From: Paralimibaculum aggregatum
GTDB lineage: Bacteria; Pseudomonadota; Alphaproteobacteria; Rhodobacterales; Rhodobacteraceae
Reading direction: 5' to 3'
DNA: 64,000 nt
Assembly (NCBI RefSeq): GCF_030270585.1
Contig: NZ_BSYI01000008.1
Location: forward strand, 62,001-126,000
Shown here in pieces: positions 1-64,000 of this stretch. How positions within the stretch are numbered: the stretch's first letter is position 1; each line of letters opens with the position of its first letter. A model generated the notes under the pieces. It was not told where the DNA came from and searched no databases. It was given only the letters and a program-made list of their open reading frames with translations. Position numbers and translations under genes: made by a program.

Positions 1-1
1 G

Positions 2-460
2 TGGCTCGACAAGGGCTACTACAACGACACGGTCGAGGTGACCGTGAACTGGTCGCAGGCCGCGGCGCTCTACGACACCATCGCGGCGCAGGTCGCCGGG
101 CTGCACCCGGAGGCGCATTTCAGCGCGCACTGGTCGCATGTCTATCCGGAGGGGGTCTGTCAGTACATGACCTTCCGCCTGCCGCCGATGGCGCAGTCGG
201 AGGCGTTGCCAATCCATGCCAGGATGTGGGAGATCGCCGAGGGCGAGACGCTGGCCCATGGCGGATCCATCGCGCATCACCACGGCAGCGGCCTCTTCCG
301 CGGCCCCTGGATGGATGGCGAGCACGGCGTCGGCATGGACCTGCTGCGCCGGATCAAGGCGGCCATCGACCCGCAGAACCTGTTCAACCCGGGCAAGCTC
401 GGCTTCGCCCCGCGCGACGGCGCGGTGGACCCCTATCGCGACCGGAGTGCCAATGTCTGA
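2..460 (+). CDS. FAD-linked oxidase, C-terminal part (truncated by window edge)
   Basis: Only the last ~152 codons are present; the reading frame is open to the first base, so the start lies outside the window. The tail has hallmarks of the FAD-oxidase C-terminal domain of the vanillyl-alcohol-oxidase superfamily (alkyldihydroxyacetonephosphate synthase and D-lactate/glycolate oxidase relatives): a histidine run in GGSIAHHHGSG, then DPQNLFNPGKLG near the C-terminus. The family oxidises alpha-hydroxy acids, polyol phosphates or related substrates using FAD. Its stop overlaps the kinase start by 8 bp, so it is the upstream member of the polyol operon. The FAD-binding N-terminal domain cannot be examined, so the substrate is open. 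Confidence 0.8.
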   Translation, partial: WLDKGYYNDTVEVTVNWSQAAALYDTIAAQVAGLHPEAHFSAHWSHVYPEGVCQYMTFRLPPMAQSEALPIHARMWEIAEGETLAHGGSIAHHHGSGLFRGPWMDGEHGVGMDLLRRIKAAIDPQNLFNPGKLGFAPRDGAVDPYRDRSANV

Positions 461-1949
461 GGATCTGCTGCTCGGGATAGACCTTGGCGCGGGCTCGCTG
501 AAATCGACGGCGATCGCGCTCGATGGCCGGGTCGTCGCGACCGCCTCGGCGCCGGTGGAGACGCTGGTGCCCCGCCCCGGCCATAGCGAGCAGGACCCGG
601 AGGGCTGGTGGCAGGCGGTGCTGGCCTCGCTGGCCGAGCTGCGCGGCAAGGGCATGGATGCCGACCGGATGCTTGCGGTTTCGGTGACCGCGGGGGCGCA
701 TACCCATGTGCTGGAGGATGCCTCCGGCCGCGCGCTGCGCCCGGCGATCATGTGGAACGACCAGCGCTCCGGCCCGCAGTCGGCGCGGGAGCGGGCGGCC
801 CGCGGCGCGGAGATCCTCGCGCTTTCCGGCAACCGCATCAGCCCGACCTGGACGCTGCCGCAGCTCCTGTGGTTGCGCGACGAGGAGCCGGAGAACCACG
901 CCCGCATCGCCCGCATCCGCCCGGCGAAGGACTGGCTGCGCCGCCGGCTCGACGGCTCGGACGCCACCGACATCACCGATGCCTGGGGGATGATGCTGGC
1001 CGATGCGCAGGGCGATGGCTGGTCGGCGGCGCTCTGCGAGATCGCCGGGATCGCGCCGGCGGTGCTGCCGCCGATCCGCGGCTCCGCCGAGGTCACCGGC
1101 GAGATCACGGCGCAGGCCGCGGCCGAGACCGGGCTGCGCGCCGGCACGCCGGTGGTCTGCGGCACCTCCGACACCAATGCCGAGACCTTCTCCGCCGGCA
1201 TGACCCGCCCCGGCATCGGCGCGATCAAGCTCGCCACCGCCGGCACCGTCTCGACGCTGACGCCGGCCCCGGTGTTCTCGGAGGACGTGATCCACTACCC
1301 GCACCTCGTGGCGGGGCACGCCTATGCGATCCTCGGCACCAATTCCTGCGCCTCGGCGCATCGCTGGCTGCGGGATGCGCTGTTTGCCGGGATCGGCTTC
1401 GACGGCATGGATGCCGAGGCATGCAAGGCGCCGGCGGGGTCGGAGGGGCTGCTCTTCCACCCCTATCTCAACGGCGAGCGCAGCCCCTACTGGGACCCGG
1501 AGCTGCGGGCCTCCTTCGTCGGGCTCGGCTTCAACCACGGCGCGCCGCACATGTGCCGGGCGCTCTACGAGGGCATCGCCTTCACCCTGCGGGACTGCCT
1601 CGCGGTGCTGGAGGCCCGCGGCATGGGGTTCGACACCGCGCGGCTGGTCGGCGGCGGCACCCGCAGCGCGCTCTGGCGGCAGATCATCGCCGATGTCACC
1701 GGGCTGGTGATCGAGGTGCCGGAGCAGGGGGATGCCTCCTTCGGCGCGGCGCTGATCGCCGGCATCGGCGCCGGCGTGCTCTCCGGCACCGAGGCGGCGG
1801 CCGGGCTGATCCGGGTGGCCGAGACGCTGGAGCCCGAGCCGGGCACGGCCGAGGTCTATGCCACCGGCTTCGCCGCCTTCCGCGCGGCCAAGGAGGCGCT
1901 GACCCCGGTCAACCACGACATCGTAAGGGCGACGAGGGAGGCAGGCTGA
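453..1949 (+). CDS. FGGY-family carbohydrate kinase (xylulokinase-like)
   Basis: A 498-residue kinase of the FGGY family, which phosphorylates sugars or polyols with ATP in the cytoplasm. Visible features are the N-terminal phosphate-binding loop GIDLGAGSLKST (residues 8-19), WNDQRS (101-106), the catalytic-base segment GTSDTNAE with Asp240, the adenosine-side TAGTVS (262-267), HPYLNGERSP (336-345) and GGGTRS in the C-terminal half. The length is normal for XylB-like kinases. I chose the ATG inside the end of the oxidase gene because the homologous segment begins at once; the longer frame upstream is a shadow. The stop overlaps the next ATG (TGATG), showing translational coupling with the transporter ATPase. 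FGGY kinases are hard to assign by sequence alone; a four- or five-carbon polyol or ketose is my inference. Confidence 0.9.
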   Translation: MSEDLLLGIDLGAGSLKSTAIALDGRVVATASAPVETLVPRPGHSEQDPEGWWQAVLASLAELRGKGMDADRMLAVSVTAGAHTHVLEDASGRALRPAIMWNDQRSGPQSARERAARGAEILALSGNRISPTWTLPQLLWLRDEEPENHARIARIRPAKDWLRRRLDGSDATDITDAWGMMLADAQGDGWSAALCEIAGIAPAVLPPIRGSAEVTGEITAQAAAETGLRAGTPVVCGTSDTNAETFSAGMTRPGIGAIKLATAGTVSTLTPAPVFSEDVIHYPHLVAGHAYAILGTNSCASAHRWLRDALFAGIGFDGMDAEACKAPAGSEGLLFHPYLNGERSPYWDPELRASFVGLGFNHGAPHMCRALYEGIAFTLRDCLAVLEARGMGFDTARLVGGGTRSALWRQIIADVTGLVIEVPEQGDASFGAALIAGIGAGVLSGTEAAAGLIRVAETLEPEPGTAEVYATGFAAFRAAKEALTPVNHDIVRATREAG

Positions 1950-3016
1950 TGGCCGAGGTCAGTATCCGCAAGATGCGCAAGACCTTCGGCAAGGTCGTCG
2001 CGGTCGAGGGCGTGGACCTCGAGGTCGCCAGGGGCGAGCTGATCGTGCTGCTCGGCCCCTCGGGCTGCGGCAAGTCCACAACGCTGCGCATGGTGGCCGG
2101 GCTCGAGACGATCAGCGCCGGCGAGCTCCGTATCGGCGGGCGCGACGTCACCCGGCTCGAGCCGAAGGACCGGGACATCGCCATGGTGTTCCAGAACTAC
2201 GCGCTCTACCCGCACAAGACGATCCGCGGGAACATGGCCTTCGGGCTGAAGATGCGCGGCATGGAGCCGGGCGAGATCGACCGCCGGGTGAGCGATGCGG
2301 CGGAGATGCTCGACATCACCCACCTGCTCGAGCGCAAGCCCGGCCAGCTCTCCGGCGGGCAGATGCAGCGGGTGGCGCTCGGCCGGGCGCTGGTGCGCGA
2401 CCCGGCGGTGTTCCTGCTCGACGAGCCGCTCTCCAACCTCGATGCCAAGCTGCGCGCCCGGATGCGCGAGGAGATCGCGCTCCTGCAGCGGCGCATCGGC
2501 AAGGCGATGCTCTATGTCACCCACGACCAGACCGAGGCGATGACGCTGGCCGACCGCATCGTGATCATGCGCGACGGGCGGGTGCAGCAGATCGGCTCGC
2601 CGCTCGAGGTCTATGACCGCCCGGCGAACGCCTTCGTCGCGGGCTTCATCGGCTCGCCGGAGATGAACCTGGCGCCGGCGGAGATCGCCGGCGGCCGGCT
2701 GGTGCTCGGCGAGGGCGTCTCGCTGCCGGCTCCGGAGGGCGCGCGCCCGGGCCCGGTGACGGCGGGGATCCGCCCGGAGGCGCTGGCCCCGGTGCCGGCG
2801 GAGGAGGGGGCGCCCCTCCTCGTCAACGGCATCGAGCAGCTCGGTTCGCAGACGCTCTTCATCGGCGATCTCGGCGGGCATCGTGTGCGGGTGATGACCG
2901 GCCGGCGCGACGACATCCGCATCGACGACCGGATCGCGGTCGCGGCCCCGCAGGCGGCGATCCACCTGTTCGACCGCGACAGCGGCGAACGGCTCGCGGC
3001 AGCCGGAGAGGGCTGA
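1949..3016 (+). CDS. Carbohydrate ABC transporter ATPase (UgpC/MalK type)
   Basis: 355 residues. The nucleotide-binding domain carries Walker A GPSGCGKST (36-44), Q-loop FQNYALYP (81-88), signature LSGGQMQR (134-141), Walker B VFLLDEP (154-160) and H-loop THDQTEA. The C-terminal ~120 residues form the TOBE/OB-type regulatory region typical of CUT1 importers. It powers uptake of the substrate captured by the binding protein encoded next, and dimerises beneath the two permeases of this operon. The gene starts one base before the kinase stop codon finishes. The ATPase is placed before the binding protein and permeases, an order common in alphaproteobacterial polyol operons. Confidence 0.95.
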   Translation: MAEVSIRKMRKTFGKVVAVEGVDLEVARGELIVLLGPSGCGKSTTLRMVAGLETISAGELRIGGRDVTRLEPKDRDIAMVFQNYALYPHKTIRGNMAFGLKMRGMEPGEIDRRVSDAAEMLDITHLLERKPGQLSGGQMQRVALGRALVRDPAVFLLDEPLSNLDAKLRARMREEIALLQRRIGKAMLYVTHDQTEAMTLADRIVIMRDGRVQQIGSPLEVYDRPANAFVAGFIGSPEMNLAPAEIAGGRLVLGEGVSLPAPEGARPGPVTAGIRPEALAPVPAEEGAPLLVNGIEQLGSQTLFIGDLGGHRVRVMTGRRDDIRIDDRIAVAAPQAAIHLFDRDSGERLAAAGEG

Positions 3017-3072
3017 GCGGGGCACAGGCAGACGACCGCGGCAGACGCGGCATTTGGGAGGAAGGAAAGACA

Positions 3073-4401
3073 ATGACGGACAACAAGTTCCTGACCGGAC
3101 CGATAACCCGGCGCAAGGCGCTGAAGGGCGCCGGCGGCCTCGGCCTCGGCCTCGCGCTCTCGGGCCTGGCGGCGCCCGCGGTGCATGCGGCGGGCGGTGC
3201 GCCGATCCGGTTCCTCAACTGCGAGACCGGCAAGGGCACGCTGGCCTTCTTCTCGAAGGCGGCGGCGGAATACGAGGAGAAGACCGGCCGCGAGGTGGTG
3301 GTCGACAGCGTGCCGCTCGGCGAGGCCTTCACCAAGATCACCAACGGCATCCGCTCGGGCAATCCCTATCACGTGGCCAATGTCGGCTTCATCGGCCATG
3401 TGCTGCTGCTCGCGGAGGAGGGCCAGATCGTCCCGCTCAACGAGCTGACCGACGAGTACCAGTGGGGCAACAACATCCTCTTCCCGGTGGACGGCAAGGT
3501 CTACTGGTACCCCTTCGACTACAACCTCGCGCTGATCTACTACCGCAAGGATCTCTACGAGAAGCACGGGCTCGAGGTGCCGGCCACCTGGGACGGCTTC
3601 GCCGGCAACTGCGAGGCTCTGGTGGAGGGCCGCCGCAAGGGCTGCCTGTTCCCGATCGGCTCGAACGGTGCATCCAACTGGATGTCCTTCGCCTTCATGT
3701 GGGCCGAGGGCGTGAAGATCTTCGACGATCAGTGGAACGTGGTGCTCGACAGCCCGGAGATGAAGCCGAAGGCGGCGGCCTATCTCGACTTCATGGCGCG
3801 GCTCTATCCGACCATGCCGCCGGGCTCGCTGCAGGCGAGCTATGCCGACGTGCTCTCCAACCTCGTCGCCGGCACCGTGGCGCATGGCGCCTATGCCGGG
3901 CGGGTGATCGAGTCGGCCGAGCGCGACAACCCGGCGATGGCCGAGCAGCTCGGCATCATGCCCTACATGGACAGTGCCGGCACCCGGAAGGCGGCGAGCC
4001 ACGGCTATGACGGCTGGGTCGTGCTCGACACCGACAACACCGGGCCCTCGATGGAGTTCATGCGCTGGCTGACCACCGCGAAGATGGTCGACTTCCTGCA
4101 CACCGCCCCGGTGCATTTCCAGCCCGCGCGCCTCGACATCTATGACGACCCGCGCTGGCGCGACAATGCGATGATCCGCAAATACGCGACCGAGATCGAG
4201 ACCATGCGCGAGCTCGTCACCGACGATTCGGTGGTGGTGACCTCGATCGACACCCAGGGTCCGGTGCCGGATGTGCGCCCGGGCAAGGTCTTCGAGTCCT
4301 TCGCGATGCCGGAGATGCTGCAGGACAAGATCCTGCGCGGCACCGACTCGGCGGAAGCGGTGGAGACCACCGCCGCCCGCATCCGCGAGCTCGTCGGCTG
4401 A
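3073..4401 (+). CDS. ABC transporter extracellular substrate-binding protein (family 1)
   Basis: 442 residues, the size of CUT1 binding proteins. The N-terminus has a twin-arginine-like export signal: RRKALKG (residues 14-20) followed by a Gly/Leu-rich hydrophobic stretch and a likely cleavage after AVHA near residue 38. The mature protein is rich in aromatic residues, as expected for a sugar or polyol pocket. A strong ribosome binding site (GGAGGAAGG) sits just before the ATG. It is the periplasmic receptor that gives the transporter its specificity. No sequence feature lets me name the ligand. Confidence 0.9.
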   Translation: MTDNKFLTGPITRRKALKGAGGLGLGLALSGLAAPAVHAAGGAPIRFLNCETGKGTLAFFSKAAAEYEEKTGREVVVDSVPLGEAFTKITNGIRSGNPYHVANVGFIGHVLLLAEEGQIVPLNELTDEYQWGNNILFPVDGKVYWYPFDYNLALIYYRKDLYEKHGLEVPATWDGFAGNCEALVEGRRKGCLFPIGSNGASNWMSFAFMWAEGVKIFDDQWNVVLDSPEMKPKAAAYLDFMARLYPTMPPGSLQASYADVLSNLVAGTVAHGAYAGRVIESAERDNPAMAEQLGIMPYMDSAGTRKAASHGYDGWVVLDTDNTGPSMEFMRWLTTAKMVDFLHTAPVHFQPARLDIYDDPRWRDNAMIRKYATEIETMRELVTDDSVVVTSIDTQGPVPDVRPGKVFESFAMPEMLQDKILRGTDSAEAVETTAARIRELVG

Positions 4402-4407
4402 TCCCCT

Positions 4408-4434
4408 CGCGGGGGGCGCAGCCCGCCCCCCGCG
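4408..4434 (+). other. Intercistronic hairpin after the binding-protein gene
   Basis: A perfect 10-bp inverted repeat (CGCGGGGGGC / GCCCCCCGCG) with a 7-nt loop sits between the binding-protein stop and the first permease. No T-tract follows, so it is more likely an RNA-stabilising or partial-attenuation element than a full terminator. Such hairpins are known in ABC operons, where they raise binding-protein mRNA relative to permease mRNA. Confidence 0.6.
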
Positions 4435-4455
4435 GCCACAGAACGGGAGACCCCC

Positions 4456-5316
4456 ATGACCCGCTGGTTGCTGCCGGGCTTTCTCGCCGTCGGCGTCATC
4501 GCGACGCTGGTGCTGATCGTCGGCCCGGCGCTCTATGCCGTCTCGCTGAGCTTCTACGAGATCCGCTCGCTGACCTCCGCCCCGGAATGGGCGGGGCTGG
4601 CGAACTATGCCGCGGTGCTGGCCAGCGGCGAGTTCTGGAACGCGCTCTGGAACGGCATCGTCTATGCCGGGCTCGCCATCGTGCTGCAGGTGGTGCTCGG
4701 GATCGGCTTCGCGCTGCTGCTCAACCAGCCCTTCGTCGGCCGGCCGATCCTGCGCGGCATCGCCTTCCTGCCCTATCTGCTGCCCACGGTGATCGCGGTG
4801 CTCACCTTCAAGTGGATGGTCGATGGCTCGCTGGGGATCGTGACGATCCTGATGGACGATCTCGGCCTGCCGCCGATCTACTGGTTCGAGACGGAAACCG
4901 CCTCGATGGTCTCGGTGATCCTGATCTCGGTCTGGCTCTGGACGCCTTTCGTCACCACCACATTCCTGGCCGGGCTGCAGACCGTGCCGCCCCAGCTCTA
5001 CGAGGCGGCGCGGGTCGACGGCGCCGGGCCGGTGCGGCGCTTCTTCCACGTCACGCTGCCCTCGCTGCGGCCGATCCTCACCGTGATCATCCTCCTGCGC
5101 GGGGTCTGGATGTTCAACAAGTTCGACGTGATCTGGCTGACCACCGGCGGCGGCCCGCTGGGCGCCACCGAGCACCTGCCGGTGCTCTCCTACCGCATGG
5201 CCTTCACGCTCTACGACATCGGCAGCGGCGCCGCGGTGGCCACCCTGTCGTTCTTCGTGCTGATGGCCGCGGTGACGCTGTATTTCCGGTTCTTTCCGAT
5301 CGAGGGGGGAAAATGA
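4456..5316 (+). CDS. Carbohydrate ABC transporter permease 1 (UgpA/MalF type)
   Basis: 286 residues with six predicted membrane segments. The cytoplasmic coupling (EAA) loop is visible as YEAARVDGAGPVRRFF in the second half, which contacts the ATPase. N-terminal TM1 begins at about residue 8. It forms one half of the inner-membrane channel with the next gene product. The stop codon overlaps the following ATG by 3 bp (ATGA), so the two permeases are translationally coupled. Confidence 0.93.
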   Translation: MTRWLLPGFLAVGVIATLVLIVGPALYAVSLSFYEIRSLTSAPEWAGLANYAAVLASGEFWNALWNGIVYAGLAIVLQVVLGIGFALLLNQPFVGRPILRGIAFLPYLLPTVIAVLTFKWMVDGSLGIVTILMDDLGLPPIYWFETETASMVSVILISVWLWTPFVTTTFLAGLQTVPPQLYEAARVDGAGPVRRFFHVTLPSLRPILTVIILLRGVWMFNKFDVIWLTTGGGPLGATEHLPVLSYRMAFTLYDIGSGAAVATLSFFVLMAAVTLYFRFFPIEGGK

Positions 5317-6155
5317 CCGCTCAATCCGGCTCGAGACCGCTGCCGGCGCGGATCGCCATCTATGTGGCGGCGCTGATCCTGGCGGTCTACAGCGCCTTCC
5401 CGATCTACTGGATGGTGGCATCCTCGCTGCGCCCGACGCAGGAGATGCTGGTCGACCCGACGCTGCTGCCGCGCTCGCTGACGCTCGACTACTACTACAG
5501 CCTGCTGTCGCAGACCGACTATCCGCGGCAGTTCCTCAACAGCCTGATCGTGGCGCTCACCACCGTGGCGCTGACCATGGTGCTGTCGATCATGATCGCC
5601 TATGGCGTGACGCGCCAGCGCATCCGCGGCAAGCAGATGATCATCGCGGGGATGCTCTATGCCTATATGTTCCCGCCGCTGCTGCTGGCGATCCCGCTCT
5701 ATGCGATGTTCACCTCGGTCGGGCTCGACGGCACGCTGCTCTCGCTGGTGATCTCGCATCTCACCATCACCATGCCGCTCGGGGTCTGGTTCCTCTGGGG
5801 CTTCTTCAAGACCATGCCCTTCGAGCTCGAGGAGGCGGCGATGGTGGATGGCTGCACCCGGCTCGGCGCCTTCCTGCGGGTGGTGCTGCCGCTCTCGGTG
5901 CCGGGGCTGGTGACGGTGGCGATCTTCGCCTTCCTGCTGTCCTGGACCGACTACACCTTCGCCCTCGTGATGATCACCTCGGACGCGAACAAGACCGTGC
6001 CGCTCGGCCTCGCCTCGATGATCGGCGCCTTCGACCTGCGCTGGGGCGACGTGATGGCCGGCTCGACGCTGATCGCCATGCCGCTCTTCGCGGCCTTCGT
6101 GATGCTGTCGCGCTATTTCGTGCAGGGCCTGACGGCCGGTGCGGTGAAGGGATAG
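5313..6155 (+). CDS. Carbohydrate ABC transporter permease 2 (UgpE/MalG type)
   Basis: 280 residues with six membrane segments. TM1 lies near residues 14-32, and the EAA coupling loop reads LEEAAMVDGCTRLGAF. This is the standard CUT1 second permease and partners the upstream permease. Only 4 bp separate its stop from the next gene, so the catabolic enzymes downstream are in the same transcript. Confidence 0.93.
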   Translation: MTAQSGSRPLPARIAIYVAALILAVYSAFPIYWMVASSLRPTQEMLVDPTLLPRSLTLDYYYSLLSQTDYPRQFLNSLIVALTTVALTMVLSIMIAYGVTRQRIRGKQMIIAGMLYAYMFPPLLLAIPLYAMFTSVGLDGTLLSLVISHLTITMPLGVWFLWGFFKTMPFELEEAAMVDGCTRLGAFLRVVLPLSVPGLVTVAIFAFLLSWTDYTFALVMITSDANKTVPLGLASMIGAFDLRWGDVMAGSTLIAMPLFAAFVMLSRYFVQGLTAGAVKG

Positions 6156-6159
6156 AGCC

Positions 6160-7224
6160 ATGACCATGCGGATACTCGGGGCGCCGCTGCGCTATGTGCA
6201 GGGGCCGGGGGCGGTGGACCGTCTCGGGCAGGAAGTGGAGATCGCCGGCGGCGGGCCGGTCGCGGTGGTGATCGACCCGGTGGCGCGCGAGCTTGTCGGC
6301 GCGCGGGTGGCGGCGCAGCTGCCCGGCGCCCGGCTGCTCGATTTCGGCGGCGAATGCACCGGTGCGGAGATCGCGGCCCGCGCCGCGGAGCTCGGCGATG
6401 CGCGGCTGGTGCTCGGCATCGGCGGCGGCAAGGCGATCGACACGGCCAAGGGCGCCGCCATCGAGCGCGGCCTGCCGGTGGCCATCGCGCCGACCATCGC
6501 CTCCAATGACAGCCCGACCAGCCATATCGCGGTGGTCTATACCGAGGATCACGCCATCGAGGGGGTGCGCCGGATGCGCAGCAACCCGGTGCTGGTGCTG
6601 GTCGACACCGCGGTGATCGCCGGCGCGCCGCGGCGGTTCCTGGCGGCGGGGATCGGCGATGCGATGTCGAAACCGCACGAGCTGGCCGGCGCGCTGGCCG
6701 GCGGCGGGGCCAACTTCTTCGGCGGCGCGCCCACCGAACTAACCCAGGCCATCGTCGGCCGGGCTGAGGAGATCCTGCTCCGCGACGGCGAGGCGGCGAT
6801 GCGCTGCGGGCCGGCGCCCGATGCCGCCTTCGAGCGGGTGGTGGAGGCGGCGATCCTGCTGAGCGGGCTGGCCTTCGAGAGCGGCGGGCTCTCCATCGCA
6901 CATTCCATGACCCGCGGTTTCGCGGTGATGCCGCAGCTCGCGGGGCTCCTGCATGGCGAGATGGTGGCGCTGGGCACGCTCACGCAGCTCGCCGCGGGGC
7001 AGGGCAGCCGGGCCGAGATCGCCGCGCTGGCCGGCTTCTTACGGCGAATCGGGCTGCCGGTGAGCTTCCGCGCGCATGGCATCACCGAGACGGCCGATTT
7101 CCGCCGCATGGCCGAGCTGGCGCTCACCGCGCCCTATGCGGGGAACTATCTCCGCCCGCTGACGGCGGAGGATCTGGTGGCGGCGATGCGCTCGCTCGAT
7201 GCCGGAGGAGAGGGCGATGGATGA
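6160..7224 (+). CDS. Glycerol-dehydrogenase-like NAD-dependent metalloenzyme
   Basis: 354 residues of the group III metal-dependent alcohol dehydrogenase superfamily (GldA, glycerol-1-phosphate dehydrogenase, dehydroquinate synthase fold). Visible are the nucleotide-binding GIGGGKAID (86-94), PTIASNDSPTS (111-121) and the three expected Zn ligands: Asp167 in GIGDAM, His248 in SIAHSM and His265 in LLHGEM. The family interconverts polyols and ketoses, for example glycerol and dihydroxyacetone. The length is close to GldA. Its place after a polyol-type ABC transporter and beside a kinase and a FAD oxidase suggests oxidation of the imported polyol or an intermediate. The exact substrate is not decided by sequence. 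Confidence 0.88.
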   Translation: MTMRILGAPLRYVQGPGAVDRLGQEVEIAGGGPVAVVIDPVARELVGARVAAQLPGARLLDFGGECTGAEIAARAAELGDARLVLGIGGGKAIDTAKGAAIERGLPVAIAPTIASNDSPTSHIAVVYTEDHAIEGVRRMRSNPVLVLVDTAVIAGAPRRFLAAGIGDAMSKPHELAGALAGGGANFFGGAPTELTQAIVGRAEEILLRDGEAAMRCGPAPDAAFERVVEAAILLSGLAFESGGLSIAHSMTRGFAVMPQLAGLLHGEMVALGTLTQLAAGQGSRAEIAALAGFLRRIGLPVSFRAHGITETADFRRMAELALTAPYAGNYLRPLTAEDLVAAMRSLDAGGEGDG

Positions 7225-7912
7225 GCGCCATGTGATCGTCACCGGCGGCGGCACCGGGATCGGCCTCGCCACCGCCTGCCTGCTGGCGGCGCGCGGCTGG
7301 CGGGTGACCGCGGCGGGGCTCGAGCGCGACGATGCCTTCCCGGAGGCCCTGCGGTTCGTCGAATGCGACGTCACCGATGCCGCGGCCCGCGCCCGGCTGC
7401 TCGGCGAGGCCGGGGCGCTCGGCGGGCTGGTCACCTGCGCCGGGGTGATCCGCTTCGCCGAGGAGTGGAAGCCCGAGGTCTTCGAGCGGGTCATGGCGGT
7501 CAACGTCACCGCGGCGATGGCGATCGCCACCGAGGCGCTGCCGGCGCTGGAGCGGGGCGGCGGCGCGGTGGTCAACATCGCCTCGATGTGGAGCTGGTTC
7601 GGCAACCCGGTCGCCCCGGCCTATGGGACCAGCAAGGGCGCGGTGGCGGCGCTTACCCGCTCGCTCGCGGTGGCCTGGGGCGGGCGCGGCGTGCGGGTCA
7701 ATGCGGTGGCGCCGGGCTGGGTGGAGACGCGGATCTCCGAGGGCGCGCGCAACGACCCCGAGCGCCGGGCGCGGATCGATGCCCGGATCCCCATGGGCCG
7801 CTGGGCGCAGACCGGGGAGATCGCCAAGGCGGTGGCCTTCCTGCTGTCGGACGAGGCCTCCTATGTCCACGGCGCGATCCTGCCGGTGGATGGCGGCTAC
7901 CTCGCCGCCTGA
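7217..7912 (+). CDS. Short-chain dehydrogenase/reductase
   Basis: 231 residues. It has the Rossmann motif TGGGTGIG (9-16), catalytic Ser123, Tyr136 and Lys140 (YGTSK), and the PG turn of the APGWVETR segment. The NNAG-like motif appears as TCAGV. I chose the ATG inside the end of the dehydrogenase gene because a good ribosome binding site (GGAGGAG) is spaced correctly; an upstream in-frame ATG lacks one. It is the last gene of the polyol operon and likely provides a second NAD(P)-dependent oxidation or reduction step. SDR sequence alone does not give the substrate. Confidence 0.9.
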   Translation: MDERHVIVTGGGTGIGLATACLLAARGWRVTAAGLERDDAFPEALRFVECDVTDAAARARLLGEAGALGGLVTCAGVIRFAEEWKPEVFERVMAVNVTAAMAIATEALPALERGGGAVVNIASMWSWFGNPVAPAYGTSKGAVAALTRSLAVAWGGRGVRVNAVAPGWVETRISEGARNDPERRARIDARIPMGRWAQTGEIAKAVAFLLSDEASYVHGAILPVDGGYLAA

Positions 7913-7936
7913 CGGGGCAGGGGGACGGGGCAGGGG

Positions 7937-7956
7937 CGTCCGCCATGCGGTGGACG
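7937..7956 (+). terminator. Candidate terminator hairpin after the polyol operon
   Basis: An 8-bp stem with one G-T wobble and the loop ATGC lies 24 bp after the SDR stop. No clear T-tract follows, so termination may be weak or factor-assisted. Confidence 0.4.
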
Positions 7957-8071
7957 CTTCCGGTCCATGCAAAATCGCAATGGCTCGGCCGGCTGCCCTG
8001 CGGTAATCTTCGCGCCGCGGCCGGCGGCCGGAACTGCGCCGCGCGGCCGATAACTCCCGAAGGAGGGTCGG

Positions 8072-8965
8072 ATGCGATTAAGCCGTGACGTATGCCCACG
8101 CCTTCCCCTGCCCATCCCGCTGCTGCTGGCCGCCGCGCTGGCGCCGTCCCCCGGCGCAGCCGCCGATCCCGGCGCGGACGATGCCGCCGCGCTGCTCGAA
8201 CGCGGCACCTATCTGGTGACCTCGATCGTCGCCTGCGGCAACTGCCACACGCCGCAGGGGCCGGAGGGCCCGCTGCCGGGCCTCGAGCTCGCCGGCATGG
8301 AGAACTTCTTCGAGACGCCGGACTTCCTCGTCCACTCGCCCAACATCACGCAGGACCCGGAGACCGGGATCGGCGCCTGGAGCGATGCCGAGATTGCCAC
8401 GGCGATTCGCGAGGGGCGCCGCCCCGACGGCACGATCATCGGCCCGCCGATGCCCATCGTGCAGTACCGGAACCTCTCCGACCGCGACGTCGCGGCGATC
8501 GTCGCCTATCTGCGAACCGTGCCGCCGGTGCGCCGGGAGATCCCGGCCTCGGACTACCGCATCCCCCTGCCGCCCGCCTATGGTCCGCCGGTGGTGACGG
8601 TGGCCGAGGTTCCGGCCGACGACCCGCTCGCCCGCGGCGCCTATCTCGCCGGGCCGGCGGGGCACTGCGTCGAGTGCCACTCGCCGATGGGGGAGAACGG
8701 CGCGCCGGATATCGAGCACCGGCTCGGCGCCGGGGGCTTCGAGTTCCCCGGCCCCTGGGGGCTGAGCGTCTCGCCCGACATCACGCCGACGGGGCTCGCC
8801 GACTATACCGATGACGAGCTCCGCCGGATGATCACCCAGGGCGTGCGGCCGGACGGCTCGGCGATGCTGCCGCCGATGCCCTTTGCCTATTATGCGCGGA
8901 TGACGCCGGAGGATCTCGACGCGGTGATCCTCTATCTACGCAGCCTGCCGCCCAGCGCGGGCTGA
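8072..8965 (+). CDS. Exported dihaem cytochrome c
   Basis: 297 residues. A signal peptide (hydrophobic core ~11-24, cleavage near AAA at ~31) precedes two class I cytochrome c domains. Haem motifs are CGNCH (55-59) and CVECH (199-203). Each domain also has a later methionine in a PPMP context (M127 and one near the C-terminus) suited to be the sixth haem ligand. Dihaem proteins of this type often accept electrons from periplasmic or membrane dehydrogenases. A strong ribosome binding site (AAGGAGGG) precedes the ATG. It stands alone between the polyol operon and a convergent operon, so its partner is unknown. Confidence 0.9.
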   Translation: MRLSRDVCPRLPLPIPLLLAAALAPSPGAAADPGADDAAALLERGTYLVTSIVACGNCHTPQGPEGPLPGLELAGMENFFETPDFLVHSPNITQDPETGIGAWSDAEIATAIREGRRPDGTIIGPPMPIVQYRNLSDRDVAAIVAYLRTVPPVRREIPASDYRIPLPPAYGPPVVTVAEVPADDPLARGAYLAGPAGHCVECHSPMGENGAPDIEHRLGAGGFEFPGPWGLSVSPDITPTGLADYTDDELRRMITQGVRPDGSAMLPPMPFAYYARMTPEDLDAVILYLRSLPPSAG

Positions 8966-8971
8966 CGCCTC

Positions 8972-8994
8972 GCGCCCCCCCGCCCGGGGGGCGC
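8972..8994. terminator. Bidirectional terminator hairpin
   Basis: A perfect 9-bp inverted repeat (GCGCCCCCC / GGGGGGCGC) with a 5-nt loop fills the 34-bp gap between the cytochrome gene and the convergent DUF3299 gene. It can serve both directions. Confidence 0.65.
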
Positions 8995-8999
8995 CTCGC

Positions 9000-9518
9000 T
9001 CAGTCGTAGGGCTCCACCTCCGCCTCGGCGATCTCGTAGCCGATCTCGGCAAGCGCGGTGGCGGTGGCCATGGTGCCGATCACCCCGGTGACGAGGACCG
9101 CATCGAAATAGCCCTCGATCTCGAAGGGCTCGGCCGCGCGGACATAGACGATCTGGTTCGGCGGCGGCGGCGGCACGTGGATGCAGGCGCCGACATAGGG
9201 CACCAGCAGGAAGTTGGTGACCCTGGTCCCCTCGAAATCCAGCGGCACCACGAAGCCCGGAAGCCGCACCCGCTTGCCGTTGTAGGCTTCGGTGACGGCG
9301 GCATCGCGCTCCTGCTCGAAGCCGGTGGAGAGCTCGCCATGTTCGATGATCCCGCGGGCCTGGCGCAGCGCCTCGATGTCGATCCCCTGGGCCTCCGGGG
9401 GGATCAGGTCCGCCCAGTCGAGCTCGAGCGGCGTTTCGGCGGCCCGCCCCGGCAGGCCCGCCGCGGCGAGAAGCGCGGCGCTGCCGCGTATCAGGTGCCG
9501 TCTGGTGATCCGGTCCAT
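9000..9518 (-). CDS. DUF3299 family exported protein
   Basis: 172 residues. The N-terminus has a twin-arginine-like export signal (TRRHLIRG, residues 5-12) and an AlaLeu-rich core ending near GRAA. The mature part has the DUF3299 core, including GFVVPLDFEG and NFLLVPYVGACIHVPPP with a Cys-x-His pair. DUF3299 proteins are often encoded with ABC transporters of the FtsX type and metal-related proteins; a molecular function has not been established to my knowledge. It is the last gene of the zinc-linked operon, 7 bp after the permease gene, so it probably acts in the periplasm with that transporter. Confidence 0.85.
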   Translation of the reverse strand: MDRITRRHLIRGSAALLAAAGLPGRAAETPLELDWADLIPPEAQGIDIEALRQARGIIEHGELSTGFEQERDAAVTEAYNGKRVRLPGFVVPLDFEGTRVTNFLLVPYVGACIHVPPPPPNQIVYVRAAEPFEIEGYFDAVLVTGVIGTMATATALAEIGYEIAEAEVEPYD

Positions 9519-9525
9519 CTGGTCC

Positions 9526-10779
9526 TCACTGCATCACTGTCATGCCGTCGGCGAGCGACATCCGATAGGCCCGCCAGGCCGGGATCAGCCCCGCCGCCGT
9601 GCCGGCCGCGACCACGGCGGCCAGCACGCCCAGCTCCCCCGCCCCCGGCGCCTCGATGGGAATATAGAGGCCCCAGGCGCTGTCGAGAAACGGTTGCGCG
9701 ATGGCCAGCCCGCCATAGACCGTGCCGAGCCCGAGCGCCGCGCCGGCGGCGCTGATCAGGCCGGCCTCGAGCAGCAGCAGCCCCACCACGACCCGCGGCC
9801 GCGCCCCCACCGCGCGCAGGATCGCCATCTCGCGGCGCCGCTCGTTGAGCCCGGCGAGGATCATCGCCGCCATGCCGAGCAGCGCGGTCGCCACCACCAT
9901 GGCGCTGACCCCGGCCAGCGCGGTCTCGGCGACGCCGACCACCGACCAGAGCTCCTGCAGCGCGACGCCGGGCAGCACCGCCAGCAGCGGCTCCTCGGGG
10001 TAGTCGTTGATCGCCCGCTGCAGGCGGAACACCCCGAGCCGCGAATCGAGGCCGACGAGCGCGGCGGTAATCGCCTGCGGCCGCAGCTCCAGCTGCCGCA
10101 CCGCGTCGGGGTCGAGCCGCGCGCCCGAGGCCCGCGCGCCGCTCTGCCAGTCGATATGGATCGCCTCGATGGCGGCGAGGCTGACATGCACCGTGCGGTC
10201 CACCGGCGTGCCGGTCTTCTCGAGGATGCCGGCGACGCGGAACGGCGCGTCGTCGTGCAGGCTGAACGAGGCGAGCCCGTGCGCCACCACCAGCGGGTCG
10301 CCGAGGCGGTAGCCGAGCGCCGCCGCCACATCCGCCCCGATCACCGCGTCGAAGAGATCGTCGAAGCGCCCGCCGGCGGCGAAGGCGAGGGGCTGCCCGC
10401 CGCGATAGCGGTAGCGGGTGAAATACTCCCGCGTGGTGCCGAGCACGCGAAAGCCGCGATGGCTGTCGCCGAGCGAGAGCGGCACGATCCAGTCCACCCC
10501 CTGCATCGCCGCGATGTCCTCGTAGCTCTCCCAGGTGATGTTGTTGGTGGCATTGCCGATGCGGAACACCGAGTAGAGCAGGAGCTGCACCGGGCCCGAG
10601 CGCGCGCCGACGATGAGATCGACCCCCGAGACGGTGTCGGCGAAGCTGCTGCGGGCGCCGGTGCGGACCTTCTCCACCCCGAGGAACAGCCCGACGCTGA
10701 GCGCGGTGGCGAAGATCGTCAGCGCCACGGTGAGCCGCCGGTTGAGCAGCGAGCGGAGGGCGAGCCGCAGCAGGATCAT
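9526..10779 (-). CDS. FtsX/MacB-type ABC transporter permease
   Basis: 417 residues with the FtsX layout: one N-terminal membrane segment, a large periplasmic domain (~45-270), then three C-terminal membrane segments. The NERRREMAILRAVGARP segment between TM2 and TM3 is typical of FtsX-domain permeases. The 4-bp overlap with the upstream ATPase gene indicates a matched pair. In the ZrgA-type systems this permease is encoded next to a His-rich zinc-binding protein. Whether the complex imports zinc, moves a lipoprotein or works mechanically is not clear from sequence. Confidence 0.88.
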   Translation of the reverse strand: MILLRLALRSLLNRRLTVALTIFATALSVGLFLGVEKVRTGARSSFADTVSGVDLIVGARSGPVQLLLYSVFRIGNATNNITWESYEDIAAMQGVDWIVPLSLGDSHRGFRVLGTTREYFTRYRYRGGQPLAFAAGGRFDDLFDAVIGADVAAALGYRLGDPLVVAHGLASFSLHDDAPFRVAGILEKTGTPVDRTVHVSLAAIEAIHIDWQSGARASGARLDPDAVRQLELRPQAITAALVGLDSRLGVFRLQRAINDYPEEPLLAVLPGVALQELWSVVGVAETALAGVSAMVVATALLGMAAMILAGLNERRREMAILRAVGARPRVVVGLLLLEAGLISAAGAALGLGTVYGGLAIAQPFLDSAWGLYIPIEAPGAGELGVLAAVVAAGTAAGLIPAWRAYRMSLADGMTVMQ

Positions 10780-11489
10780 GCCGCGGCCTCCGTGCGGGCG
10801 ATCCGGTCGAGCGCCAGGCTGCGGTCGAAGCGCGCCGCGAGGCCGGCATCGTGGCTGACCATCAGGAGCGTCGCGCCGGCCGCGGCGACCTGCGCGAAGA
10901 GCAGGTCCATGAAGGCCGCCCGCGTGCCGGCATCGAGCGCCGAGGTCGGCTCGTCGGCCACCACGATCTCCGGCCCGCCGATCAGCGCGCGCGCCACCGC
11001 CACGCGCTGCTGCTGGCCGACCGAGAGCCGCGCCGCACTGGCCGCGGCGAGCGCCGCCTCCGGCAACCCGAGCGCGGCGAGCAGGCGGCGGGCCTCGGCG
11101 CGCCGGTCGGGGCCGACCCGCCGCGCCCGCTCCGGCGCGAAGGCGAGCGGCAGCAGCACGTTGTCGAGCACCGAGGCATAGGGCAGCAGGTTGAACATCT
11201 GGAAAACGATGCCGAGGCGCTCGGCCCGCATCCGGTCGCGCCGCGCGGCCGAGAGCGCCGAGAAGGGCGCGCCGGCCAGCCGGATCTCGCCGGCCTGCGG
11301 CGCCAGGATGCCGCAGATCAGCGCCAGCAGCGTCGATTTCCCGGAACCGCTGGGGCCGTGCAGGAAGACCCGCTCGCCGCGGGCGATCGCCAGTTCCCCG
11401 ACGGCGAGCGCGAAACCCGCGCCCCGGCGCCCCGCCGGCCAGGCGAAGCGCAGCCCGGAGATCTCGAGCGCGGGCGGCGGGGCGGGCAT
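10776..11489 (-). CDS. LolD/MacB-type ABC transporter ATPase
   Basis: 237 residues. It has Walker A GPSGSGKST, a Q-loop (FQMFNLLPY), the signature LSVGQQQR, Walker B IVVADEP and H-loop SHD, as in the LolD/MacB/FtsE group that pairs with FtsX-type permeases. It overlaps the permease gene by 4 bp and follows the ZrgA-like gene by 17 bp. Its expression should follow the Zur site upstream of that gene. Confidence 0.92.
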   Translation of the reverse strand: MPAPPPALEISGLRFAWPAGRRGAGFALAVGELAIARGERVFLHGPSGSGKSTLLALICGILAPQAGEIRLAGAPFSALSAARRDRMRAERLGIVFQMFNLLPYASVLDNVLLPLAFAPERARRVGPDRRAEARRLLAALGLPEAALAAASAARLSVGQQQRVAVARALIGGPEIVVADEPTSALDAGTRAAFMDLLFAQVAAAGATLLMVSHDAGLAARFDRSLALDRIARTEAAA

Positions 11490-11506
11490 GGCGGGGCCGC
11501 CGGGGC

Positions 11507-12241
11507 TCAGAGGATCCCGGGCAGTGTCAGCGCGGGCGCCGCGCGGCTCACTTCCGCGGCGGTGGCGCCGCCGGCGCCGACCATCTGCACCTCGAGCGTC
11601 TCTGCCCCGGGGAAGGCGTCGAAATAGGCGAAGCCGATGCGGTCGATCCGCGCCGGGTCGGCGCAGCGGAGCAGATAGGCGGCGCGGAACTCGCTGTGGC
11701 TGGCCTCGGCCGGCTCGTGCGCGTCGTGGTCCTCGCCGTCGTGGTCGTCGTCGTGGCCCGCGGAATGCGCCGCGTCGTCGCCACCATGCCCGTGCGCATG
11801 GTCGTGCGTGTCGCCATGATCGCGGTGACCGGCGTCCTCGCCGTGGTCATGGGCCTCGCCCTCGCCCTCGCCCTCGTGATGTTCGGGCGTCTCGGCGTGG
11901 TCGTCATGGTCGCCGCCATCGACGAAATGCGCCACCTGCGCCTCGACCAGCTGGCAGCCCGCCGCTTCCGGCAGCACGAAGAGAGAGAGCGGGTCGGCCA
12001 GCCGGGCTTTCGCCTCGTCCAGCGCGGCGCGGTCCGCGTCGCTTCCGGCGGCATGCTCGAAGCCGACGATGTCGGCGCCCGGCGCTTCCAGCTCCATGGC
12101 GATCGCGGTGCCGTCGAAGGCGATGTCGAGCTTGCCCTCGCCGTGCTGGTGGGCGCCGAGGCCGCGGGTCTCCTGCGCGCTCGCGGGCGCCGCGAGGGCG
12201 AGGCCGAGAAGCAGGGCTGCGGAAAGGGGGAGGGGGCGCAT
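11507..12241 (-). CDS. ZrgA/DUF2796 family His-rich periplasmic zinc-binding protein
   Basis: 244 residues. A signal peptide (cleavage near ASAQ, ~residue 23) is followed by the DUF2796 start GAHQHGEGKLDIAFDG. The middle (~108-180) is a low-complexity stretch dense in His, Asp, Gly and Glu, a typical zinc-sponge segment. The C-terminal part resumes a folded domain (EFRAAYLLRC). The family is named after ZrgA of Vibrio cholerae, part of a zinc-regulated operon that also encodes ABC transporter components. Here it leads a four-gene operon, and a Zur box lies just upstream. I infer a zinc scavenging or delivery role under zinc starvation. Confidence 0.88.
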   Translation of the reverse strand: MRPLPLSAALLLGLALAAPASAQETRGLGAHQHGEGKLDIAFDGTAIAMELEAPGADIVGFEHAAGSDADRAALDEAKARLADPLSLFVLPEAAGCQLVEAQVAHFVDGGDHDDHAETPEHHEGEGEGEAHDHGEDAGHRDHGDTHDHAHGHGGDDAAHSAGHDDDHDGEDHDAHEPAEASHSEFRAAYLLRCADPARIDRIGFAYFDAFPGAETLEVQMVGAGGATAAEVSRAAPALTLPGIL

Positions 12242-12296
12242 GGGGAGGCTCCTTCTGCAGATCAGATCCAGCGCGCTATAGCAGGAGAAGGGCTTC

Positions 12297-12311
12297 CGTT
12301 ACAATATAACA
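12297..12311. promoter_or_regulatory. Zur box (zinc uptake regulator operator)
   Basis: CGTTACAATATAACA matches the proteobacterial Zur core TGTTATANTATAACA at 12 of 14 defined positions. It is a palindrome in an otherwise very GC-rich region. It lies 56 bp upstream of the ZrgA-like start codon and 94 bp upstream of the divergent amidase, so it is well placed to repress the zrg operon when zinc is sufficient. Confidence 0.8.
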
Positions 12312-12404
12312 TTTGGCTTGTGGCGCGTCCGGCGCGATGCCGAATCGGTGATGCGCCGTGCTAGGTTGGCCGCGTTGGCGGGCTGGCGGCGGGAAAGGTG
12401 TCGG

Positions 12405-13289
12405 ATGGCGCGGGAGATCACGGTCGCGGCGGTGCAGACCCGGCATGGCTGGGATGCGGAGGACAATATCCGGCGGGTGCTCGCCATGGCCGAGCGGGCG
12501 GCGGATGCCGGCGCCGGGCTGGTGCTGCCCTCGGAGCTTTTCGAGACGCCGTATTTCTGCAAGACGCCCGATCCGCGCCACCGCGCGCTGGCGCGCCCGG
12601 CCGAGGGGCACCCCGTCATCGCGCGGTTTGCCGAGTTTGCGGCGCGGCGCGGCGTGGTGGTGCCGGTCTCGTTCTACGAGCGGGCGGGCGAGGCGCTCTA
12701 CAATTCCGTGGCGGTGATCGACGCCGATGGCAGCCTGCTCGGGATCTACCGCAAATGCCACATCCCGGCCTTCGAGGCCTATCACGAGGATGCCTTCTTT
12801 GCGCCGAGCCCGGAGGGGCCGAAGGTCTGGCAGACCCGGATCGGGCGGCTCGGCGTCGGCATCTGCTGGGACCAGTGGTTCCCCGAGCTGGCGCGGGCCA
12901 TGGCGCTGATGGGGGCGGAGCTGATCGTCTATCCCACCGCCATCGGCAGCGAGACCTTCGATCCCGGCTGGGACAGCGCCGGGCAGTGGCAGGCGGTGAT
13001 GCGGGGGCATGCCGCGGCCAATCTGGTGCCGGTGCTCGCCGCCAACCGCATCGGCCGCGAGACCGATGACGGCGTGACGCTGGAGTTCTACGGCTGCTCC
13101 TTCGCGGCGGACCACCGGGCGCGCATGGTGGCCGAGGCGCCGAGGGGCGAGGAGGCGCTGCTGCTCTCCCGCCTCGATCTCGATGCCGCGGCGCGGGACC
13201 GGAAGCAGTGGGGCACCTTCCAGACCCGCCAGCCGCAGCACTATGCCGCCGTGGTCTCGGTGCCCGCGGGCCCGCCACCCGCCGGCTGA
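12405..13289 (+). CDS. aguB: N-carbamoylputrescine amidase
   Basis: 294 residues of the nitrilase superfamily with the catalytic triad Glu44 (LPSELFE), Lys117 (YRKCHIP) and Cys154 (GICWDQWFPE). The string DQWFPELARAMALMGAE followed by YPTAIGSE is characteristic of AguB. It hydrolyses N-carbamoylputrescine to putrescine, CO2 and ammonia in the cytoplasm, the last step of the agmatine route. No agmatine deiminase (aguA) or arginine decarboxylase is next to it. The ATG was chosen over an upstream in-frame start because the family begins right at this point. It is divergent from the zinc operon and shares its control region. Confidence 0.92.
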   Translation: MAREITVAAVQTRHGWDAEDNIRRVLAMAERAADAGAGLVLPSELFETPYFCKTPDPRHRALARPAEGHPVIARFAEFAARRGVVVPVSFYERAGEALYNSVAVIDADGSLLGIYRKCHIPAFEAYHEDAFFAPSPEGPKVWQTRIGRLGVGICWDQWFPELARAMALMGAELIVYPTAIGSETFDPGWDSAGQWQAVMRGHAAANLVPVLAANRIGRETDDGVTLEFYGCSFAADHRARMVAEAPRGEEALLLSRLDLDAAARDRKQWGTFQTRQPQHYAAVVSVPAGPPPAG

Positions 13290-13298
13290 GCGTGCCCG

Positions 13299-14102
13299 TC
13301 AGTCGACGAAGGCGCGCTCCACCACGAACTCGGCGGGCTTGTTGTTGGCGCCCTCGTAGAGGCCGGCCTGCTCGAGCAGCGCCTTGACGTCCTTGAGCAT
13401 GGCCATCGAGCCGCAGATCATGCCGCGGTCGGTCTCGGGGTTCAGCGGCGGCACGCCGAGCTCCTCGTAGAGCCTGCCGCTGGTCATCAGGTCGGTGATC
13501 CGGCCCATCTTCGGGCCCTCCTCGCGGGTGGTGGTGGCGTAGTGCACCAGCTGGTCCGCGAACTCGCCGATCAGCTCGTCCGCCTTCAGCGCCGCCACGA
13601 GGTCGCGGCCATACTGCAGCTCGGCATCGAGCCGGCAGGTGTGGCAGAGGATGATCTGCTCGAACTTCTCATAGGTCTCGGGATCGCGAATCAGCGAGGC
13701 GAAGGGCGCGATCCCGGTGCCGGTGGAGAACATGTAGAGCCGCTTGCCCGGCAGCAGCGCGTCGTTGACCAGCGTGCCGGTGGGCTTCTTGCGCATCAGC
13801 ACCGTGTCGCCGGGCTGGATCTTCTGGAGATGCTCGGTGAGCGGGCCGTCCGGCACCTTGATCGAGTAGAACTCGAGCTCCTCGTCCCAGGCCGGCGAGC
13901 AGATCGAATAGGCACGAAACACCGGCTTCACCGCGTTCGGCAGGCCGATCATCACGAACTCGCCGGAGCGGAAGCGGAAGCTCTGCGGCCGGGTCATGCG
14001 GAAGCGGAACAGCCGGTCGGTGTAGTGCTGGACCTCGGTCACGGTCTCGGCGAAGACGCCGGCGGGAATCGCGTATTCGGTGGTCGCGGTGCTGCTCGTC
14101 AT
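13299..14102 (-). CDS. fpr: Ferredoxin/flavodoxin-NADP+ reductase
   Basis: 267 residues of bacterial FNR. The FAD site is RAYSICSP; the pyridine-nucleotide motifs are STGTGIAPFASLIRD and CGSMAMLKD. The protein ends in an aromatic-containing tail (VVERAFVD), as in the Rhodobacter capsulatus-type enzyme. It exchanges electrons between NADPH and ferredoxin or flavodoxin, supporting redox balance and oxidative stress defence. An upstream in-frame extension of 50 codons was rejected: the start used has a ribosome binding site (GGAGACC) and matches the family. It converges on aguB with only 9 bp between stop codons. Confidence 0.92.
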   Translation of the reverse strand: MTSSTATTEYAIPAGVFAETVTEVQHYTDRLFRFRMTRPQSFRFRSGEFVMIGLPNAVKPVFRAYSICSPAWDEELEFYSIKVPDGPLTEHLQKIQPGDTVLMRKKPTGTLVNDALLPGKRLYMFSTGTGIAPFASLIRDPETYEKFEQIILCHTCRLDAELQYGRDLVAALKADELIGEFADQLVHYATTTREEGPKMGRITDLMTSGRLYEELGVPPLNPETDRGMICGSMAMLKDVKALLEQAGLYEGANNKPAEFVVERAFVD

Positions 14103-14226
14103 GGCTCGGCGGTCTCCGGTGTCGGTCTCGTGGCAGACGGAAAGGGGCTTCCGCTCCGGGAGTGGAAGCGCGCACCCTTCCGCAATCTCGTGTGCGGTGC
14201 AAGATAGGCAAGCGGCGGCCCTGCGC

Positions 14227-14246
14227 CAAGGGGCAGCCTGCCCTTG
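14227..14246 (-). terminator. Hairpin between pobA and fpr
   Basis: An 8-bp stem with one bulged base and a 3-nt loop lies 16 bp after the pobA stop on the minus strand. It may separate the aromatic operon from fpr; there is no T-tract. Confidence 0.35.
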
Positions 14247-14261
14247 CGGCAAAGGCCGGCG

Positions 14262-16846
<2,585 letters not shown>

Positions 16847-16857
<11 letters not shown>

Positions 16858-17347
16858 GGCCGGTCTCCTCCGCGGCGGCCTCGCCGCACTGCACCGCCGC
16901 GATGGCGGCCCAGAGCGCGAGCGAGATCACGCCGGGCGCGTAGAACGGCCATTCCGGCCAGCCGAGGATGCTCGAAGCGGTGCGGTCGGCGCGGGTCTCG
17001 AGGAGCCCGATCACCATCCAGTAGCCGAGGAACAGCGCCGCCGCCGCGGTCGCCGCCAGCCAGAGCCGGTCGAGCCCGCGGCGCAGGCCGCCCGGCAGCG
17101 CGCGCACGAAGAGGTCCACCGCCACATGGCCGCGCCGGAGCTGGCAGAGCGGGAAGAACATCAGCGCCGCGGCGCTCACCATCAGCCGCACCGCGTCCTC
17201 GTAGCCCGGCAGGCCCTGGGTGCCGAGGCCGAGCCAGCTCAGCAGGAAGGCGCCGGCGTTCCAGCTCGTGACGGCGACGATGGCGAGCAGCAGCAGCCCG
17301 CCGCCGAGCGCCCACCATTCGGCGAGCCGTGCCAGTGTCCCGTGCAT
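16847..17347 (-). CDS. TRAP transporter small permease (DctQ type)
   Basis: 166 residues with four membrane segments in the DctQ layout, including the RRGHVAVDLFVR segment typical of this subunit. It forms the membrane complex with the DctM-type subunit encoded next. Confidence 0.92.
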
Positions 17348-17380
17348 GGGGGCGCTCCTCTCGTGGCGGCCGGGCCGGGG

Positions 17381-18406
17381 TCACTCGCTCCGAGCGGCGA
17401 CCGCGGCGCGGGCGGCCTCGACCAGCGCCTGCCCGTCAAAGCCCTTGTCCGCGGTCTCGGCGATCCAGCGCGCGACGATCTCGGCCCCCAGCGCGTCGAA
17501 CTCCGCCTTGGCGGCCGGGTCGAGCTCGACGATCTCGCCGCCGCTGTCGCGCTGCATCGCCTTGCCGGGGGCCTCCACGGCGTCCCAGACCGCGCCCATC
17601 TCGGCGGCGATGGCGGCGTTCGAGTTGGCGTCGATCACCGCCTTCAGATCATCCGGCAGGCTCTCATAGCGCTCCTTGTTCATCGCCAGCAGGAACACCG
17701 CGGCGCCGAACCGGCTGCCATCGGCGCCCTCCACCGAATACGCGGTGATTTCGTGCAGCTTGAGCGGCGGGAAGATCTCGAAGGGCACCAGCGCGCCGTC
17801 CACCGTGCCCTTGGAGAGCGCCTGCGGCAGCGCCGGCACCGGCATGCCGACGGGCTCGGCACCCCAGGCCTCGATCATCCAGGCGCCGGTGCGCGAGGGG
17901 GTGCGCAGCTTCAGCCCCTTCACGTCGGCCACCCCGCCCACCTTCTGCGTGCGCAGATGCAGCGCGTTGCCGGCATGGACATGCACCAGCAGCGGGTGCA
18001 CATCCGCGAAATCCGGCGCGATCATCTCCCAGACATCCTGGATCGCGAGATTGGTCGCGGTGGCCGAGCCGAGATGCACGGTGGGCAGCTCGAAGACCTC
18101 CGAGCGCGGGAACACGTTGGGGGTGTAGCCCGGCAGGGTCCAGACGATGTCGGCAAAGCCGTCGCGCACCTGGCGATAGAGCTCGGGCGGCTTGCCGCCC
18201 ATCGCCATCGAGGGGAAGATCTCCACCGCGATGCGCCCGCCGGACTGCGCCTCGACGCGTTCCGCCCAGGGCTCGATCAGCCGGGTGTGGGCCGGCGATT
18301 TCGGCCCGAGGAAATGGTGCACGGTCAGCGTCACATCGGCGGCGGGGGCGGCGCCGGCGAGGCCGAGGGCGGTCGCCGTGGCGGCGAGCAGCGTGAGCGG
18401 TTTCAT
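17381..18406 (-). CDS. TRAP transporter periplasmic solute-binding protein (DctP type)
   Basis: 341 residues: a signal peptide (cleavage near APAA, ~residue 22) and a DctP fold. The ligand-binding signature is the TPSRTGAWMIEAWGAEP segment, whose Arg usually pairs with the carboxylate of organic-acid ligands. I moved the start to the ATG with ribosome binding site GGAGGA, removing 28 upstream codons without a signal character. It delivers a carboxylate substrate to the permeases encoded downstream. Between pcaG and pobA, 4-hydroxybenzoate or protocatechuate is the best guess. Confidence 0.92.
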   Translation of the reverse strand: MKPLTLLAATATALGLAGAAPAADVTLTVHHFLGPKSPAHTRLIEPWAERVEAQSGGRIAVEIFPSMAMGGKPPELYRQVRDGFADIVWTLPGYTPNVFPRSEVFELPTVHLGSATATNLAIQDVWEMIAPDFADVHPLLVHVHAGNALHLRTQKVGGVADVKGLKLRTPSRTGAWMIEAWGAEPVGMPVPALPQALSKGTVDGALVPFEIFPPLKLHEITAYSVEGADGSRFGAAVFLLAMNKERYESLPDDLKAVIDANSNAAIAAEMGAVWDAVEAPGKAMQRDSGGEIVELDPAAKAEFDALGAEIVARWIAETADKGFDGQALVEAARAAVAARSE

Positions 18407-18526
18407 GGGGTCCTCCGGTTCTTGTCGTTGTCGTTGTGTCTCGGCGGCTCCGGAGGCGGCGCGGCGGATCTCCTGCCACTCCGGAGCCATGCATTGTCGG
18501 TGCGCCCCGCTTCGGGCGCTTCGGGC

Positions 18527-19144
18527 TCAGATGTCGAAGAAGACGGTCTCCCGCTCCCCTTGCAGATGCACATCGAAGCGGTAGGCGCCGGGGCCGGCCG
18601 GCTCCGCCAGCAGCGTCTCGCGGCGATGCGCCTGCTCGATCAGGCCGAGCACCGGGCAGGCCGCATTGGCCTCCGGCTCGTCGGCAAAGCAGATCCGCGT
18701 CTGCAGCCCCAGATTGATGCCCCGCGCGACGATCCACAGCGAGATGTGCGGCGCCATCGGGCGCCCGCCGGGGCCCGCGACGGCGCCGGGCTTCACCGTC
18801 TCGATGACGAAGCGGCCGGTCTCGAAATCCGAGACCACGCGGCCCCAGCCGCGGAAGCCGGGCTCGACCTCGCCGTGGCGCGGATCGGCGGGATGCGCGT
18901 GGATGCCCGCGGCATTGGCCTGCCAGGTCTCGATCAGCACGTCCTTCACCGCGGTGCCGGTTCCGTCCAGCACCCGGCCTTCGATGGAGATCCGCTCCCC
19001 GGCGGCATCCGGTCCGGCGATGTCGGCGCCGAGCTGGTTGTGGAAGATCTCGAAGCCCGCGGCGCCGGGCGCGAGGCCGATATGGACATAGGGCCCCGCG
19101 GTCTGCGAGGGCGTCTCCTTCAGGTAGTCGAGCGGCTGCGGCAT
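18527..19144 (-). CDS. pcaG: Protocatechuate 3,4-dioxygenase alpha subunit
   Basis: 205 residues of the intradiol dioxygenase alpha chain. It starts with TPSQTAGPYVHIG and contains LIETWQANAAGIHAHP and APHISLWIVARG. It pairs with PcaH to form the Fe(III) enzyme that cleaves protocatechuate to 3-carboxy-cis,cis-muconate. Only 1 bp separates the stop of pcaH from its start codon, so the two chains are made together. About 120 bp follow before the TRAP gene. Confidence 0.96.
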   Translation of the reverse strand: MPQPLDYLKETPSQTAGPYVHIGLAPGAAGFEIFHNQLGADIAGPDAAGERISIEGRVLDGTGTAVKDVLIETWQANAAGIHAHPADPRHGEVEPGFRGWGRVVSDFETGRFVIETVKPGAVAGPGGRPMAPHISLWIVARGINLGLQTRICFADEPEANAACPVLGLIEQAHRRETLLAEPAGPGAYRFDVHLQGERETVFFDI

Positions 19145-19145
19145 C

Positions 19146-19874
19146 TCAGTTCCCCTCGGGGCGGTTCTCGAAGAAGGTCGAGCGGCGCCCCCTCAGCACG
19201 ATGTCGAAGCGGTAGGCGAGGCTGTCGAAGGGCACCGCGGCGTTCATGTCGAGCGGCGCCACGAGGGCCTCGATGGCGGCCGGGTCGGGCAGGGTCTGCA
19301 CGATCGGGCAGCGGGCGATCAGCGGGTCGCCCTCGAAATACATCTGGGTGATCAGGCGCTGGGCGAAGCCGGTGCCGAAGACCGAGATGTGGATATGCGC
19401 CGGGCGCCAGTCGTTCGCGCCATTGCGCCAGGGATAGGCGCCGGGCTTCACGGTGCGGAACGCATAGGCCCCGGTCTCGTCGGTGAGGCAGCGCCCGCAG
19501 CCGCCGAAATTCGGGTCGATCGGCGCGAGGTGGCGGTCATTGCGGTGGCGGTAGCGGCCGCCCGCATTGGCCTGCCAGACCTCGAGCAGGGTGTGCGGCA
19601 CGCCGCGGCCGCGCTCGTCGACCACCCGGCCATGCACGATGATGCGCTCGCCCACCGGGTCGCCGGTGCTGGCGAAGTTGCGGATCAGGTCGTTGTCGAG
19701 CGGGCCGAGATCGCCATGGCCGAAGACCGGCCCGGTGATCTCCGACATCGTGCTGCCGAGCGACAGCAGCGGCAGCCGCGGCGAGCGCGCCACGCTGGTC
19801 TTGTAGCTCGGGCTGAGCGCCGGCGGATGGCGCCGCCGGTCCCGCATGAAGAACGCCCCGGTTTCCACCGTCAT
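19146..19874 (-). CDS. pcaH: Protocatechuate 3,4-dioxygenase beta subunit
   Basis: 242 residues. The beta chain carries the iron: Tyr108 (GGRYRH), Tyr147 (GAYPWR), His160 and His162 ([11 protein letters not shown]) match the known Tyr2His2 ligand set. The ATG overlaps the pcaC stop (ATGA). The catalytic partner is the alpha chain encoded next. Confidence 0.97.
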
Positions 19875-20266
19875 GCCCCTGCCTCCCGGTCGATGGCCGT
19901 CTCGCCCAGCGTCTCCTTGACGATCTTCAGCGCATGGTTCGCCGCCGGCACGCCGGCATAGACCGCCACATGCAGCATCGCCTCGCGGATCTCCTCCGCC
20001 GTCGCGCCGGTATTGGCGGTGGCGCGGACATGCATGGCAAACTCCTCCCAGTGGCCGAGCCCGGCCAGCAGGGCGAGCGTGATCAGCGAGCGGTCGCGAT
20101 GGCTGAGCCCCTCGCGCGCCCAGACCGAGCCCCAGGCGCCCTCGGTGATGAAGGCCTGGAAGGGCGCGTCGAAGGCGGTGGTCGCGGCGCCCGCCCGGTC
20201 GACATGCGCTTCGCCGAGCACGGCGCGCCGCACCGCCATGCCCCGCTCGAGCCGGTCCTGCCCCAT
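19871..20266 (-). CDS. pcaC: 4-carboxymuconolactone decarboxylase
   Basis: 131 residues of the AhpD-like carboxymuconolactone decarboxylase family. It has the conserved [15 protein letters not shown] start, then [17 protein letters not shown] and the [15 protein letters not shown] helix. It converts 4-carboxymuconolactone to 3-oxoadipate enol-lactone. The ATG was chosen two codons inside the longest frame (which begins with TTG), 9 nt from an AAGGAG ribosome binding site. It is the first gene of the minus-strand operon, divergent from pcaQ. Confidence 0.95.
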
Positions 20267-20320
20267 GCGCAAACTCTCCTTCCCGTGGTGACGTGGGGAT
20301 GAGTGTGCCAGCCCGGAAAT

Positions 20321-20333
20321 TCATGTAAATTGA
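20321..20333. promoter_or_regulatory. Candidate LysR-type (PcaQ) binding box
   Basis: TCATGTAAATTGA fits the LysR-family T-N11-A rule, with inverted TTCA/TGAA arms. It lies in a small AT-rich island between divergent pcaC and pcaQ, the expected place for a PcaQ operator. Confidence 0.45.
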
Positions 20334-20363
20334 AATCTTGCCGTCTCAAATTAACCGGAAGGA

Positions 20364-21317
20364 ATGGATAAGGTGAACCGGCGGATCAAGCTGCGCCATC
20401 TGCGCTGCTTCCACGCGGTGGCCCGGCAGGGCAGCCTGGCCGGCGCCGCCGCGGCGCTGGCGCTGACCCAGCCGGCGGTGACCAAGACGCTGCAGGATCT
20501 CGAGGCGATCCTCGGCGTGCGGCTGGTGGAGCGCGGCCGCAAGGGGGCCGAGCTGACCGCCCATGGCCGGGTCTTCCTGCCCCGCGCGGCGGCCTGCCTC
20601 GGCGAGCTCGAGCGGGCGGTGACCAGCGTCTCGCGCAGCCGCGAGCGGGCGGAATGGACGGTGCGGATCGGCGCGTTGCCGACCGTGGCGGCGGGCTTCG
20701 TGCCGGTGGCGATCCGGGCGTTTCGCGCCGAGGGCGCCACCGCGCCGGTGCGGGTGGTGGCCGGGCCCAACCTGCATCTGCTCGGCGAGCTCCGCGAGGA
20801 CCGGCTCGATCTGGTGGTGGGCCGGCTCGCGGCGCCCGAGGCGATGGGAGACCTCGCCTTCCTGCATCTCTATTCCGAGCCGGTGCGCCTCGTGGTGCGG
20901 GCCGGGCATCCGCTGCTGGCGCAGGTGCCGCTCGAGCCCGGCCGCATCGCCGACTATCCGGTGATCCTGCCCGATGCCGATGCGGTGATCCGGCCGAGCG
21001 TCGAGCGGCTGCTGATCGCCCATGGCATCGGCGAGCTGCCGGAGCGGATCGAGTCGGTCTCCACCAGCTTCGGCCGCGCCGTGGTGCTCGACAGCGAGGC
21101 GGTCTGGATCATCTCCGAGGGGGTGGTGGCGCGGGACCTGGCCGACGGCACCTTCGTCGCGCTCGCCATCGACACCGCCGATACCTCCGGCCCGGTGGGG
21201 CTGACCACCCGGCCCGACCTGCCGCTGCGGCCCGGCGTCGAGCTGATGATCGACGCGATCCGCCGGGTGGCGCGCCGGGGGCCGCGGGGCCGCGCGGGCC
21301 GGGGCGCGCCCGATTGA
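20364..21317 (+). CDS. pcaQ: LysR-family regulator of protocatechuate genes
   Basis: 317 residues. The N-terminal winged helix (IKLRHLRCFHAVARQGSLAG, then LTQPAVTKTLQDLE) is followed by the LysR effector domain. The Q-P-A-V-T-K-T-L-Q-D-L-E recognition helix and the IKLRHLRCF start are typical of PcaQ. In related bacteria PcaQ activates pca genes, usually in response to an intermediate of the pathway. It is divergent from pcaCHG, consistent with that role. The ATG used lies very close to the AAGGA motif; a GTG three codons later has better spacing and could be the true start. Confidence 0.9.
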   Translation: MDKVNRRIKLRHLRCFHAVARQGSLAGAAAALALTQPAVTKTLQDLEAILGVRLVERGRKGAELTAHGRVFLPRAAACLGELERAVTSVSRSRERAEWTVRIGALPTVAAGFVPVAIRAFRAEGATAPVRVVAGPNLHLLGELREDRLDLVVGRLAAPEAMGDLAFLHLYSEPVRLVVRAGHPLLAQVPLEPGRIADYPVILPDADAVIRPSVERLLIAHGIGELPERIESVSTSFGRAVVLDSEAVWIISEGVVARDLADGTFVALAIDTADTSGPVGLTTRPDLPLRPGVELMIDAIRRVARRGPRGRAGRGAPD

Positions 21318-21390
21318 GGCTGGAAAAGCCGCCCCGATCCGGATAACGCTCGATGCCGCACCGCACACCCGCCACGAGGGGAGCCCGCCG

Positions 21391-21675
21391 ATGCCCGAGC
21401 CGATGATCCAGACCGTGATCGCGGAGATCCGCGCCATCCTCGACGACGAGGCCGCCGAGATCACCGCCGAGACCCGGCTGATCGGCGAGGCCGGGCGGCT
21501 CGACAGCATGGGACTGGTCTCGCTCTGCATCCGGCTCGAGGAGATCGCCGAGGAGGCGGGCTTCGAGTTCGACTGGACCTCGGAGACCGCGATGTCGCAG
21601 TCGCGCAGCGTGTTCCGCAATGTCGGCAGCCTCGCCGCCGAGTTCGAGGCCCAGCGCGCCCGGGCCGCGGCGTGA
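21391..21675 (+). CDS. Acyl carrier protein-like protein
   Basis: 94 residues, acidic, with the phosphopantetheine attachment motif GRLDSMGLVSLCIRLEE; Ser39 is the predicted modified residue. It is longer than FabD-cluster ACPs and has a C-terminal helix rich in Ala/Arg, so it is a specialised ACP. A good ribosome binding site (GAGGGGAG) precedes the ATG. It begins a four-gene cassette with an SDR, an acyl-adenylating ligase and a GNAT-like protein, which suggests that it holds an acyl group during reduction and transfer. It is not next to fatty-acid synthesis genes. Confidence 0.85.
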   Translation: MPEPMIQTVIAEIRAILDDEAAEITAETRLIGEAGRLDSMGLVSLCIRLEEIAEEAGFEFDWTSETAMSQSRSVFRNVGSLAAEFEAQRARAAA

Positions 21676-21679
21676 GCGG

Positions 21680-22354
21680 ATGATCGTCGTCAGCGGCGCA
21701 TCGCGGGGGCTCGGCGCGGCGATCCGCGCGGGGCTGATCGCCGATGGCGAGGAGGTCGTGGGCCTCGCGCGCAGCGCCGATCCGGCGGCCGACATCCTCG
21801 CCTGCGACGTCTCCGACCACGGCGCGGTGAAGGCGGCGATGCGCGCGATCAAGGCCCGCAAGCGCCCGGTGACGGCGCTGGTCAACGCCGCCGGCATCGC
21901 CTCGATGAACCTCGTGCTGACGACGCCCGAGGCGGTGATGCGCCGGGTGGTGGAGACCAACCTCCTCGGCACCATGTTCCTCAACCAGCAGGTGGCGCCG
22001 CTGCTGATCCGCGCCGGCGGCGGCAGCATCGTCAACTTCTCCACCATCGCGGTGACGCTCGGCCTGCGCGGCGAGGCGGCCTATGTCGCCTCCAAGGCCG
22101 GGGTCGAGGGCTTCTCCCGCGCCTTCGCCCGCGAGGTGGCGGATTTCGGCGTGCGGGTGAACTGCATCGCGCCGGGGCCGATCCGCACCGATCTGCTGAA
22201 GGGCATCACCGATGCGCAGATCGCCGCGATCACCGAGCAGCAGGTGATCCGCCGCGCCCATGAGCCGGAGGAGGTGGTGGACCTCGTGCGCACGCTTCTG
22301 GCACCGGGCTCGCGCGCGATCACCGGGCAGGTGATCCATGTGGGGGGCGCGTGA
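21680..22354 (+). CDS. FabG-like short-chain dehydrogenase/reductase
   Basis: 224 residues. Rossmann motif SGASRGLG (5-12), NAAG (69-72), catalytic Ser121, Tyr135 and Lys139 (YVASK) and APGPIRTD are all present. It is slightly shorter than FabG. The ATG lies 4 bp after the ACP stop, so the two are coupled. In this context it may reduce a 3-oxoacyl group on the neighbouring ACP. An upstream longer frame was rejected. Confidence 0.85.
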   Translation: MIVVSGASRGLGAAIRAGLIADGEEVVGLARSADPAADILACDVSDHGAVKAAMRAIKARKRPVTALVNAAGIASMNLVLTTPEAVMRRVVETNLLGTMFLNQQVAPLLIRAGGGSIVNFSTIAVTLGLRGEAAYVASKAGVEGFSRAFAREVADFGVRVNCIAPGPIRTDLLKGITDAQIAAITEQQVIRRAHEPEEVVDLVRTLLAPGSRAITGQVIHVGGA

Positions 22355-23643
22355 TGGGGGCCTTCGACGCGCTTGCCGAGCGCTGGGCGGGCATCGACGC
22401 GCCCTGCCTTGTGGGCGATGGCGAGGCGATCCGCTTCGCCGAGATCCGCGCCGCGGCGGCCGATCTCTCCGCGGTGCGCGCCGGCGACGTGGTGGCGCTG
22501 ATCGGGGATTTCGACCCGGTCTCCATCGCCTCCTTCCTGCAGCTGGTCGACCGCGCCGCCATCGTCGTGCCGCTGACCGCGGAGACCCGTGCCAGCCATG
22601 ACGCCTTCTTCGAGGCCGCCGGGGTGGACCTGGTGGTCGAGGGCGGCACGCTCCGCCGCCTGCGCGAGAGCCGGGACCCGCACCCGCTGCTCGCCGAGCT
22701 GCGCCGGCGCGGCCATCCCGGGCTGGTGCTGTTCTCCAGCGGCACCACCGGCGCGCCGAAGGCGATCCTGCACGACTTCTCCGCCTTCCTCGCGCGCTAC
22801 CACACCCCGCGGCCGACCCTGCGCACGCTGAGCTTCCTGCTGTTCGACCATATCGGCGGGATCAACACCCTGCTGCACACGCTGTTCAATGGCGGCACGG
22901 TGATCTCGACGCGCGACCGCTCCATCGCCAACGTGCTGGAGATGCTCGCCGCGCATGCGGTGGAGCTGCTGCCCACCACGCCGACCTTCCTGCGCATGAT
23001 GCTGCTCTCGGGCATGGTGCCGGAGCGGGTGCCGGACTGCCTGCGCATCGTCACCTACGGCACCGAGCGGATGGACCAGCCGACGCTCTCCGCGCTCTGC
23101 GCGGCGCTGCCGGCGGTGGATTTCCGCCAGACCTACGGGATGTCGGAGCTCGGCATCGTGCGGGTGAAGTCCGAGGCCCGCGACAGCCTCTTCATGAAGG
23201 TCGGCGGCGAGGGCATCGAGACCCGGGTCGAGGACGGCATCCTGAAGATCCGCTCGGCCAACCGGATGCTCGGCTATCTCAACGCGCCCTCGCCCTTCGA
23301 CGCCGAGGGCTGGTACGACACCAGGGACCGGGTCGAGGTGAAGGGGGACCATCTCCGCATCACCGGGCGCGACAGCGACGTGATCAATGTCGGCGGGCTG
23401 AAGTTCATGGCGGCGGATGTCGAGCGCGCGGCGCTGGAGATCCCCGGCGTGCGATTCGCGAAGGCGGTGGCGCGGGCCAACCCGATCACCGGCCAGCATG
23501 TCGTGCTCGAGGTCGAGCCCGAGCGCGAGCTCGCGGCGGCCGAGGTGAAGGCGGCGCTGAAGGCCGCGCTGCCGGCGCATATGGTGCCGAGCCGCGTGCG
23601 CATCGCGAAGGTCGGCTATGGCCACCGTTTCAAGCGGCTCTGA
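22354..23643 (+). CDS. AMP-dependent acyl-acid ligase (ANL superfamily)
   Basis: 429 residues, short for the ANL family. The P-loop is SSGTTGAPK (128-136), the adenine-binding motif YGMSE (261-265), and the hinge and second domain are GWYDTRDRVEVKGDH and ITGRDSDVINVGGLKF. It ends in a basic segment (GYGHRFKRL) where the catalytic Lys is expected. It activates a carboxylic acid as acyl-AMP and probably loads it onto the ACP encoded upstream. Start and upstream stop overlap (TGATG). The N-terminal half is shorter than in acyl-CoA synthetases. Confidence 0.87.
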   Translation: MGAFDALAERWAGIDAPCLVGDGEAIRFAEIRAAAADLSAVRAGDVVALIGDFDPVSIASFLQLVDRAAIVVPLTAETRASHDAFFEAAGVDLVVEGGTLRRLRESRDPHPLLAELRRRGHPGLVLFSSGTTGAPKAILHDFSAFLARYHTPRPTLRTLSFLLFDHIGGINTLLHTLFNGGTVISTRDRSIANVLEMLAAHAVELLPTTPTFLRMMLLSGMVPERVPDCLRIVTYGTERMDQPTLSALCAALPAVDFRQTYGMSELGIVRVKSEARDSLFMKVGGEGIETRVEDGILKIRSANRMLGYLNAPSPFDAEGWYDTRDRVEVKGDHLRITGRDSDVINVGGLKFMAADVERAALEIPGVRFAKAVARANPITGQHVVLEVEPERELAAAEVKAALKAALPAHMVPSRVRIAKVGYGHRFKRL

Positions 23644-24511
23644 GGCGCCCGCCACCGGGCCGATCGCCGAGGGCGACTGGCCGGGCTATGTGCGTCTCGC
23701 CGAGGCGATGTTCCCGGGAGGCTACCAGGCGCGGCGCGGCCATGCCGAGTGGCTCGCGGCCTGCCCCGGCGGCGGCGGCATCGTGCTGGCCCGCGCCGGG
23801 GGACGGGTCGTCGGCTGCCATCACCATTTCACCGGCCTCGTCGAGGCGGAGGGGGGGGCGCGCCCCGTCACCGCCTTCTACAACCTCGCGGTGGAGGCGG
23901 CGGCGCGCGGGCTCGCGGGGTTCGACCTGATCCGCCGGGGGCTGGTGGCGGGCAAGGGCGCGCGCTTCGTGCCCGGCGTCGCGGTGCCGGAGCTGATCGC
24001 GAGCTATGGCAAGCTCGGCGGTGCGGCGGTGCCGAGCCTCTGGGGGCGCCGGCTGGAGCCGCTCGGCGCGCTCGGCCGGGTGCTGCCGCGGGCGCGCGGG
24101 GTGGAGATCGCCCCGGTGGATGCCGGAACGGTCGCGGCGCTGGCGGCCTCGGCCGAGGCCCGGGCCTTCCTCGACTGGCGGCTGCGGCATCCGCTGGCGC
24201 CGCCCGCCTTCCGCGTCGAGACCGTGGCCGGCGCGGCGATCGTCAGCCTCGGGCGGCGGCGCGGCCTGCGCTTCGTGCGGGCGATCCACCGCCTCGGCGA
24301 ACGCTGGCCGGACTGGGCGCGCCTCGCCCGCGCCACCGGCTCCGAGGTGGTGCTGCTCTCGGCGCTGGGCGAGGATACGCTGCCGCCGGGCTTCCGCCCC
24401 TATCCCGCGCCGCCGAGGAGCTTCCTCTTCGACCGGCGCCGCACGGTGGACCCGGCCCGCCTCACCGCCTTCCACGGCGATATCGGTTTCGACTACCGCC
24501 GCCTGCCCTGA
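23618..24511 (+). CDS. GNAT/FemAB-like acyltransferase
   Basis: 297 residues. It resembles two GNAT-type folds in a row: VVGCHHHFTGLVEAE, then NLAVEAAARGLAGFDLIRRG in the first half, followed by a C-terminal part with FLDWRLRHP and a RSFLFDRR segment. This is typical of N-acyltransferases that modify sugars or peptides, but the match is not specific. The start overlaps the ligase by 26 bp, so all four genes are co-translated. I infer that it moves the acyl group from the ACP to an amine acceptor. Confidence 0.65.
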   Translation: MATVSSGSEAPATGPIAEGDWPGYVRLAEAMFPGGYQARRGHAEWLAACPGGGGIVLARAGGRVVGCHHHFTGLVEAEGGARPVTAFYNLAVEAAARGLAGFDLIRRGLVAGKGARFVPGVAVPELIASYGKLGGAAVPSLWGRRLEPLGALGRVLPRARGVEIAPVDAGTVAALAASAEARAFLDWRLRHPLAPPAFRVETVAGAAIVSLGRRRGLRFVRAIHRLGERWPDWARLARATGSEVVLLSALGEDTLPPGFRPYPAPPRSFLFDRRRTVDPARLTAFHGDIGFDYRRLP

Positions 24512-24610
24512 ACCCGATGTCGGGATTTGCACGGAGATTTCGGAATCCGTGTCGCCGCGCCCGCGTCCCCGGCCCATGCTGGCCGCATCAGGACATGGAG
24601 GGACCGGGCA

Positions 24611-26170
24611 ATGGCCGAAGCCGAAGCCGCAACCAGGGCCCGCGCACGCGGCGGGCGCCGGGCGCGCCAGGCGCTGCGCAGCGCGCCGCAATTCGACATG
24701 CTGCCGGGGCTCGAGCGCAACCTGCCGCTCTGCGAGCCGATGAGCGAGGAACAGATCCGCCGGATCGACGATGCCTCGATGGCGATCCTCGAGGAGGTCG
24801 GCTGCGTCTTCCGCGACCCGATCGCGCTGGCGGACTGGCGCCGCGCCGGGGCGGATGTGCGCGGCGATCGGGTGCATCTGGACCGCGGCCTGGTGCGCGA
24901 CCTGATCGCGACGATCCCCGAGCGGTTCACCTATCTGGCGCGCGACCCGGCGAAATCGGTGGCGCTCGGCGGGCGCAGCGCGATCTTCGTGCCGATGACC
25001 GGGGCACCCTATCTGCGCGATCTCGAGGACCGGCGCCGGCTGCCGACGCTCGAGGATCTCGCGATGTTCCACAAGCTCGCGCACATGGCGCCGGCGCTGC
25101 ATTCCTCGGCGCATCACATCGTCGAGCCGATGGACATCCCGGTCAGCCATCGCCACCTGCACATCACCTATTCCTCGATCCGGCACTCCGACAAGACCTT
25201 CATGGGCATGACCACCAGCCCGAAGAATGCCGAGGACGTGCTCGACATGGCGGCGATCCTGTTCGGCGCCGACACGCTGGAGCGCCAGCCGGTGATCACC
25301 GGCAACTGCAACGGCAACTCGCCGCTGGTCTGGGACGAGACCATGCTCGGCGCCATGCGCGCCTTCTGCCGGCGCAACCAGCCGGTGCTGTGCTCGCCCT
25401 TCGTGCTCGGCGGCGCCAACACGCCGGCCTCGATGGTGCCGACGGTGGTGCAGCTCAATGCCGAGGCGCTGGCCGGGCTGGCCTATACCCAGGTGATCCG
25501 CAAGGGCTGCCCGGCGGTCTACGGGCACTACCTCGCCACCGTCTCGATGGCCTCCGGCGCGCCGATGGCCGGAACGCCGGAGATCTCCCTGATGAACTTC
25601 ATGATCGGGCAGATGGCGCGGTTCTACGGCGTGCCCTGGCGGACCTCGAACACCCTCGGCGGCGCCAAGGTGCTGGATGCCCAGGCCGGCTACGAGAGCG
25701 CCGCGACGCTCTCGGCGGTGCTGCATGCCGGGGCCAACTACATCTGGCATTCGGCGGGCTGGAACGAGGCCGGGATGCACTGCTCGGTGGCCAAGTTCAT
25801 GGTGGATGCCGAGCAATGCGCGATGGGCCACCGGATGGCCTCGGGCCTGCGCTGGGACGATTTCGACGAGGCGCTGGCGGCGGTGCGCGATGTTGGCCCC
25901 GGCGGGCACTATCTCGGCCACCCGCACACCCAGGCGAATTTCCAGCGCGCCTTCTTCATGCCGAAGCTCTTCGACAACAACGCCGTCGAGCAGTGGCAGG
26001 CGGAGGGCGCCATCGAGACCCCGGAGCGGGCGCTCAGGCTGGCGCGCAAATGGCTGGGGGACTACGAGGCCCCACCGCTCGACGAGGCCATCGACGAGGC
26101 GCTGAAGGACTACATCGCCCGCCGCTCGCGCGAGATCCCGGCGGTGGACGAGCTCAACCAGCAGCACTGA
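24611..26170 (+). CDS. Trimethylamine methyltransferase (MttB) family protein, non-pyrrolysine
   Basis: 519 residues, full length for the MttB superfamily. The frame contains no in-frame TAG, so unlike archaeal MttB it has no pyrrolysine. Such homologues include glycine betaine and other quaternary-amine demethylases that pass a methyl group to a corrinoid protein. Conserved parts include LEEVGCVFRDP near residue 70 and RTSNTLGGAKVLDAQAGYES in the C-terminal half. A ribosome binding site (GGAGGG) supports the ATG; 28 upstream codons were rejected. No corrinoid protein or other methyltransferase is beside it, so the substrate is unknown. Confidence 0.9.
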   Translation: MAEAEAATRARARGGRRARQALRSAPQFDMLPGLERNLPLCEPMSEEQIRRIDDASMAILEEVGCVFRDPIALADWRRAGADVRGDRVHLDRGLVRDLIATIPERFTYLARDPAKSVALGGRSAIFVPMTGAPYLRDLEDRRRLPTLEDLAMFHKLAHMAPALHSSAHHIVEPMDIPVSHRHLHITYSSIRHSDKTFMGMTTSPKNAEDVLDMAAILFGADTLERQPVITGNCNGNSPLVWDETMLGAMRAFCRRNQPVLCSPFVLGGANTPASMVPTVVQLNAEALAGLAYTQVIRKGCPAVYGHYLATVSMASGAPMAGTPEISLMNFMIGQMARFYGVPWRTSNTLGGAKVLDAQAGYESAATLSAVLHAGANYIWHSAGWNEAGMHCSVAKFMVDAEQCAMGHRMASGLRWDDFDEALAAVRDVGPGGHYLGHPHTQANFQRAFFMPKLFDNNAVEQWQAEGAIETPERALRLARKWLGDYEAPPLDEAIDEALKDYIARRSREIPAVDELNQQH

Positions 26171-26177
26171 GCGCGGC

Positions 26178-26205
26178 GGCGCCCCGGGCCTCTCCCCGGG
26201 GCGCC
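26178..26205. terminator. Bidirectional terminator hairpin
   Basis: A perfect 11-bp inverted repeat (GGCGCCCCGGG / CCCGGGGCGCC) with a 6-nt loop fills the gap between the convergent mttB-like gene and trpB. Confidence 0.65.
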
Positions 26206-26219
26206 CGCCTCACATCGCC

Positions 26220-27440
<1,221 letters not shown>

Positions 27441-27574
27441 GTCTGTCTCCTGGCGTTCCCCATCGGAAATAGCGCGGGACGGCGCGCACGTCGATGGGCA
27501 TGGGGTGGACCTTTGGCCTCTGCGCGGTATGTCTTTCCGGAAGACTGACCGAGCCGCAGCAACAGGAGGAGCGC

Positions 27575-27925
27575 ATGGCGACCACCAGAGGCAGGGCATC
27601 CGAGGACAAGGCCGAGGACGGCCCGGGGCTCGAGGAGCTGAAGGCGCAGATCGAGGCGCTGCGCAAGGATGTCGAGGGGCTGGCCGAGATCGCCCGCGAT
27701 GCGGCCTCGGCGCAGGGCCGGCGCGGCGCGGCCGCGGCGCGCGACAGGGTCGAGGAGCTCTCGGAGAGCGCCAGGGAGGCGTATCGCGCGGCGCGCGACG
27801 ATCTCGGCCAGCGCGGCGAGGCGGCGATCGACGAGACCCAGGAGATGATCCGCCGCAACCCGCTGGCGGCGATCGGGATCGCGCTGGCCGCAGGCTGGCT
27901 CATCGGCAAGCTGTCCTCGCGATGA
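27575..27925 (+). CDS. DUF883 (ElaB/YqjD-like) membrane-anchored protein
   Basis: 116 residues: an acidic coiled-coil region (about 18-90) and a C-terminal membrane segment [19 protein letters not shown] typical of DUF883 proteins. Relatives in E. coli (YqjD, ElaB) bind ribosomes and sit in the inner membrane in stationary phase. The ATG follows an excellent ribosome binding site (AGGAGG). Its stop overlaps the next start (ATGA). Upstream it faces trpB in a divergent gap. Confidence 0.85.
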
Positions 27926-28323
27926 GGCGGAGCGCCGCCCTCGCCGCCGATCTGGCGCGTCAGGCCGAATACCGCGCCCGGCTGCGCGCCGAGCACGGGC
28001 TGCAGCGCTGGGCGCTGGCGGCGACGGCCGGGGTGCTGGCCTTCGGCGCGCTGGTCTTCGCCTCGGTGGGGCTGGTGCTGCTGCTCGGCCCGGTGATGGG
28101 CGTCGGGCTGGCGGCGCTGCTGGTGGCGGTGCTCTGGCTGCTGGCCGCGGTCGGGGTGCTGATCGCGCTCCTGCAGGCCTGGCGGCGCAAGGAGCCCTCG
28201 ATGCTGCCCGACGATGCGCCGGACCGGATCGTGACCGCCCTCGGCGCCGATCTCGGGGCCAATGCCCCGCTGGTCACGCTGGCCGCCTTCGTCGCCGGGA
28301 TCCTGGCCGGCCGGCAGCGCTGA
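27922..28323 (+). CDS. YqjE/phage-holin-3-like membrane protein
   Basis: 133 residues with two membrane segments (about 30-52 and 58-84) and a C-terminal hydrophobic end. It is coupled to the DUF883 gene, as yqjE follows yqjD in E. coli. I infer membership of the YqjE (PF07332-like) family. Its function is unknown; a role in the envelope or in ribosome anchoring with its partner is likely. Confidence 0.75.
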   Translation: MRRSAALAADLARQAEYRARLRAEHGLQRWALAATAGVLAFGALVFASVGLVLLLGPVMGVGLAALLVAVLWLLAAVGVLIALLQAWRRKEPSMLPDDAPDRIVTALGADLGANAPLVTLAAFVAGILAGRQR

Positions 28324-28368
28324 GCGCCCGCCGGCCACGGGCAGGGCGCGCGGCCACGGGCAGCGCGC
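28324..28368. terminator. Convergent gap with alternative hairpins
   Basis: Two mutually exclusive 6-bp GC stems (GCGCCC/GGGCGC and GCGCGC/GCGCGC) fill the gap between the YqjE-like and GNAT genes. A 13-bp direct repeat, CGGCCACGGGCAG, is also there. Confidence 0.35.
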
Positions 28369-28809
28369 TCAGAGGCTGAGTTTCATCCCCTGATGCGTCG
28401 CCTCGAAGCCGAGCCGCTCGTAGAAGCGGTGGGCGTCGGCGCGGCGCAGGTCGGTGGTGAGCTGCACCAGCCCGCAGCCGGCCTCGCGGGCGCGGCCGAT
28501 GGCCGCCTGCATCAGCGCCTCGCCGACGCGCTGCCCGCGCGCCGCGGCGGCGACGCGCACCCCCTCGATCTGCGCCCGCGTCAGGCCGCGCCGCGACAGG
28601 CCGGGGATCAGCGTGACCTGCAGGCAGCCGATCAGCGCGCCGTCGCGCTCCGCCACGAGATAGACATTGCCCGGCATCGCCTGCATCGCCGCGAAGGCCC
28701 GGGCATAGGCCGGGTCTCCCGGCGCCTCGCGGCCCCTGCCCAGCCCGTCATCGGCGAGCAGCGCCACGATCGCCGGAACATCGGCCGCAACCGCCTCGCG
28801 AATCCTCAT
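28369..28809 (-). CDS. GNAT family N-acetyltransferase
   Basis: 146 residues. The GNAT core is clear: LIGCLQVTLIPGL, then the acetyl-CoA motif VAAAARGQRVGEALMQAAI and the FYERLGFEATHQGMKL end found in many small-molecule acetyltransferases. The ATG overlaps the stop of the hydrolase gene (ATGA), so both are co-translated. The substrate is unknown. Confidence 0.9.
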   Translation of the reverse strand: MRIREAVAADVPAIVALLADDGLGRGREAPGDPAYARAFAAMQAMPGNVYLVAERDGALIGCLQVTLIPGLSRRGLTRAQIEGVRVAAAARGQRVGEALMQAAIGRAREAGCGLVQLTTDLRRADAHRFYERLGFEATHQGMKLSL

Positions 28810-30023
28810 GGTCGCTCCTCCGCCAAGAACCGCGCGATCGCCGCCGCCAGCCGCGGCCAGGCCGGCTCGCTCTCCAGCACCACGTGGTTGGGGCTGTCGA
28901 GCGCCAGGAAGCGCGCCCCGGGGATCGCCGCGGCAAGCCGGCGTCCGGCCTCGAAGGGCACGATCTGATCGCCCCGGCAATGCGTCACCAGCACCGGCAG
29001 GTCGAGCCGCGGCAGCGAGTCGCGCACGTCGATGTCGCCGAAGGCATCGAGGATCCGCCGCGCGGCTTCCGGCGTGGCGGAGATCTGCTGCAGCCGGTTG
29101 AACCAGCCATGCAGCGCCGCGTCGCCCTCGGGGAAGAACAGCGAGGAATAGAGCTGGCGCCAGGCCGGCAGCTCGGAGCCCCAGCCCACCGTCACGAGAT
29201 CGAGCAGCGCCTCGCGCTGCGCCGCCCAGTCGGTCTCGCCGATCCGCCGCCAGCCCGCCGCATAGCCGCCATGGAGCACCATGCGGCTCACCCGCTCCGG
29301 GTGCCGGCGGGCATATTCGATGGCGATCGCCGCGCCCTGGCTGATGCCGAGCAGCGCCACCCGGTCGAGGCCCAGCCCGTCGATCACCGTCTCGAGATCG
29401 GAGACGAAGGCCTCGAAGGTGATCGCCTCCGCCCCGCGGTCCGACAGGCCGTTGCCGCGCTGGTCGTAGCGGACATAGCGGTTCCGCGCCGCGAGCGCCG
29501 CCACCCAGTGCCGCCAGACCGGGCTCTCGAGGTCGTGCTCGAGATGGGTGAGGAAGGACGTGGTCTTGACGATCACCGGCCCCTCGCCGAGCGAGGCATG
29601 GGCCAGATGCACCCCGTCCGGCGCGGCGAGATAGCGGATCTCGGCCGGTGTGGCGGGGGCGGCCGGTGCGGCGGCGGCAGCCGCAGGGGGCAGGCCTCCG
29701 GCCGCCTCCACCTGCCCGAGAAAGCGGAAGCCCCGGCGCGGCACGGTGCGGATGATCCGCTGCGCGCGGCCGTCGTCGCCGAGGGCGGTGCGGGCGGCGT
29801 TGATGCGCGAGGCGATCGCCGCATCCGAGACGATGCGCCCGCGCCAGACCGCCTCGATCAGCTCGTCGCGGGAGATCAGGCGGTCCGGGTTCGCGGCAAG
29901 GAAGCGGATCAGCGTGAAGACCTGCGGCTCCACCGGCACCACGCCGTCGGGGCCGAGCAGCTCGCCGGTGCCCGGGCAGAGGCGATATCCTTCGAAACGG
30001 AGCTCGTCGGGGTCTCCGGTCAT
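28806..30023 (-). CDS. Winged-helix DNA-binding/alpha-beta hydrolase fusion
   Basis: 405 residues with two domains. Residues ~7-104 are an OmpR/PhoB-type DNA-binding domain (VEPQVFTLIRFLAANP, RDELIEAVW, RTVPRRGFRFLG). An Ala/Pro linker (~112-126) leads to an alpha/beta hydrolase with the nucleophile Ser228 (GISQG), Asp352 and His380. The fusion suggests a regulator that senses or processes a small ester or lactone-like ligand, or a hydrolase whose transcription depends on itself. It lacks a response-regulator domain and a signal peptide, so it is cytoplasmic. It is cotranscribed with a GNAT enzyme and divergent from a small gene. Confidence 0.87.
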   Translation of the reverse strand: MTGDPDELRFEGYRLCPGTGELLGPDGVVPVEPQVFTLIRFLAANPDRLISRDELIEAVWRGRIVSDAAIASRINAARTALGDDGRAQRIIRTVPRRGFRFLGQVEAAGGLPPAAAAAAPAAPATPAEIRYLAAPDGVHLAHASLGEGPVIVKTTSFLTHLEHDLESPVWRHWVAALAARNRYVRYDQRGNGLSDRGAEAITFEAFVSDLETVIDGLGLDRVALLGISQGAAIAIEYARRHPERVSRMVLHGGYAAGWRRIGETDWAAQREALLDLVTVGWGSELPAWRQLYSSLFFPEGDAALHGWFNRLQQISATPEAARRILDAFGDIDVRDSLPRLDLPVLVTHCRGDQIVPFEAGRRLAAAIPGARFLALDSPNHVVLESEPAWPRLAAAIARFLAEERP

Positions 30024-30124
30024 CGCGCGCCACCTGCCGGAAGGGAAATCTCAAGGAAAACACAAGCGGATCCGAAGCGAAGGGTCAAGCGGGCCGGCGC
30101 CGGCGGCGGTAGCTCTCGGGGGCA

Positions 30125-30141
30125 GGGAGCACGGTGCTCCC
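30125..30141. promoter_or_regulatory. Palindrome in divergent region
   Basis: GGGAGCACGGTGCTCCC is a near-perfect 17-bp palindrome, 21 bp before the ATG of the small gene at 30,163 and 101 bp before the divergent regulator-hydrolase. It could be an operator or a leader hairpin. Confidence 0.35.
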
Positions 30142-30162
30142 GCCAGAGAGAGGAGAGCCGAG

Positions 30163-30435
30163 ATGACCGAGATCCAGACCCGCCCCGCCCGGACTGCCGA
30201 GATCGCCGGGACGCCGGAGAGTTTCTTCCTTGCCGATGGCCGGATCGACTATCCCCGCGCGCTGGCCGCCGGGCGGCGCTGCCGCTCCGCCGCGGTCTGC
30301 GCCGCCGGGGCCGGGGCGGTCCGGGGAGCCCGGCAGGCCGCCGACGCCGCGGCATCGCAGGGTGCCGAGACCGGCCGGAGCCTGCTCGGCCGGCTCGCCC
30401 GGTTCTGGCTGTCGCCCAGCCCCGTCATCCGGTGA
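30163..30435 (+). CDS. Small hypothetical protein
   Basis: 90 residues, Ala- and Arg-rich, with no membrane segment or signal peptide. The segment FFLADGRIDYPRALAAGRRC (20-39) is the most conserved-looking part; I recall similar short, unassigned proteins in Rhodobacterales. A ribosome binding site (AGGAGAG) precedes the ATG. Its end overlaps the convergent membrane protein by 11 bp. Confidence 0.6.
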   Translation: MTEIQTRPARTAEIAGTPESFFLADGRIDYPRALAAGRRCRSAAVCAAGAGAVRGARQAADAAASQGAETGRSLLGRLARFWLSPSPVIR

Positions 30436-31840
30436 GCGGGCCCGAGGCGGCATCGTCGGGCCCGGCCCGGCGCGCGCCTCCGGCCGAGGCCCGGTCGCAG
30501 CAACCGGTCAGCAGCAGGTCGGCCGCCGCCACGATGGTGAACATGCCGATGGCAAGATAGGGCAGCAGGTGCTTCTCGAACTCGAAATACCCGTCGGCGA
30601 CCACGATGAACACCGGCGAGACGATCAGCGGCAGCAGCAGCGCCGCCGGCACCGCCCGGCGCGCCGCCGCCGCCGCCACGAAGAGCCCCACCCCGAGGCT
30701 CAGCACATGGCCGAGCCGGGCCAGCAGCCAGGCCCAGACCTCGGCCAGCGGCCCGGGATAGAGATAGTGCAGCCGGTAGTCCGCCCGCAGCGCGGTCAGC
30801 CAGCTCTCGCGGGCCACCGCCAGCGCCAGCGCGGGATCGCGCAGCAGCGTGCCGAGATAGGCCGGCAGCCGCCCGTGCACGGCCAGCGCGCGCTGCTCCT
30901 CGCGCGGCAGGGCGGTCATCTCGGGCCAGTAGGGGCTGCCCCAGTGATGCGCCACGCTCTCGGGCAGGCCGGTATCGGCGAATCCGGTGCGGCCGAGGCG
31001 GTCCTGCTGCACGCCGCGGCGGGCGAGGAAATCCCGCTCCGGCCAGGTCGAGACCGCGGCCGAGGACAGCGCCAGCCCGTCGAACACGCGGTTGTAGGCG
31101 TTCGGCACGCCATAGCGGATCTGGTTGCGCATGACGCCGAGCCCGACCACCACGACGAGAAAGCCGAGCATCAGCACCCGCGCCCGCGGCGGCTCGCGCC
31201 ACAGCACCAGCGCCACCGGCAGCAGCATCAGCACCATCGAGGGCTTGGCATAGATCAGCAGCGTCGTCGCCAGCACCAGCCAGATCGGCGGGATGCGGCG
31301 CCGCACGGTCCCGAGCAGCAGCGCCGTCCAGCCCGGAGCCAGCGCCAGCACCGCCGCCTCCTCGAAGGGCGAGTTGAAATAGCCGACCAGCACCGGGCAG
31401 AGCAGGATCGCCGCGATCGCCACCGCGGCGGCGAGCTTGCCGCCGCGGCTCGGCAGCGCCCGCATCAGCAGCAGCACGCCGCCGAGGAACAGCGCGAGAT
31501 AGGCCGCGGTCAGCCAGGCGATGTCGAATCGCGCCGCGCCGAGGGCCTTCGCCGCCAGCGCCGCGCCCTGGGCGATCAGCGCCGAGAAGCTGTCCGGTAC
31601 CAGCCGGCGGAGCTCGTTCTCGCCGATCTCCGCCATCGGATAGGTGCGGCCCGGCGCCGGGTCCCCGATGCTCGCGGCACGCGGGACGAAGGCCTTGTCG
31701 AGCACGCGGTAGCCGTCGCCGTTGTCGGCGAGGCCGATCCCCTGCCCCTCGATCAGCAGCAGCGCGCCGCACCAGCCGAGCAGCAGGAGCAGGCCGGCGA
31801 TCGCAGCGCGCCGCAGCAGGCTTGCATCTCCCGCGCTCAC
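30425..31840 (-). CDS. Polytopic membrane protein, GT-C-like topology
   Basis: 471 residues with about ten hydrophobic segments and a large loop between residues ~245 and ~335. The layout, a first TM, an exported acidic loop with [10 protein letters not shown], then many TMs, resembles GT-C-fold membrane glycosyltransferases, but no family signature is strong. It starts with GTG overlapping the trpF stop (GTGA), so it is co-translated with trpF. I cannot assign a function. Confidence 0.7.
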
Positions 31841-32574
31841 CCGCGTCGCCCGTGCCCGTGTCGCGGCCCCTGCCCGGAATCGTGGCCGGAATCGTCTCCG
31901 GCATCACGGCCGGGCGCCGGCCCGCGCAGGTTTGCCGGGGCACCGGCGCGGCCCGCCGCGGCCAGGAAGGCGCGGATCCTGTCCGGGTCCTTCACGCCGG
32001 GGGCGCTCTCGACGCCGGAGGAGACGTCGAGCTGCGCCGCCCCGGTCACCGCCACCGCCTCGGAGACGTTCTCCGGGGTCAGCCCGCCGGCCAGCATCCA
32101 GGGCCGCGGCCAGCGCCGCCCGGCGAGCAGCCGCCAGTCGACAGCGAGCGCATTGCCGCCGGGGCGGGTCGCGCCCTTCGGCGGCTTGGCATCGATCAGC
32201 AGCTGGTCGGCCACCGGGGCATAGCGCGCCACCGCCTCGAGATCCGCCGCCTCGCGGACGCCGATCGCCTTCATTGCCGGCAGCCCGGTGCGCGCCCGGA
32301 TCGCGGCGACCCGGTCCGGCGGCTCCTGCCCGTGCAGCTGCACCATGTCGATCGGCAGCCCGGCGAGCAGCTCGACCAGCGCATCGTCCGGGTCCACCGC
32401 CAGCGCCACCTTGACGACGCCCGGCGGCGCCGCGAGGGCCAGCGCGCGCACCGCCTCGGCGCCGAGACTGCGCGGGCTCGGCGGGAACATCACGAAGCCC
32501 AGATAGGCCGCCCCCGCATCGGCCGCCGCGGCCACCGCGGCCGGGTCCATCAGCCCGCAGATCTTCACGCGCAC
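31837..32574 (-). CDS. trpF: Phosphoribosylanthranilate isomerase
   Basis: 245 residues. The barrel starts with VKICGL, has [20 protein letters not shown], the DAKPPKG segment and the [11 protein letters not shown] phosphate site. It isomerises PRA to CdRP in tryptophan synthesis. I chose a GTG start six bases from GGGGAGG; an in-frame ATG nine codons upstream lacks a ribosome binding site. A His/Gly-rich tail (ending [13 protein letters not shown]) extends beyond the barrel, which is unusual. Confidence 0.93.
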
Positions 32575-32642
32575 CGCAGCGCCTCCCCGCCGTCCGTCCA
32601 TCGGAAATCCGCCCCGCTCGGCGCCCGGCCCGGGCGCCCCGT

Positions 32643-32996
32643 TCACCCCGGACGCCGGCGCCGCGCCGGCAGCGCGGGCATCTCGTCCTCGCCCTCGCCG
32701 AGCCGCAGCGAGAGCCGCTTGATCTCCTTGCGCAGGCGCCAGACCTCCTCGGTCTTCTCTTCCACCTGCCGGCGATGCTTGGCCTCGCGCACCCATTCCA
32801 TCACCTGGCCCACCACGATGCCCACCAGCACCGCCGCGAAGATCACCGCCGCCAGCGGCACCCCGCGCAGCTCGGCCTCCGGCAGGCCGAGTCCCTGCGG
32901 CAGAAGGAATACATCGACAGGGGCCCGGTTGGCCACACCCACGACCACGAGCCCGAGCCCGAGCACGCTCAGCACGCCAAGCCTGACTATCCGCAT
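32643..32996 (-). CDS. lapA: LapA-domain (DUF1049) membrane protein
   Basis: 117 residues: two membrane segments (about 5-22 and 46-64) and a basic, coiled-coil cytoplasmic tail ([20 protein letters not shown]). This is the alphaproteobacterial LapA-domain protein usually found between ihfB and trpF. LapA in E. coli works with LapB in lipopolysaccharide assembly control; the function of this shorter form is less sure. Confidence 0.85.
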
Positions 32997-33033
32997 CGGC
33001 AGCCTCCGCCCGGAGGGGCCGCAGCCCCCAGGG

Positions 33034-33315
33034 TCAATCCGAGTTCATGCGCTCGCGCAGTTCCTTGCCGGCCTTGAAGAAGGGCACGGTCTTCTCCGGC
33101 ACCTCCACCGCCTCGCCGGTGCGCGGGTTGCGCCCGGTGCGGGCGTCGCGATTCTTGACCGAGAAGGCGCCGAAGCCGCGCAGCTCGACCCGGTCGCCGC
33201 GGGCCAGGGCCTCGGTGATCTCGTCGAACACCGTGGAGACGATGCGCTCGACATCGCGCAGATAGAGATGCGGGTTGTCCTCCGCGATCTGCTGGACCAG
33301 CTCGGATTTGATCAT
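33034..33315 (-). CDS. ihfB: Integration host factor beta subunit
   Basis: 93 residues of the HU/IHF fold. It has [32 protein letters not shown] with the DNA-bending Arg/Gly-rich arms, and [18 protein letters not shown]. It pairs with IHF-alpha (gene elsewhere) to bend DNA in recombination, replication and transcription. Its position beside lapA is typical of the order. Confidence 0.97.
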
Positions 33316-33433
33316 GCGACCCCCCCGTTACACGGCAAGACCCTGTAGGTTCAGGGTTTTTACATTCGGCCAAGGGTTGCACGCGATCTCCCCTGCGTCA
33401 ACGGCAATGCCGCTCGACTGCATGCGGGCGGCA

Positions 33434-34348
33434 TCAGCCGGTCCAGATCGCGAGCAGCTGCGGCCCGGGCGCGAACTGCACCGGCGCGGCCGGCAGCCAG
33501 GCGCGCATCCGCTCCTCGATATCGCCGAAGGGGAAGGGCAGGTCGGTCTTGTCCCAGCGATAGTCGCGCTGGCGCAGCTCGGCGGAGATGTCGTGCGTCT
33601 CGGCCAGCCAGTCCCGCGCCGCGCTCTCGTCGCCGAGCGCATCCACCAGCCCCAGCGCCGCGGCCTGGGCGCCGGAGAAGACCCGCCCGTCGGCGACCTC
33701 GGCGAGCCGCGGCCCCTCGAGCCCGCGGCGCTCCGAGACCAGCCCGGTGAACCAGCCATAGGCGTCGAGCACCAGCGCCTCCATGGCGGCGATCTGCTCC
33801 GGCGTGTGCGGGCTCACCGGGTTGGGCGCGGCCTTCAGCGGGCTCGACTTGATCTCGGTGAAGGAGACGCCGAGGCGCTCCAGCAGCCGGGTCGCGTCGG
33901 GCACCGAGCTGACCACGCCGATCGAGCCGGTGATGGTGTTGCGCCGGGCGAAGATCCGGTCCGCGCCCATTGCGGCGACATAGCCGCCGGAGGCCGCCAC
34001 CTCGCCGAGCACCGCCACCACCGGCTTCTCCGCGGCGACGGCGCGCAGCCCGTCGAACAGCGCCTCGGAGCCCACCACGGTGCCGCCGGGGCTGGAGATC
34101 GAGACGATCAGCGCCTTCACGTCGTCGTCCTCGGCGATGCGCTTCAGCGCCGCCTGCCGGTCGCGGTCGGAAACGATCACGCCGTTGATCTCGATCCGCG
34201 CGACATGCGCGCCGCCGCCCTTCGCCGCGCGCCAGGGCACCAGCGCCACCACCACCGCGAGGATGGCGAGAATCGCGAGGATGCGCCAGAAGGCGAGGCG
34301 CTTGCGCAGGCGGCGGCGTTCGATGATGGCATCGGCAGTGGCGGGCAT
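33434..34348 (-). CDS. sppA: Signal peptide peptidase SppA-type serine protease (S49)
   Basis: 304 residues, the short form of SppA. One N-terminal membrane segment (~18-40) anchors the periplasmic S49 domain. The nucleophile is Ser120 in EVAASGGYVAAMGAD, and SSPGGTVVGSE (85-95) forms the oxyanion side; the lysine partner is expected in the EIKSSPLKAAPNP region. It degrades signal peptides after export. The ATG lies before a basic pre-TM region (RRRLRKR); the longer upstream frame is a shadow through repeat DNA. Confidence 0.92.
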   Translation of the reverse strand: MPATADAIIERRRLRKRLAFWRILAILAILAVVVALVPWRAAKGGGAHVARIEINGVIVSDRDRQAALKRIAEDDDVKALIVSISSPGGTVVGSEALFDGLRAVAAEKPVVAVLGEVAASGGYVAAMGADRIFARRNTITGSIGVVSSVPDATRLLERLGVSFTEIKSSPLKAAPNPVSPHTPEQIAAMEALVLDAYGWFTGLVSERRGLEGPRLAEVADGRVFSGAQAAALGLVDALGDESAARDWLAETHDISAELRQRDYRWDKTDLPFPFGDIEERMRAWLPAAPVQFAPGPQLLAIWTG

Positions 34349-34601
34349 GGGCTGTCTCCGGTTCCCGATCCGTGTGCAAAGGGGTAGGGCGGCGCGGCCC
34401 GTCTGGCAAGGGCGGAGCGGGCGGTTGGCCGCGCGCCGGCCCGGCCCGGCGCGCCCTGCCGCCGAGGAGCGCCGCATTGTTGGAGAGCGCCGCCAGGGGC
34501 CCGGCGAGGCGCAGGGTGCCGGCCATTGCGACGGCAGCCGCGACCGGCGGAGCCTCCCGGCGCGATGCGCCCGCGGCGGCATCGCGATCCGCGACTCGGT
34601 G

Positions 34602-34831
34602 GTGGCCCCGCCCTTCTCCCGGTCGTTCAGGCCGGCGGTTCCACCAGCCTCGACACGGGTGCCCGCGCCGATCCGGTGAACGCCGCGCGGGCCGGTAGCC
34701 ATTCCCCGGGGGATGGCCCCACCCTTCGCCGTCGCCCTCCTGGTCGTTCAGGCCGGCGGTTCCACATGCCTCAATCCGGGGGGCTGCGCCGGTGCGGTGA
34801 TTGCCGCGCGGGCCGGAAGCCAATCGCCGGG
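34602..34831. repeat. Imperfect tandem direct repeat, two copies, ~121-bp period
   Basis: The 24-bp core at 34,621-34,644 is repeated exactly at 34,742-34,765. A second part, CCGCGCGGGCCGG followed by a similar A/T-containing stretch, recurs at the same spacing (34,683 and 34,804). A leading part, GGCCCC-rCCCTTC, also recurs. It lies between sppA and the rpsA terminator. Its function is unknown. Confidence 0.8.
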
Positions 34832-35080
34832 CGATGCCTTCGGTAAGCGGCCGGGCAAGGCACGGGATGCCTTCGGGACGGACTTCCGCCGCAGGGCGCG
34901 AGGGGAGCCGGACGCTTCCGGCTGCGCGACCGGATGCAGGCCCGCAAGCTCTCGGCGGCGCGCCGGCCGAACGGCGCCGCCGCGCGCCTGGCCGAGCCGT
35001 CGGCGCAGGGCCCGTGCGCGGCCGTGAAAGGCGCGCCGGGCGACCGGCCGATTGCCGGCGGCGGCGGTGCCAGAACGCGA

Positions 35081-35110
35081 GAAGGGCGCGGGGGTGGCCC
35101 CGCGCCCTTC
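35081..35110 (-). terminator. rpsA terminator hairpin
   Basis: A perfect 13-bp inverted repeat (GAAGGGCGCGGGG / CCCCGCGCCCTTC) with a 4-nt loop lies 26 bp after the rpsA stop. The stem is very stable, though no long T-tract follows. Confidence 0.75.
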
Positions 35111-35136
35111 GGTTCCGCTGGCGATGCGGGCGAGGA

Positions 35137-36819
35137 TTACTCGCCGCGATCCTTCAGCGCGGCGCCGAGGATATCGCCGAGCGAGGCGCCCGAATCGGAG
35201 GAGCCGTACTGCTGCACCGCCTCCTTCTCGTCGTCGATCTCGCGCGCCTTGATCGAGAGCGAGATGCGCCGCTGCGCCTTGTCGAGATTGGTGATCTTGG
35301 CGTCGATGCGGTCGCCCACCGAGAAGCGGTCCGGCCGCTGCTCGGCGCGGTCGCGCGACAGGTCGGAGCGGCGGATGAAGGCCTTCATGCCGTCATGCTC
35401 GACCTCGATGCCGCCATCCTCGATCGCCGTCACGATCACGGTCACCACCGAGCCGCGCTTGACGCCCTTGGTGGCCTCCTGGAACGGATCGCCGCCGAGC
35501 TGCTTCACGCCGAGCGAGATGCGCTCCTTCTCGGTATCGACATCGAGCACCACGGCACGGACGAGATCGCCCTTCTTGTACTCGGCCATCGCCTCCTCGC
35601 CGGAGCGGTTCCAGTCGAGGTCCGAGAGGTGCACCATGCCGTCGATATCGCCGTCGAGACCGATGAACAGGCCGAACTCGGTGATGTTCTTGACCTCGCC
35701 CTCGACCTCGGAGCCCGCCGGGTTGTTCTCGAGGAACGCCTCCCAGGGGTTCTGCAGGCACTGCTTGAGGCCGAGCGAGACGCGGCGCTTGGAGGGATCG
35801 ACATCCAGGACCATGACCTCGACCTCCTGGGAGGTGGAGACGATCTTGCCGGGATGCACGTTCTTCTTGGTCCAGGACATCTCGGAGACGTGCACCAGGC
35901 CCTCGACACCGGCCTCCAGCTCCACGAAGGCGCCGTAGTCGGTGATGTTGGTGACGCGGCCGGTCCATTTCGAGCCGATCGGGTACTTGGTCTCGACCGA
36001 ATCCCAGGGATCCGCCATCAGCTGCTTCATGCCGAGGCTGATGCGCTGGGTCTCCTTGTTGACCTTGATGACCTGCACCTTGAGGGTCTCGCCGATGGAG
36101 ACGATCTCGGAGGGGTGGTTGACGCGGCGCCAGGCCATGTCGGTCACGTGCAGCAGGCCGTCGACGCCGCCGAGATCCACGAAGGCACCGTAGTCGGTGA
36201 CGTTCTTGACCACGCCGTCGACCACATCGCCCTCTTTCAGCTTGGCGACGATCTCGGCGCGCTGCTCGGCGCGGCTCTCCTCGAGCACGGCGCGGCGCGA
36301 CACGACGATGTTGCCGCGGCGGCGGTCCATCTTGAGGATCTGGAAGGGCTGCGGAACGCCCATCAGCGGGCCAACGTCGCGCACCGGGCGCACGTCGATC
36401 TGGCTGCCGGGCAGGAAGGCCACGGCGCCGCCGAGATCGACGGTGAAGCCGCCCTTGACGCGGCCGAAGATCGCGCCCTCGACGCGCTCGCCCTTGTCGT
36501 TGGCGGCCTCGAGACGGTCCCAGGCCTCCTCGCGGCGGGCCTTCTCGCGGCTGATCGCGGCCTCGCCGCGCGCGTTCTCGACGCGCTCCAGGAACACCTC
36601 GACGGTGTCTCCCGGCTTGAGCTCGGCCGGCTTGCCGTGCGCGCTGAATTCCTTGAGGTCGACCCGACCCTCGGCCTTGAAGCCGACATCGATGACCGCC
36701 TGACCGTTCTCGATCGCGATCACCGTCCCCTTGACGACCGAGCCTTCGTCCGGGGTCTCCTTCTCGAGGCTTTCGTTCAGCAGGGCCTCGAATTCGTCCA
36801 TAGTGGCAGTTGACGCCAT
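35137..36819 (-). CDS. rpsA: 30S ribosomal protein S1
   Basis: 560 residues with six S1 RNA-binding repeats, each with a G-x-V-x(n)-G-A/F-F-V motif; DYGAFVDL, DYGAFVEL and EFGLFIGL are the clearest. The first repeat region begins at ~residue 27. S1 brings mRNA to the 30S subunit, especially for structured or weak leaders. It is followed by a strong hairpin terminator. Its neighbour upstream is cmk, the standard arrangement. Confidence 0.98.
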   Translation of the reverse strand: MASTATMDEFEALLNESLEKETPDEGSVVKGTVIAIENGQAVIDVGFKAEGRVDLKEFSAHGKPAELKPGDTVEVFLERVENARGEAAISREKARREEAWDRLEAANDKGERVEGAIFGRVKGGFTVDLGGAVAFLPGSQIDVRPVRDVGPLMGVPQPFQILKMDRRRGNIVVSRRAVLEESRAEQRAEIVAKLKEGDVVDGVVKNVTDYGAFVDLGGVDGLLHVTDMAWRRVNHPSEIVSIGETLKVQVIKVNKETQRISLGMKQLMADPWDSVETKYPIGSKWTGRVTNITDYGAFVELEAGVEGLVHVSEMSWTKKNVHPGKIVSTSQEVEVMVLDVDPSKRRVSLGLKQCLQNPWEAFLENNPAGSEVEGEVKNITEFGLFIGLDGDIDGMVHLSDLDWNRSGEEAMAEYKKGDLVRAVVLDVDTEKERISLGVKQLGGDPFQEATKGVKRGSVVTVIVTAIEDGGIEVEHDGMKAFIRRSDLSRDRAEQRPDRFSVGDRIDAKITNLDKAQRRISLSIKAREIDDEKEAVQQYGSSDSGASLGDILGAALKDRGE

Positions 36820-36923
36820 GTGCGTTAGGTCTCCTGAATAGATTTACCGGCCGGCCGGTTGGTTCCGGCGGTCTTTCCTGATCCTGGGTCGGGAGCGGCA
36901 CGAACACGCCGGCATGCGAGCCC

Positions 36924-37562
36924 TCAGCGGACCCGCGCCAGCGCCTGCTCGATGATGTCGACCGCACGTTCGACGGCCTGCTCTATAGTCAAATCGGTGG
37001 TATCTATCAAGTGTGCATCGACCGGTTTCGTCAGCGGCGCATCGGCGCGGGAGGCGTCGCGGCTGTCGCGCTCCTCGATTTCGCGGCGCACCGCATCGAG
37101 GCTGCCGGCGGCGCCGCCGGCGGCCATTTCCTCGTGCCGGCGCCGCGCCCGGGCGTCGAGGCTGGCGTCGAGATAGAGCTTGACCTCGGCCTGCGGGCAG
37201 ATCACCGAGCCGATGTCGCGCCCGTCGAGCACCGCGCCGCCCTCGCGCCGGGCGAAATCGCGCTGGAACGCCACCAGCGCCTTGCGCACCCCGGCCATGG
37301 CGGCGACCTTGGAGGCCGCCCGCGAGGCCAGCGCGCCGCGCAGGTCGTCGCGCGCGAGGTCCGGCGGCGTCAGCTCGCGCGCCACCAGCTCGGCCAGCCC
37401 CTCGTCGAGCGTGCCGCGGCCCTGGTCGAGCGCCTTGCGCCCCACCGCGCGGTAGAGCAGCCCGGTGTCGAGATGGGCGAAGCCGAAGCGTGCCGCCACC
37501 GCCTTCGCCAGCGTGCCCTTGCCGGCCCCTGCCGGTCCGTCGATCGCCACCGTGAACTGCAC
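36924..37562 (-). CDS. cmk: Cytidylate kinase
   Basis: 212 residues. The P-loop GPAGAGKGT (9-17), the DTGLLYRAVG substrate motif, DGRDIGS and the RHEEM/RD lid residues are in place. It phosphorylates CMP and dCMP. The start codon is GTG with only a weak GGGAC-type ribosome binding site; translation may be modest. Confidence 0.97.
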   Translation of the reverse strand: MQFTVAIDGPAGAGKGTLAKAVAARFGFAHLDTGLLYRAVGRKALDQGRGTLDEGLAELVARELTPPDLARDDLRGALASRAASKVAAMAGVRKALVAFQRDFARREGGAVLDGRDIGSVICPQAEVKLYLDASLDARARRRHEEMAAGGAAGSLDAVRREIEERDSRDASRADAPLTKPVDAHLIDTTDLTIEQAVERAVDIIEQALARVR

Positions 37563-37641
37563 GCCCGTCCCCGTCCCGTGTTTCCCCGCGGGGCAGGGTT
37601 AGGCCATAGGCCGGACGGAGACAAGCGCTCGCGGGCGGCGC

Positions 37642-38235
37642 TCAGCGCATCGCCCGCAGGCCGCGGGGGCGCGGCGGCGGCGGCTCCGGCGCGGCGAGAT
37701 GCCGGGCGATCTCGCGCAGGCGCGGGGCGAGATCCTCGCGGTGGTCGATCTCCACCAGCGCCAGCCCGGCGCGGCGGCAGGCAGTGCGCTTGATGCGGTC
37801 GCGGCTCGCATGGCCGTTGCCGCGGTGGCCGGCGCCGTGGAACTCCACCGCCACCAGCGGCCGGCCGGCGGCGTCGACCACGAGAAAATCGAAGCGCTTG
37901 GCGGCGATGCTGCGGAAGGCGGCGAGCGATGCCGGGGCCGGGCCATCGGTGCCGAACACCGCGCCGAGCGCCACCTGCGCATGCAGGCTGGCGCCGCGCC
38001 CGGCCGCCCCGGTCTCCTCCAGCAGCCGCAGCAGGTCGCCGCGCAGCCGCCCCTCGGAGCGGTTCCAGATCGGTGCCGGGGTGACCGTGACGGCCGGGTC
38101 GGCGATGGGCTCGGCCGGGCGCCGCGCGGCCCGCAGCAGCCGCACCGCGGCGAGCGCGGCGGCGGCGAGGAGCAGCGGCCAGAGCAGGCCCTGCAGCCCC
38201 GCCAGCAGGTCGGGAACCGCGTCGATGCCGGTCAT
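37642..38235 (-). CDS. DUF2726 membrane-anchored nuclease-fold protein
   Basis: 197 residues. A single N-terminal membrane segment (~17-34) is followed by a cytoplasmic domain with DFLVVDAAGRPLVAVEFHG, then H-x(9)-RD-x(2)-K and AGLALVEID. This is the DUF2726 pattern, a fold related to restriction-endonuclease-like (PD-(D/E)xK) proteins. It may bind or cut nucleic acid at the membrane, but no biological role is established. Confidence 0.78.
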   Translation of the reverse strand: MTGIDAVPDLLAGLQGLLWPLLLAAAALAAVRLLRAARRPAEPIADPAVTVTPAPIWNRSEGRLRGDLLRLLEETGAAGRGASLHAQVALGAVFGTDGPAPASLAAFRSIAAKRFDFLVVDAAGRPLVAVEFHGAGHRGNGHASRDRIKRTACRRAGLALVEIDHREDLAPRLREIARHLAAPEPPPPRPRGLRAMR

Positions 38236-38272
38236 GCCCGAATCGCTCCGGCCAGCCCGAGGGCGGCGCCGG

Positions 38273-39664
38273 TCAGCCGGCCGGCTGGATGCGCGCGCCG
38301 AGCCCGGCCATCAGGGTGCGGAAATCGGGGAAGGAGGTGGCGATCGGCCGGGCGTCGTCGACCGTCACCGGGGCCCTGGCGCCGAGCCCCATCACCAGGA
38401 AGGCCATGGCGATGCGGTGGTCGAGATGGGTCGCGACCAGCCCGCCGCCGGGCACCGAGCCCGGGCCGCGGCCGTGCACGGTCATGCCGTCCTCGTGCTC
38501 ATCGACCGCGACGCCGTTGGCGCGCAGCCCGGCCACCGTGGCGGCGATGCGGTCGCTCTCCTTGACGCGCAGCTCCGCGATGCCGCGCATCACCGTCGGC
38601 CCCTCGGCGGAGGCGGCGAGGCAGGCCAGCATCGGGTATTCGTCGATCATCGAGGGCGCGCGCTCGGGCGGCACCTCGACGCCGGCCAGCGCGGAGAAGC
38701 GGACGCGCAGGTCCGCCACCGGCTCGCCGCCCTCCTCGCGCGGGTTCTCGTGGGCGATCTCCGCGCCCATCTCGGCCAGCGTGGTGTAGAAGCCGGCCCG
38801 CGTCGGGTTGAGGCAGATGCCCGGCACCAGCACCTCGGCGCCCTCGGAGACCAGCGCCGCGGCCACCGGGAAGGCGGCCGAGGAGGGGTCGCGCGGCACC
38901 GCCACGGTCAGCGGGCGCAGCTCGGGCCGGCCGGTCAGCGCAATGGCATGGCCCTCCGGCGTCTCGCTCACCGAGACCTCGGCGCCGGCCGCCATCAGCA
39001 TCCGCTCGGTATGGTCGCGGGTCGCCTCGCGCTCGATCACCACGGTCTCGCCGGGGGCGTTGAGCCCGGCCAGCAGCACCGCCGACTTCACCTGCGCCGA
39101 GGCCATCGGCGTCGCGTAGCGCACCGGCACCGGCGCCTCGGCGCCGACCAGCGTCAGCGGCAGCAGCCCGCCGCGGCGCCCCACCGCCCGCGCGCCGAAC
39201 AGCGCCAGCGGGTCGAGCACGCGGCCCATCGGCCGGTGCCGCAGCGAGCCGTCGCCGGTGAAGGTGGCGGAGATCGGGCAGGTCGCCATCATCCCCATGA
39301 TCAGCCGCACCCCGGTGCCGGAATTGCCGCAGTCGATCACGTCCGCGGGCTCGGCCAGCGCGCCGGTGCCGACCCCCTGCACGCGCCAGGCGCCGGGCCC
39401 GTCGCGGGTGACGGCGGCGCCGAAGGCGCGCATCGCGCGGGCGGTGTCGAGCACGTCCTCGCCTTCCAGGAGGCCGGTGATCCGGGTCTCGCCCACCGCC
39501 AGGGTGCCGAAGATCAGCGCCCGGTGCGAGACCGACTTGTCGCCGGGGATCGTCGCGGTGCCGGAGAGCCCGGGCGAGGCATGGGCGGCCAGACGCAGCG
39601 GGGCGTCCTCGCCGCGCGGCTCGTCGGCGGGCGCCGCCGTCATGTCGGTGGTGGATGAAGGCAT
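38273..39664 (-). CDS. aroA: 3-phosphoshikimate 1-carboxyvinyltransferase (EPSP synthase)
   Basis: 463 residues. The sequence is of the class II (CP4-like) type: [10 protein letters not shown] (41-50), [22 protein letters not shown] and LRVKESDRI. The residue that decides glyphosate sensitivity is Gly116 in GNSGTGVR; in glyphosate-tolerant CP4 this is Ala. The enzyme makes EPSP in aromatic amino acid synthesis. I chose the ATG at 39,664; a longer upstream frame lacks family similarity. Confidence 0.96.
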
Positions 39665-40036
39665 CGGCACGTCTCCCGCTCGCTTGCGCGGGGATATAGC
39701 GCCGGGTGGGGCCGCAGGTCCAGTCCGGTGAGCTCGCCGGCCCGGCAAGATACCGGGCCGGCACGACGCTGGCACATGCGCCACCCATGCACGCAAGGCT
39801 ACCCCCGCACACATATGCAAGCGCCCTCGCTCACCGCAGAGATCCCGCCGCATGCGACGGCCGGCAGCTCGGCCGTCTTGCGGGACCCCTGCGGCCCCAC
39901 GCAAGATGTCTGCCAGCCGATCGCGGCCTGCGTGAGGCCGGCTCTGCCTTGGTTTCGCCCAATGTTGGGAGGTCTCGCCCAGCTTGGCCCGGAATCGGGC
40001 AGGATGCCGGGGGCCCGGCCCGTGCCCGAACCCTGG
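39665..40036. other. 372-bp intergenic region with hairpins
   Basis: No gene is supported. It contains a perfect 10-bp inverted repeat with a 7-nt loop at 39,736-39,762 (GCCGGCCCGG / CCGGGCCGGC), probably in the aroA leader, and a second hairpin at 39,843-39,885. A short stretch near 39,780-39,830 is somewhat less GC-rich and may hold the aroA promoter. Confidence 0.5.
39843..39885 (-). terminator. Candidate terminator of the MFS gene
   Basis: A two-part stem: 8 bp (GACGGCCG / CGGCCGTC, 6-nt loop) and 6 bp outside it with an internal loop. It lies about 150 bp after the MFS stop on the minus strand. Confidence 0.4.
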
Positions 40037-41287
40037 TCAGACGGTGCCGCGCCCGGCCCCCGCGCCAGGCTCCAGCGCGAGCCCCCGTGCCGCGAGCGCC
40101 AGGCCGCCGAGGCAGGCCAGCCCGGCCAGCGCATAGGCCGAGAGCAGCGCGGCGATCTCGCTGTGGCTCATCGCGGCGCCGCCCGGCGCGGCCTCGGCGG
40201 CGAGCAGCAGCGTCGCCGCGAACAGCAGCCGCCCGAAGAAGCTCTGGATCGAGAGATAGCTCGCCCGGCCGGCATCGCCGAGCAGCGGCTGGATGCGCGC
40301 CAGCACGAAGGGGCGGGACAGCGCGTCCGGCACCATGCGCAGCAGCAGCAGCCCGATGGCCAGCGCCGAATCGGTCAGCGCCATGAGCCCCGAGAGCGCG
40401 ATCTGGAGCGCGAAGGCCGCCAGCAGGATCGCCGCCAGCCCGAAGCGCCGCCTGAGCCCCGGCGCCGCCAGCGAGGCCGCCAGCGAGACCGCCATCATCG
40501 CCGCCGTGACCGCACCGCTGACCAGCGGCGCCGCGCTCGCCAGCCCGAGCCCGGCCAGCGCGTCGAGGATGAAGGGCTGGCCGAAGACGAAGGGCACATG
40601 GCTCATCACGTACATCAGCACGCTCAGCGCCATCAGCCAGCGCAGCACCGGCTGCCCGAAGGCGGCGCGCAGCCCGGCGCGGTGCAGCAGCTCGGCCCCC
40701 TGCGGCGTGGCGGAGGGCAGGCGCTCGTGCGGCGGCTCGGCGAAGCGCAGCGCGATCGCCAGCGACGCCGCGAAGGCCAGCGCCCCGGCGAGGAACGGCA
40801 GCACCGCGTGCCCCGCCGCCATCGCGCCGCCGGTCAGCGCCGAGACCGCCAGCGCCGCGAAGGAGGCCCGCCAGGCGCGCAGCTCGTGGCGCTCGATCTC
40901 CTCGCCCCGGCCCTCCGCCGCCAGCGATTCGTAGAGCAGCGCGCTGTCGGTGCCCGAGGCGAAGGCCATGCCGGCGCCGATCAGCACCTGCCCGGCCGCC
41001 AGCGCCCAGAAGCCGGTGCCGGCCGCGAGCAGCAGCGCCCCGGCGAGGCTCGCCGCGGCGGAGGCGATCAGCGTGCGCCGGCGGCCGATCCGGTCCGACA
41101 TCCAGCCCGAGGGCACCTCGAGCGCCGTGGTCGCGACATCGTAGACCGCGGCGAGCAGGATCGCCTCGGCGGGCGACAGCCGGCCCTGGAAATAGAGGAA
41201 CCACACCGCCTGCCAGAACAGCAGGTTCTGCGCCGCCCGGAACCAGGGATAGAGCTCAATGTTGCGGGCGGTGCCGGGGGCCTGCAC
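40037..41287 (-). CDS. MFS transporter
   Basis: 416 residues with 10-12 membrane segments. The MFS motif between TM2 and TM3 is SDRIGRRRT, and the signature LEVPSGWMSDRIGRR is typical of the group that includes drug or metabolite exporters. The start is GTG, 4 bp after the trmB stop, so it may be co-translated with that gene. The substrate is unknown. Confidence 0.85.
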   Translation of the reverse strand: MQAPGTARNIELYPWFRAAQNLLFWQAVWFLYFQGRLSPAEAILLAAVYDVATTALEVPSGWMSDRIGRRRTLIASAAASLAGALLLAAGTGFWALAAGQVLIGAGMAFASGTDSALLYESLAAEGRGEEIERHELRAWRASFAALAVSALTGGAMAAGHAVLPFLAGALAFAASLAIALRFAEPPHERLPSATPQGAELLHRAGLRAAFGQPVLRWLMALSVLMYVMSHVPFVFGQPFILDALAGLGLASAAPLVSGAVTAAMMAVSLAASLAAPGLRRRFGLAAILLAAFALQIALSGLMALTDSALAIGLLLLRMVPDALSRPFVLARIQPLLGDAGRASYLSIQSFFGRLLFAATLLLAAEAAPGGAAMSHSEIAALLSAYALAGLACLGGLALAARGLALEPGAGAGRGTV

Positions 41288-41291
41288 GGGC

Positions 41292-42032
41292 TCAGCGCCG
41301 GCGGAAGGTCAGGTAGTGCGGCCGCCGCCCCTCGCGCAGCGCCTTGCCCTCGTAGCGGGTGCCGGGCCAGTCCTCCCAGGGCTCGCGCCAGTCGGCGGGG
41401 CGCCCGGCGGTCCACTCGAATTCGGGATGCCGGCGCACCTGCTCGAGGCTGTGCCGGACATAGTCCTCGATATCGGTCGCCACCCGCAGCACCGCGCCGG
41501 GCGCCATCGCGCGGGCGAGCTGGTCGAGATTGTCCTGGCTGACGAAGCGCCGCTTCCAGTGCCGCTTCTTCGGCCAGGGGTCGGGATAGAGCAGGAAGGC
41601 GCGCTGCACCGAGCCCGCCGGCAGCACGTCGAGCAGGTCGCGCGCATCGCCGGGATGGATCGCGAGGTTCGAGACCCCGGCCGCCTCCACCGCCGAGAGC
41701 AGCATCGCCACGCCGTTGATGAAGGGCTCGCAGCCGATGATTCCGACATCCGGGTTGCCGCTCGCCTGGTGGATCATGTGCTCGCCGCCGCCGAAGCCGA
41801 TCTCCAGCCAGACCGCGCGCTTGCCGGGAAACAGCGCCGCCAGGTCCATCGGGTCGCGTGCCGGGTTCTCCTCCCACGAGACGCCGGGCGGCGCGAGATC
41901 CTCGAGCCGGGTCTCCAGCAGCGCCTGCTGGCCCTTGCGCAGCTTCTTGCCGTGGCGCCGGCCGTGGAAGTTGCGCCAGGGGCGCGCGCCGGGGGCCGGA
42001 GGGGCGTCGGGGGTGTCGTCGGTGTCGCTCAT
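41292..42032 (-). CDS. trmB: tRNA (guanine-N7)-methyltransferase
   Basis: 246 residues. SAM-binding EIGFGGGEHM, the catalytic-region PDPWPKKRHWKRR and the TDIEDYV segment match TrmB. It makes m7G46 in tRNA. The N-terminal ~35 residues are basic and carry HGRRHGKKLRKGQ, as in alphaproteobacterial TrmB. Confidence 0.97.
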   Translation of the reverse strand: MSDTDDTPDAPPAPGARPWRNFHGRRHGKKLRKGQQALLETRLEDLAPPGVSWEENPARDPMDLAALFPGKRAVWLEIGFGGGEHMIHQASGNPDVGIIGCEPFINGVAMLLSAVEAAGVSNLAIHPGDARDLLDVLPAGSVQRAFLLYPDPWPKKRHWKRRFVSQDNLDQLARAMAPGAVLRVATDIEDYVRHSLEQVRRHPEFEWTAGRPADWREPWEDWPGTRYEGKALREGRRPHYLTFRRR

Positions 42033-42160
42033 GGCCGCCCTCTAGCGCGGGCGGCGCCGGCGCGAAACCCCCCGGGGCAGCCGGGCCGGGTTTGACCGAG
42101 GTCAGCGCGGCCGCCGGCGGCGCCGGCTAGGCTCGCGGACGATCTGATCGGAGCATGCCC

Positions 42161-42742
42161 ATGACCCAGCGCATCTGCCTTCTGCTCGGCCACCCGGACG
42201 GGCAATCGGAGCATTTCTGCCACGCCCTCGCCGCGGCCTATGCGCGGGGTGCCGAAGCGGCGGGCCACCGGGTCGCGCGGCTGGACCTCGCCGCGCTGCA
42301 GCCCGAACCGCTGGGCTCGGCGGCGGAGTTCGAGACCGCGCCGGCCGGGCCGATGGCCGAGGCCCGCGCCGCGCTGGCGGATGCGACGCATCTGGTGGAG
42401 ATCTTCCCGCTCTGGCTCGGCGGCATGCCGGCGCGGCTGAAGGCCTTCTTCGAGCAGCTCGCGCGGGCCGGCTTCGCCCTCGGCATCAGTGAGCGCGGCT
42501 GGCCGGAGGGCCGGCTGAAGGGCCGCTCGGCGCGGGTGGTGGTGACCATGGGGATGCCGGCGCTGGCCTACCGGATCTGGTTCCTCAACGCCGGCGTCGG
42601 GGTGCTGAAGCGGATGATCCTCGGCATGGCCGGCATCGCCCCGGTGCGCCAGACGACGATCGGCGGGGTCGAGGCGATGTCCGATGCCGCACGGGCGCGC
42701 TGGCTGGCGCGCGTCGAGGCGCTGGGCCGGGCGGCGCGCTAG
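42161..42742 (+). CDS. NAD(P)H dehydrogenase (quinone)/flavodoxin-like protein
   Basis: 193 residues of the flavodoxin-like NQO/MdaB fold. The phosphate loop region is LLGHPDGQSEHFCHAL; FPLWLGGMPARLKAFFEQL and VVTMGMPALAYR follow. It is likely an FMN/FAD oxidoreductase of quinones. The second ATG was taken, as GGAG is at the right distance; the first ATG overlaps it. Confidence 0.85.
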   Translation: MTQRICLLLGHPDGQSEHFCHALAAAYARGAEAAGHRVARLDLAALQPEPLGSAAEFETAPAGPMAEARAALADATHLVEIFPLWLGGMPARLKAFFEQLARAGFALGISERGWPEGRLKGRSARVVVTMGMPALAYRIWFLNAGVGVLKRMILGMAGIAPVRQTTIGGVEAMSDAARARWLARVEALGRAAR

Positions 42743-42778
42743 GGCGCCGGGACTGCCGCGGGACGTTTCCGCGCCGGG

Positions 42779-42869
42779 CGAACCCCTGTTCCGCCCGGAG
42801 GTTCCCCCGGCAGCGCCGTGCGGAAGCGCCGCGGGGAAGGTTCGCTGCGAACATTCCGGCAGGGGTTCG
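42779..42869. other. Structured convergent intergenic region
   Basis: A perfect 10-bp inverted repeat, CGAACCCCTG / CAGGGGTTCG, closes a region with several inner hairpins (CGGGCG/CGCCCG, TTCG/CGAA). It lies between the flavoprotein gene and metK. It may be a structured 3' UTR or a small RNA. Confidence 0.4.
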
Positions 42870-42881
42870 GTCCGGGCACGG

Positions 42882-42906
42882 AAAAGGGGCGCCGGAACGC
42901 CCCTTC
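42882..42906 (-). terminator. metK intrinsic terminator
   Basis: An 8-bp perfect stem AAGGGGCG / CGCCCCTT with a 6-nt loop is followed on the minus strand by T residues. It is 22 bp past the metK stop. Confidence 0.7.
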
Positions 42907-42927
42907 ACCCGTGCCGGTCCGGCTGGC

Positions 42928-44118
42928 TCAGACCGCCGCCTTCAGCGCCTCGGCGAGATCGGTGCGCTCCCAGGCGAAGCCGCCATCGGCCTCCGGCGCG
43001 CGGCCGAAATGGCCATAGGCGGCGGTGCGCTGGTAGATCGGCCGGTTCAGCCCGAGATGCGTGCGGATGCCGCGCGGCGTCAGGCTCATGCTCTCGCGGA
43101 TCGCCTTCTCGATCTTCGCCGGATCGACCTCGGCGGTGCCGTTGGTGTCGACATAGACCGCGAGCGGCTCGGCAACGCCGATGGCATAGGAGAGCTGGAT
43201 CAGGCAGCGCTTGGCGAGCCCCGCCGCCACCACGTTCTTGGCCAGGTAGCGCGCGGCATAGGCGGCCGAGCGGTCGACCTTGGTCGGGTCCTTGCCGCTG
43301 AACGCGCCGCCGCCATGCGGCGCGGCGCCGCCATAGGTATCGACGATGATCTTGCGCCCGGTGAGCCCGGCGTCGCCGTCCGGCCCGCCGATCACGAAGC
43401 GCCCGGTCGGGTTCACGTGCCAGACGGTGCGCGCGTCGATGAAGCCCTCGGGCAGCGCCGCCTGCACGAAGGGGGTGACGATCTCGCGCACAGCGTCGGA
43501 GGTCAGCTCGGCCCCGGCGGCATCGCGCGCGGTGTGCTGGGTCGAGACCACGATGGTGTCGGCGCGCACCGGCACGCCGCCGCGGTACTCCATGGTGACC
43601 TGGCTCTTGGCATCGGGCTGCAGCAGCGGCGCGGCGCCGGAATGCCTGGCCTCGGCCATCAGCCGCAGGATGCGGTGGGCATAGAGGATCGGCGCCGGCA
43701 TCAGCTCCGGGGTCTCGTCGGTGGCATAGCCGAACATGATGCCCTGGTCGCCGGCGCCCTCGTCCTTGTTCTCGGCGGCATCGACGCCCTGGGCGATGTC
43801 GGCGGACTGCTCGTGGATGTAGCTGTCGATCGAGCAGGTGCGGAAGTGGAAGCCCTTCTGCGCATAGCCGATCTTGCGGATCGTGTCGCGCGCCACGGCG
43901 CAGATCTCCTCGGGCGTCACCGCGCTGTCCTCGGAGATCTTCACCTCGCCCATCAGCACCACCTTGTTGGTGGTGGCAGCGGTCTCGATGGCGGTGCGCG
44001 CCTCGGGCTCGCGGGCGAGGATGTAGTCGACCACCGCGTCGGAGATCTGGTCGCAGACCTTGTCGGGATGGCCCTCGGAAACCGACTCGGAGGTGAAGAG
44101 GTAATTCTCGAGGCTCAT
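42928..44118 (-). CDS. metK: S-adenosylmethionine synthetase
   Basis: 396 residues, slightly longer than the E. coli enzyme. [14 protein letters not shown] (16-29), the [12 protein letters not shown] loop and [16 protein letters not shown] are the hallmark motifs. It makes SAM from methionine and ATP. The 50-nt leader can form a structure that hides the ribosome binding site (see 44,119-44,168). It ends with a good terminator. Confidence 0.98.
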
Positions 44119-44168
44119 GGGTCCGCTCCCTTTTCCAGACGGATGCGCGGAGGTCTGTGGCACGCGCT
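44119..44168 (-). promoter_or_regulatory. metK leader with ribosome-binding-site-hiding pseudoknot (candidate SAM/SAH-type riboswitch)
   Basis: On the minus strand the leader can form a stem CAGAC/GUCUG around a 12-nt loop that starts with CUCC. This CUCC can pair with the GGAG of the metK ribosome binding site. Rhodobacterales metK genes often carry the SAM/SAH riboswitch, a short pseudoknot of just this design. The primary-sequence match to what I remember of the family consensus is only partial. Confidence 0.4.
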
Positions 44169-45758
44169 CTAGCGCCTGGTCAAGCGCCAGCCGGCGAAGC
44201 CGCACCAGATCAGCGACAGCAGCAGGAGCGCCGGCGCATCGCCGGTGCGGGCATAGAGCGTCGGCGGCGCCGGCTGCGGCAGGCGGGCATCGAGATACCC
44301 GTCGGTGCCGAGGGGCAGCGATGCCAGCACCCGGCCATGCGGGTCGATCACCGCGGAGATGCCGGTATTGGCGGCGCGCACCACCGGCAGGCCCTGCTCG
44401 ATGGCGCGGATCCGGGCCTGCGCCAGATGCTGCTGCGGGCCGGCGAAGCTGCCGAACCAGGCGTCGTTGGTCAGGTGCAGGATCCAGCCCGGGCGCGGGC
44501 CCTCGGGGACGATCCCGTCGGCGAAGATCATCTCGTAGCAGATCGCCGGGGCGAAGGCCGGCAGGCCCGGCAGGTCGAGCACCCGTGGCCCCGGGCCCGG
44601 CACGAAGCCGGCGCCGCCCATGCCGGCGATGGCGTCGAGGCCGAGGCGCTCGAGCAGCCAGCGGAACGGCACGTATTCGCCCCAGGGCACCAGGTGGTGC
44701 TTGTCGTAGCGCGCGGCGATCGCGCCCTGCGGCGTCACCATCATCAGCGAGTTCGACCAGCGCCGCTCGCCGCTCTCGGTCCAGTCGTAGAACATCGCGC
44801 CGGTGATCAGCGGCGCGCCGCCGGCGGAGGCGGCGATCCCGGCCACCGCGGCCGGCGCGTCCTGCGGCAGGAAGGTGATCGCGGTCTCCGGCCAGATCAC
44901 CGCGGCGGGCGGGCCGAGCGGCCCCGGCGCGGCCCCGGAATGGGCGCGCAGGCGGGCGGCGAAGATCTCGCGGTGGCCGGCCTTCCACTTGAGGTGCTGC
45001 ACCGCGTTGGGCTGCACGATGCGCAGCACCGGCCCGGGCGGGCCGGCCGGCGGCACCGGCGCCGCGAGGCGGGTCATGCCACCGGCCCAGAGCGCGCCGA
45101 GGGCGACCAGCGCCGCCCAGCCGGCGATCCGCCGCGGCCCGGCCACCCCCGGCAGGGCGGCCAGCACCAGCGTCAGAAGGGTCATGCCGAAGGGCCCGGC
45201 CCAGGCGGCGGCCTGCATCACCGGGGTCTCGACCCAGGCATAGCCCGGCAGGCCCCAGGGCAGCCCGGTGAACAGCGTCGCCCGGGCGGTCTCGGCGGCG
45301 GCGATGGCGGCGGCGAGCAGCAGCGCCCGGCTCCAGTGCCCCGCCGGCCAGAGCCGCCGGGCCAGCCAGAACGCGGCGCCCCAGAACAGGCCGAGCGCCG
45401 CCGGCAGCAGGGTGATCGCGAAGGGCAGCATCCAGAGGAAGCGCTCGGCATCCACCAGGAAGGAATGGCCGATCCAGTGCAGGCCGGTGAGCAGCATGCC
45501 GAAGCCGGCGCACCAGCCGGTGAGGAAGGCGGCGCGCGGCGTCGGCGCCGCATCGGTCAGCCAGACCAGCGCCGGCAGCGCGACGAACAGCGCCAGCGGC
45601 AGCGAGATCGGCGGCTGGCCGAGGGTGATCGCGGCGCCGGCGGCAATCGCCATCAGCGCGCGCAGCACCCGGCCGCGGCGCGCCATCCAGGCGGCCGGAC
45701 CGGCCCCGGCCCCGCCGCCGGGGGGCGGCGCGATATGGTCGGCGGCAGCGCCGGTCAT
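44169..45758 (-). CDS. lnt: Apolipoprotein N-acyltransferase
   Basis: 529 residues: several N-terminal membrane segments, then a nitrilase-like domain and a final TM. The catalytic triad is visible as Glu in [11 protein letters not shown], Lys in [15 protein letters not shown] and Cys in AICYEMIF. It adds the third acyl chain to outer-membrane lipoproteins. The ATG at 45,758 was chosen over an Arg-rich upstream extension. It sits between corC and metK, 50 bp from the latter. Confidence 0.96.
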
Positions 45759-45774
45759 GCGCGGGGGCTCGGCC

Positions 45775-46776
45775 CTATTCCGCGGCCTGCCGCGCCGGCG
45801 GGCGGGTGGCCTGGGGCAGCGCATCGCGGAGCGTCAGCCGCATCCGGCGGATGCGGCGGGGGTCGGCGTCGATCACCTCGAACTCGTGGCCCATCGGATG
45901 CGCGATCACCTCGCCGCGGGTCGGCACCCGGCCGGTGAGCATGAAGACCAGCCCGCCCAGCGTGTCGACCTCCTCCTCCCAGTCCTCGGGCAGCAGCTCG
46001 ACCCCCTCGGCCTGGCAGAACTCCTGGATGTCGGCGCGGGCGTTCACCTGGTAGACCCCCGGCGCCTCGCTGCGCCAGAGCGCGTGCTCCTCGGTGTCGT
46101 GCTCGTCCTCGATGTCGCCGACGATCTGCTCGACCAGATCCTCGATGGTCACCAGCCCGTCGACCCCGCCGAACTCGTCGATCACCAGCGCCATGTGCAC
46201 CCGGCTGGCCTGCATCCGCTGCATCAGCGCGGCGATCCGCATCGAGGGCGGCACGAAGAGCGCCTGGCGCAGATGCTCGCGCAGGTCGAACTCGCCGTTC
46301 TGGTTGGTGCAGCCGACGCCGTAGGTCAGCGCCAGATCCTTGAGGTGGACGAAGCCGAGCGGGTCGTCCAGCGTCTCCTGGTAGACCGGCACGCGCGACA
46401 GCGAGCCGCGCGAGAGCGCCGCCATCACATCGTCGAGCGTGGCATCCACCGGCACGGCGACGATGTCGGCCCGCGGCGTCATCACGTCCTCGACGCGCAG
46501 CTCGCGCAGGCGGATGATGTTCATCACCATGGCAAGCTCGGCCGGGCTCGAGGCCTCGAAGGCCGGTCCGAGCGCGTCGTCCGACTCCCAGCCGTTCTCG
46601 CCCTGATCGGGCGGGCGGCCGAGGCCCGTGGCACGCTTCAGCAGCGTCTTGATCAGCGATGTCCGGCGACGCGGTTGCGGGGTCTTGCCCGACGAACCGT
46701 CCTCGCCATCGGACCCGGCGTCCTGCCCGGGCTCCTGCCCCCCCTCGGGGGGCGTGGGACTGTGACTGGCGTCCAT
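45775..46776 (-). CDS. corC: CorC/HlyC-type CBS-domain protein
   Basis: 333 residues. A disordered acidic/Pro N-terminus (1-65) precedes two CBS repeats (RVEDVMTPRADIVAVP; MALVIDEFGGVDGLVTIEDLVEQ) and the C-terminal CorC_HlyC FAD-like domain (DTLGGLVFMLTGRVP). In E. coli this protein (YbeX/CorC) works with ribosome- and metal-linked functions and lies beside ybeY. Here the ybeY stop is 2 bp away. Confidence 0.95.
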   Translation of the reverse strand: MDASHSPTPPEGGQEPGQDAGSDGEDGSSGKTPQPRRRTSLIKTLLKRATGLGRPPDQGENGWESDDALGPAFEASSPAELAMVMNIIRLRELRVEDVMTPRADIVAVPVDATLDDVMAALSRGSLSRVPVYQETLDDPLGFVHLKDLALTYGVGCTNQNGEFDLREHLRQALFVPPSMRIAALMQRMQASRVHMALVIDEFGGVDGLVTIEDLVEQIVGDIEDEHDTEEHALWRSEAPGVYQVNARADIQEFCQAEGVELLPEDWEEEVDTLGGLVFMLTGRVPTRGEVIAHPMGHEFEVIDADPRRIRRMRLTLRDALPQATRPPARQAAE

Positions 46777-46778
46777 GC

Positions 46779-47363
46779 CTACTCTTCCGGGAGCGGCCGC
46801 GCCGCCCCCCTCTCTCCGTATGGATCGGGGAGCCCCGCACGCGCCATCGCGTTGCGCTCGAGCCCCTCCATCCGCTCAGCGTCCTGCGCCGTCTGGTGAT
46901 CATAACCCAGAAGATGCAGGCACCCATGTAAGATCAGGTGCAAGACCCGTTCTTTCAAGGGAATTGCGTGCTCCTCGGCAATCTCCCGGATGGTCTCGAG
47001 GGCAATCGCGACGTCACCGAGGGGCGTTCGTGGCCCCGGCGCCTCAGGTAAGGCGTCGAATGCGGGCCATGAGAGCACATCCGTCGGCCGGTCCTTGCCG
47101 CGGAACGCGGCGTTCAGCGCGGCGATTCGCGCGTCCGAGCAGGCCAGCAGCGCGATCTGCCAGCGGCCGGGGTCCTGCCCGGTCTCGCGCAGCGCCAGCT
47201 CGGCGGCCTGCGCCGCGATCCCGGCCAGCTCCGGCAGCGCCGCCTCCCAGGCTGGCTCCTCGACCAGGAGCTCGACCAGCGGCTCGTCCGCGTCCCCGGC
47301 CGCCGGATCCGGCCCCAGTTCCGGCCTCGGTTCCGGGGGCCCGGTTTCAGCCGGCGCGGTCAT
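46779..47363 (-). CDS. ybeY: Endoribonuclease YbeY
   Basis: 194 residues. The Zn-binding motif HGCLHLLGYDH (three His) and RPTDVLSWP are diagnostic. It is a single-strand endoRNase for 16S rRNA maturation and ribosome quality control. An acidic N-terminal extension of about 30 residues precedes the domain. Its start overlaps the phoH gene by 17 bp. Confidence 0.96.
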   Translation of the reverse strand: MTAPAETGPPEPRPELGPDPAAGDADEPLVELLVEEPAWEAALPELAGIAAQAAELALRETGQDPGRWQIALLACSDARIAALNAAFRGKDRPTDVLSWPAFDALPEAPGPRTPLGDVAIALETIREIAEEHAIPLKERVLHLILHGCLHLLGYDHQTAQDAERMEGLERNAMARAGLPDPYGERGAARPLPEE

Positions 47364-48357
47364 AGGCTTCGATGATGCGCGCGACCAGCGGGTGGCGCAC
47401 CACGTCGCTCGAGGTGAAGCGCACCATGCCGATCCCCTTCACCCCCTCGAGGATCGAGAGCGCCTGAACGAGGCCCGAGGTCACCCCGCGCGGCAGGTCG
47501 ATCTGGCTCGGATCGCCGGTCACCGCCATGTGGCTGCCCTCGCCCATCCGGGTCAGGAACATCTTCATCTGCATCTCGGTGGTGTTCTGCGCCTCGTCGA
47601 GCACCACGAAGGCATTGGCCAGCGTGCGCCCGCGCATGAAGGCGAGCGGCGCGATCTCGATCTTGCCCTCCTCCATCAGCTTGGCGATCTGCTTGCCCGG
47701 CAGCATGTCCTGCAGCGCGTCGTAGAGCGGGCGCATGTAGGGGTCCATCTTCTCCTTCTCGGTGCCGGGCAGGAAGCCGAGCCGCTCGCCCGCCTCCACC
47801 GCCGGGCGCGAGAGGACGATCCGCTCGACCTGCCCCTCGTTGTACATCGAGACCGCGGCCGCCACCGCGAGATAGGTCTTGCCGGTGCCGGCCGGGCCGA
47901 TGCCGAACACCAGCTCGCGGCTGAACAGCGCCGCGACATAGGCGCGCTGCGCCGGGGTGCGCGGCTCGATCACCTTCTTGCGGGTGCGGATCTCGAGCCG
48001 GCCGTCGGGGAACATGTCGAGCTGGCGCGCCGTCTCCGGGCGCTCTTCGGGCTCCGGTACCTCGCCCATGCGGATCGCCGCCGAGACATCGCCCGGCTCC
48101 ACCGCGCGGCCCTGCTCGAGCCGGCGATAGAGCGCCCCGAGCGCCTCCGCCGCCTGCGCGCGGCTGTCGTCCGGCCCGTGCAGCGCCAGCTGGTTGCCGC
48201 GCCGCAGGATGACGATGTCGAAGCCTTCCTCGATGGCCGCGAGGTTGCGGTCGAACTGCCCGCAGAGATCGATCAGCAGCCGGTTGTCGGCAAATTCCAC
48301 GACGGTTTCCACCGCTTCGCCCGCGGCGGTGCCGGGCGGCGTCTCGATCACGCGCAC
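47347..48357 (-). CDS. phoH: PhoH-family ATPase (YbeZ)
   Basis: 336 residues. A KH-like N-terminal part precedes the PhoH ATPase domain with Walker A GPAGTGKTYLA, FMRGRTLANAFVVLDEAQN (Walker B) and MAVTGDPSQIDLP. It partners with YbeY in RNA metabolism. The start is uncertain: TTG and GTG codons are adjacent, with GGGGGA upstream; I used the GTG. Confidence 0.95.
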   Translation of the reverse strand: MRVIETPPGTAAGEAVETVVEFADNRLLIDLCGQFDRNLAAIEEGFDIVILRRGNQLALHGPDDSRAQAAEALGALYRRLEQGRAVEPGDVSAAIRMGEVPEPEERPETARQLDMFPDGRLEIRTRKKVIEPRTPAQRAYVAALFSRELVFGIGPAGTGKTYLAVAAAVSMYNEGQVERIVLSRPAVEAGERLGFLPGTEKEKMDPYMRPLYDALQDMLPGKQIAKLMEEGKIEIAPLAFMRGRTLANAFVVLDEAQNTTEMQMKMFLTRMGEGSHMAVTGDPSQIDLPRGVTSGLVQALSILEGVKGIGMVRFTSSDVVRHPLVARIIEAYDRAG

Positions 48358-48510
48358 CAAGAACGGTCCCCCGTGCGGCGGCGAAACGGGGCGGGGCAGA
48401 GGGGTTGGCTCAGGCGCAACCGGCGTCTCCGGATACTGGCAGTCACCCCCCGAATCTGCGGCAGCCGGCGCCGGAGCGCAAGCGCTTTTCGCATCCGCGG
48501 CGAGCGCGGG

Positions 48511-48548
48511 CGGGCATGACGGGGGCGCGGCACGGGCATGACGGGGGC
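48511..48548. repeat. 16-bp direct repeat, 22-bp period
   Basis: CGGGCATGACGGGGGC occurs at 48,511-48,526 and 48,533-48,548, in the gap upstream of phoH and downstream of the isochorismatase-like gene. Its role is unknown. Confidence 0.6.
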
Positions 48549-48564
48549 AGGACGGGCCCCGGCG

Positions 48565-49113
48565 CTACTTGATCAGCGGCAGCAGCGCCTTGAAGGCCGG
48601 GGTGCCGGCCTGGCCGAGCCATTCGAAGACCACCATCTCGGTGGTCACGATGCCGGCGCCGGCGGCCTGCAGCCGGTCGAGGCAGGCCTGCTCGCTGGCC
48701 AGGGTGCGCGAGGCGGTGGCGTCGGTCACCACGAAGACCTCGTGGCCCGCCTGCATCAGCTGCGCCGCGGTCTGCATCACGCAGATATGCGCCTCCATGC
48801 CGGCGATCACCGCCTGGCGGCGCCCGGTGGCGGCGAAGGCGGCGGCGAAGGCCGGCTCGTTCATGCTGGAGAAATGCAGCTTCTCGATCACCTGCGCCTT
48901 GGCCGCCGCCACCGCCGGGCCGAGCTCCGGCACCGTGCGCCCGAGGCCCCTGGGATACTGCTCCGTCACCAGCGCCGGCACGCCGAGCTCGGCCGCCGCG
49001 GTCAGCAGGATGCGGGCGTTCTTCACCGTCTCCGCCGGCGCCTGCATGGCCGCCGCGAGGCGCTGCTGGATGTCGATGACGATCAGGCAGGAGGTGTCGG
49101 CTTCGATCAGCAT
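48565..49113 (-). CDS. Isochorismatase-like cysteine hydrolase
   Basis: 182 residues. The Asp-Lys-Cys triad is visible as Asp in LIVIDIQQR, Lys in VIEKLHFSSM and Cys in GMEAHICVMQTA. The family includes YcaC-like hydrolases and nicotinamidases. The LRLHF-type substrate contact appears as KLHFSSMNEPAF. The exact substrate is unknown. It is separate from phoH. Confidence 0.9.
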   Translation of the reverse strand: MLIEADTSCLIVIDIQQRLAAAMQAPAETVKNARILLTAAAELGVPALVTEQYPRGLGRTVPELGPAVAAAKAQVIEKLHFSSMNEPAFAAAFAATGRRQAVIAGMEAHICVMQTAAQLMQAGHEVFVVTDATASRTLASEQACLDRLQAAGAGIVTTEMVVFEWLGQAGTPAFKALLPLIK

Positions 49114-49179
49114 GGCGCGCGGCTCCTTTTGGACTCTGGTATACCAGCAGCGCGGCGCGGTTCCAAGCCCCGTCCCGTG

Positions 49180-50172
49180 TCAGAGATCCAGCCGCCAGAA
49201 CACCGGCCGCCCGCCCGCCCGCAGCCGCTTCAGCGCGCCCTCGCGCCGCGCGAGGAGCCGCGGCACCGCGCGCACCGGCCGGAAGCGGAAGCGCTTCGGC
49301 AGCCGCGTGTAGAGCGAGGCCGGCGGCAGCACCCCGCGGATGCGCTTGAGCAGGCGCCCGGTCTCCGGGCGGTGCAGCCAGACCCGCCGCGCCCCGAGCT
49401 CGCGCCGCGCGAAGATCAGCACCGCCAGCATCAGCGCCCGGTCCCAGTCGCGGGCATAGGGCCGCAGCACCGTCCGCTCATAGGCGCGCAGCGCGGCAAG
49501 CTCGCGCCCGGCCGGCGCCACCAGCGCGAGACGGGCGATCCGCGCCGCCACCATGCGGAACCAGTCGGATTGCAGCTCCTCGATCAGCACCTCGTCGCCC
49601 CAGGGGTCGAGATCGAGCCGTGCCCAGGCCATGGTGATCGGCCCGCTGCGCCGCACCGGGTGGTGCCCGACCTCGAGCAGCTTGCGCAGGCCCGGTGTCA
49701 CCCGGCGCGCGAAATCGGCCTGGTGCGTCTGCGGAAAGTTGAGCTGCAGCACGAGGTTGCCGCCGGGGCGGGAGAGCTGCAGCGCATGCCAGGAGTGGTC
49801 GCCGAGATCCGGCCCCCATTGCGTGAAGCTGATCGAGCAGGCGCGCCATTCGGCCGCGGCGGCGAGGCGCGCGGCATGGGCCGCGGCCGCGGTCGCCGGG
49901 GCGGGGGCATCGGCGGCCAGTGCCGCCTCGGGCTCGGCCAGCGGCGCAAGATCACCGGGCCGCAGACAGCCATCGCCGCAGCCGGCCACGAGGCGGGAGA
50001 CCAGCGGACGGTCGAGCAGGGCGGCATGTTCCGAGCGGCGCAGGCTGGCGAGCCGTGCCGGCGCGTCGAGCCGGCGGGCGAGGAGCCAGGGCGATTCGCG
50101 GTCCTCGAAATAGACGAAGCCTTCGTCGTCGGGCAGGAGGGCGAGCAGTTCGCGGAGGTCGGGGGGATGCAT
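49180..50172 (-). CDS. Unassigned protein with EELQSDW motif
   Basis: 330 residues with no signal peptide or membrane segment. The middle has VLIEELQSDWFRMVAARI (about 195-212) followed ~50 residues later by RDWDRALMLAVLIFARRELG and RVWLHRPETG, then LPKRFRFRP. I recall a related IEEIQSDW/K-W-x2-LALK pattern in large phage polyvalent proteins, so it may be a domesticated version. It has an Ala-rich linker (~85-105). I cannot give it a function. Confidence 0.6.
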   Translation of the reverse strand: MHPPDLRELLALLPDDEGFVYFEDRESPWLLARRLDAPARLASLRRSEHAALLDRPLVSRLVAGCGDGCLRPGDLAPLAEPEAALAADAPAPATAAAAHAARLAAAAEWRACSISFTQWGPDLGDHSWHALQLSRPGGNLVLQLNFPQTHQADFARRVTPGLRKLLEVGHHPVRRSGPITMAWARLDLDPWGDEVLIEELQSDWFRMVAARIARLALVAPAGRELAALRAYERTVLRPYARDWDRALMLAVLIFARRELGARRVWLHRPETGRLLKRIRGVLPPASLYTRLPKRFRFRPVRAVPRLLARREGALKRLRAGGRPVFWRLDL

Positions 50173-50367
50173 GGCGGCGGTCCGGGGCGGGCAGGGGCGC
50201 GCCCTGGCCGCGCGGCCGGGCGTCAGGTCGGGGCGTCAGGCGGGCGGGCGGCGGGCGGATGCATCGGGGCTCCATGATGGCGGGCGGTCATGCCGACCGG
50301 CTGCGCCCCGCAATGGCGGGGGCAGGCCGGGTTTCGCATCGGTGCGGGACGGCGGCGGCGGCCGGCC

Positions 50368-51684
50368 TCAGGCGCGGCGGCCGGCCAGCGAGTTGGGCCC
50401 GGCGCCGGTGATCTCGACCTCGAGGATCTGCCCGGTCTCCTCCGCCGCCGCCTCGAGATGCACCGCCTGCAGATAGGGCGAGCGGCCGACCATCTGCCCG
50501 GCATGGCGGCCGGGCTTCTCCACCAGCACCGGCAGGCGGCGGCCGAGCTGCGCCGCGTTGAAGGCCGCCTGCTGCTCGGAGAGCAGCGCCTGCAGCCGGG
50601 CCAGCCGGTCGGCCTTCTCGTCCTCCGGCACCTGCTCGGCGCCGGCCGCCGGGGTGCCGGGGCGCGGCGAATACTTGAAGGAATAGGCCTGCGCATAGCC
50701 GGTCTCGCGCACCAGCGCGAGCGTCTCCCGGAAATCCGCCTCGGTCTCGCCCGGGAAGCCGACGATGAAATCGCCGGAGAGCGCGATGTCGGGCCGGGCC
50801 GCGCGGATGCGCTCGATCAGCCGCAGATAGCCGGCCGCGCTGTGCTTGCGGTTCATCGCCTTCAGCACCCGGTCCGAGCCCGCCTGCACCGGCAGATGCA
50901 GATAGGGCATGAGCTGGCCGATCTCGCGATGCGCGGCGATCAGGTCGTCGTCCATGTCGTTGGGATGCGAAGTGGTGTAGCGGATCCGTGCCAGCCCCTC
51001 GATCCCGGCGAAGGCGCGAATCAGCCGCCCAAGGCCCCATTCCGTGCCGTCCGGCCCGGCGCCGTGGAAGGCGTTGACGTTCTGCCCGAGCAGCGTGATC
51101 TCCACCACCCCGCGGGCGACCAGATCGCGCGCCTCGCGCAGCAGCCGCTCGACCGGGCGGGAGACCTCGGCGCCGCGGGTATAGGGCACCACGCAGAAGG
51201 CGCAGAACTTGTCGCAGCCCTCCTGCACGGTGAGGAAGGCCGCCGGCGCGCGCCGGGTCTTCGGCGCCGCCGGCAGGTGGTCGAACTTGTCCTCCTCGGG
51301 GAACTCGGTGTCGAGCTGGGCGCGGCCGGTGCGGCGCGCCGCCTCCGCCAGCTTCGGCAGCCGGTGATAGGCCTGCGGGCCGACCACCACGTCCACCGCC
51401 GGCGCGCGCGCCAGCATCTCCGCCCCCTCGGCCTGGGCGACGCAGCCGGCCACCGCGATCTGCACGCCGGCGCGGGCCTTCAGCGCCTTCAGCCGGCCGA
51501 GCTCGGAATAGACCTTCTCCGCCGCCTTCTCGCGGATGTGACAGGTGTTGAGCAGGATGAGATCGGCGTCCTCGGGGGTCTCGGTGGTGGCATAGCCCTC
51601 GGCCGCCAACGCCGACTCCATGCGCTCGCTGTCATAGACGTTCATCTGACAGCCATAGGTCTTTACATAGAGTTTACGTGTCAT
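50368..51684 (-). CDS. miaB: tRNA-2-methylthio-N6-dimethylallyladenosine synthase
   Basis: 438 residues. The MTTase N-terminus has the three Cys (YGCQMN, NTCHIR, AGCVAQ). The radical-SAM motif is CDKFCAFC, and the C-terminal TRAM-like domain begins around residue 375. It adds the methylthio group to ms2i6A37 of tRNAs. The ATG was placed 13 codons inside the longest frame. Confidence 0.97.
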
Positions 51685-51713
51685 CGCGCGGGGGGCCTCC
51701 CGAAACGCCGAGC

Positions 51714-51734
51714 GGCGGGCCACCGGGGCCCGCC
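51714..51734 (-). terminator. Hairpin after mucR
   Basis: GGCGGGC / GCCCGCC, a 7-bp stem with a 7-nt loop, about 80 bp past the mucR stop and 30 bp upstream of miaB. A terminator or leader structure. Confidence 0.35.
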
Positions 51735-51814
51735 TCTCGCAGCTGCTCTTGCTGTTCGTGCTCGTGATACCGCGCCCGTGCCGCCGCCGGCAAGGCGGGC
51801 GCGGCCGCCGCGGC

Positions 51815-52228
51815 TCAGGCCGATTTCGGCTTGCGCCCGAGGCCGATCTTCTTGGCGAGGTCCTTGCGCGTCTTGGAGTAGTTGGGCGCGACCATCGGAT
51901 AGTCGTGCGGCAGGCCCCATTTCGCGCGGTATTCCTCCGGCGTCATGCCATAGGCGGTGGAGAGGTGACGCTTGAGCATCTTGAGCTTCTTGCCGTCCTC
52001 GAGGCAGATCAGGAAGTCGTCATTGATCGATTTCTTGATCGGCACGGCGGGTTTCTGCTCGGGCTCCGGCTCCGCCGGGGTGCCGTCCAGCCCCGAGAGG
52101 GTGTGGAACACGGTCTCGATCAGCTGCGGCAGATCGGTGTTCGCGACGGCGTTGTTGGAGACATGCGCCGCGACAATCTGAGATGTCAGCGACAGAAGGG
52201 TGCCGTGCTCGTTGTTCTGTTCGGTCAT
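51815..52228 (-). CDS. mucR: MucR/Ros-family transcriptional regulator
   Basis: 137 residues. The DNA-binding segment is [15 protein letters not shown] and [19 protein letters not shown], as in MucR/Ros zinc-finger-like proteins, with a basic tail ([17 protein letters not shown]). MucR proteins bind AT-rich promoters, including their own, and act as H-NS-like silencers in alphaproteobacteria. The ATG used removes 23 upstream codons. The AT-rich region upstream holds a promoter and is a likely self-binding site. Confidence 0.95.
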
Positions 52229-52340
52229 GTCTAGGTCTCCGGATTGCGGCTGTCCGGAGCTTTTCGGGGCATTCCCGCCGTGCGGCAGTCCGTCCATCTA
52301 AAAGCTCCCAGGTGTTTCGCGTGTGTTGCCTCGATCACGC

Positions 52341-52369
52341 TACCTATAAGCTCTCGACACAGTAATTTC
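52341..52369 (-). promoter_or_regulatory. Sigma-70-like promoter of mucR
   Basis: On the minus strand TTGAAA and TATAGG are spaced 17 bp apart, a good sigma-70 pattern. The expected transcript would have about 105 nt of leader before the mucR ATG. The surrounding 150 bp are the most AT-rich in the window. Confidence 0.5.
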
Positions 52370-52433
52370 AAATGCCCCGGGGTAAAAAACTTGGGGATTT
52401 TTTGCCGGGAAGCCGGATTTGTTCGGAGACGGG

Positions 52434-52931
52434 TCAGGACCAGGGGCGCACGGCGCCGGCGAGATGCGCCAGGCCGTCGGGTCGCAGCGCGCGCGCCAGG
52501 ACCCGCGCCGGGTTGACCGGCCGCGGGAAATCGAGCGCCTCGGCGGCCGCCCGGGTGAAGCCGAAGCGGCGGTAATAGGGCTCGTCGCCGACCAGGATCA
52601 CCGCCGGCCAGCCGGACTCGGCGGCGCGTTCCAGCGTCTCGCCGATCAGCGCCGCGCCGATGCCCTCGCCCTGGCGAATCGGGTGCACCGCGACCGGGCC
52701 GAGCAGCAGCGCCGGATCGCCGGCCGCGCCCACCCGCACCGGCCAGAAGCGGATCGCGCCGACCAGCGCGTCGTAGTCGTCGCGGGCGATCATCGAGAGC
52801 CCGGCCACCGGCGGCACGCCCTGGCGCAGCTGGTAGGAGGAAAGCAGCTCCCGCCCCGGCGCGAAGGCGAGATCGAGCAGCCCCTCGACCTCGGGCAGGT
52901 CGGTTTCGGTCTCGGGCAGGAAACGCAGCAT
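52434..52931 (-). CDS. GNAT family N-acetyltransferase (YhbS-like)
   Basis: 165 residues. LLLGPVAVHPIRQGEGIGAALIG and VILVGDEPYYRRFGF are the diagnostic acetyl-CoA and active-site segments of YhbS-type GNATs. The substrate is unknown; in YhbS relatives roles include small-RNA-linked or tRNA-linked acetylation. It stands alone, divergent from the flavin-reductase gene. Confidence 0.92.
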   Translation of the reverse strand: MLRFLPETETDLPEVEGLLDLAFAPGRELLSSYQLRQGVPPVAGLSMIARDDYDALVGAIRFWPVRVGAAGDPALLLGPVAVHPIRQGEGIGAALIGETLERAAESGWPAVILVGDEPYYRRFGFTRAAAEALDFPRPVNPARVLARALRPDGLAHLAGAVRPWS

Positions 52932-53039
52932 GGGCAGCAACCGGAGGATGGCGAGGGGCGTCGGTTCGGGGCGGGGCGTGGTTTGCAAGCGGCGCGGGCC
53001 GCGATAGATGTCGGGCGGCGTTAACACAGGAGGCGCGCG

Positions 53040-53657
53040 ATGTTCTACCGTCCCGAAGCCGGCCACGGCCTGCCGCATGATCCCTTCAAGGCGCTGGTGG
53101 CGCCGCGGCCGATCGGCTGGATCTCCACGCGCGACGCCGAGGGGCGGGCCAATCTCGCGCCCTACAGCTTCTTCAATGGCTGCGGCGACAACCCGCCGAT
53201 GGTGATGTTCGCGCAGACCGGGCGCAAGAGCCGGGCCGAGCCGGTGAAGGACAGCATCGCCAATATCCGCGCCACCGGGGAGTTCGCCTGCAACATCGTC
53301 GGCGCGGCGCTGGCCGAGGCGATGAACGCGAGCTCCGGCGTGCACCCCGCCGAGACCGACGAGTTCGAGGTGGCCGGGCTGACCGCGGTGCCCTGCGAGG
53401 CGATCGCGCCGCCGCGGGTGGCCGAGGCGCCGGCGGTGCTCGAATGCCGCCTGGTGCGGGTGATCGACGACCTGCCGACCTGGAAGCCCCATGCCGCCAA
53501 CATCATGGTGATCGGCGAGGTGGTGGGCGTGCATATCCGCGACGAGGTGCTGGTGGAGGGCCGGGTCGATGTGCTGAGGTTCCGCCCCGTGGCCCGGATG
53601 GGCTACATGGACTACACCACCGTGGAGGCGGGCTGGGAGATGCTGCGCCCGGGCTGA
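53040..53657 (+). CDS. Flavin reductase-like (DIM6/NTAB) domain protein
   Basis: 205 residues. APRPIGWISTRDAEGRANLAPYSFFNG is the flavin-binding start of this family, followed by FACNIVGAALAEAMN. The family binds FMN and reduces flavins or substrates. No partner monooxygenase is next to it. Confidence 0.9.
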   Translation: MFYRPEAGHGLPHDPFKALVAPRPIGWISTRDAEGRANLAPYSFFNGCGDNPPMVMFAQTGRKSRAEPVKDSIANIRATGEFACNIVGAALAEAMNASSGVHPAETDEFEVAGLTAVPCEAIAPPRVAEAPAVLECRLVRVIDDLPTWKPHAANIMVIGEVVGVHIRDEVLVEGRVDVLRFRPVARMGYMDYTTVEAGWEMLRPG

Positions 53658-53783
53658 ACCGGCGCGGGCCCGCCGCCTCCCCCGCCCGCCCACCCGGAGC
53701 CGGCGGGCCCGCGCGCGCCGGGGGCCCGGCCGGCGGACCGGGCGGCGGACCGGGCGGCGTGCAGCGATGCGAGGGAGCGAGCG

Positions 53784-54692
<909 letters not shown>

Positions 54693-54796
54693 GCGGGCCG
54701 CACCGCGCCGCGCCTCCCTCCCGCCGCGCGGGGATTTGGCGGCGGCGCCAACTCGCGCTAGTCTCTCGCGGTGACCGAAGCCAGCCGGAGGCTCCC

Positions 54797-55624
54797 ATGC
54801 GCCGCGTCGCCGTCCTTCGCCGTCTTGCCGTGGCCCTGCTCGCGCTCGGCGCCGCGCTGCTCGCGCCGGCCGCCCTGGCCAGCCCCTGCCAGAGCTATGT
54901 CGAGGGCGTGCCGGGCATCCGCTATGCCGCGCTCGGGCCGGTCACCCGGCTGGCGGCGGCGGAGCCCGAGGTGACGATCCGCTATGTCGGGCATTCCACC
55001 TTCCGCATCGAGACGCCGGCCGGGGCCTCGGTGGCGACCGACTATTTCGGCTCCGACGGGCCCGGCGGGCCGCCGCTCGCGGTCACCATGAACCATGCCC
55101 ACACGACGCATTACACCGACTACCCCTCGCCCGAGATCCGCCACGTGCTGCGCGGCTGGAACCCCGAGGGCGGCCCGGCGATCCACGATCTCGAGCTGCG
55201 CGACATGCGCATCCGCAACCTGCCCACCGATATCCGCAGCTGGGGCGAGACCGGGCGCGACGGCAACTCGATCTTCGTGTTCGAGATCGGCAGCCTCTGC
55301 ATCGCCCATCTCGGCCATCTGCACCATGCGCTGACCGACAACCACTATGCCGTGCTCGGCCGCATGGACGTGCTGATGGTGCCGGTGGACGGCAGCTTCA
55401 CCATGGAGGTGGCGGAGATGGTGGCGATCGCCAAGCGGCTGCGCTCCTCGATCGTGCTGCCGATGCATTTCTTCGGCCGGGCCTCGCTCGAGCGCTTCCT
55501 CTCGGCGATGTCGGAGGAGTTCGCCATCGATCTCTCGGCCCCCGCGGTGCTGCGCGTGGCGGCCGACCGGCTGCCCGCCCGGCCCACCGTGATCGTGATG
55601 CAGCCGGATTACGGCCGGCCCTGA
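54797..55624 (+). CDS. Exported metallo-beta-lactamase-fold protein
   Basis: 275 residues. A signal peptide (~1-29) precedes a UlaG-like lactamase fold (RYVGHSTFRIETPAG). The first metal motif is NHAHTTHYTDY, HxHxxH with Thr in place of the usual Asp of HxHxDH. Later ligands look intact: LGHLHH, PVDGSF and LPMHFF. The protein is likely a periplasmic hydrolase with changed metal binding, or a non-enzymatic relative. Confidence 0.8.
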   Translation: MRRVAVLRRLAVALLALGAALLAPAALASPCQSYVEGVPGIRYAALGPVTRLAAAEPEVTIRYVGHSTFRIETPAGASVATDYFGSDGPGGPPLAVTMNHAHTTHYTDYPSPEIRHVLRGWNPEGGPAIHDLELRDMRIRNLPTDIRSWGETGRDGNSIFVFEIGSLCIAHLGHLHHALTDNHYAVLGRMDVLMVPVDGSFTMEVAEMVAIAKRLRSSIVLPMHFFGRASLERFLSAMSEEFAIDLSAPAVLRVAADRLPARPTVIVMQPDYGRP

Positions 55625-55715
55625 GCGCCCCTGACCGGCACGGCGATTGACAGCGGCGCCCGGCCGCGCTCGGCTGGGCGCGCGGCGCAGCGCCGTGCGG
55701 AGAGGGGGGGAGCCC

Positions 55716-56687
55716 ATGTTCACGCTTGCCGAGCTCGAGGCCGCGGCCGGCCTCGTCCATGCCCGGATGCCGCCGACGCCGGCCCATGCCTGGCCGCTGC
55801 TGGCCGGGCGCACCGGCGCCGAGGTCTGGATCAAGCACGAGAACCACACCCCGACCGGCGCCTTCAAGCTGCGCGGCGGGCTGGTCTATCTCGACGAGCT
55901 GGCCCGCGCCGAGCCCGGCTGCCCGGGGCTGGTGACGGCGACCCGCGGCAATCACGGCCAGTCGATCCCCTTCGCGGCGCGGGCGCACGGGCTGCCGGTG
56001 ACGGTCTATGTCCCGGAGGGCAACGCGACCGACAAGAACCGCGCGATGCAGGCCTGGGGCGCGCGGCTCGTGGTGGAGGGGCACGATTTCGAGGCGGCGC
56101 GGCTCGCCTCGGTCGCCCATGCCGAGGCGGCGGGGCTGCATCTCGTGCCGTCCTATCACCCGCTGCTGGTGCGCGGCGTGGCAACCTATGCGCTGGAGCT
56201 CTTTCGCGACGTGCCGGATCTCGACGCGGTCTATGTGCCGATCGGGCTCGGCTCCGGCATCTCCGGGCTGATCCGCACGCGCGACCTGCTGGGGCTGAAG
56301 ACCGAGATCGTCGGCGTGGTGGCGGCCGGGGCGGATGCCTATGCCCGCGCCTTCGAGGCCGGCCGGCCGGTCGCCACCGAGCGCGCGGTCAGCTTCGCCG
56401 ACGGCATGGCCTGCCGGGTGCCGGTGCCGGAGGCGGTGGCGGTGATCTGCCGCGGCGCGGCGCGGGTGCTGCGGCTCTCCGAGCCGGAGCTCGCGGCGGC
56501 GGTGCGCATGCTCTTCGCCGACACCCACAACGTTGCCGAGGGGGCCGGCGCGGCGGCCTTCGCCGGGCTCTGGCAGGAGCGCGAGCGGATGGCCGGCAAG
56601 CGCGTCGCGGCGATCCTCTGCGGCGGCAACATCGACGCCGCCTGGTTCGCCGAGATCCTATCGGGCGGCGTGCCGGTGCCCGCCTGA
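55716..56687 (+). CDS. Threonine dehydratase-like PLP enzyme
   Basis: 323 residues. The PLP lysine is in TPTGAFKLRGG, with ATRGNHGQSIPFAA and GLGSGISGLI for cofactor phosphate. It has no C-terminal regulatory domain, so it resembles catabolic-type threonine/serine dehydratase or EutB-like ectoine-catabolic dehydratase. The upstream ribosome binding site (GAGAGGGGGGGAG) is strong. Confidence 0.85.
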   Translation: MFTLAELEAAAGLVHARMPPTPAHAWPLLAGRTGAEVWIKHENHTPTGAFKLRGGLVYLDELARAEPGCPGLVTATRGNHGQSIPFAARAHGLPVTVYVPEGNATDKNRAMQAWGARLVVEGHDFEAARLASVAHAEAAGLHLVPSYHPLLVRGVATYALELFRDVPDLDAVYVPIGLGSGISGLIRTRDLLGLKTEIVGVVAAGADAYARAFEAGRPVATERAVSFADGMACRVPVPEAVAVICRGAARVLRLSEPELAAAVRMLFADTHNVAEGAGAAAFAGLWQERERMAGKRVAAILCGGNIDAAWFAEILSGGVPVPA

Positions 56688-57105
56688 CGCGCCGGCACGC
56701 CGGCAGGGCGCGGCAGCCGCATCCTCGGCCGTGGGTTCGGCGCAACAGGTGCGCCGGGGCTGCCGGCCGGGCTTCCGGATCGCTGTCGTCTACAGGATTT
56801 GTTCACCTTTCGGGCGGTAGGGTCGGGCAAACCCATCGGAGCACCGACATGACCTTGCCGACCGCCCGCCGCCCGTGCCCGCGCCGCCTGCCTGCCGGCC
56901 GGAGCCCGCCGCATCGCGGCCCGCGCTCCGGGCGCCCCGGGCGGCCCGATCGCCCGGCGACCATCGCCCGCCATGCCGGACCGCGCTCCGCCCCGGTCCG
57001 TTTCCGCTAGCCCGCCCGGCCGATACCGGGCCGCCCGCCAGATCTCCGAGCAGCGTGACCTGCCCGGAGCCTTCCGCCACCGCGGCAGGCACCGGAAAGG
57101 ACAGG
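56688..57105 (+). other. 418-bp intergenic region with one weak small ORF
   Basis: Most of it shows no structure I trust. A 53-codon Arg/Pro-rich frame (56,849-57,010) has an ATG with a GGAG upstream, but its amino acids are those of any GC-rich frame, so I do not call it a gene. TTGTTC near 56,800 could be part of a promoter. Confidence 0.4.
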
Positions 57106-57945
57106 ATGAACGCCGCCGCCACCCGCCTTCTCGAATCCGAGCTTGCCGCCGCGGGCCTGCTTGCCGGCCCGGCCGACGGCCGGCGCGACCGCACCACCGA
57201 TGCCGCCGCCGGCGCCTTTCTCGCCGGCGCCCGGGCGATGCTGCCGGCCGGCTGGCAGCGCTGGTCCGGCCGCCGCCGCGCTGTCGCCGCGCTGCAGCTC
57301 GTCGCCCGCGGCGCCGGGCTCGCGCCCGGTCGGATCGACGGGCTCTGGGGCCCGCTGACCGAGGAGGCCGTGGCCGGGCTGGCCGAGCTCCGCGCCACCG
57401 GCCGCAGTCCCCGGCCCTGGCGCGATGCCCTCGCCGCCGCGCCGGCCAACCCCAACGGCTGGCCGCTGCAGACCGAGGCCGCGATGACCGCCGTCTATGG
57501 CCCGCCCGGGCAGCCGGAGGGCCGCACCCCGCCGCTGGTGCCGGTCGAATGCCCCTGGGAGCTGCGCCTCGCCTGGGACCTGCGCCAGACCACCCGGCGC
57601 ATCCACGCGCATGCCGGCGTCGCCGAAAGCCTCGCCCGCGTGCTCGCCCGGGTGCGGCAGGACTATCTCGCGCCGGAGCTCCGCCGCCTGCGGCTGGACC
57701 GCTATGGCGGCTGCTACAACCCGCGCCGGATGCGCGGCGGCAGCCGCTGGTCGACCCATGCCTGGGGCATCGCGCTCGACTTCGACCCGGAGCGCAACCG
57801 CCTGCGCTGGGGCCGCGACCGCGCCGCCCTGGCCGGCCCGGCCTATGACGCCTGGTGGGCGGCCTGGGAGGCGGAGGGCTGGGTCGGCCTCGGCCGCGCG
57901 CGCAATTTCGACTGGATGCATGTGCAGGCCGCCCGCCTGCCCTGA
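57106..57945 (+). CDS. Phage-type M15 peptidase (endolysin-like)
   Basis: 279 residues without a signal peptide. A peptidoglycan-binding-like N-terminal part (AGLAPGRIDGLWGPLTEEAV) leads to a Zn peptidase: THAWGIALDFDP and FDWMHVQ hold the His, Asp and His of VanY/M15 enzymes. Such cytoplasmic-start lysins are typical of phages and gene-transfer agents. No holin or phage structural genes are nearby. Confidence 0.82.
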   Translation: MNAAATRLLESELAAAGLLAGPADGRRDRTTDAAAGAFLAGARAMLPAGWQRWSGRRRAVAALQLVARGAGLAPGRIDGLWGPLTEEAVAGLAELRATGRSPRPWRDALAAAPANPNGWPLQTEAAMTAVYGPPGQPEGRTPPLVPVECPWELRLAWDLRQTTRRIHAHAGVAESLARVLARVRQDYLAPELRRLRLDRYGGCYNPRRMRGGSRWSTHAWGIALDFDPERNRLRWGRDRAALAGPAYDAWWAAWEAEGWVGLGRARNFDWMHVQAARLP

Positions 57946-58032
57946 GCCGCGCCGCGCCGCGCTTGCCATCCCCGGCCGCGGGGTTAGGATCGCGCCGCCC
58001 GGCATCGGCCGGGCCGCGCCCGAGGAGAGCCC

Positions 58033-58605
58033 ATGCCCGCATCCGAGACCCTGCCCGAGCCCGCCCCGCCGGAAGAGCCGCAGCTGAGCAGCTTCATCCG
58101 CACGATCCCGGATTTCCCGGTTCCGGGCATCCAGTTCCGCGACGTCACCACGCTGTTCCAGGACGCCCGGGCCTTCCGCCGGGCGGTGGACGGGCTCTCC
58201 GCGCCGTTCGCCGATCGCGGGCTCGAGGTGATCGCGGCGATGGATGCGCGCGGCTTCATCCTCGGCGGTGCGATGGCCTATGCGCTCGGCCTGCCCTTCG
58301 TGCCGATCCGCAAGAAGGGCAAGCTGCCGGGCACGACGCTGATGGAATCCTACACGCTGGAATACGGCGAGGCCTCGGTGGAGATCCACGAGGACGCCTT
58401 CGCCGCCGGCGCCCGGGTGCTGCTGATCGACGACCTGATCGCCACCGGCGGCACCGCGATCGCCGGGGTCAGGCTGATCGAACGGCTCGGCGGCGAGCTG
58501 GTGGCGGCGGGCTTCGTGGTCGACCTCCCCGATCTCGGCGGGCGCCGCAAGCTCGAGGCGATGGGTGTCGAGACCCATGTGCTGATGGCGTTCGACGGCG
58601 AATGA
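58033..58605 (+). CDS. apt: Adenine phosphoribosyltransferase
   Basis: 190 residues. FPVPGIQFRDVTTLFQD and the PRPP loop VLLIDDLIATGGTA are clear. It returns adenine to AMP with PRPP. It is linked to mtnP functionally but separated by four genes. Its stop overlaps the next start (ATGA). Confidence 0.97.
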   Translation: MPASETLPEPAPPEEPQLSSFIRTIPDFPVPGIQFRDVTTLFQDARAFRRAVDGLSAPFADRGLEVIAAMDARGFILGGAMAYALGLPFVPIRKKGKLPGTTLMESYTLEYGEASVEIHEDAFAAGARVLLIDDLIATGGTAIAGVRLIERLGGELVAAGFVVDLPDLGGRRKLEAMGVETHVLMAFDGE

Positions 58606-60215
58606 GCGCGCCCGCCACCGGCCCCTCCGCCGCAGATGTCATCGCCGGCCGGCTCTTCGATGCCGGGGTGCGCCAGGCCTTCGGCATTCCCGGCGGCGAG
58701 GTGCTGACGCTGGTCGATGCGCTGGAGCGGGCCGGCATCCGCTTCCGCCTCGCCAAGCACGAGAACGCCGCCGGCTTCATGGCCGAGGGCGCCTGGCACG
58801 CCACCGGCGCCCCGGCCGTGCTGGTGGCCACCGTCGGGCCGGGGCTGGCCAATGCCTTCAACGTCGCCGCCAATGCCGAGCAGGACCGGGTGCCGCTGAT
58901 CCTGCTCTCGGGCATGATCGACCCGGCCGAGGCGCTCACCTTCACGCACCAGGTGTTCGACCATGCCGCGGTGTTCCGCACCGTCTGCAAGGCCAGCTTC
59001 CGCGCCGAGCAGGGCGCGGTGGACGCGATGATGGACAAGGCGATCGGCCTCGCCATGGCGCCGCGCAAGGGGCCGGTGCATATCGACCTGCCGGTGGCGC
59101 TGGCCGGCGCCGCACAGCCCGCCCCGCGCGACCGGCGCCGCCCGCCCGCGCTGCCCGCGGCGCCGGCCGGGCCGGCGCTGGAGACCGCGCGGGCGCGCTT
59201 TGCCGCGAGCCGCCGCCCGGTGATCATGGCCGGGCTCGACATCCTCGAGGAGCCGGACGGCCCGGCCCGGCTGCGCGCCGTGGCGGAGCGCCACGCGATC
59301 CCCGTCGTCACCACCTACAAGGCCAAGGGCATCCTGCCGGAGGACCATCCGCTGGCCCTCGGCGGCCACGGGCTCAGCCCGAAATCCGATGCGGCGGTGC
59401 TGCCGGTCTTCGCCGAGGCGGACCTGGTGATCGCCGCCGGCTACGACCCGATCGAGATGCGCATCGGCTGGCGCGACCCCTGGGACCCGGCGAAGGCGAT
59501 CGAGTTCGCCCATGCGCCGAACACCCACGACATGCATCACGCCGCGCTCTCCTGGGTCTGCGGCGTCGCCGAGGGGCTGGAGGCGCTGACCGCGGATGCC
59601 GCGCCGAAACCGGGCTGGGACCATGCCCGGCACCGCGAGGCGCTGGCGGCGGCCTTCGCGCCCGGCGATGCCTGGGGGGCGGACCGGGCCATCGCCGAGC
59701 TGCTGGCGGCGCTGCCGCCGGAGGCCGTCACCACCGCCGATTCGGGCGCGCACCGGATCCTGCTCAGCCAGCAGCCCTATGCGCGGCGGCCGCGGGCGCT
59801 GCTGCAGTCCACCGGGCTCTGCACCATGGGCTGCGCGCTGCCGCTGGCGCTCGGGCACCGGCTCGCCGACCCGGCGCGCCCGGCGGTGGCCTTCATGGGC
59901 GATGCCGGGCTCGAGATGGTGCTGGGCGAGCTGGCGACCCTGCGCGACAGCGGCGCGCCGGTGGTGGTGGTGGTGCTGGCCGACCGCAGCCTCGCGCTGA
60001 TCGAGCTGAAGCAGCGGCGCATGGGGCTGCAGAACGCCGGGGTGGATTTCGCGGCGACCGACTTCGCGGGCCTCGCCGAGCTCTTCGGCGGGCGGGGCGT
60101 GCGGGTCTCGGCGCCCGGCGAGGCCGGGCCGGCGATGGCGGCGGCGCTGGAGGCCGAACGCTTCACGCTGATCGAGGTGGCGCTGCCGCGGCGCGCCTAT
60201 GACGGGCTGTTCTGA
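58602..60215 (+). CDS. Thiamine-pyrophosphate-dependent enzyme (acetolactate-synthase-like)
   Basis: 537 residues with the three domains of the family. The activating Glu is in KHENAAGFMAEG. The TPP motif has GDAGLEMVLGELATL where GDG is standard, then VLADRSLALIELKQ. The order pyrimidine-binding, central, PP-binding is normal. It could act on a 2-keto acid or a sugar-derived substrate. Co-translation with apt suggests a link with purine or methylthio salvage, but this is not shown. Confidence 0.83.
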   Translation: MSAPATGPSAADVIAGRLFDAGVRQAFGIPGGEVLTLVDALERAGIRFRLAKHENAAGFMAEGAWHATGAPAVLVATVGPGLANAFNVAANAEQDRVPLILLSGMIDPAEALTFTHQVFDHAAVFRTVCKASFRAEQGAVDAMMDKAIGLAMAPRKGPVHIDLPVALAGAAQPAPRDRRRPPALPAAPAGPALETARARFAASRRPVIMAGLDILEEPDGPARLRAVAERHAIPVVTTYKAKGILPEDHPLALGGHGLSPKSDAAVLPVFAEADLVIAAGYDPIEMRIGWRDPWDPAKAIEFAHAPNTHDMHHAALSWVCGVAEGLEALTADAAPKPGWDHARHREALAAAFAPGDAWGADRAIAELLAALPPEAVTTADSGAHRILLSQQPYARRPRALLQSTGLCTMGCALPLALGHRLADPARPAVAFMGDAGLEMVLGELATLRDSGAPVVVVVLADRSLALIELKQRRMGLQNAGVDFAATDFAGLAELFGGRGVRVSAPGEAGPAMAAALEAERFTLIEVALPRRAYDGLF

Positions 60216-60314
60216 GCGGCGGCAGGCCGGGGCCGCCGCCGCCCCCACCCCTGAGATGTCGCGGCGGCTGCGGCGGCATCGCGGCCCACCCATGGTCGGC
60301 GGCGGGGGCCCGGC

Positions 60315-61568
60315 TCAGAGGATCAGCGTCGCGCGGAAATCGTTGACATTGGTCAGCGTCGGCCCGGTGATCACCTGGTCGCCCAGCGCCTCGAAGAAGC
60401 TGTGCGCGTCGTTCTCGCCGAGCATGGCGAAGGCGTCGAGCCCGGCGGCGCGGGCCCGTGCCAGGGTGTCCGGCCCGATCACCGCGCCGGCGACCTCCTC
60501 GGCGCCGTCGACCCCGTCGGTGTCGCCGGCCAGCGCATGCACCGCCGCGCCCTCCAGCGCCAGCGCATGCGCCAGCAGGTATTCGACGTTGCGCCCGCCC
60601 CGGCCATGGCCGCGCAGGGTCACCGTGGTCTCGCCGCCGGAGAGCAGCACGCAGGGCGCCCTTGCCGGCTGGCCGCGCCGCAGCACCTGCTGCGCGATGC
60701 CCGCCAGCACCCGGCCGACCTCGCGCGCCTCGCCCTCGAGGCTGTCGCCGAGGATCAGCGGCGTCACCCCGGCCGCGCGCGCCGCCTCCGCCGCCGCCTC
60801 GAGCGAGCGCTGCGGCGCCGCGATGATGCGGTTCTCGGCCCGCGCGAGGCGCGGATCCTCCGGCGCCGGGCAGCCTGCCCCGGCCGCCAGGTGCCGTGCC
60901 ACCGAGGCCGGCGGCTCGACGCCGTAGCGCGCCAGGATCGCCGCGGCATCCGCCGGCGTCGAGCGCTCGCCCACCGTGGGGCCGGAGGCGATCACCTCGG
61001 GCGCGTCGCCGGGCACGTCGGAGATCAGCAGCGCCAGCACCCGCGCCGGATGCGCCGCCGCCGCCAGCCGCCCGCCCTTCACCCGCGAGAGATGCTTGCG
61101 CACGCAGTTCATCTCGCCGATCGCCGCGCCGCAGGCCAGCAGCATCCGGTTCACCGCCTGCTTCTCGGCGAAGCTGATGCCCTCGGCCGGCAGGGTCAGC
61201 AGCGCCGAGCCGCCGCCCGAGACCAGCGCGATGACGAGATCGTCCGCGGTGAGGCCCGAGACCGCGCCGAGCACGCGCTCGGTGGCGGCCAGCCCGGCAT
61301 CGTCGGGCACCGGATGCGCGGCCTCGAGGATCTCGATCCGCCGGCAGGGGCGGGCATGGCCGTAGCGGGTGACCACCACGCCCTCGAGCGGGCCCGGCCA
61401 GGACGCCTCCAGCGCCTCGGCCATGCGGGCCGAGGCCTTGCCGGCGCCGACCACCACGGTGCGGCCCTTCGGCGGCTCCGGCAGGTGCCCGGCGACCACC
61501 TTCATCGGGTCGGCCGCGGCGACGGCGGCGTCGAAGAGCGAGATCAGGAATGCGCGCGGATCGGTCAT
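60315..61568 (-). CDS. Glycerate 2-kinase (MOFRL family)
   Basis: 417 residues. The N-terminal domain has VVVGAGKASARMAEALE; the second has ALVSGGGSALLTLP, and the MOFRL domain has LLSGGETTVTLRGHGRGGRN and DTDGVDG. It makes 2-phosphoglycerate from glycerate with ATP. The ATG overlaps the transporter stop by 4 bp. Confidence 0.94.
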   Translation of the reverse strand: MTDPRAFLISLFDAAVAAADPMKVVAGHLPEPPKGRTVVVGAGKASARMAEALEASWPGPLEGVVVTRYGHARPCRRIEILEAAHPVPDDAGLAATERVLGAVSGLTADDLVIALVSGGGSALLTLPAEGISFAEKQAVNRMLLACGAAIGEMNCVRKHLSRVKGGRLAAAAHPARVLALLISDVPGDAPEVIASGPTVGERSTPADAAAILARYGVEPPASVARHLAAGAGCPAPEDPRLARAENRIIAAPQRSLEAAAEAARAAGVTPLILGDSLEGEAREVGRVLAGIAQQVLRRGQPARAPCVLLSGGETTVTLRGHGRGGRNVEYLLAHALALEGAAVHALAGDTDGVDGAEEVAGAVIGPDTLARARAAGLDAFAMLGENDAHSFFEALGDQVITGPTLTNVNDFRATLIL

Positions 61569-62596
61569 GGGCCCTTTTTGTCGTCTGCGTGGTCCGGTGT
61601 CCATGGCGTCTCGCCGCGAAACTGCACGCGCGGGCGCACCGGCCGGCCCTCGCGCCAGGCGACGAACATGCCGGCGCCGACGATCAGCGCCATGCCGGCG
61701 AGGCTGAGCGGGTCCGGCACCGCGCCCCAGATCGCCAGGTCCAGCGCCCCCATCATCGGCAGATAGGCGTATTCGAAGGGCGCGATGCGGCTCGCCTCCG
61801 CCGCCTTGTAGGCCGCCAGCGAGGCCAGCATGCCGACGAGATGGGTCACCGCCGTGGCCAGCAGCAGCACCAGCGCCAGCCCGCCGAGCGGCAGCCAGCC
61901 CTCGAGCAGGAACGGCCAGGCGGCGCGGCTCTCCGGCGCCAGCCCGAGCAGCGGCACCGCGAGGATGCCGAGCCCGCCGAGCCCGGTATAGAGCAGGTTG
62001 TGCGTGAAGGTCAGCGCGAAGCTCGGCTGGTCGCGGCAGCGCCAGCGCGTCATCACCACCGCCAGCGCATAGCAGGTCGCCGCCCCCACCGGCAGCAGCG
62101 CCGCCGCGCGAAACCCCTCCATGCCGGGGCGCACGATCATCAGGACGCCGAGGAACCCCGCGATCACCGCCGCCACCCGGCGCGGCCCGATCGGCTCGCC
62201 GAGCAGCAGCGCCGCGAGGAGCGTGATCAGCAGCGGGCCGACATAGAACGCCGCCCCCGCCTCGGCCAGCGGCAGGAAGGGCAGCGAGCTGTAGAACATC
62301 AGATAGGCGCCGGTCATCACCAGGGCGCGCAGCAGCGGCCAGCGCCAGCGCGTCGGGATCAGCTCGTGCCGGCGGCCGAGGAGGTGCACCACCACGACCA
62401 GCAGGCCGAGCACCGCGGCCGAGCGGATCAGCTGCATCTGCCAGATCGAGATCGAGCCGGCGACCAGCTTCACCGTCACGTCCTGCAACGCGAAGCCGGT
62501 CATGGCGATCAGGATCAGCGGCGTCGCGCCGAGGCGCAACGCGATCTGGCCGCCGGCACGGGCGGCGGCGGCGGGCGGCTGTCGGGGCGCATCCAT
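61565..62596 (-). CDS. EamA/DMT-family transporter
   Basis: 343 residues, ten membrane segments in two EamA repeats. The first repeat begins near residue 27 (LIAMTGFALQDV); LLGEPIGPRRVAAVIAGFLGV is the conserved end of repeat one. It is cotranscribed with the glycerate kinase gene, so the cargo may be a small organic acid or related compound. Confidence 0.88.
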   Translation of the reverse strand: MDAPRQPPAAAARAGGQIALRLGATPLILIAMTGFALQDVTVKLVAGSISIWQMQLIRSAAVLGLLVVVVHLLGRRHELIPTRWRWPLLRALVMTGAYLMFYSSLPFLPLAEAGAAFYVGPLLITLLAALLLGEPIGPRRVAAVIAGFLGVLMIVRPGMEGFRAAALLPVGAATCYALAVVMTRWRCRDQPSFALTFTHNLLYTGLGGLGILAVPLLGLAPESRAAWPFLLEGWLPLGGLALVLLLATAVTHLVGMLASLAAYKAAEASRIAPFEYAYLPMMGALDLAIWGAVPDPLSLAGMALIVGAGMFVAWREGRPVRPRVQFRGETPWTPDHADDKKGP

Positions 62597-62682
62597 GGTG
62601 CGATCCTGACCGGGCCGCGCCGTCCGGTCTCACAGGAAAACGGCAGCCGGTGTCGCTTCCATGCGCCGCGCCGGCGCCGGCC

Positions 62683-63018
62683 TCAGCGCACCTTCAGATC
62701 CGAGGCGCGGCAGGCCACGGTGGCGCCGTCGACCGTGAGGCTCGCCTCGCTGCCCTGGCCGCGCAGCTCGACCCGATCGGTGGCATAGCGGAAGCCGCTC
62801 GCCACCTTGCGCTCGGGCAGCAGCAGCGCCGCCGGGCCGAGCCCGATCACCGTGGCGATGCGGCTGACCGGGTTGAAGGCCACCGTGATCCCCACATTCT
62901 GCTCGCAGGCATAGACGGTCTCGCGGGTCGTGTCCGGGTCGTCGCCCGAGCAGCCCGCGAGCCCCATCACCGCCGTCATCAGCCCCGCGCCAGCCCGCAC
63001 GCACGCACCGCCCCGCAT
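62683..63018 (-). CDS. MliC-like lysozyme-inhibitor lipoprotein
   Basis: 111 residues. The lipobox LAGC places the acylated Cys at about residue 23. The domain has YACEQNV, then VASGFRYATDRVELRGQGSEA, close to the SGxxY and K/R-G-x-x-A patterns of MliC/PliC. It may protect from host or predator lysozyme in the periplasm. The similarity is weak in part. Confidence 0.75.
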   Translation of the reverse strand: MRGGACVRAGAGLMTAVMGLAGCSGDDPDTTRETVYACEQNVGITVAFNPVSRIATVIGLGPAALLLPERKVASGFRYATDRVELRGQGSEASLTVDGATVACRASDLKVR

Positions 63019-63031
63019 CCGATCCCCTCCC

Positions 63032-64000
63032 TCAGATGTCCAGATTCTCGACCGAGCGGGCATTGTCCTGGATGAACTGCCGCCTCGGCTCCACCACGTC
63101 CCCCATCAGCCGGGTGAAGATCTCGTCCGCCTCGGTCGATTCGTCGATGCGCACCTGCAGCAGCGTGCGCGCCTCGGGATCGAGCGTGGTCTCCCAGAGC
63201 TGGTCGGCGTTCATCTCGCCGAGGCCCTTGTAGCGCTGCAGGCTCACGCCCTTCTCGCCCTCGGCCATCACCGCGTCGAGCAGCTCCGAGGGGGTGCGGA
63301 TCGGGATCGAGCGCTCCTTGCGGATCAGCTCCGCCGGGCGGTCGTAGATCTCGCGCAGGTCATGCCCGAGCTGGCCGAGATTGCGCGCCTCGGCCGAGGC
63401 CAGCGCGCCGGCGTCGATGGTGCGCACCTCGGTGACGCCGCGCACCGTGCGCTCGAAGCGGAAGCCGCCATCCTCGGTGAGCGAGCCCTGCCAGCCGCGC
63501 TCGGTCTCCGGCGCGAGCTGGTCGAGCCGGCGGGCGATCGCCCCGGCGGTCTCCTGCGCGGCGCCGGGCTGGTCGAGCAGGTCGGGATTGAGCGCGCCCT
63601 CCACCGCCGCCTGCTCGAGCAGGAAGCGCGGGATCGTGGTCGGGAACAGCGAGAGGATCTGGCGCAGCCGGCGCGCCTGGCTGACCAGCCGCAGCAGGTC
63701 CTGCGCGGCGATCTCGGTGCCCTCGGCGAGGCGCAGCGTCGCCCCGTCGATGCCCTCGGAGATCAGGTAGTCCTCCTTGTCGCGCTCGTCCTTGCAGTAG
63801 CGCACCGACTTGCCGCGGGTCACCTTGTAGAGCGGCGGCTGGGCGATGTAGAGGTGGCCGCCCTCGATCAGCTCCGGCATCTGCCGGTAGAAGAAGGTCA
63901 GCAGCAGCGTGCGGATATGCGCGCCATCGACGTCGGCATCGGTCATCAGCACGATCTTGTGGTAGCGCAGCTTGCTGATGTCGAACTCGTCGCGGCCGAT
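63032..64000 (-). CDS. gyrB: DNA gyrase subunit B, 3' part (truncated by window edge)
   Basis: About 322 C-terminal codons are in the window and the frame continues past its right end. TDADVDGAHIRTLLLTFFYR, QRYKGLGEMNADQLWETT and GDVVEPRRQFI are the GyrB toprim-side and C-terminal motifs. An insertion of about 100 residues lies between them, typical of proteobacterial GyrB. The N-terminal ATPase domain is outside. Confidence 0.97.
   Translation of the reverse strand: MGRDEFDISKLRYHKIVLMTDADVDGAHIRTLLLTFFYRQMPELIEGGHLYIAQPPLYKVTRGKSVRYCKDERDKEDYLISEGIDGATLRLAEGTEIAAQDLLRLVSQARRLRQILSLFPTTIPRFLLEQAAVEGALNPDLLDQPGAAQETAGAIARRLDQLAPETERGWQGSLTEDGGFRFERTVRGVTEVRTIDAGALASAEARNLGQLGHDLREIYDRPAELIRKERSIPIRTPSELLDAVMAEGEKGVSLQRYKGLGEMNADQLWETTLDPEARTLLQVRIDESTEADEIFTRLMGDVVEPRRQFIQDNARSVENLDI

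Follow-up and report, generated by a model that had tools for sequence, protein, structure and literature searches.

The group II flagellin glycosylation island of Aeromonas carries orf1-orf2-orf3, which are described in the accessible text as genes for an acyl carrier protein (ACP), a 3-oxoacyl-ACP reductase and an AMP-dependent synthetase (PMC7874193). A phosphopantetheine protein, an AMP-dependent synthetase and a 3-oxoacyl-ACP reductase are also listed in a table of O1-only genes of Yersinia ruckeri (PMC5552943, excerpt). In antibiotic synthesis, the starter that MupQ, MupS and MacpD produce from malonyl-CoA is 3HP, and that of thiomarinol is 4HB (PMC10098928, accessible part). A 4-hydroxybutyramido amino sugar has been reported from Pseudoalteromonas and N-3-hydroxybutyryl amino sugars from several marine bacteria (PMC3210612, accessible part). 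No description of the product of an ACP-SDR-ligase cassette was found in the literature searched, which was mostly without subscription papers. A 4-hydroxybutyramido nonulosonate is reportedly present in Yersinia ruckeri O1; no confirmation was found in the literature searched.

The window analysed here is a stretch of 64,000 nucleotides of contig NZ_BSYI01000008.1 of Paralimibaculum aggregatum, and it contains a four-gene cassette of this kind. Identification of the cassette product would give a function to many related loci together, and could show how surface sugars of bacteria come to carry uncommon N-acyl groups.

Cassette layout and gene products

The cassette comprises the following genes:

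21391..21675, + strand: ACP, 94 aa; dedicated acyl carrier protein, sub-threshold PP-binding match
21680..22354, + strand: SDR-family reductase, 224 aa; adh_short_C2, 2.8e-45
22354..23643, + strand: AMP-forming ligase, 429 aa; AMP-binding, 1.4e-20
23618..24511, + strand: GNAT-like protein, putative acyltransferase (P0004), 297 aa; Acetyltransf_9 below cut-off

The ACP and SDR genes are separated by a 4-bp gap, the SDR and ligase genes overlap in the sequence TGATG, in which the ATG of the ligase begins at 22354 (GTG at 22351 being a possible alternative start), and the fourth ORF, which begins at 23618, overlaps the ligase gene, ending at 23643, by 26 bp. Codon-position G+C of all four ORFs was of the real-gene type, with 0.93-0.98 at the third position. 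Coordinates and coding signature thus bore out the four genes and their junctions as given in an earlier sequence-only reading of this DNA, and the view that the genes form one unit is supported. No promoter or terminator was found in a scan, which is uninformative at such high G+C.

The ligase carries A3-, A5- and A8-like motifs, as we take them to be named, and Lys427 (of RFK; codon 23632-23634) was invariant in 8/8 aligned ligases. Adenylation motifs had been recognised earlier. Against the ligase of the thiomarinol plasmid pTML1 the protein scored 225 bits (33%); the scores were 44 bits for two other ligases, which were named by eye, 86.5 bits for the best NCBIfam model and 68.4 bits for the best PDB chain. 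In the ligase tree, both proteins fell into the same large group, the pTML1 ligase on a long branch. Judged from these comparisons, the two ligases belong to the same family. On pTML1, the ligase gene is followed by genes for an SDR and an ACP and then by a PKS gene; the first three, annotated in the record as fatty acid--CoA ligase, SDR and ACP, are presumably TmlQ, TmlS and TacpD. At E 1e-30 the ligase was found in only 5/198 family genomes, the own genome included; most of the rarity scans for this and the fourth protein scored only part of the candidates per genome. Relatives of the ligase are common, with at least 548 stretches at E <=1e-3 in a scan of named genomes.

The ACP scored 14.6 bits against Pfam PP-binding (cut-off 20.8). 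The clear Ser39 site seen earlier (codon 21505-21507, within DSMGL) was confirmed, with Ser at this position in 47/47 ACP hits of the close group by pairwise alignment, four of which read KSR- there in a possibly shifted alignment. Identity to ACPs from 11 chosen close loci was 39-55% in an alignment of 12 sequences, whose invariant columns include D38, S39, F58, F60, D61, W62, S64, M68 and S69. The family-specific stretch reads GFEFDWTSExAMSxSRSxFR.

The SDR had been credited with a complete triad. Tyr135 and Lys139 are conserved in 50/50 close homologues, but the catalytic Ser expected 13 residues ahead of Tyr135 is replaced by Thr122, preceded by Ser121; close homologues have Thr (39/50) or Ser (11/50) at position 122. 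In trees of 12 and 31 rows the protein grouped with SDRs of related cassettes (100/99 in both) and apart from TmlS and FabG, some branches being long.

The fourth protein had been called GNAT/FemAB-like. Its only Pfam match was to Acetyltransf_9 (E 0.058, below cut-off) and no match to FemAB families was obtained at E up to 1; the GNAT part of the call is weak by sequence. A homologue, by sequence the one clear relative of this rare protein, occupies the same fourth place in locus L081 (29% over 329 aligned positions, E 2e-12). A profile of the fourth protein gave a 95% match over its first half to the post-ligase protein of locus L080, which itself matched Acetyltransf_9 at E 0.0017, below cut-off. 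Proteins of loci L017, L046 and L030 were also considered as relatives, and the relationship was not supported by comparison. Relatives appear to be very rare: they were found in the own genome only among 198 family genomes, 5 genus genomes and 398 phylum genomes (profile, E 1e-5), in none of the plasmids or viral contigs searched, and as three further partial matches (E 3e-4 to 6e-4) in 385 class genomes. A structure model from the two-sequence alignment had a pLDDT of 36, too poor for use; the order of its secondary-structure elements resembles two GNAT halves and was not counted as evidence. Profile comparison to solved structures gave a single unconvincing match (IMP dehydrogenase, E 2.7).

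Distribution of the ACP-SDR-ligase core

The order ACP-SDR-ligase was contiguous in 42/51 close loci from several phyla and in 59/79 loci examined in all; within 4 kb, an ACP was present in 47 and an SDR in 50 of the 51 close loci. By these searches the three-gene core is not new. The names found on its genes elsewhere are general fatty-acid or SDR/ligase terms, and PKS clusters carry the other order, ligase-SDR-ACP. In Rhizobium sp. T1470 a GNAT-type protein, which falls just short of the Acetyltransf_1 cut-off, is encoded between the ACP and the SDR, and the ligase comes last in the row.

The gene following the ligase was scanned in 36 cases (P0004 and 35 of the 51 close loci) at E <=0.01. 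It belongs to an acyltransferase family in 27/36 (18 Acetyltransf_3, 8 Hexapep, 1 Antibiotic_NAT), a total that assumes no double counting, as reading of the sequences suggests, and codes for KAS III in 3/36. No acyltransferase family match was obtained for P0004, L030, L046 and, by elimination, L047. Six of the next genes were compared to NCBIfam: those of L020 and L033 were PseH-like (76 and 81 bits, cut-off 93), that of L028 passed the NeuD/PglB/VioB cut-off, and those of L026, L030 and L053 were without any match. By eye, the neighbours of L030 resemble housekeeping genes, and a flippase-like ORF lies next to the cassette of L053.

Several cores lie inside larger clusters. The core is placed between fliG and flagellin/fliD genes in L028, beside Polysacc_synt_2 in L020, in a locus also encoding a ManC-type protein and a DegT aminotransferase in L022, with dTDP-sugar genes in L031 and with NeuB in L056, i.e., in flagellar, polysaccharide/sugar-nucleotide and NeuB-containing loci. 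As far as sequence comparison goes, many bacteria carry it, some of them in gene clusters for surface sugars. Since it recurs in several loci inside larger biosynthetic clusters, an outcome that the earlier reading had named as refuting its proposal, and is numbered orf1-3 in the accessible text on Aeromonas (PMC7874193), the suggestion of a possible undescribed system is not supported. The complete four-gene order, for which a search of other genomes had been advised, recurs with a homologous fourth protein in L081. Both this recurrence and that of the core in 42/51 close loci speak against a chance arrangement.

Genomic setting

The cassette is flanked by pcaQ and a gene of the MttB family. 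Ten neighbours between 13302 and 27440 were scanned, among them pca genes, pobA, a TRAP transporter, a reductase, the MttB-family gene and trpB. Glycan, PKS or NRPS genes were found in 0/10, as the earlier reading had stated. The nearest candidate recognised is a WsfD-like membrane protein (30428-31840; 77 bits, cut-off 80) 5.9 kb downstream. The ACP and synthetase pair of bacterial sphingolipids (PMC9386255, excerpt) was considered and rejected, no serine palmitoyltransferase being present among the scanned neighbours.

Potential acceptors were searched for in the own genome. NeuB was not found there (the control was found in 9/14 genomes), which makes a nonulosonate acceptor unlikely. Two strong DegT-type matches, one of them near a PglD-like hexapeptide ORF (by eye), make an amino-sugar acceptor possible; they weigh little, since the family was matched in 14/14 control genomes. 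The cassette in this form was not found in four other genomes of the genus, one of which has a PKS-type ligase; pcaQ gave no match at E 1e-30 in these four genomes when the insertion site was compared.

Proposed function

The cassette is probably, though by no means certainly, a stand-alone hydroxyacyl-ACP donor module of the surface-glycan type with its own transferase. The ligase would adenylate a small carboxylic acid and load it onto the phosphopantetheine of the dedicated ACP, and the SDR would reduce the carrier-bound group to a hydroxyacyl-ACP. Transfer of the hydroxyacyl group would then fall to the GNAT-like protein, whose reading frame starts within the ligase gene; the likeliest acceptor is an amine on a sugar nucleotide or glycan whose synthesis would be encoded at another site in the genome. 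This sequence of loading, reduction and passing on had been proposed earlier and is favoured by the comparison, since an acyltransferase gene follows the ligase in most of the close loci scanned and since the thiomarinol plasmid has a member of the ligase family next to an SDR and an ACP; the amine target and the identity of the acid we infer. Observations that count against the module are the isolated site, the weak matches behind the GNAT call, the rarity of fourth-gene relatives and that of the ligase among the family genomes, and the next genes with no acyltransferase family match (P0004, L030, L046 and L047). Donor synthesis and a putative transferase being adjacent, the isolated four-gene form is a handy minimal test set.

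This hydroxyacyl-donor explanation can take two specific forms. One is a simple 3-hydroxyacyl route, possible though somewhat doubtful, in which a 3-oxo acid, for instance acetoacetate, would be loaded by the ligase (alternatively, a 3-oxoacyl group would be passed to the ACP), and reduction by the FabG-like SDR would yield a 3-hydroxyacyl-ACP for N-acylation. It agrees with the top scores of the SDR, which were to 3-oxoacyl-ACP reductase models and chains, and with the N-3-hydroxybutyryl amino sugars of marine bacteria (PMC3210612, accessible part). However, 3-oxoacyl-ACP should be available from fatty-acid synthesis, which would make the ligase unneeded. No source of a 3-oxo acid was recognised in the scanned neighbours, except for the 3-oxoadipate included in the pca pathway. 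The other form, rather unlikely, is priming of the mupirocin/thiomarinol type: the ligase would attach malonyl- or succinyl-CoA to the ACP through its free carboxyl, yielding 3-hydroxypropionyl- or 4-hydroxybutyryl-ACP, and the GNAT protein would pass this group to an amine, not to a ketosynthase. In this chemistry the SDR reduces the CoA-thioester end. A ligase and an SDR without KS would fit a substrate with a second reducible group, and the ligase family common to the thiomarinol plasmid, the KAS III genes next to 3/36 ligases and the presence of both cassette types in the single locus L081 point the same way, as do the 3HP (MupQ/MupS/MacpD) and 4HB (thiomarinol) starters (PMC10098928, accessible part) and the Pseudoalteromonas sugar (PMC3210612, accessible part). 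Against priming, the gene order differs, and the SDR showed no preference for TmlS (104 bits) over E. coli FabG (124 bits), is separate from TmlS in the tree, and scored 92.9 bits with MupS (4yxf), below many FabG chains (best 125). The ACP did not match TacpD even at E 10. MacpD was missed at E 0.01 by a profile built from 12 close ACPs, though it was the first match of a mixed profile including three PKS-type ACPs.

A wider reading, which we consider distinctly unlikely, takes the ligase family of thiomarinol priming beyond polyketide synthesis: a member of it would serve in a portable cassette that makes omega-hydroxyacyl-ACP from malonyl- or succinyl-CoA (as the 3-hydroxypropionyl or 4-hydroxybutyryl form), supplies it directly to exchangeable N-acyltransferases and has here become free-standing beside protocatechuate genes. 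The protocatechuate pathway yields succinyl-CoA. If true, this reading would account for the rare N-(4-hydroxybutyryl) amino sugars. It is very improbable that the cassette is a piece of a glycan cluster, in decay or recently acquired, without present function: the isolated position, the divergent fourth gene and the lack of the cassette in this form in the other four genus genomes would fit, but the four frames are intact with a coding signature, catalytic residues are conserved, the Ser/Thr change being common to relatives, and G+C of the stretch is 0.72-0.75 against 0.68-0.73 in the surroundings.

Comparison with known systems

The pTML1 set shares the ligase family and the three functional parts with the window. 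It has the order ligase-SDR-ACP, unlike the ACP-SDR-ligase of the window, its SDR and ACP are not specifically related, and it feeds the fatty-acid chain of an antibiotic (PMC10098928, accessible part). Among the features of the MupQ/MupS/MacpD type, the ligase family was found in the window (judged against the pTML1 ligase), and those of the SDR and the ACP were not. With an SDR and an ACP unlike those of thiomarinol, the thiomarinol chemistry is not simply transferable, despite the likeness of the ligases.

The features of a glycan-cluster cassette found in the window are the contiguous order and the family-specific ACP stretch; no glycan gene was found among the ten scanned neighbours, and the next gene, of an acyltransferase family in most relatives, has weak GNAT matches in the window. 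Loci L008, L009 and L010 share the order ACP-SDR-ligase, with ligases 41-46% identical, and have a hexapeptide protein before the ACP (Hexapep, E about 2e-12), whereas the window has the GNAT-like protein after the ligase. Aeromonas orf1-3, compared by the descriptions in the accessible text, comprise the same three gene types in the same numbering order; they lie in islands that also hold genes for pseudaminic acid and for glycosyltransferases, whereas the cassette of the window is isolated and has its own GNAT-like gene (PMC7874193). Locus L081 (Gammaproteobacteria MAG MGR_bin175) has the same four-gene order with all four proteins homologous and, unlike the window, has a second cassette, of the PKS type, and nearby genes that look by eye like glycosyltransferase genes. 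What differs here is that the core is set apart from glycan clusters and is combined with an unusual fourth gene.

Gene cassette and its surroundings

The ORF coordinates bore out the sequence-only reading of four genes and their junctions at 21391-24511. The region is arranged as follows.

Upstream, strand opposite to the cassette: pobA, TRAP transporter, pcaG, pcaH and pcaC
Between the pca/pobA genes and the ACP gene, +: pcaQ (372 bits, cut-off 304)
21391-21675, +: ACP
21680-22354, +: SDR
22354-23643, +: ligase
23618-24511, +: GNAT-like protein P0004 (297 aa)
24611-26170, +: MttB-superfamily gene, directly downstream after a gap of about 100 bp (272 bits, cut-off 525)
Downstream of the MttB-family gene: trpB
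30428-31840, -: WsfD-like membrane protein (glycan hexose transferase), 5.9 kb downstream of the cassette (77 bits, cut-off 80)

By the model applied, the score of the MttB-family gene means that it is not the trimethylamine enzyme itself. No glycan, PKS or NRPS genes were found among the ten neighbours scanned at 13302-27440, and for these the earlier statement that the cassette lacks such surroundings holds; the window beyond was inspected by eye. In the C-terminal part of an ORF at 28369-30063 (-), a small ordinary GNAT-like sequence was seen by eye in the ORF list.

All four cassette ORFs were recognized as real genes by codon-position G+C. The G+C content was 0.72-0.75 in the cassette and 0.68-0.73 in the flanks. 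In Pfam searches, the SDR and the ligase were clear members of their families, and ACP and P0004 scored under the cut-offs. P0004 is called GNAT-like, with reserve. An AlphaFold model of P0004 was of unusable quality and was discarded. The SDR triad had been called complete, but Thr122 stands where the catalytic Ser is normally expected; among the matches listed, 39 of 50 close homologues carry Thr at this position and 11 carry Ser.

Distribution of the ACP-SDR-ligase core

At E 1e-30, with at most 8 candidates scored per genome, the ligase was detected in 5 of 198 genomes of the same family, including the own genome. Three of the four others (L008-L010) contain a hexapeptide protein followed by ACP-SDR-ligase, in L010 amid sugar-nucleotide and glycosyltransferase-like genes (by eye). 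The fourth (L011) is of a different type: inspected by eye, L011 8669-12260 comprises two ACP-like ORFs, a distant SDR, a ligase and a putative amino acid:carrier-protein ligase of the aminoacyl-tRNA-synthetase type.

At least 548 ligase relatives were confirmed in named genomes, and 80 loci were retained. Among the matches listed, ACP, SDR and ligase were contiguous on one strand in 42 of the 51 closest loci (L019-L069) and in 17 of 28 more distant loci with a ligase ORF. Several misses are due to contig ends; since the best ligase per locus was counted, L081, whose other ligase has the full set, was scored as a miss. In the ligase tree, the 27-row group of the window covers Pseudomonadota, Verrucomicrobiota, Cyanobacteriota, Bacteroidota, Bdellovibrionota, Gemmatimonadota and Thermodesulfobacteriota by record labels, which suggests that the cassette moved between lineages; as MAGs and single-cell genomes make up many of the records, these labels may be wrong.

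The cassette had been proposed as a possibly undescribed system. Its kind is known in outline: passages of one paper (PMC7874193) number the same three annotated genes in Aeromonas flagellin glycosylation islands. No description was seen of such a cassette set apart from glycan genes, of the rare fourth protein or of how broad the family is.

Gene following the ligase

The only clear relative of P0004 in the ORFs of the 80 loci, among the matches listed, was L081 7839-8837 (E 2e-12), in agreement with phmmer. L081 has ACP, SDR, ligase and P0004 homologue in the same order as the window, preceded by glycosyltransferase-like genes (by eye) and followed by a second, PKS-type cassette (ligase-SDR-ACP). 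The next gene of L080 gave a profile match (95%) to the first half of P0004. Rhizobium sp. T1470 (L017) encodes ACP, a different GNAT-type protein, SDR and ligase consecutively; comparison of this GNAT-type protein with P0004 did not establish kinship.

The next-gene set consisted of 36 proteins, namely P0004 and the same-strand ORFs judged to be the next gene in 35 of the 51 close loci; the other 16 had contig ends (4) or no convincing ORF (12). Families assigned at E <=0.01, among the matches listed, were Acetyltransf_3 (18), Hexapep (8), Antibiotic_NAT (1), KAS III (3), PIG-L (1) and EamA (1). This gives 27 acyltransferase-family members, provided no protein appears in the tally more than once; the matches were accepted by E-value, and some stay under the gathering score. 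Of the next genes of close loci, six were compared with NCBIfam: those of L020 and L033 were PseH-like under the cut-off, that of L028 exceeded the NeuD cut-off, and those of L026, L030 and L053 had no match at E 1e-5. Judged from these assignments, the position 3' of the ligase therefore usually holds an acyltransferase family, the kind being freely exchanged.

CmlS-type flavin halogenases lie next to or near the ligase in L079 (2842-4566; 737 bits, cut-off 900) and beside it in L082, L083 and L089 (by eye), and L017 13876-15561, one gene away from the ligase, is annotated as CmlS. Their position is a hint at halogenated acyl groups.

Proposed mechanism and acceptor

Most likely, the ligase would charge the ACP and the SDR would reduce the group attached to it, which the GNAT-like protein would then transfer. 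A sugar amine is the favoured acceptor, because in L020, L033 and L028 the position after the ligase is filled by PseH- or NeuD-like proteins and some loci are situated in flagellar or polysaccharide clusters. DegT-type aminotransferases in the own genome argue weakly in the same direction; this family was present in 14 of 14 control genomes. A PglD-like hexapeptide ORF (L127 7969-8646, by eye) lies near a DegT match (G000:C12:95999-97060) in the own genome, and the pair is a candidate source of an amino-sugar acceptor. NeuB was not found in the own genome, and a nonulosonate acceptor is therefore unlikely.

Comparison with mupirocin and thiomarinol systems

A tblastn search of plasmids with the ligase yielded 10 records at E 1e-30, four of which were opened. 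Among these four, plasmid pTML1 of the thiomarinol producer carries ligase, SDR and ACP genes together with a PKS gene; Burkholderia and Bradyrhizobium plasmids carry ligase-SDR-ACP followed by a large PKS-type gene, the Burkholderia ACP being annotated as 'hypothetical'. A PKS-type ligase-SDR-ACP-PKS cassette is also present in a genome of the same genus (G582, L100 9184-18102, by eye), with a phasin-like small protein upstream (by eye).

SDRs from ACP-SDR-ligase cassettes cluster on their own (31 rows, 100/99), apart from TmlS, the pTML1 SDR, in a tree that has several long branches, and the window's SDR scores higher to FabG than to TmlS or the mupirocin SDR MupS. The window's ACP gives no match to TacpD of pTML1. 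The mupirocin ACP, MacpD, was unmatched by the close-group ACP profile at E 0.01 and was the first match of the mixed profile A3, which includes three PKS-type ACPs. According to parts of PMC10098928, MupQ (ligase), MupS and MacpD make 3-hydroxypropionyl from malonyl-CoA, and the thiomarinol starter is 4-hydroxybutyryl; labelling work is covered in a review (PMC4685789). The mupirocin chemistry is a lead for the window's cassette, not a test of it. As judged from bit scores, the link of the window's ligase to the pTML1 ligase is specific: the pair scores 225 bits, whereas two other ligases reach 44, the best NCBIfam model reaches 86.5 and the best PDB chain 68.4.
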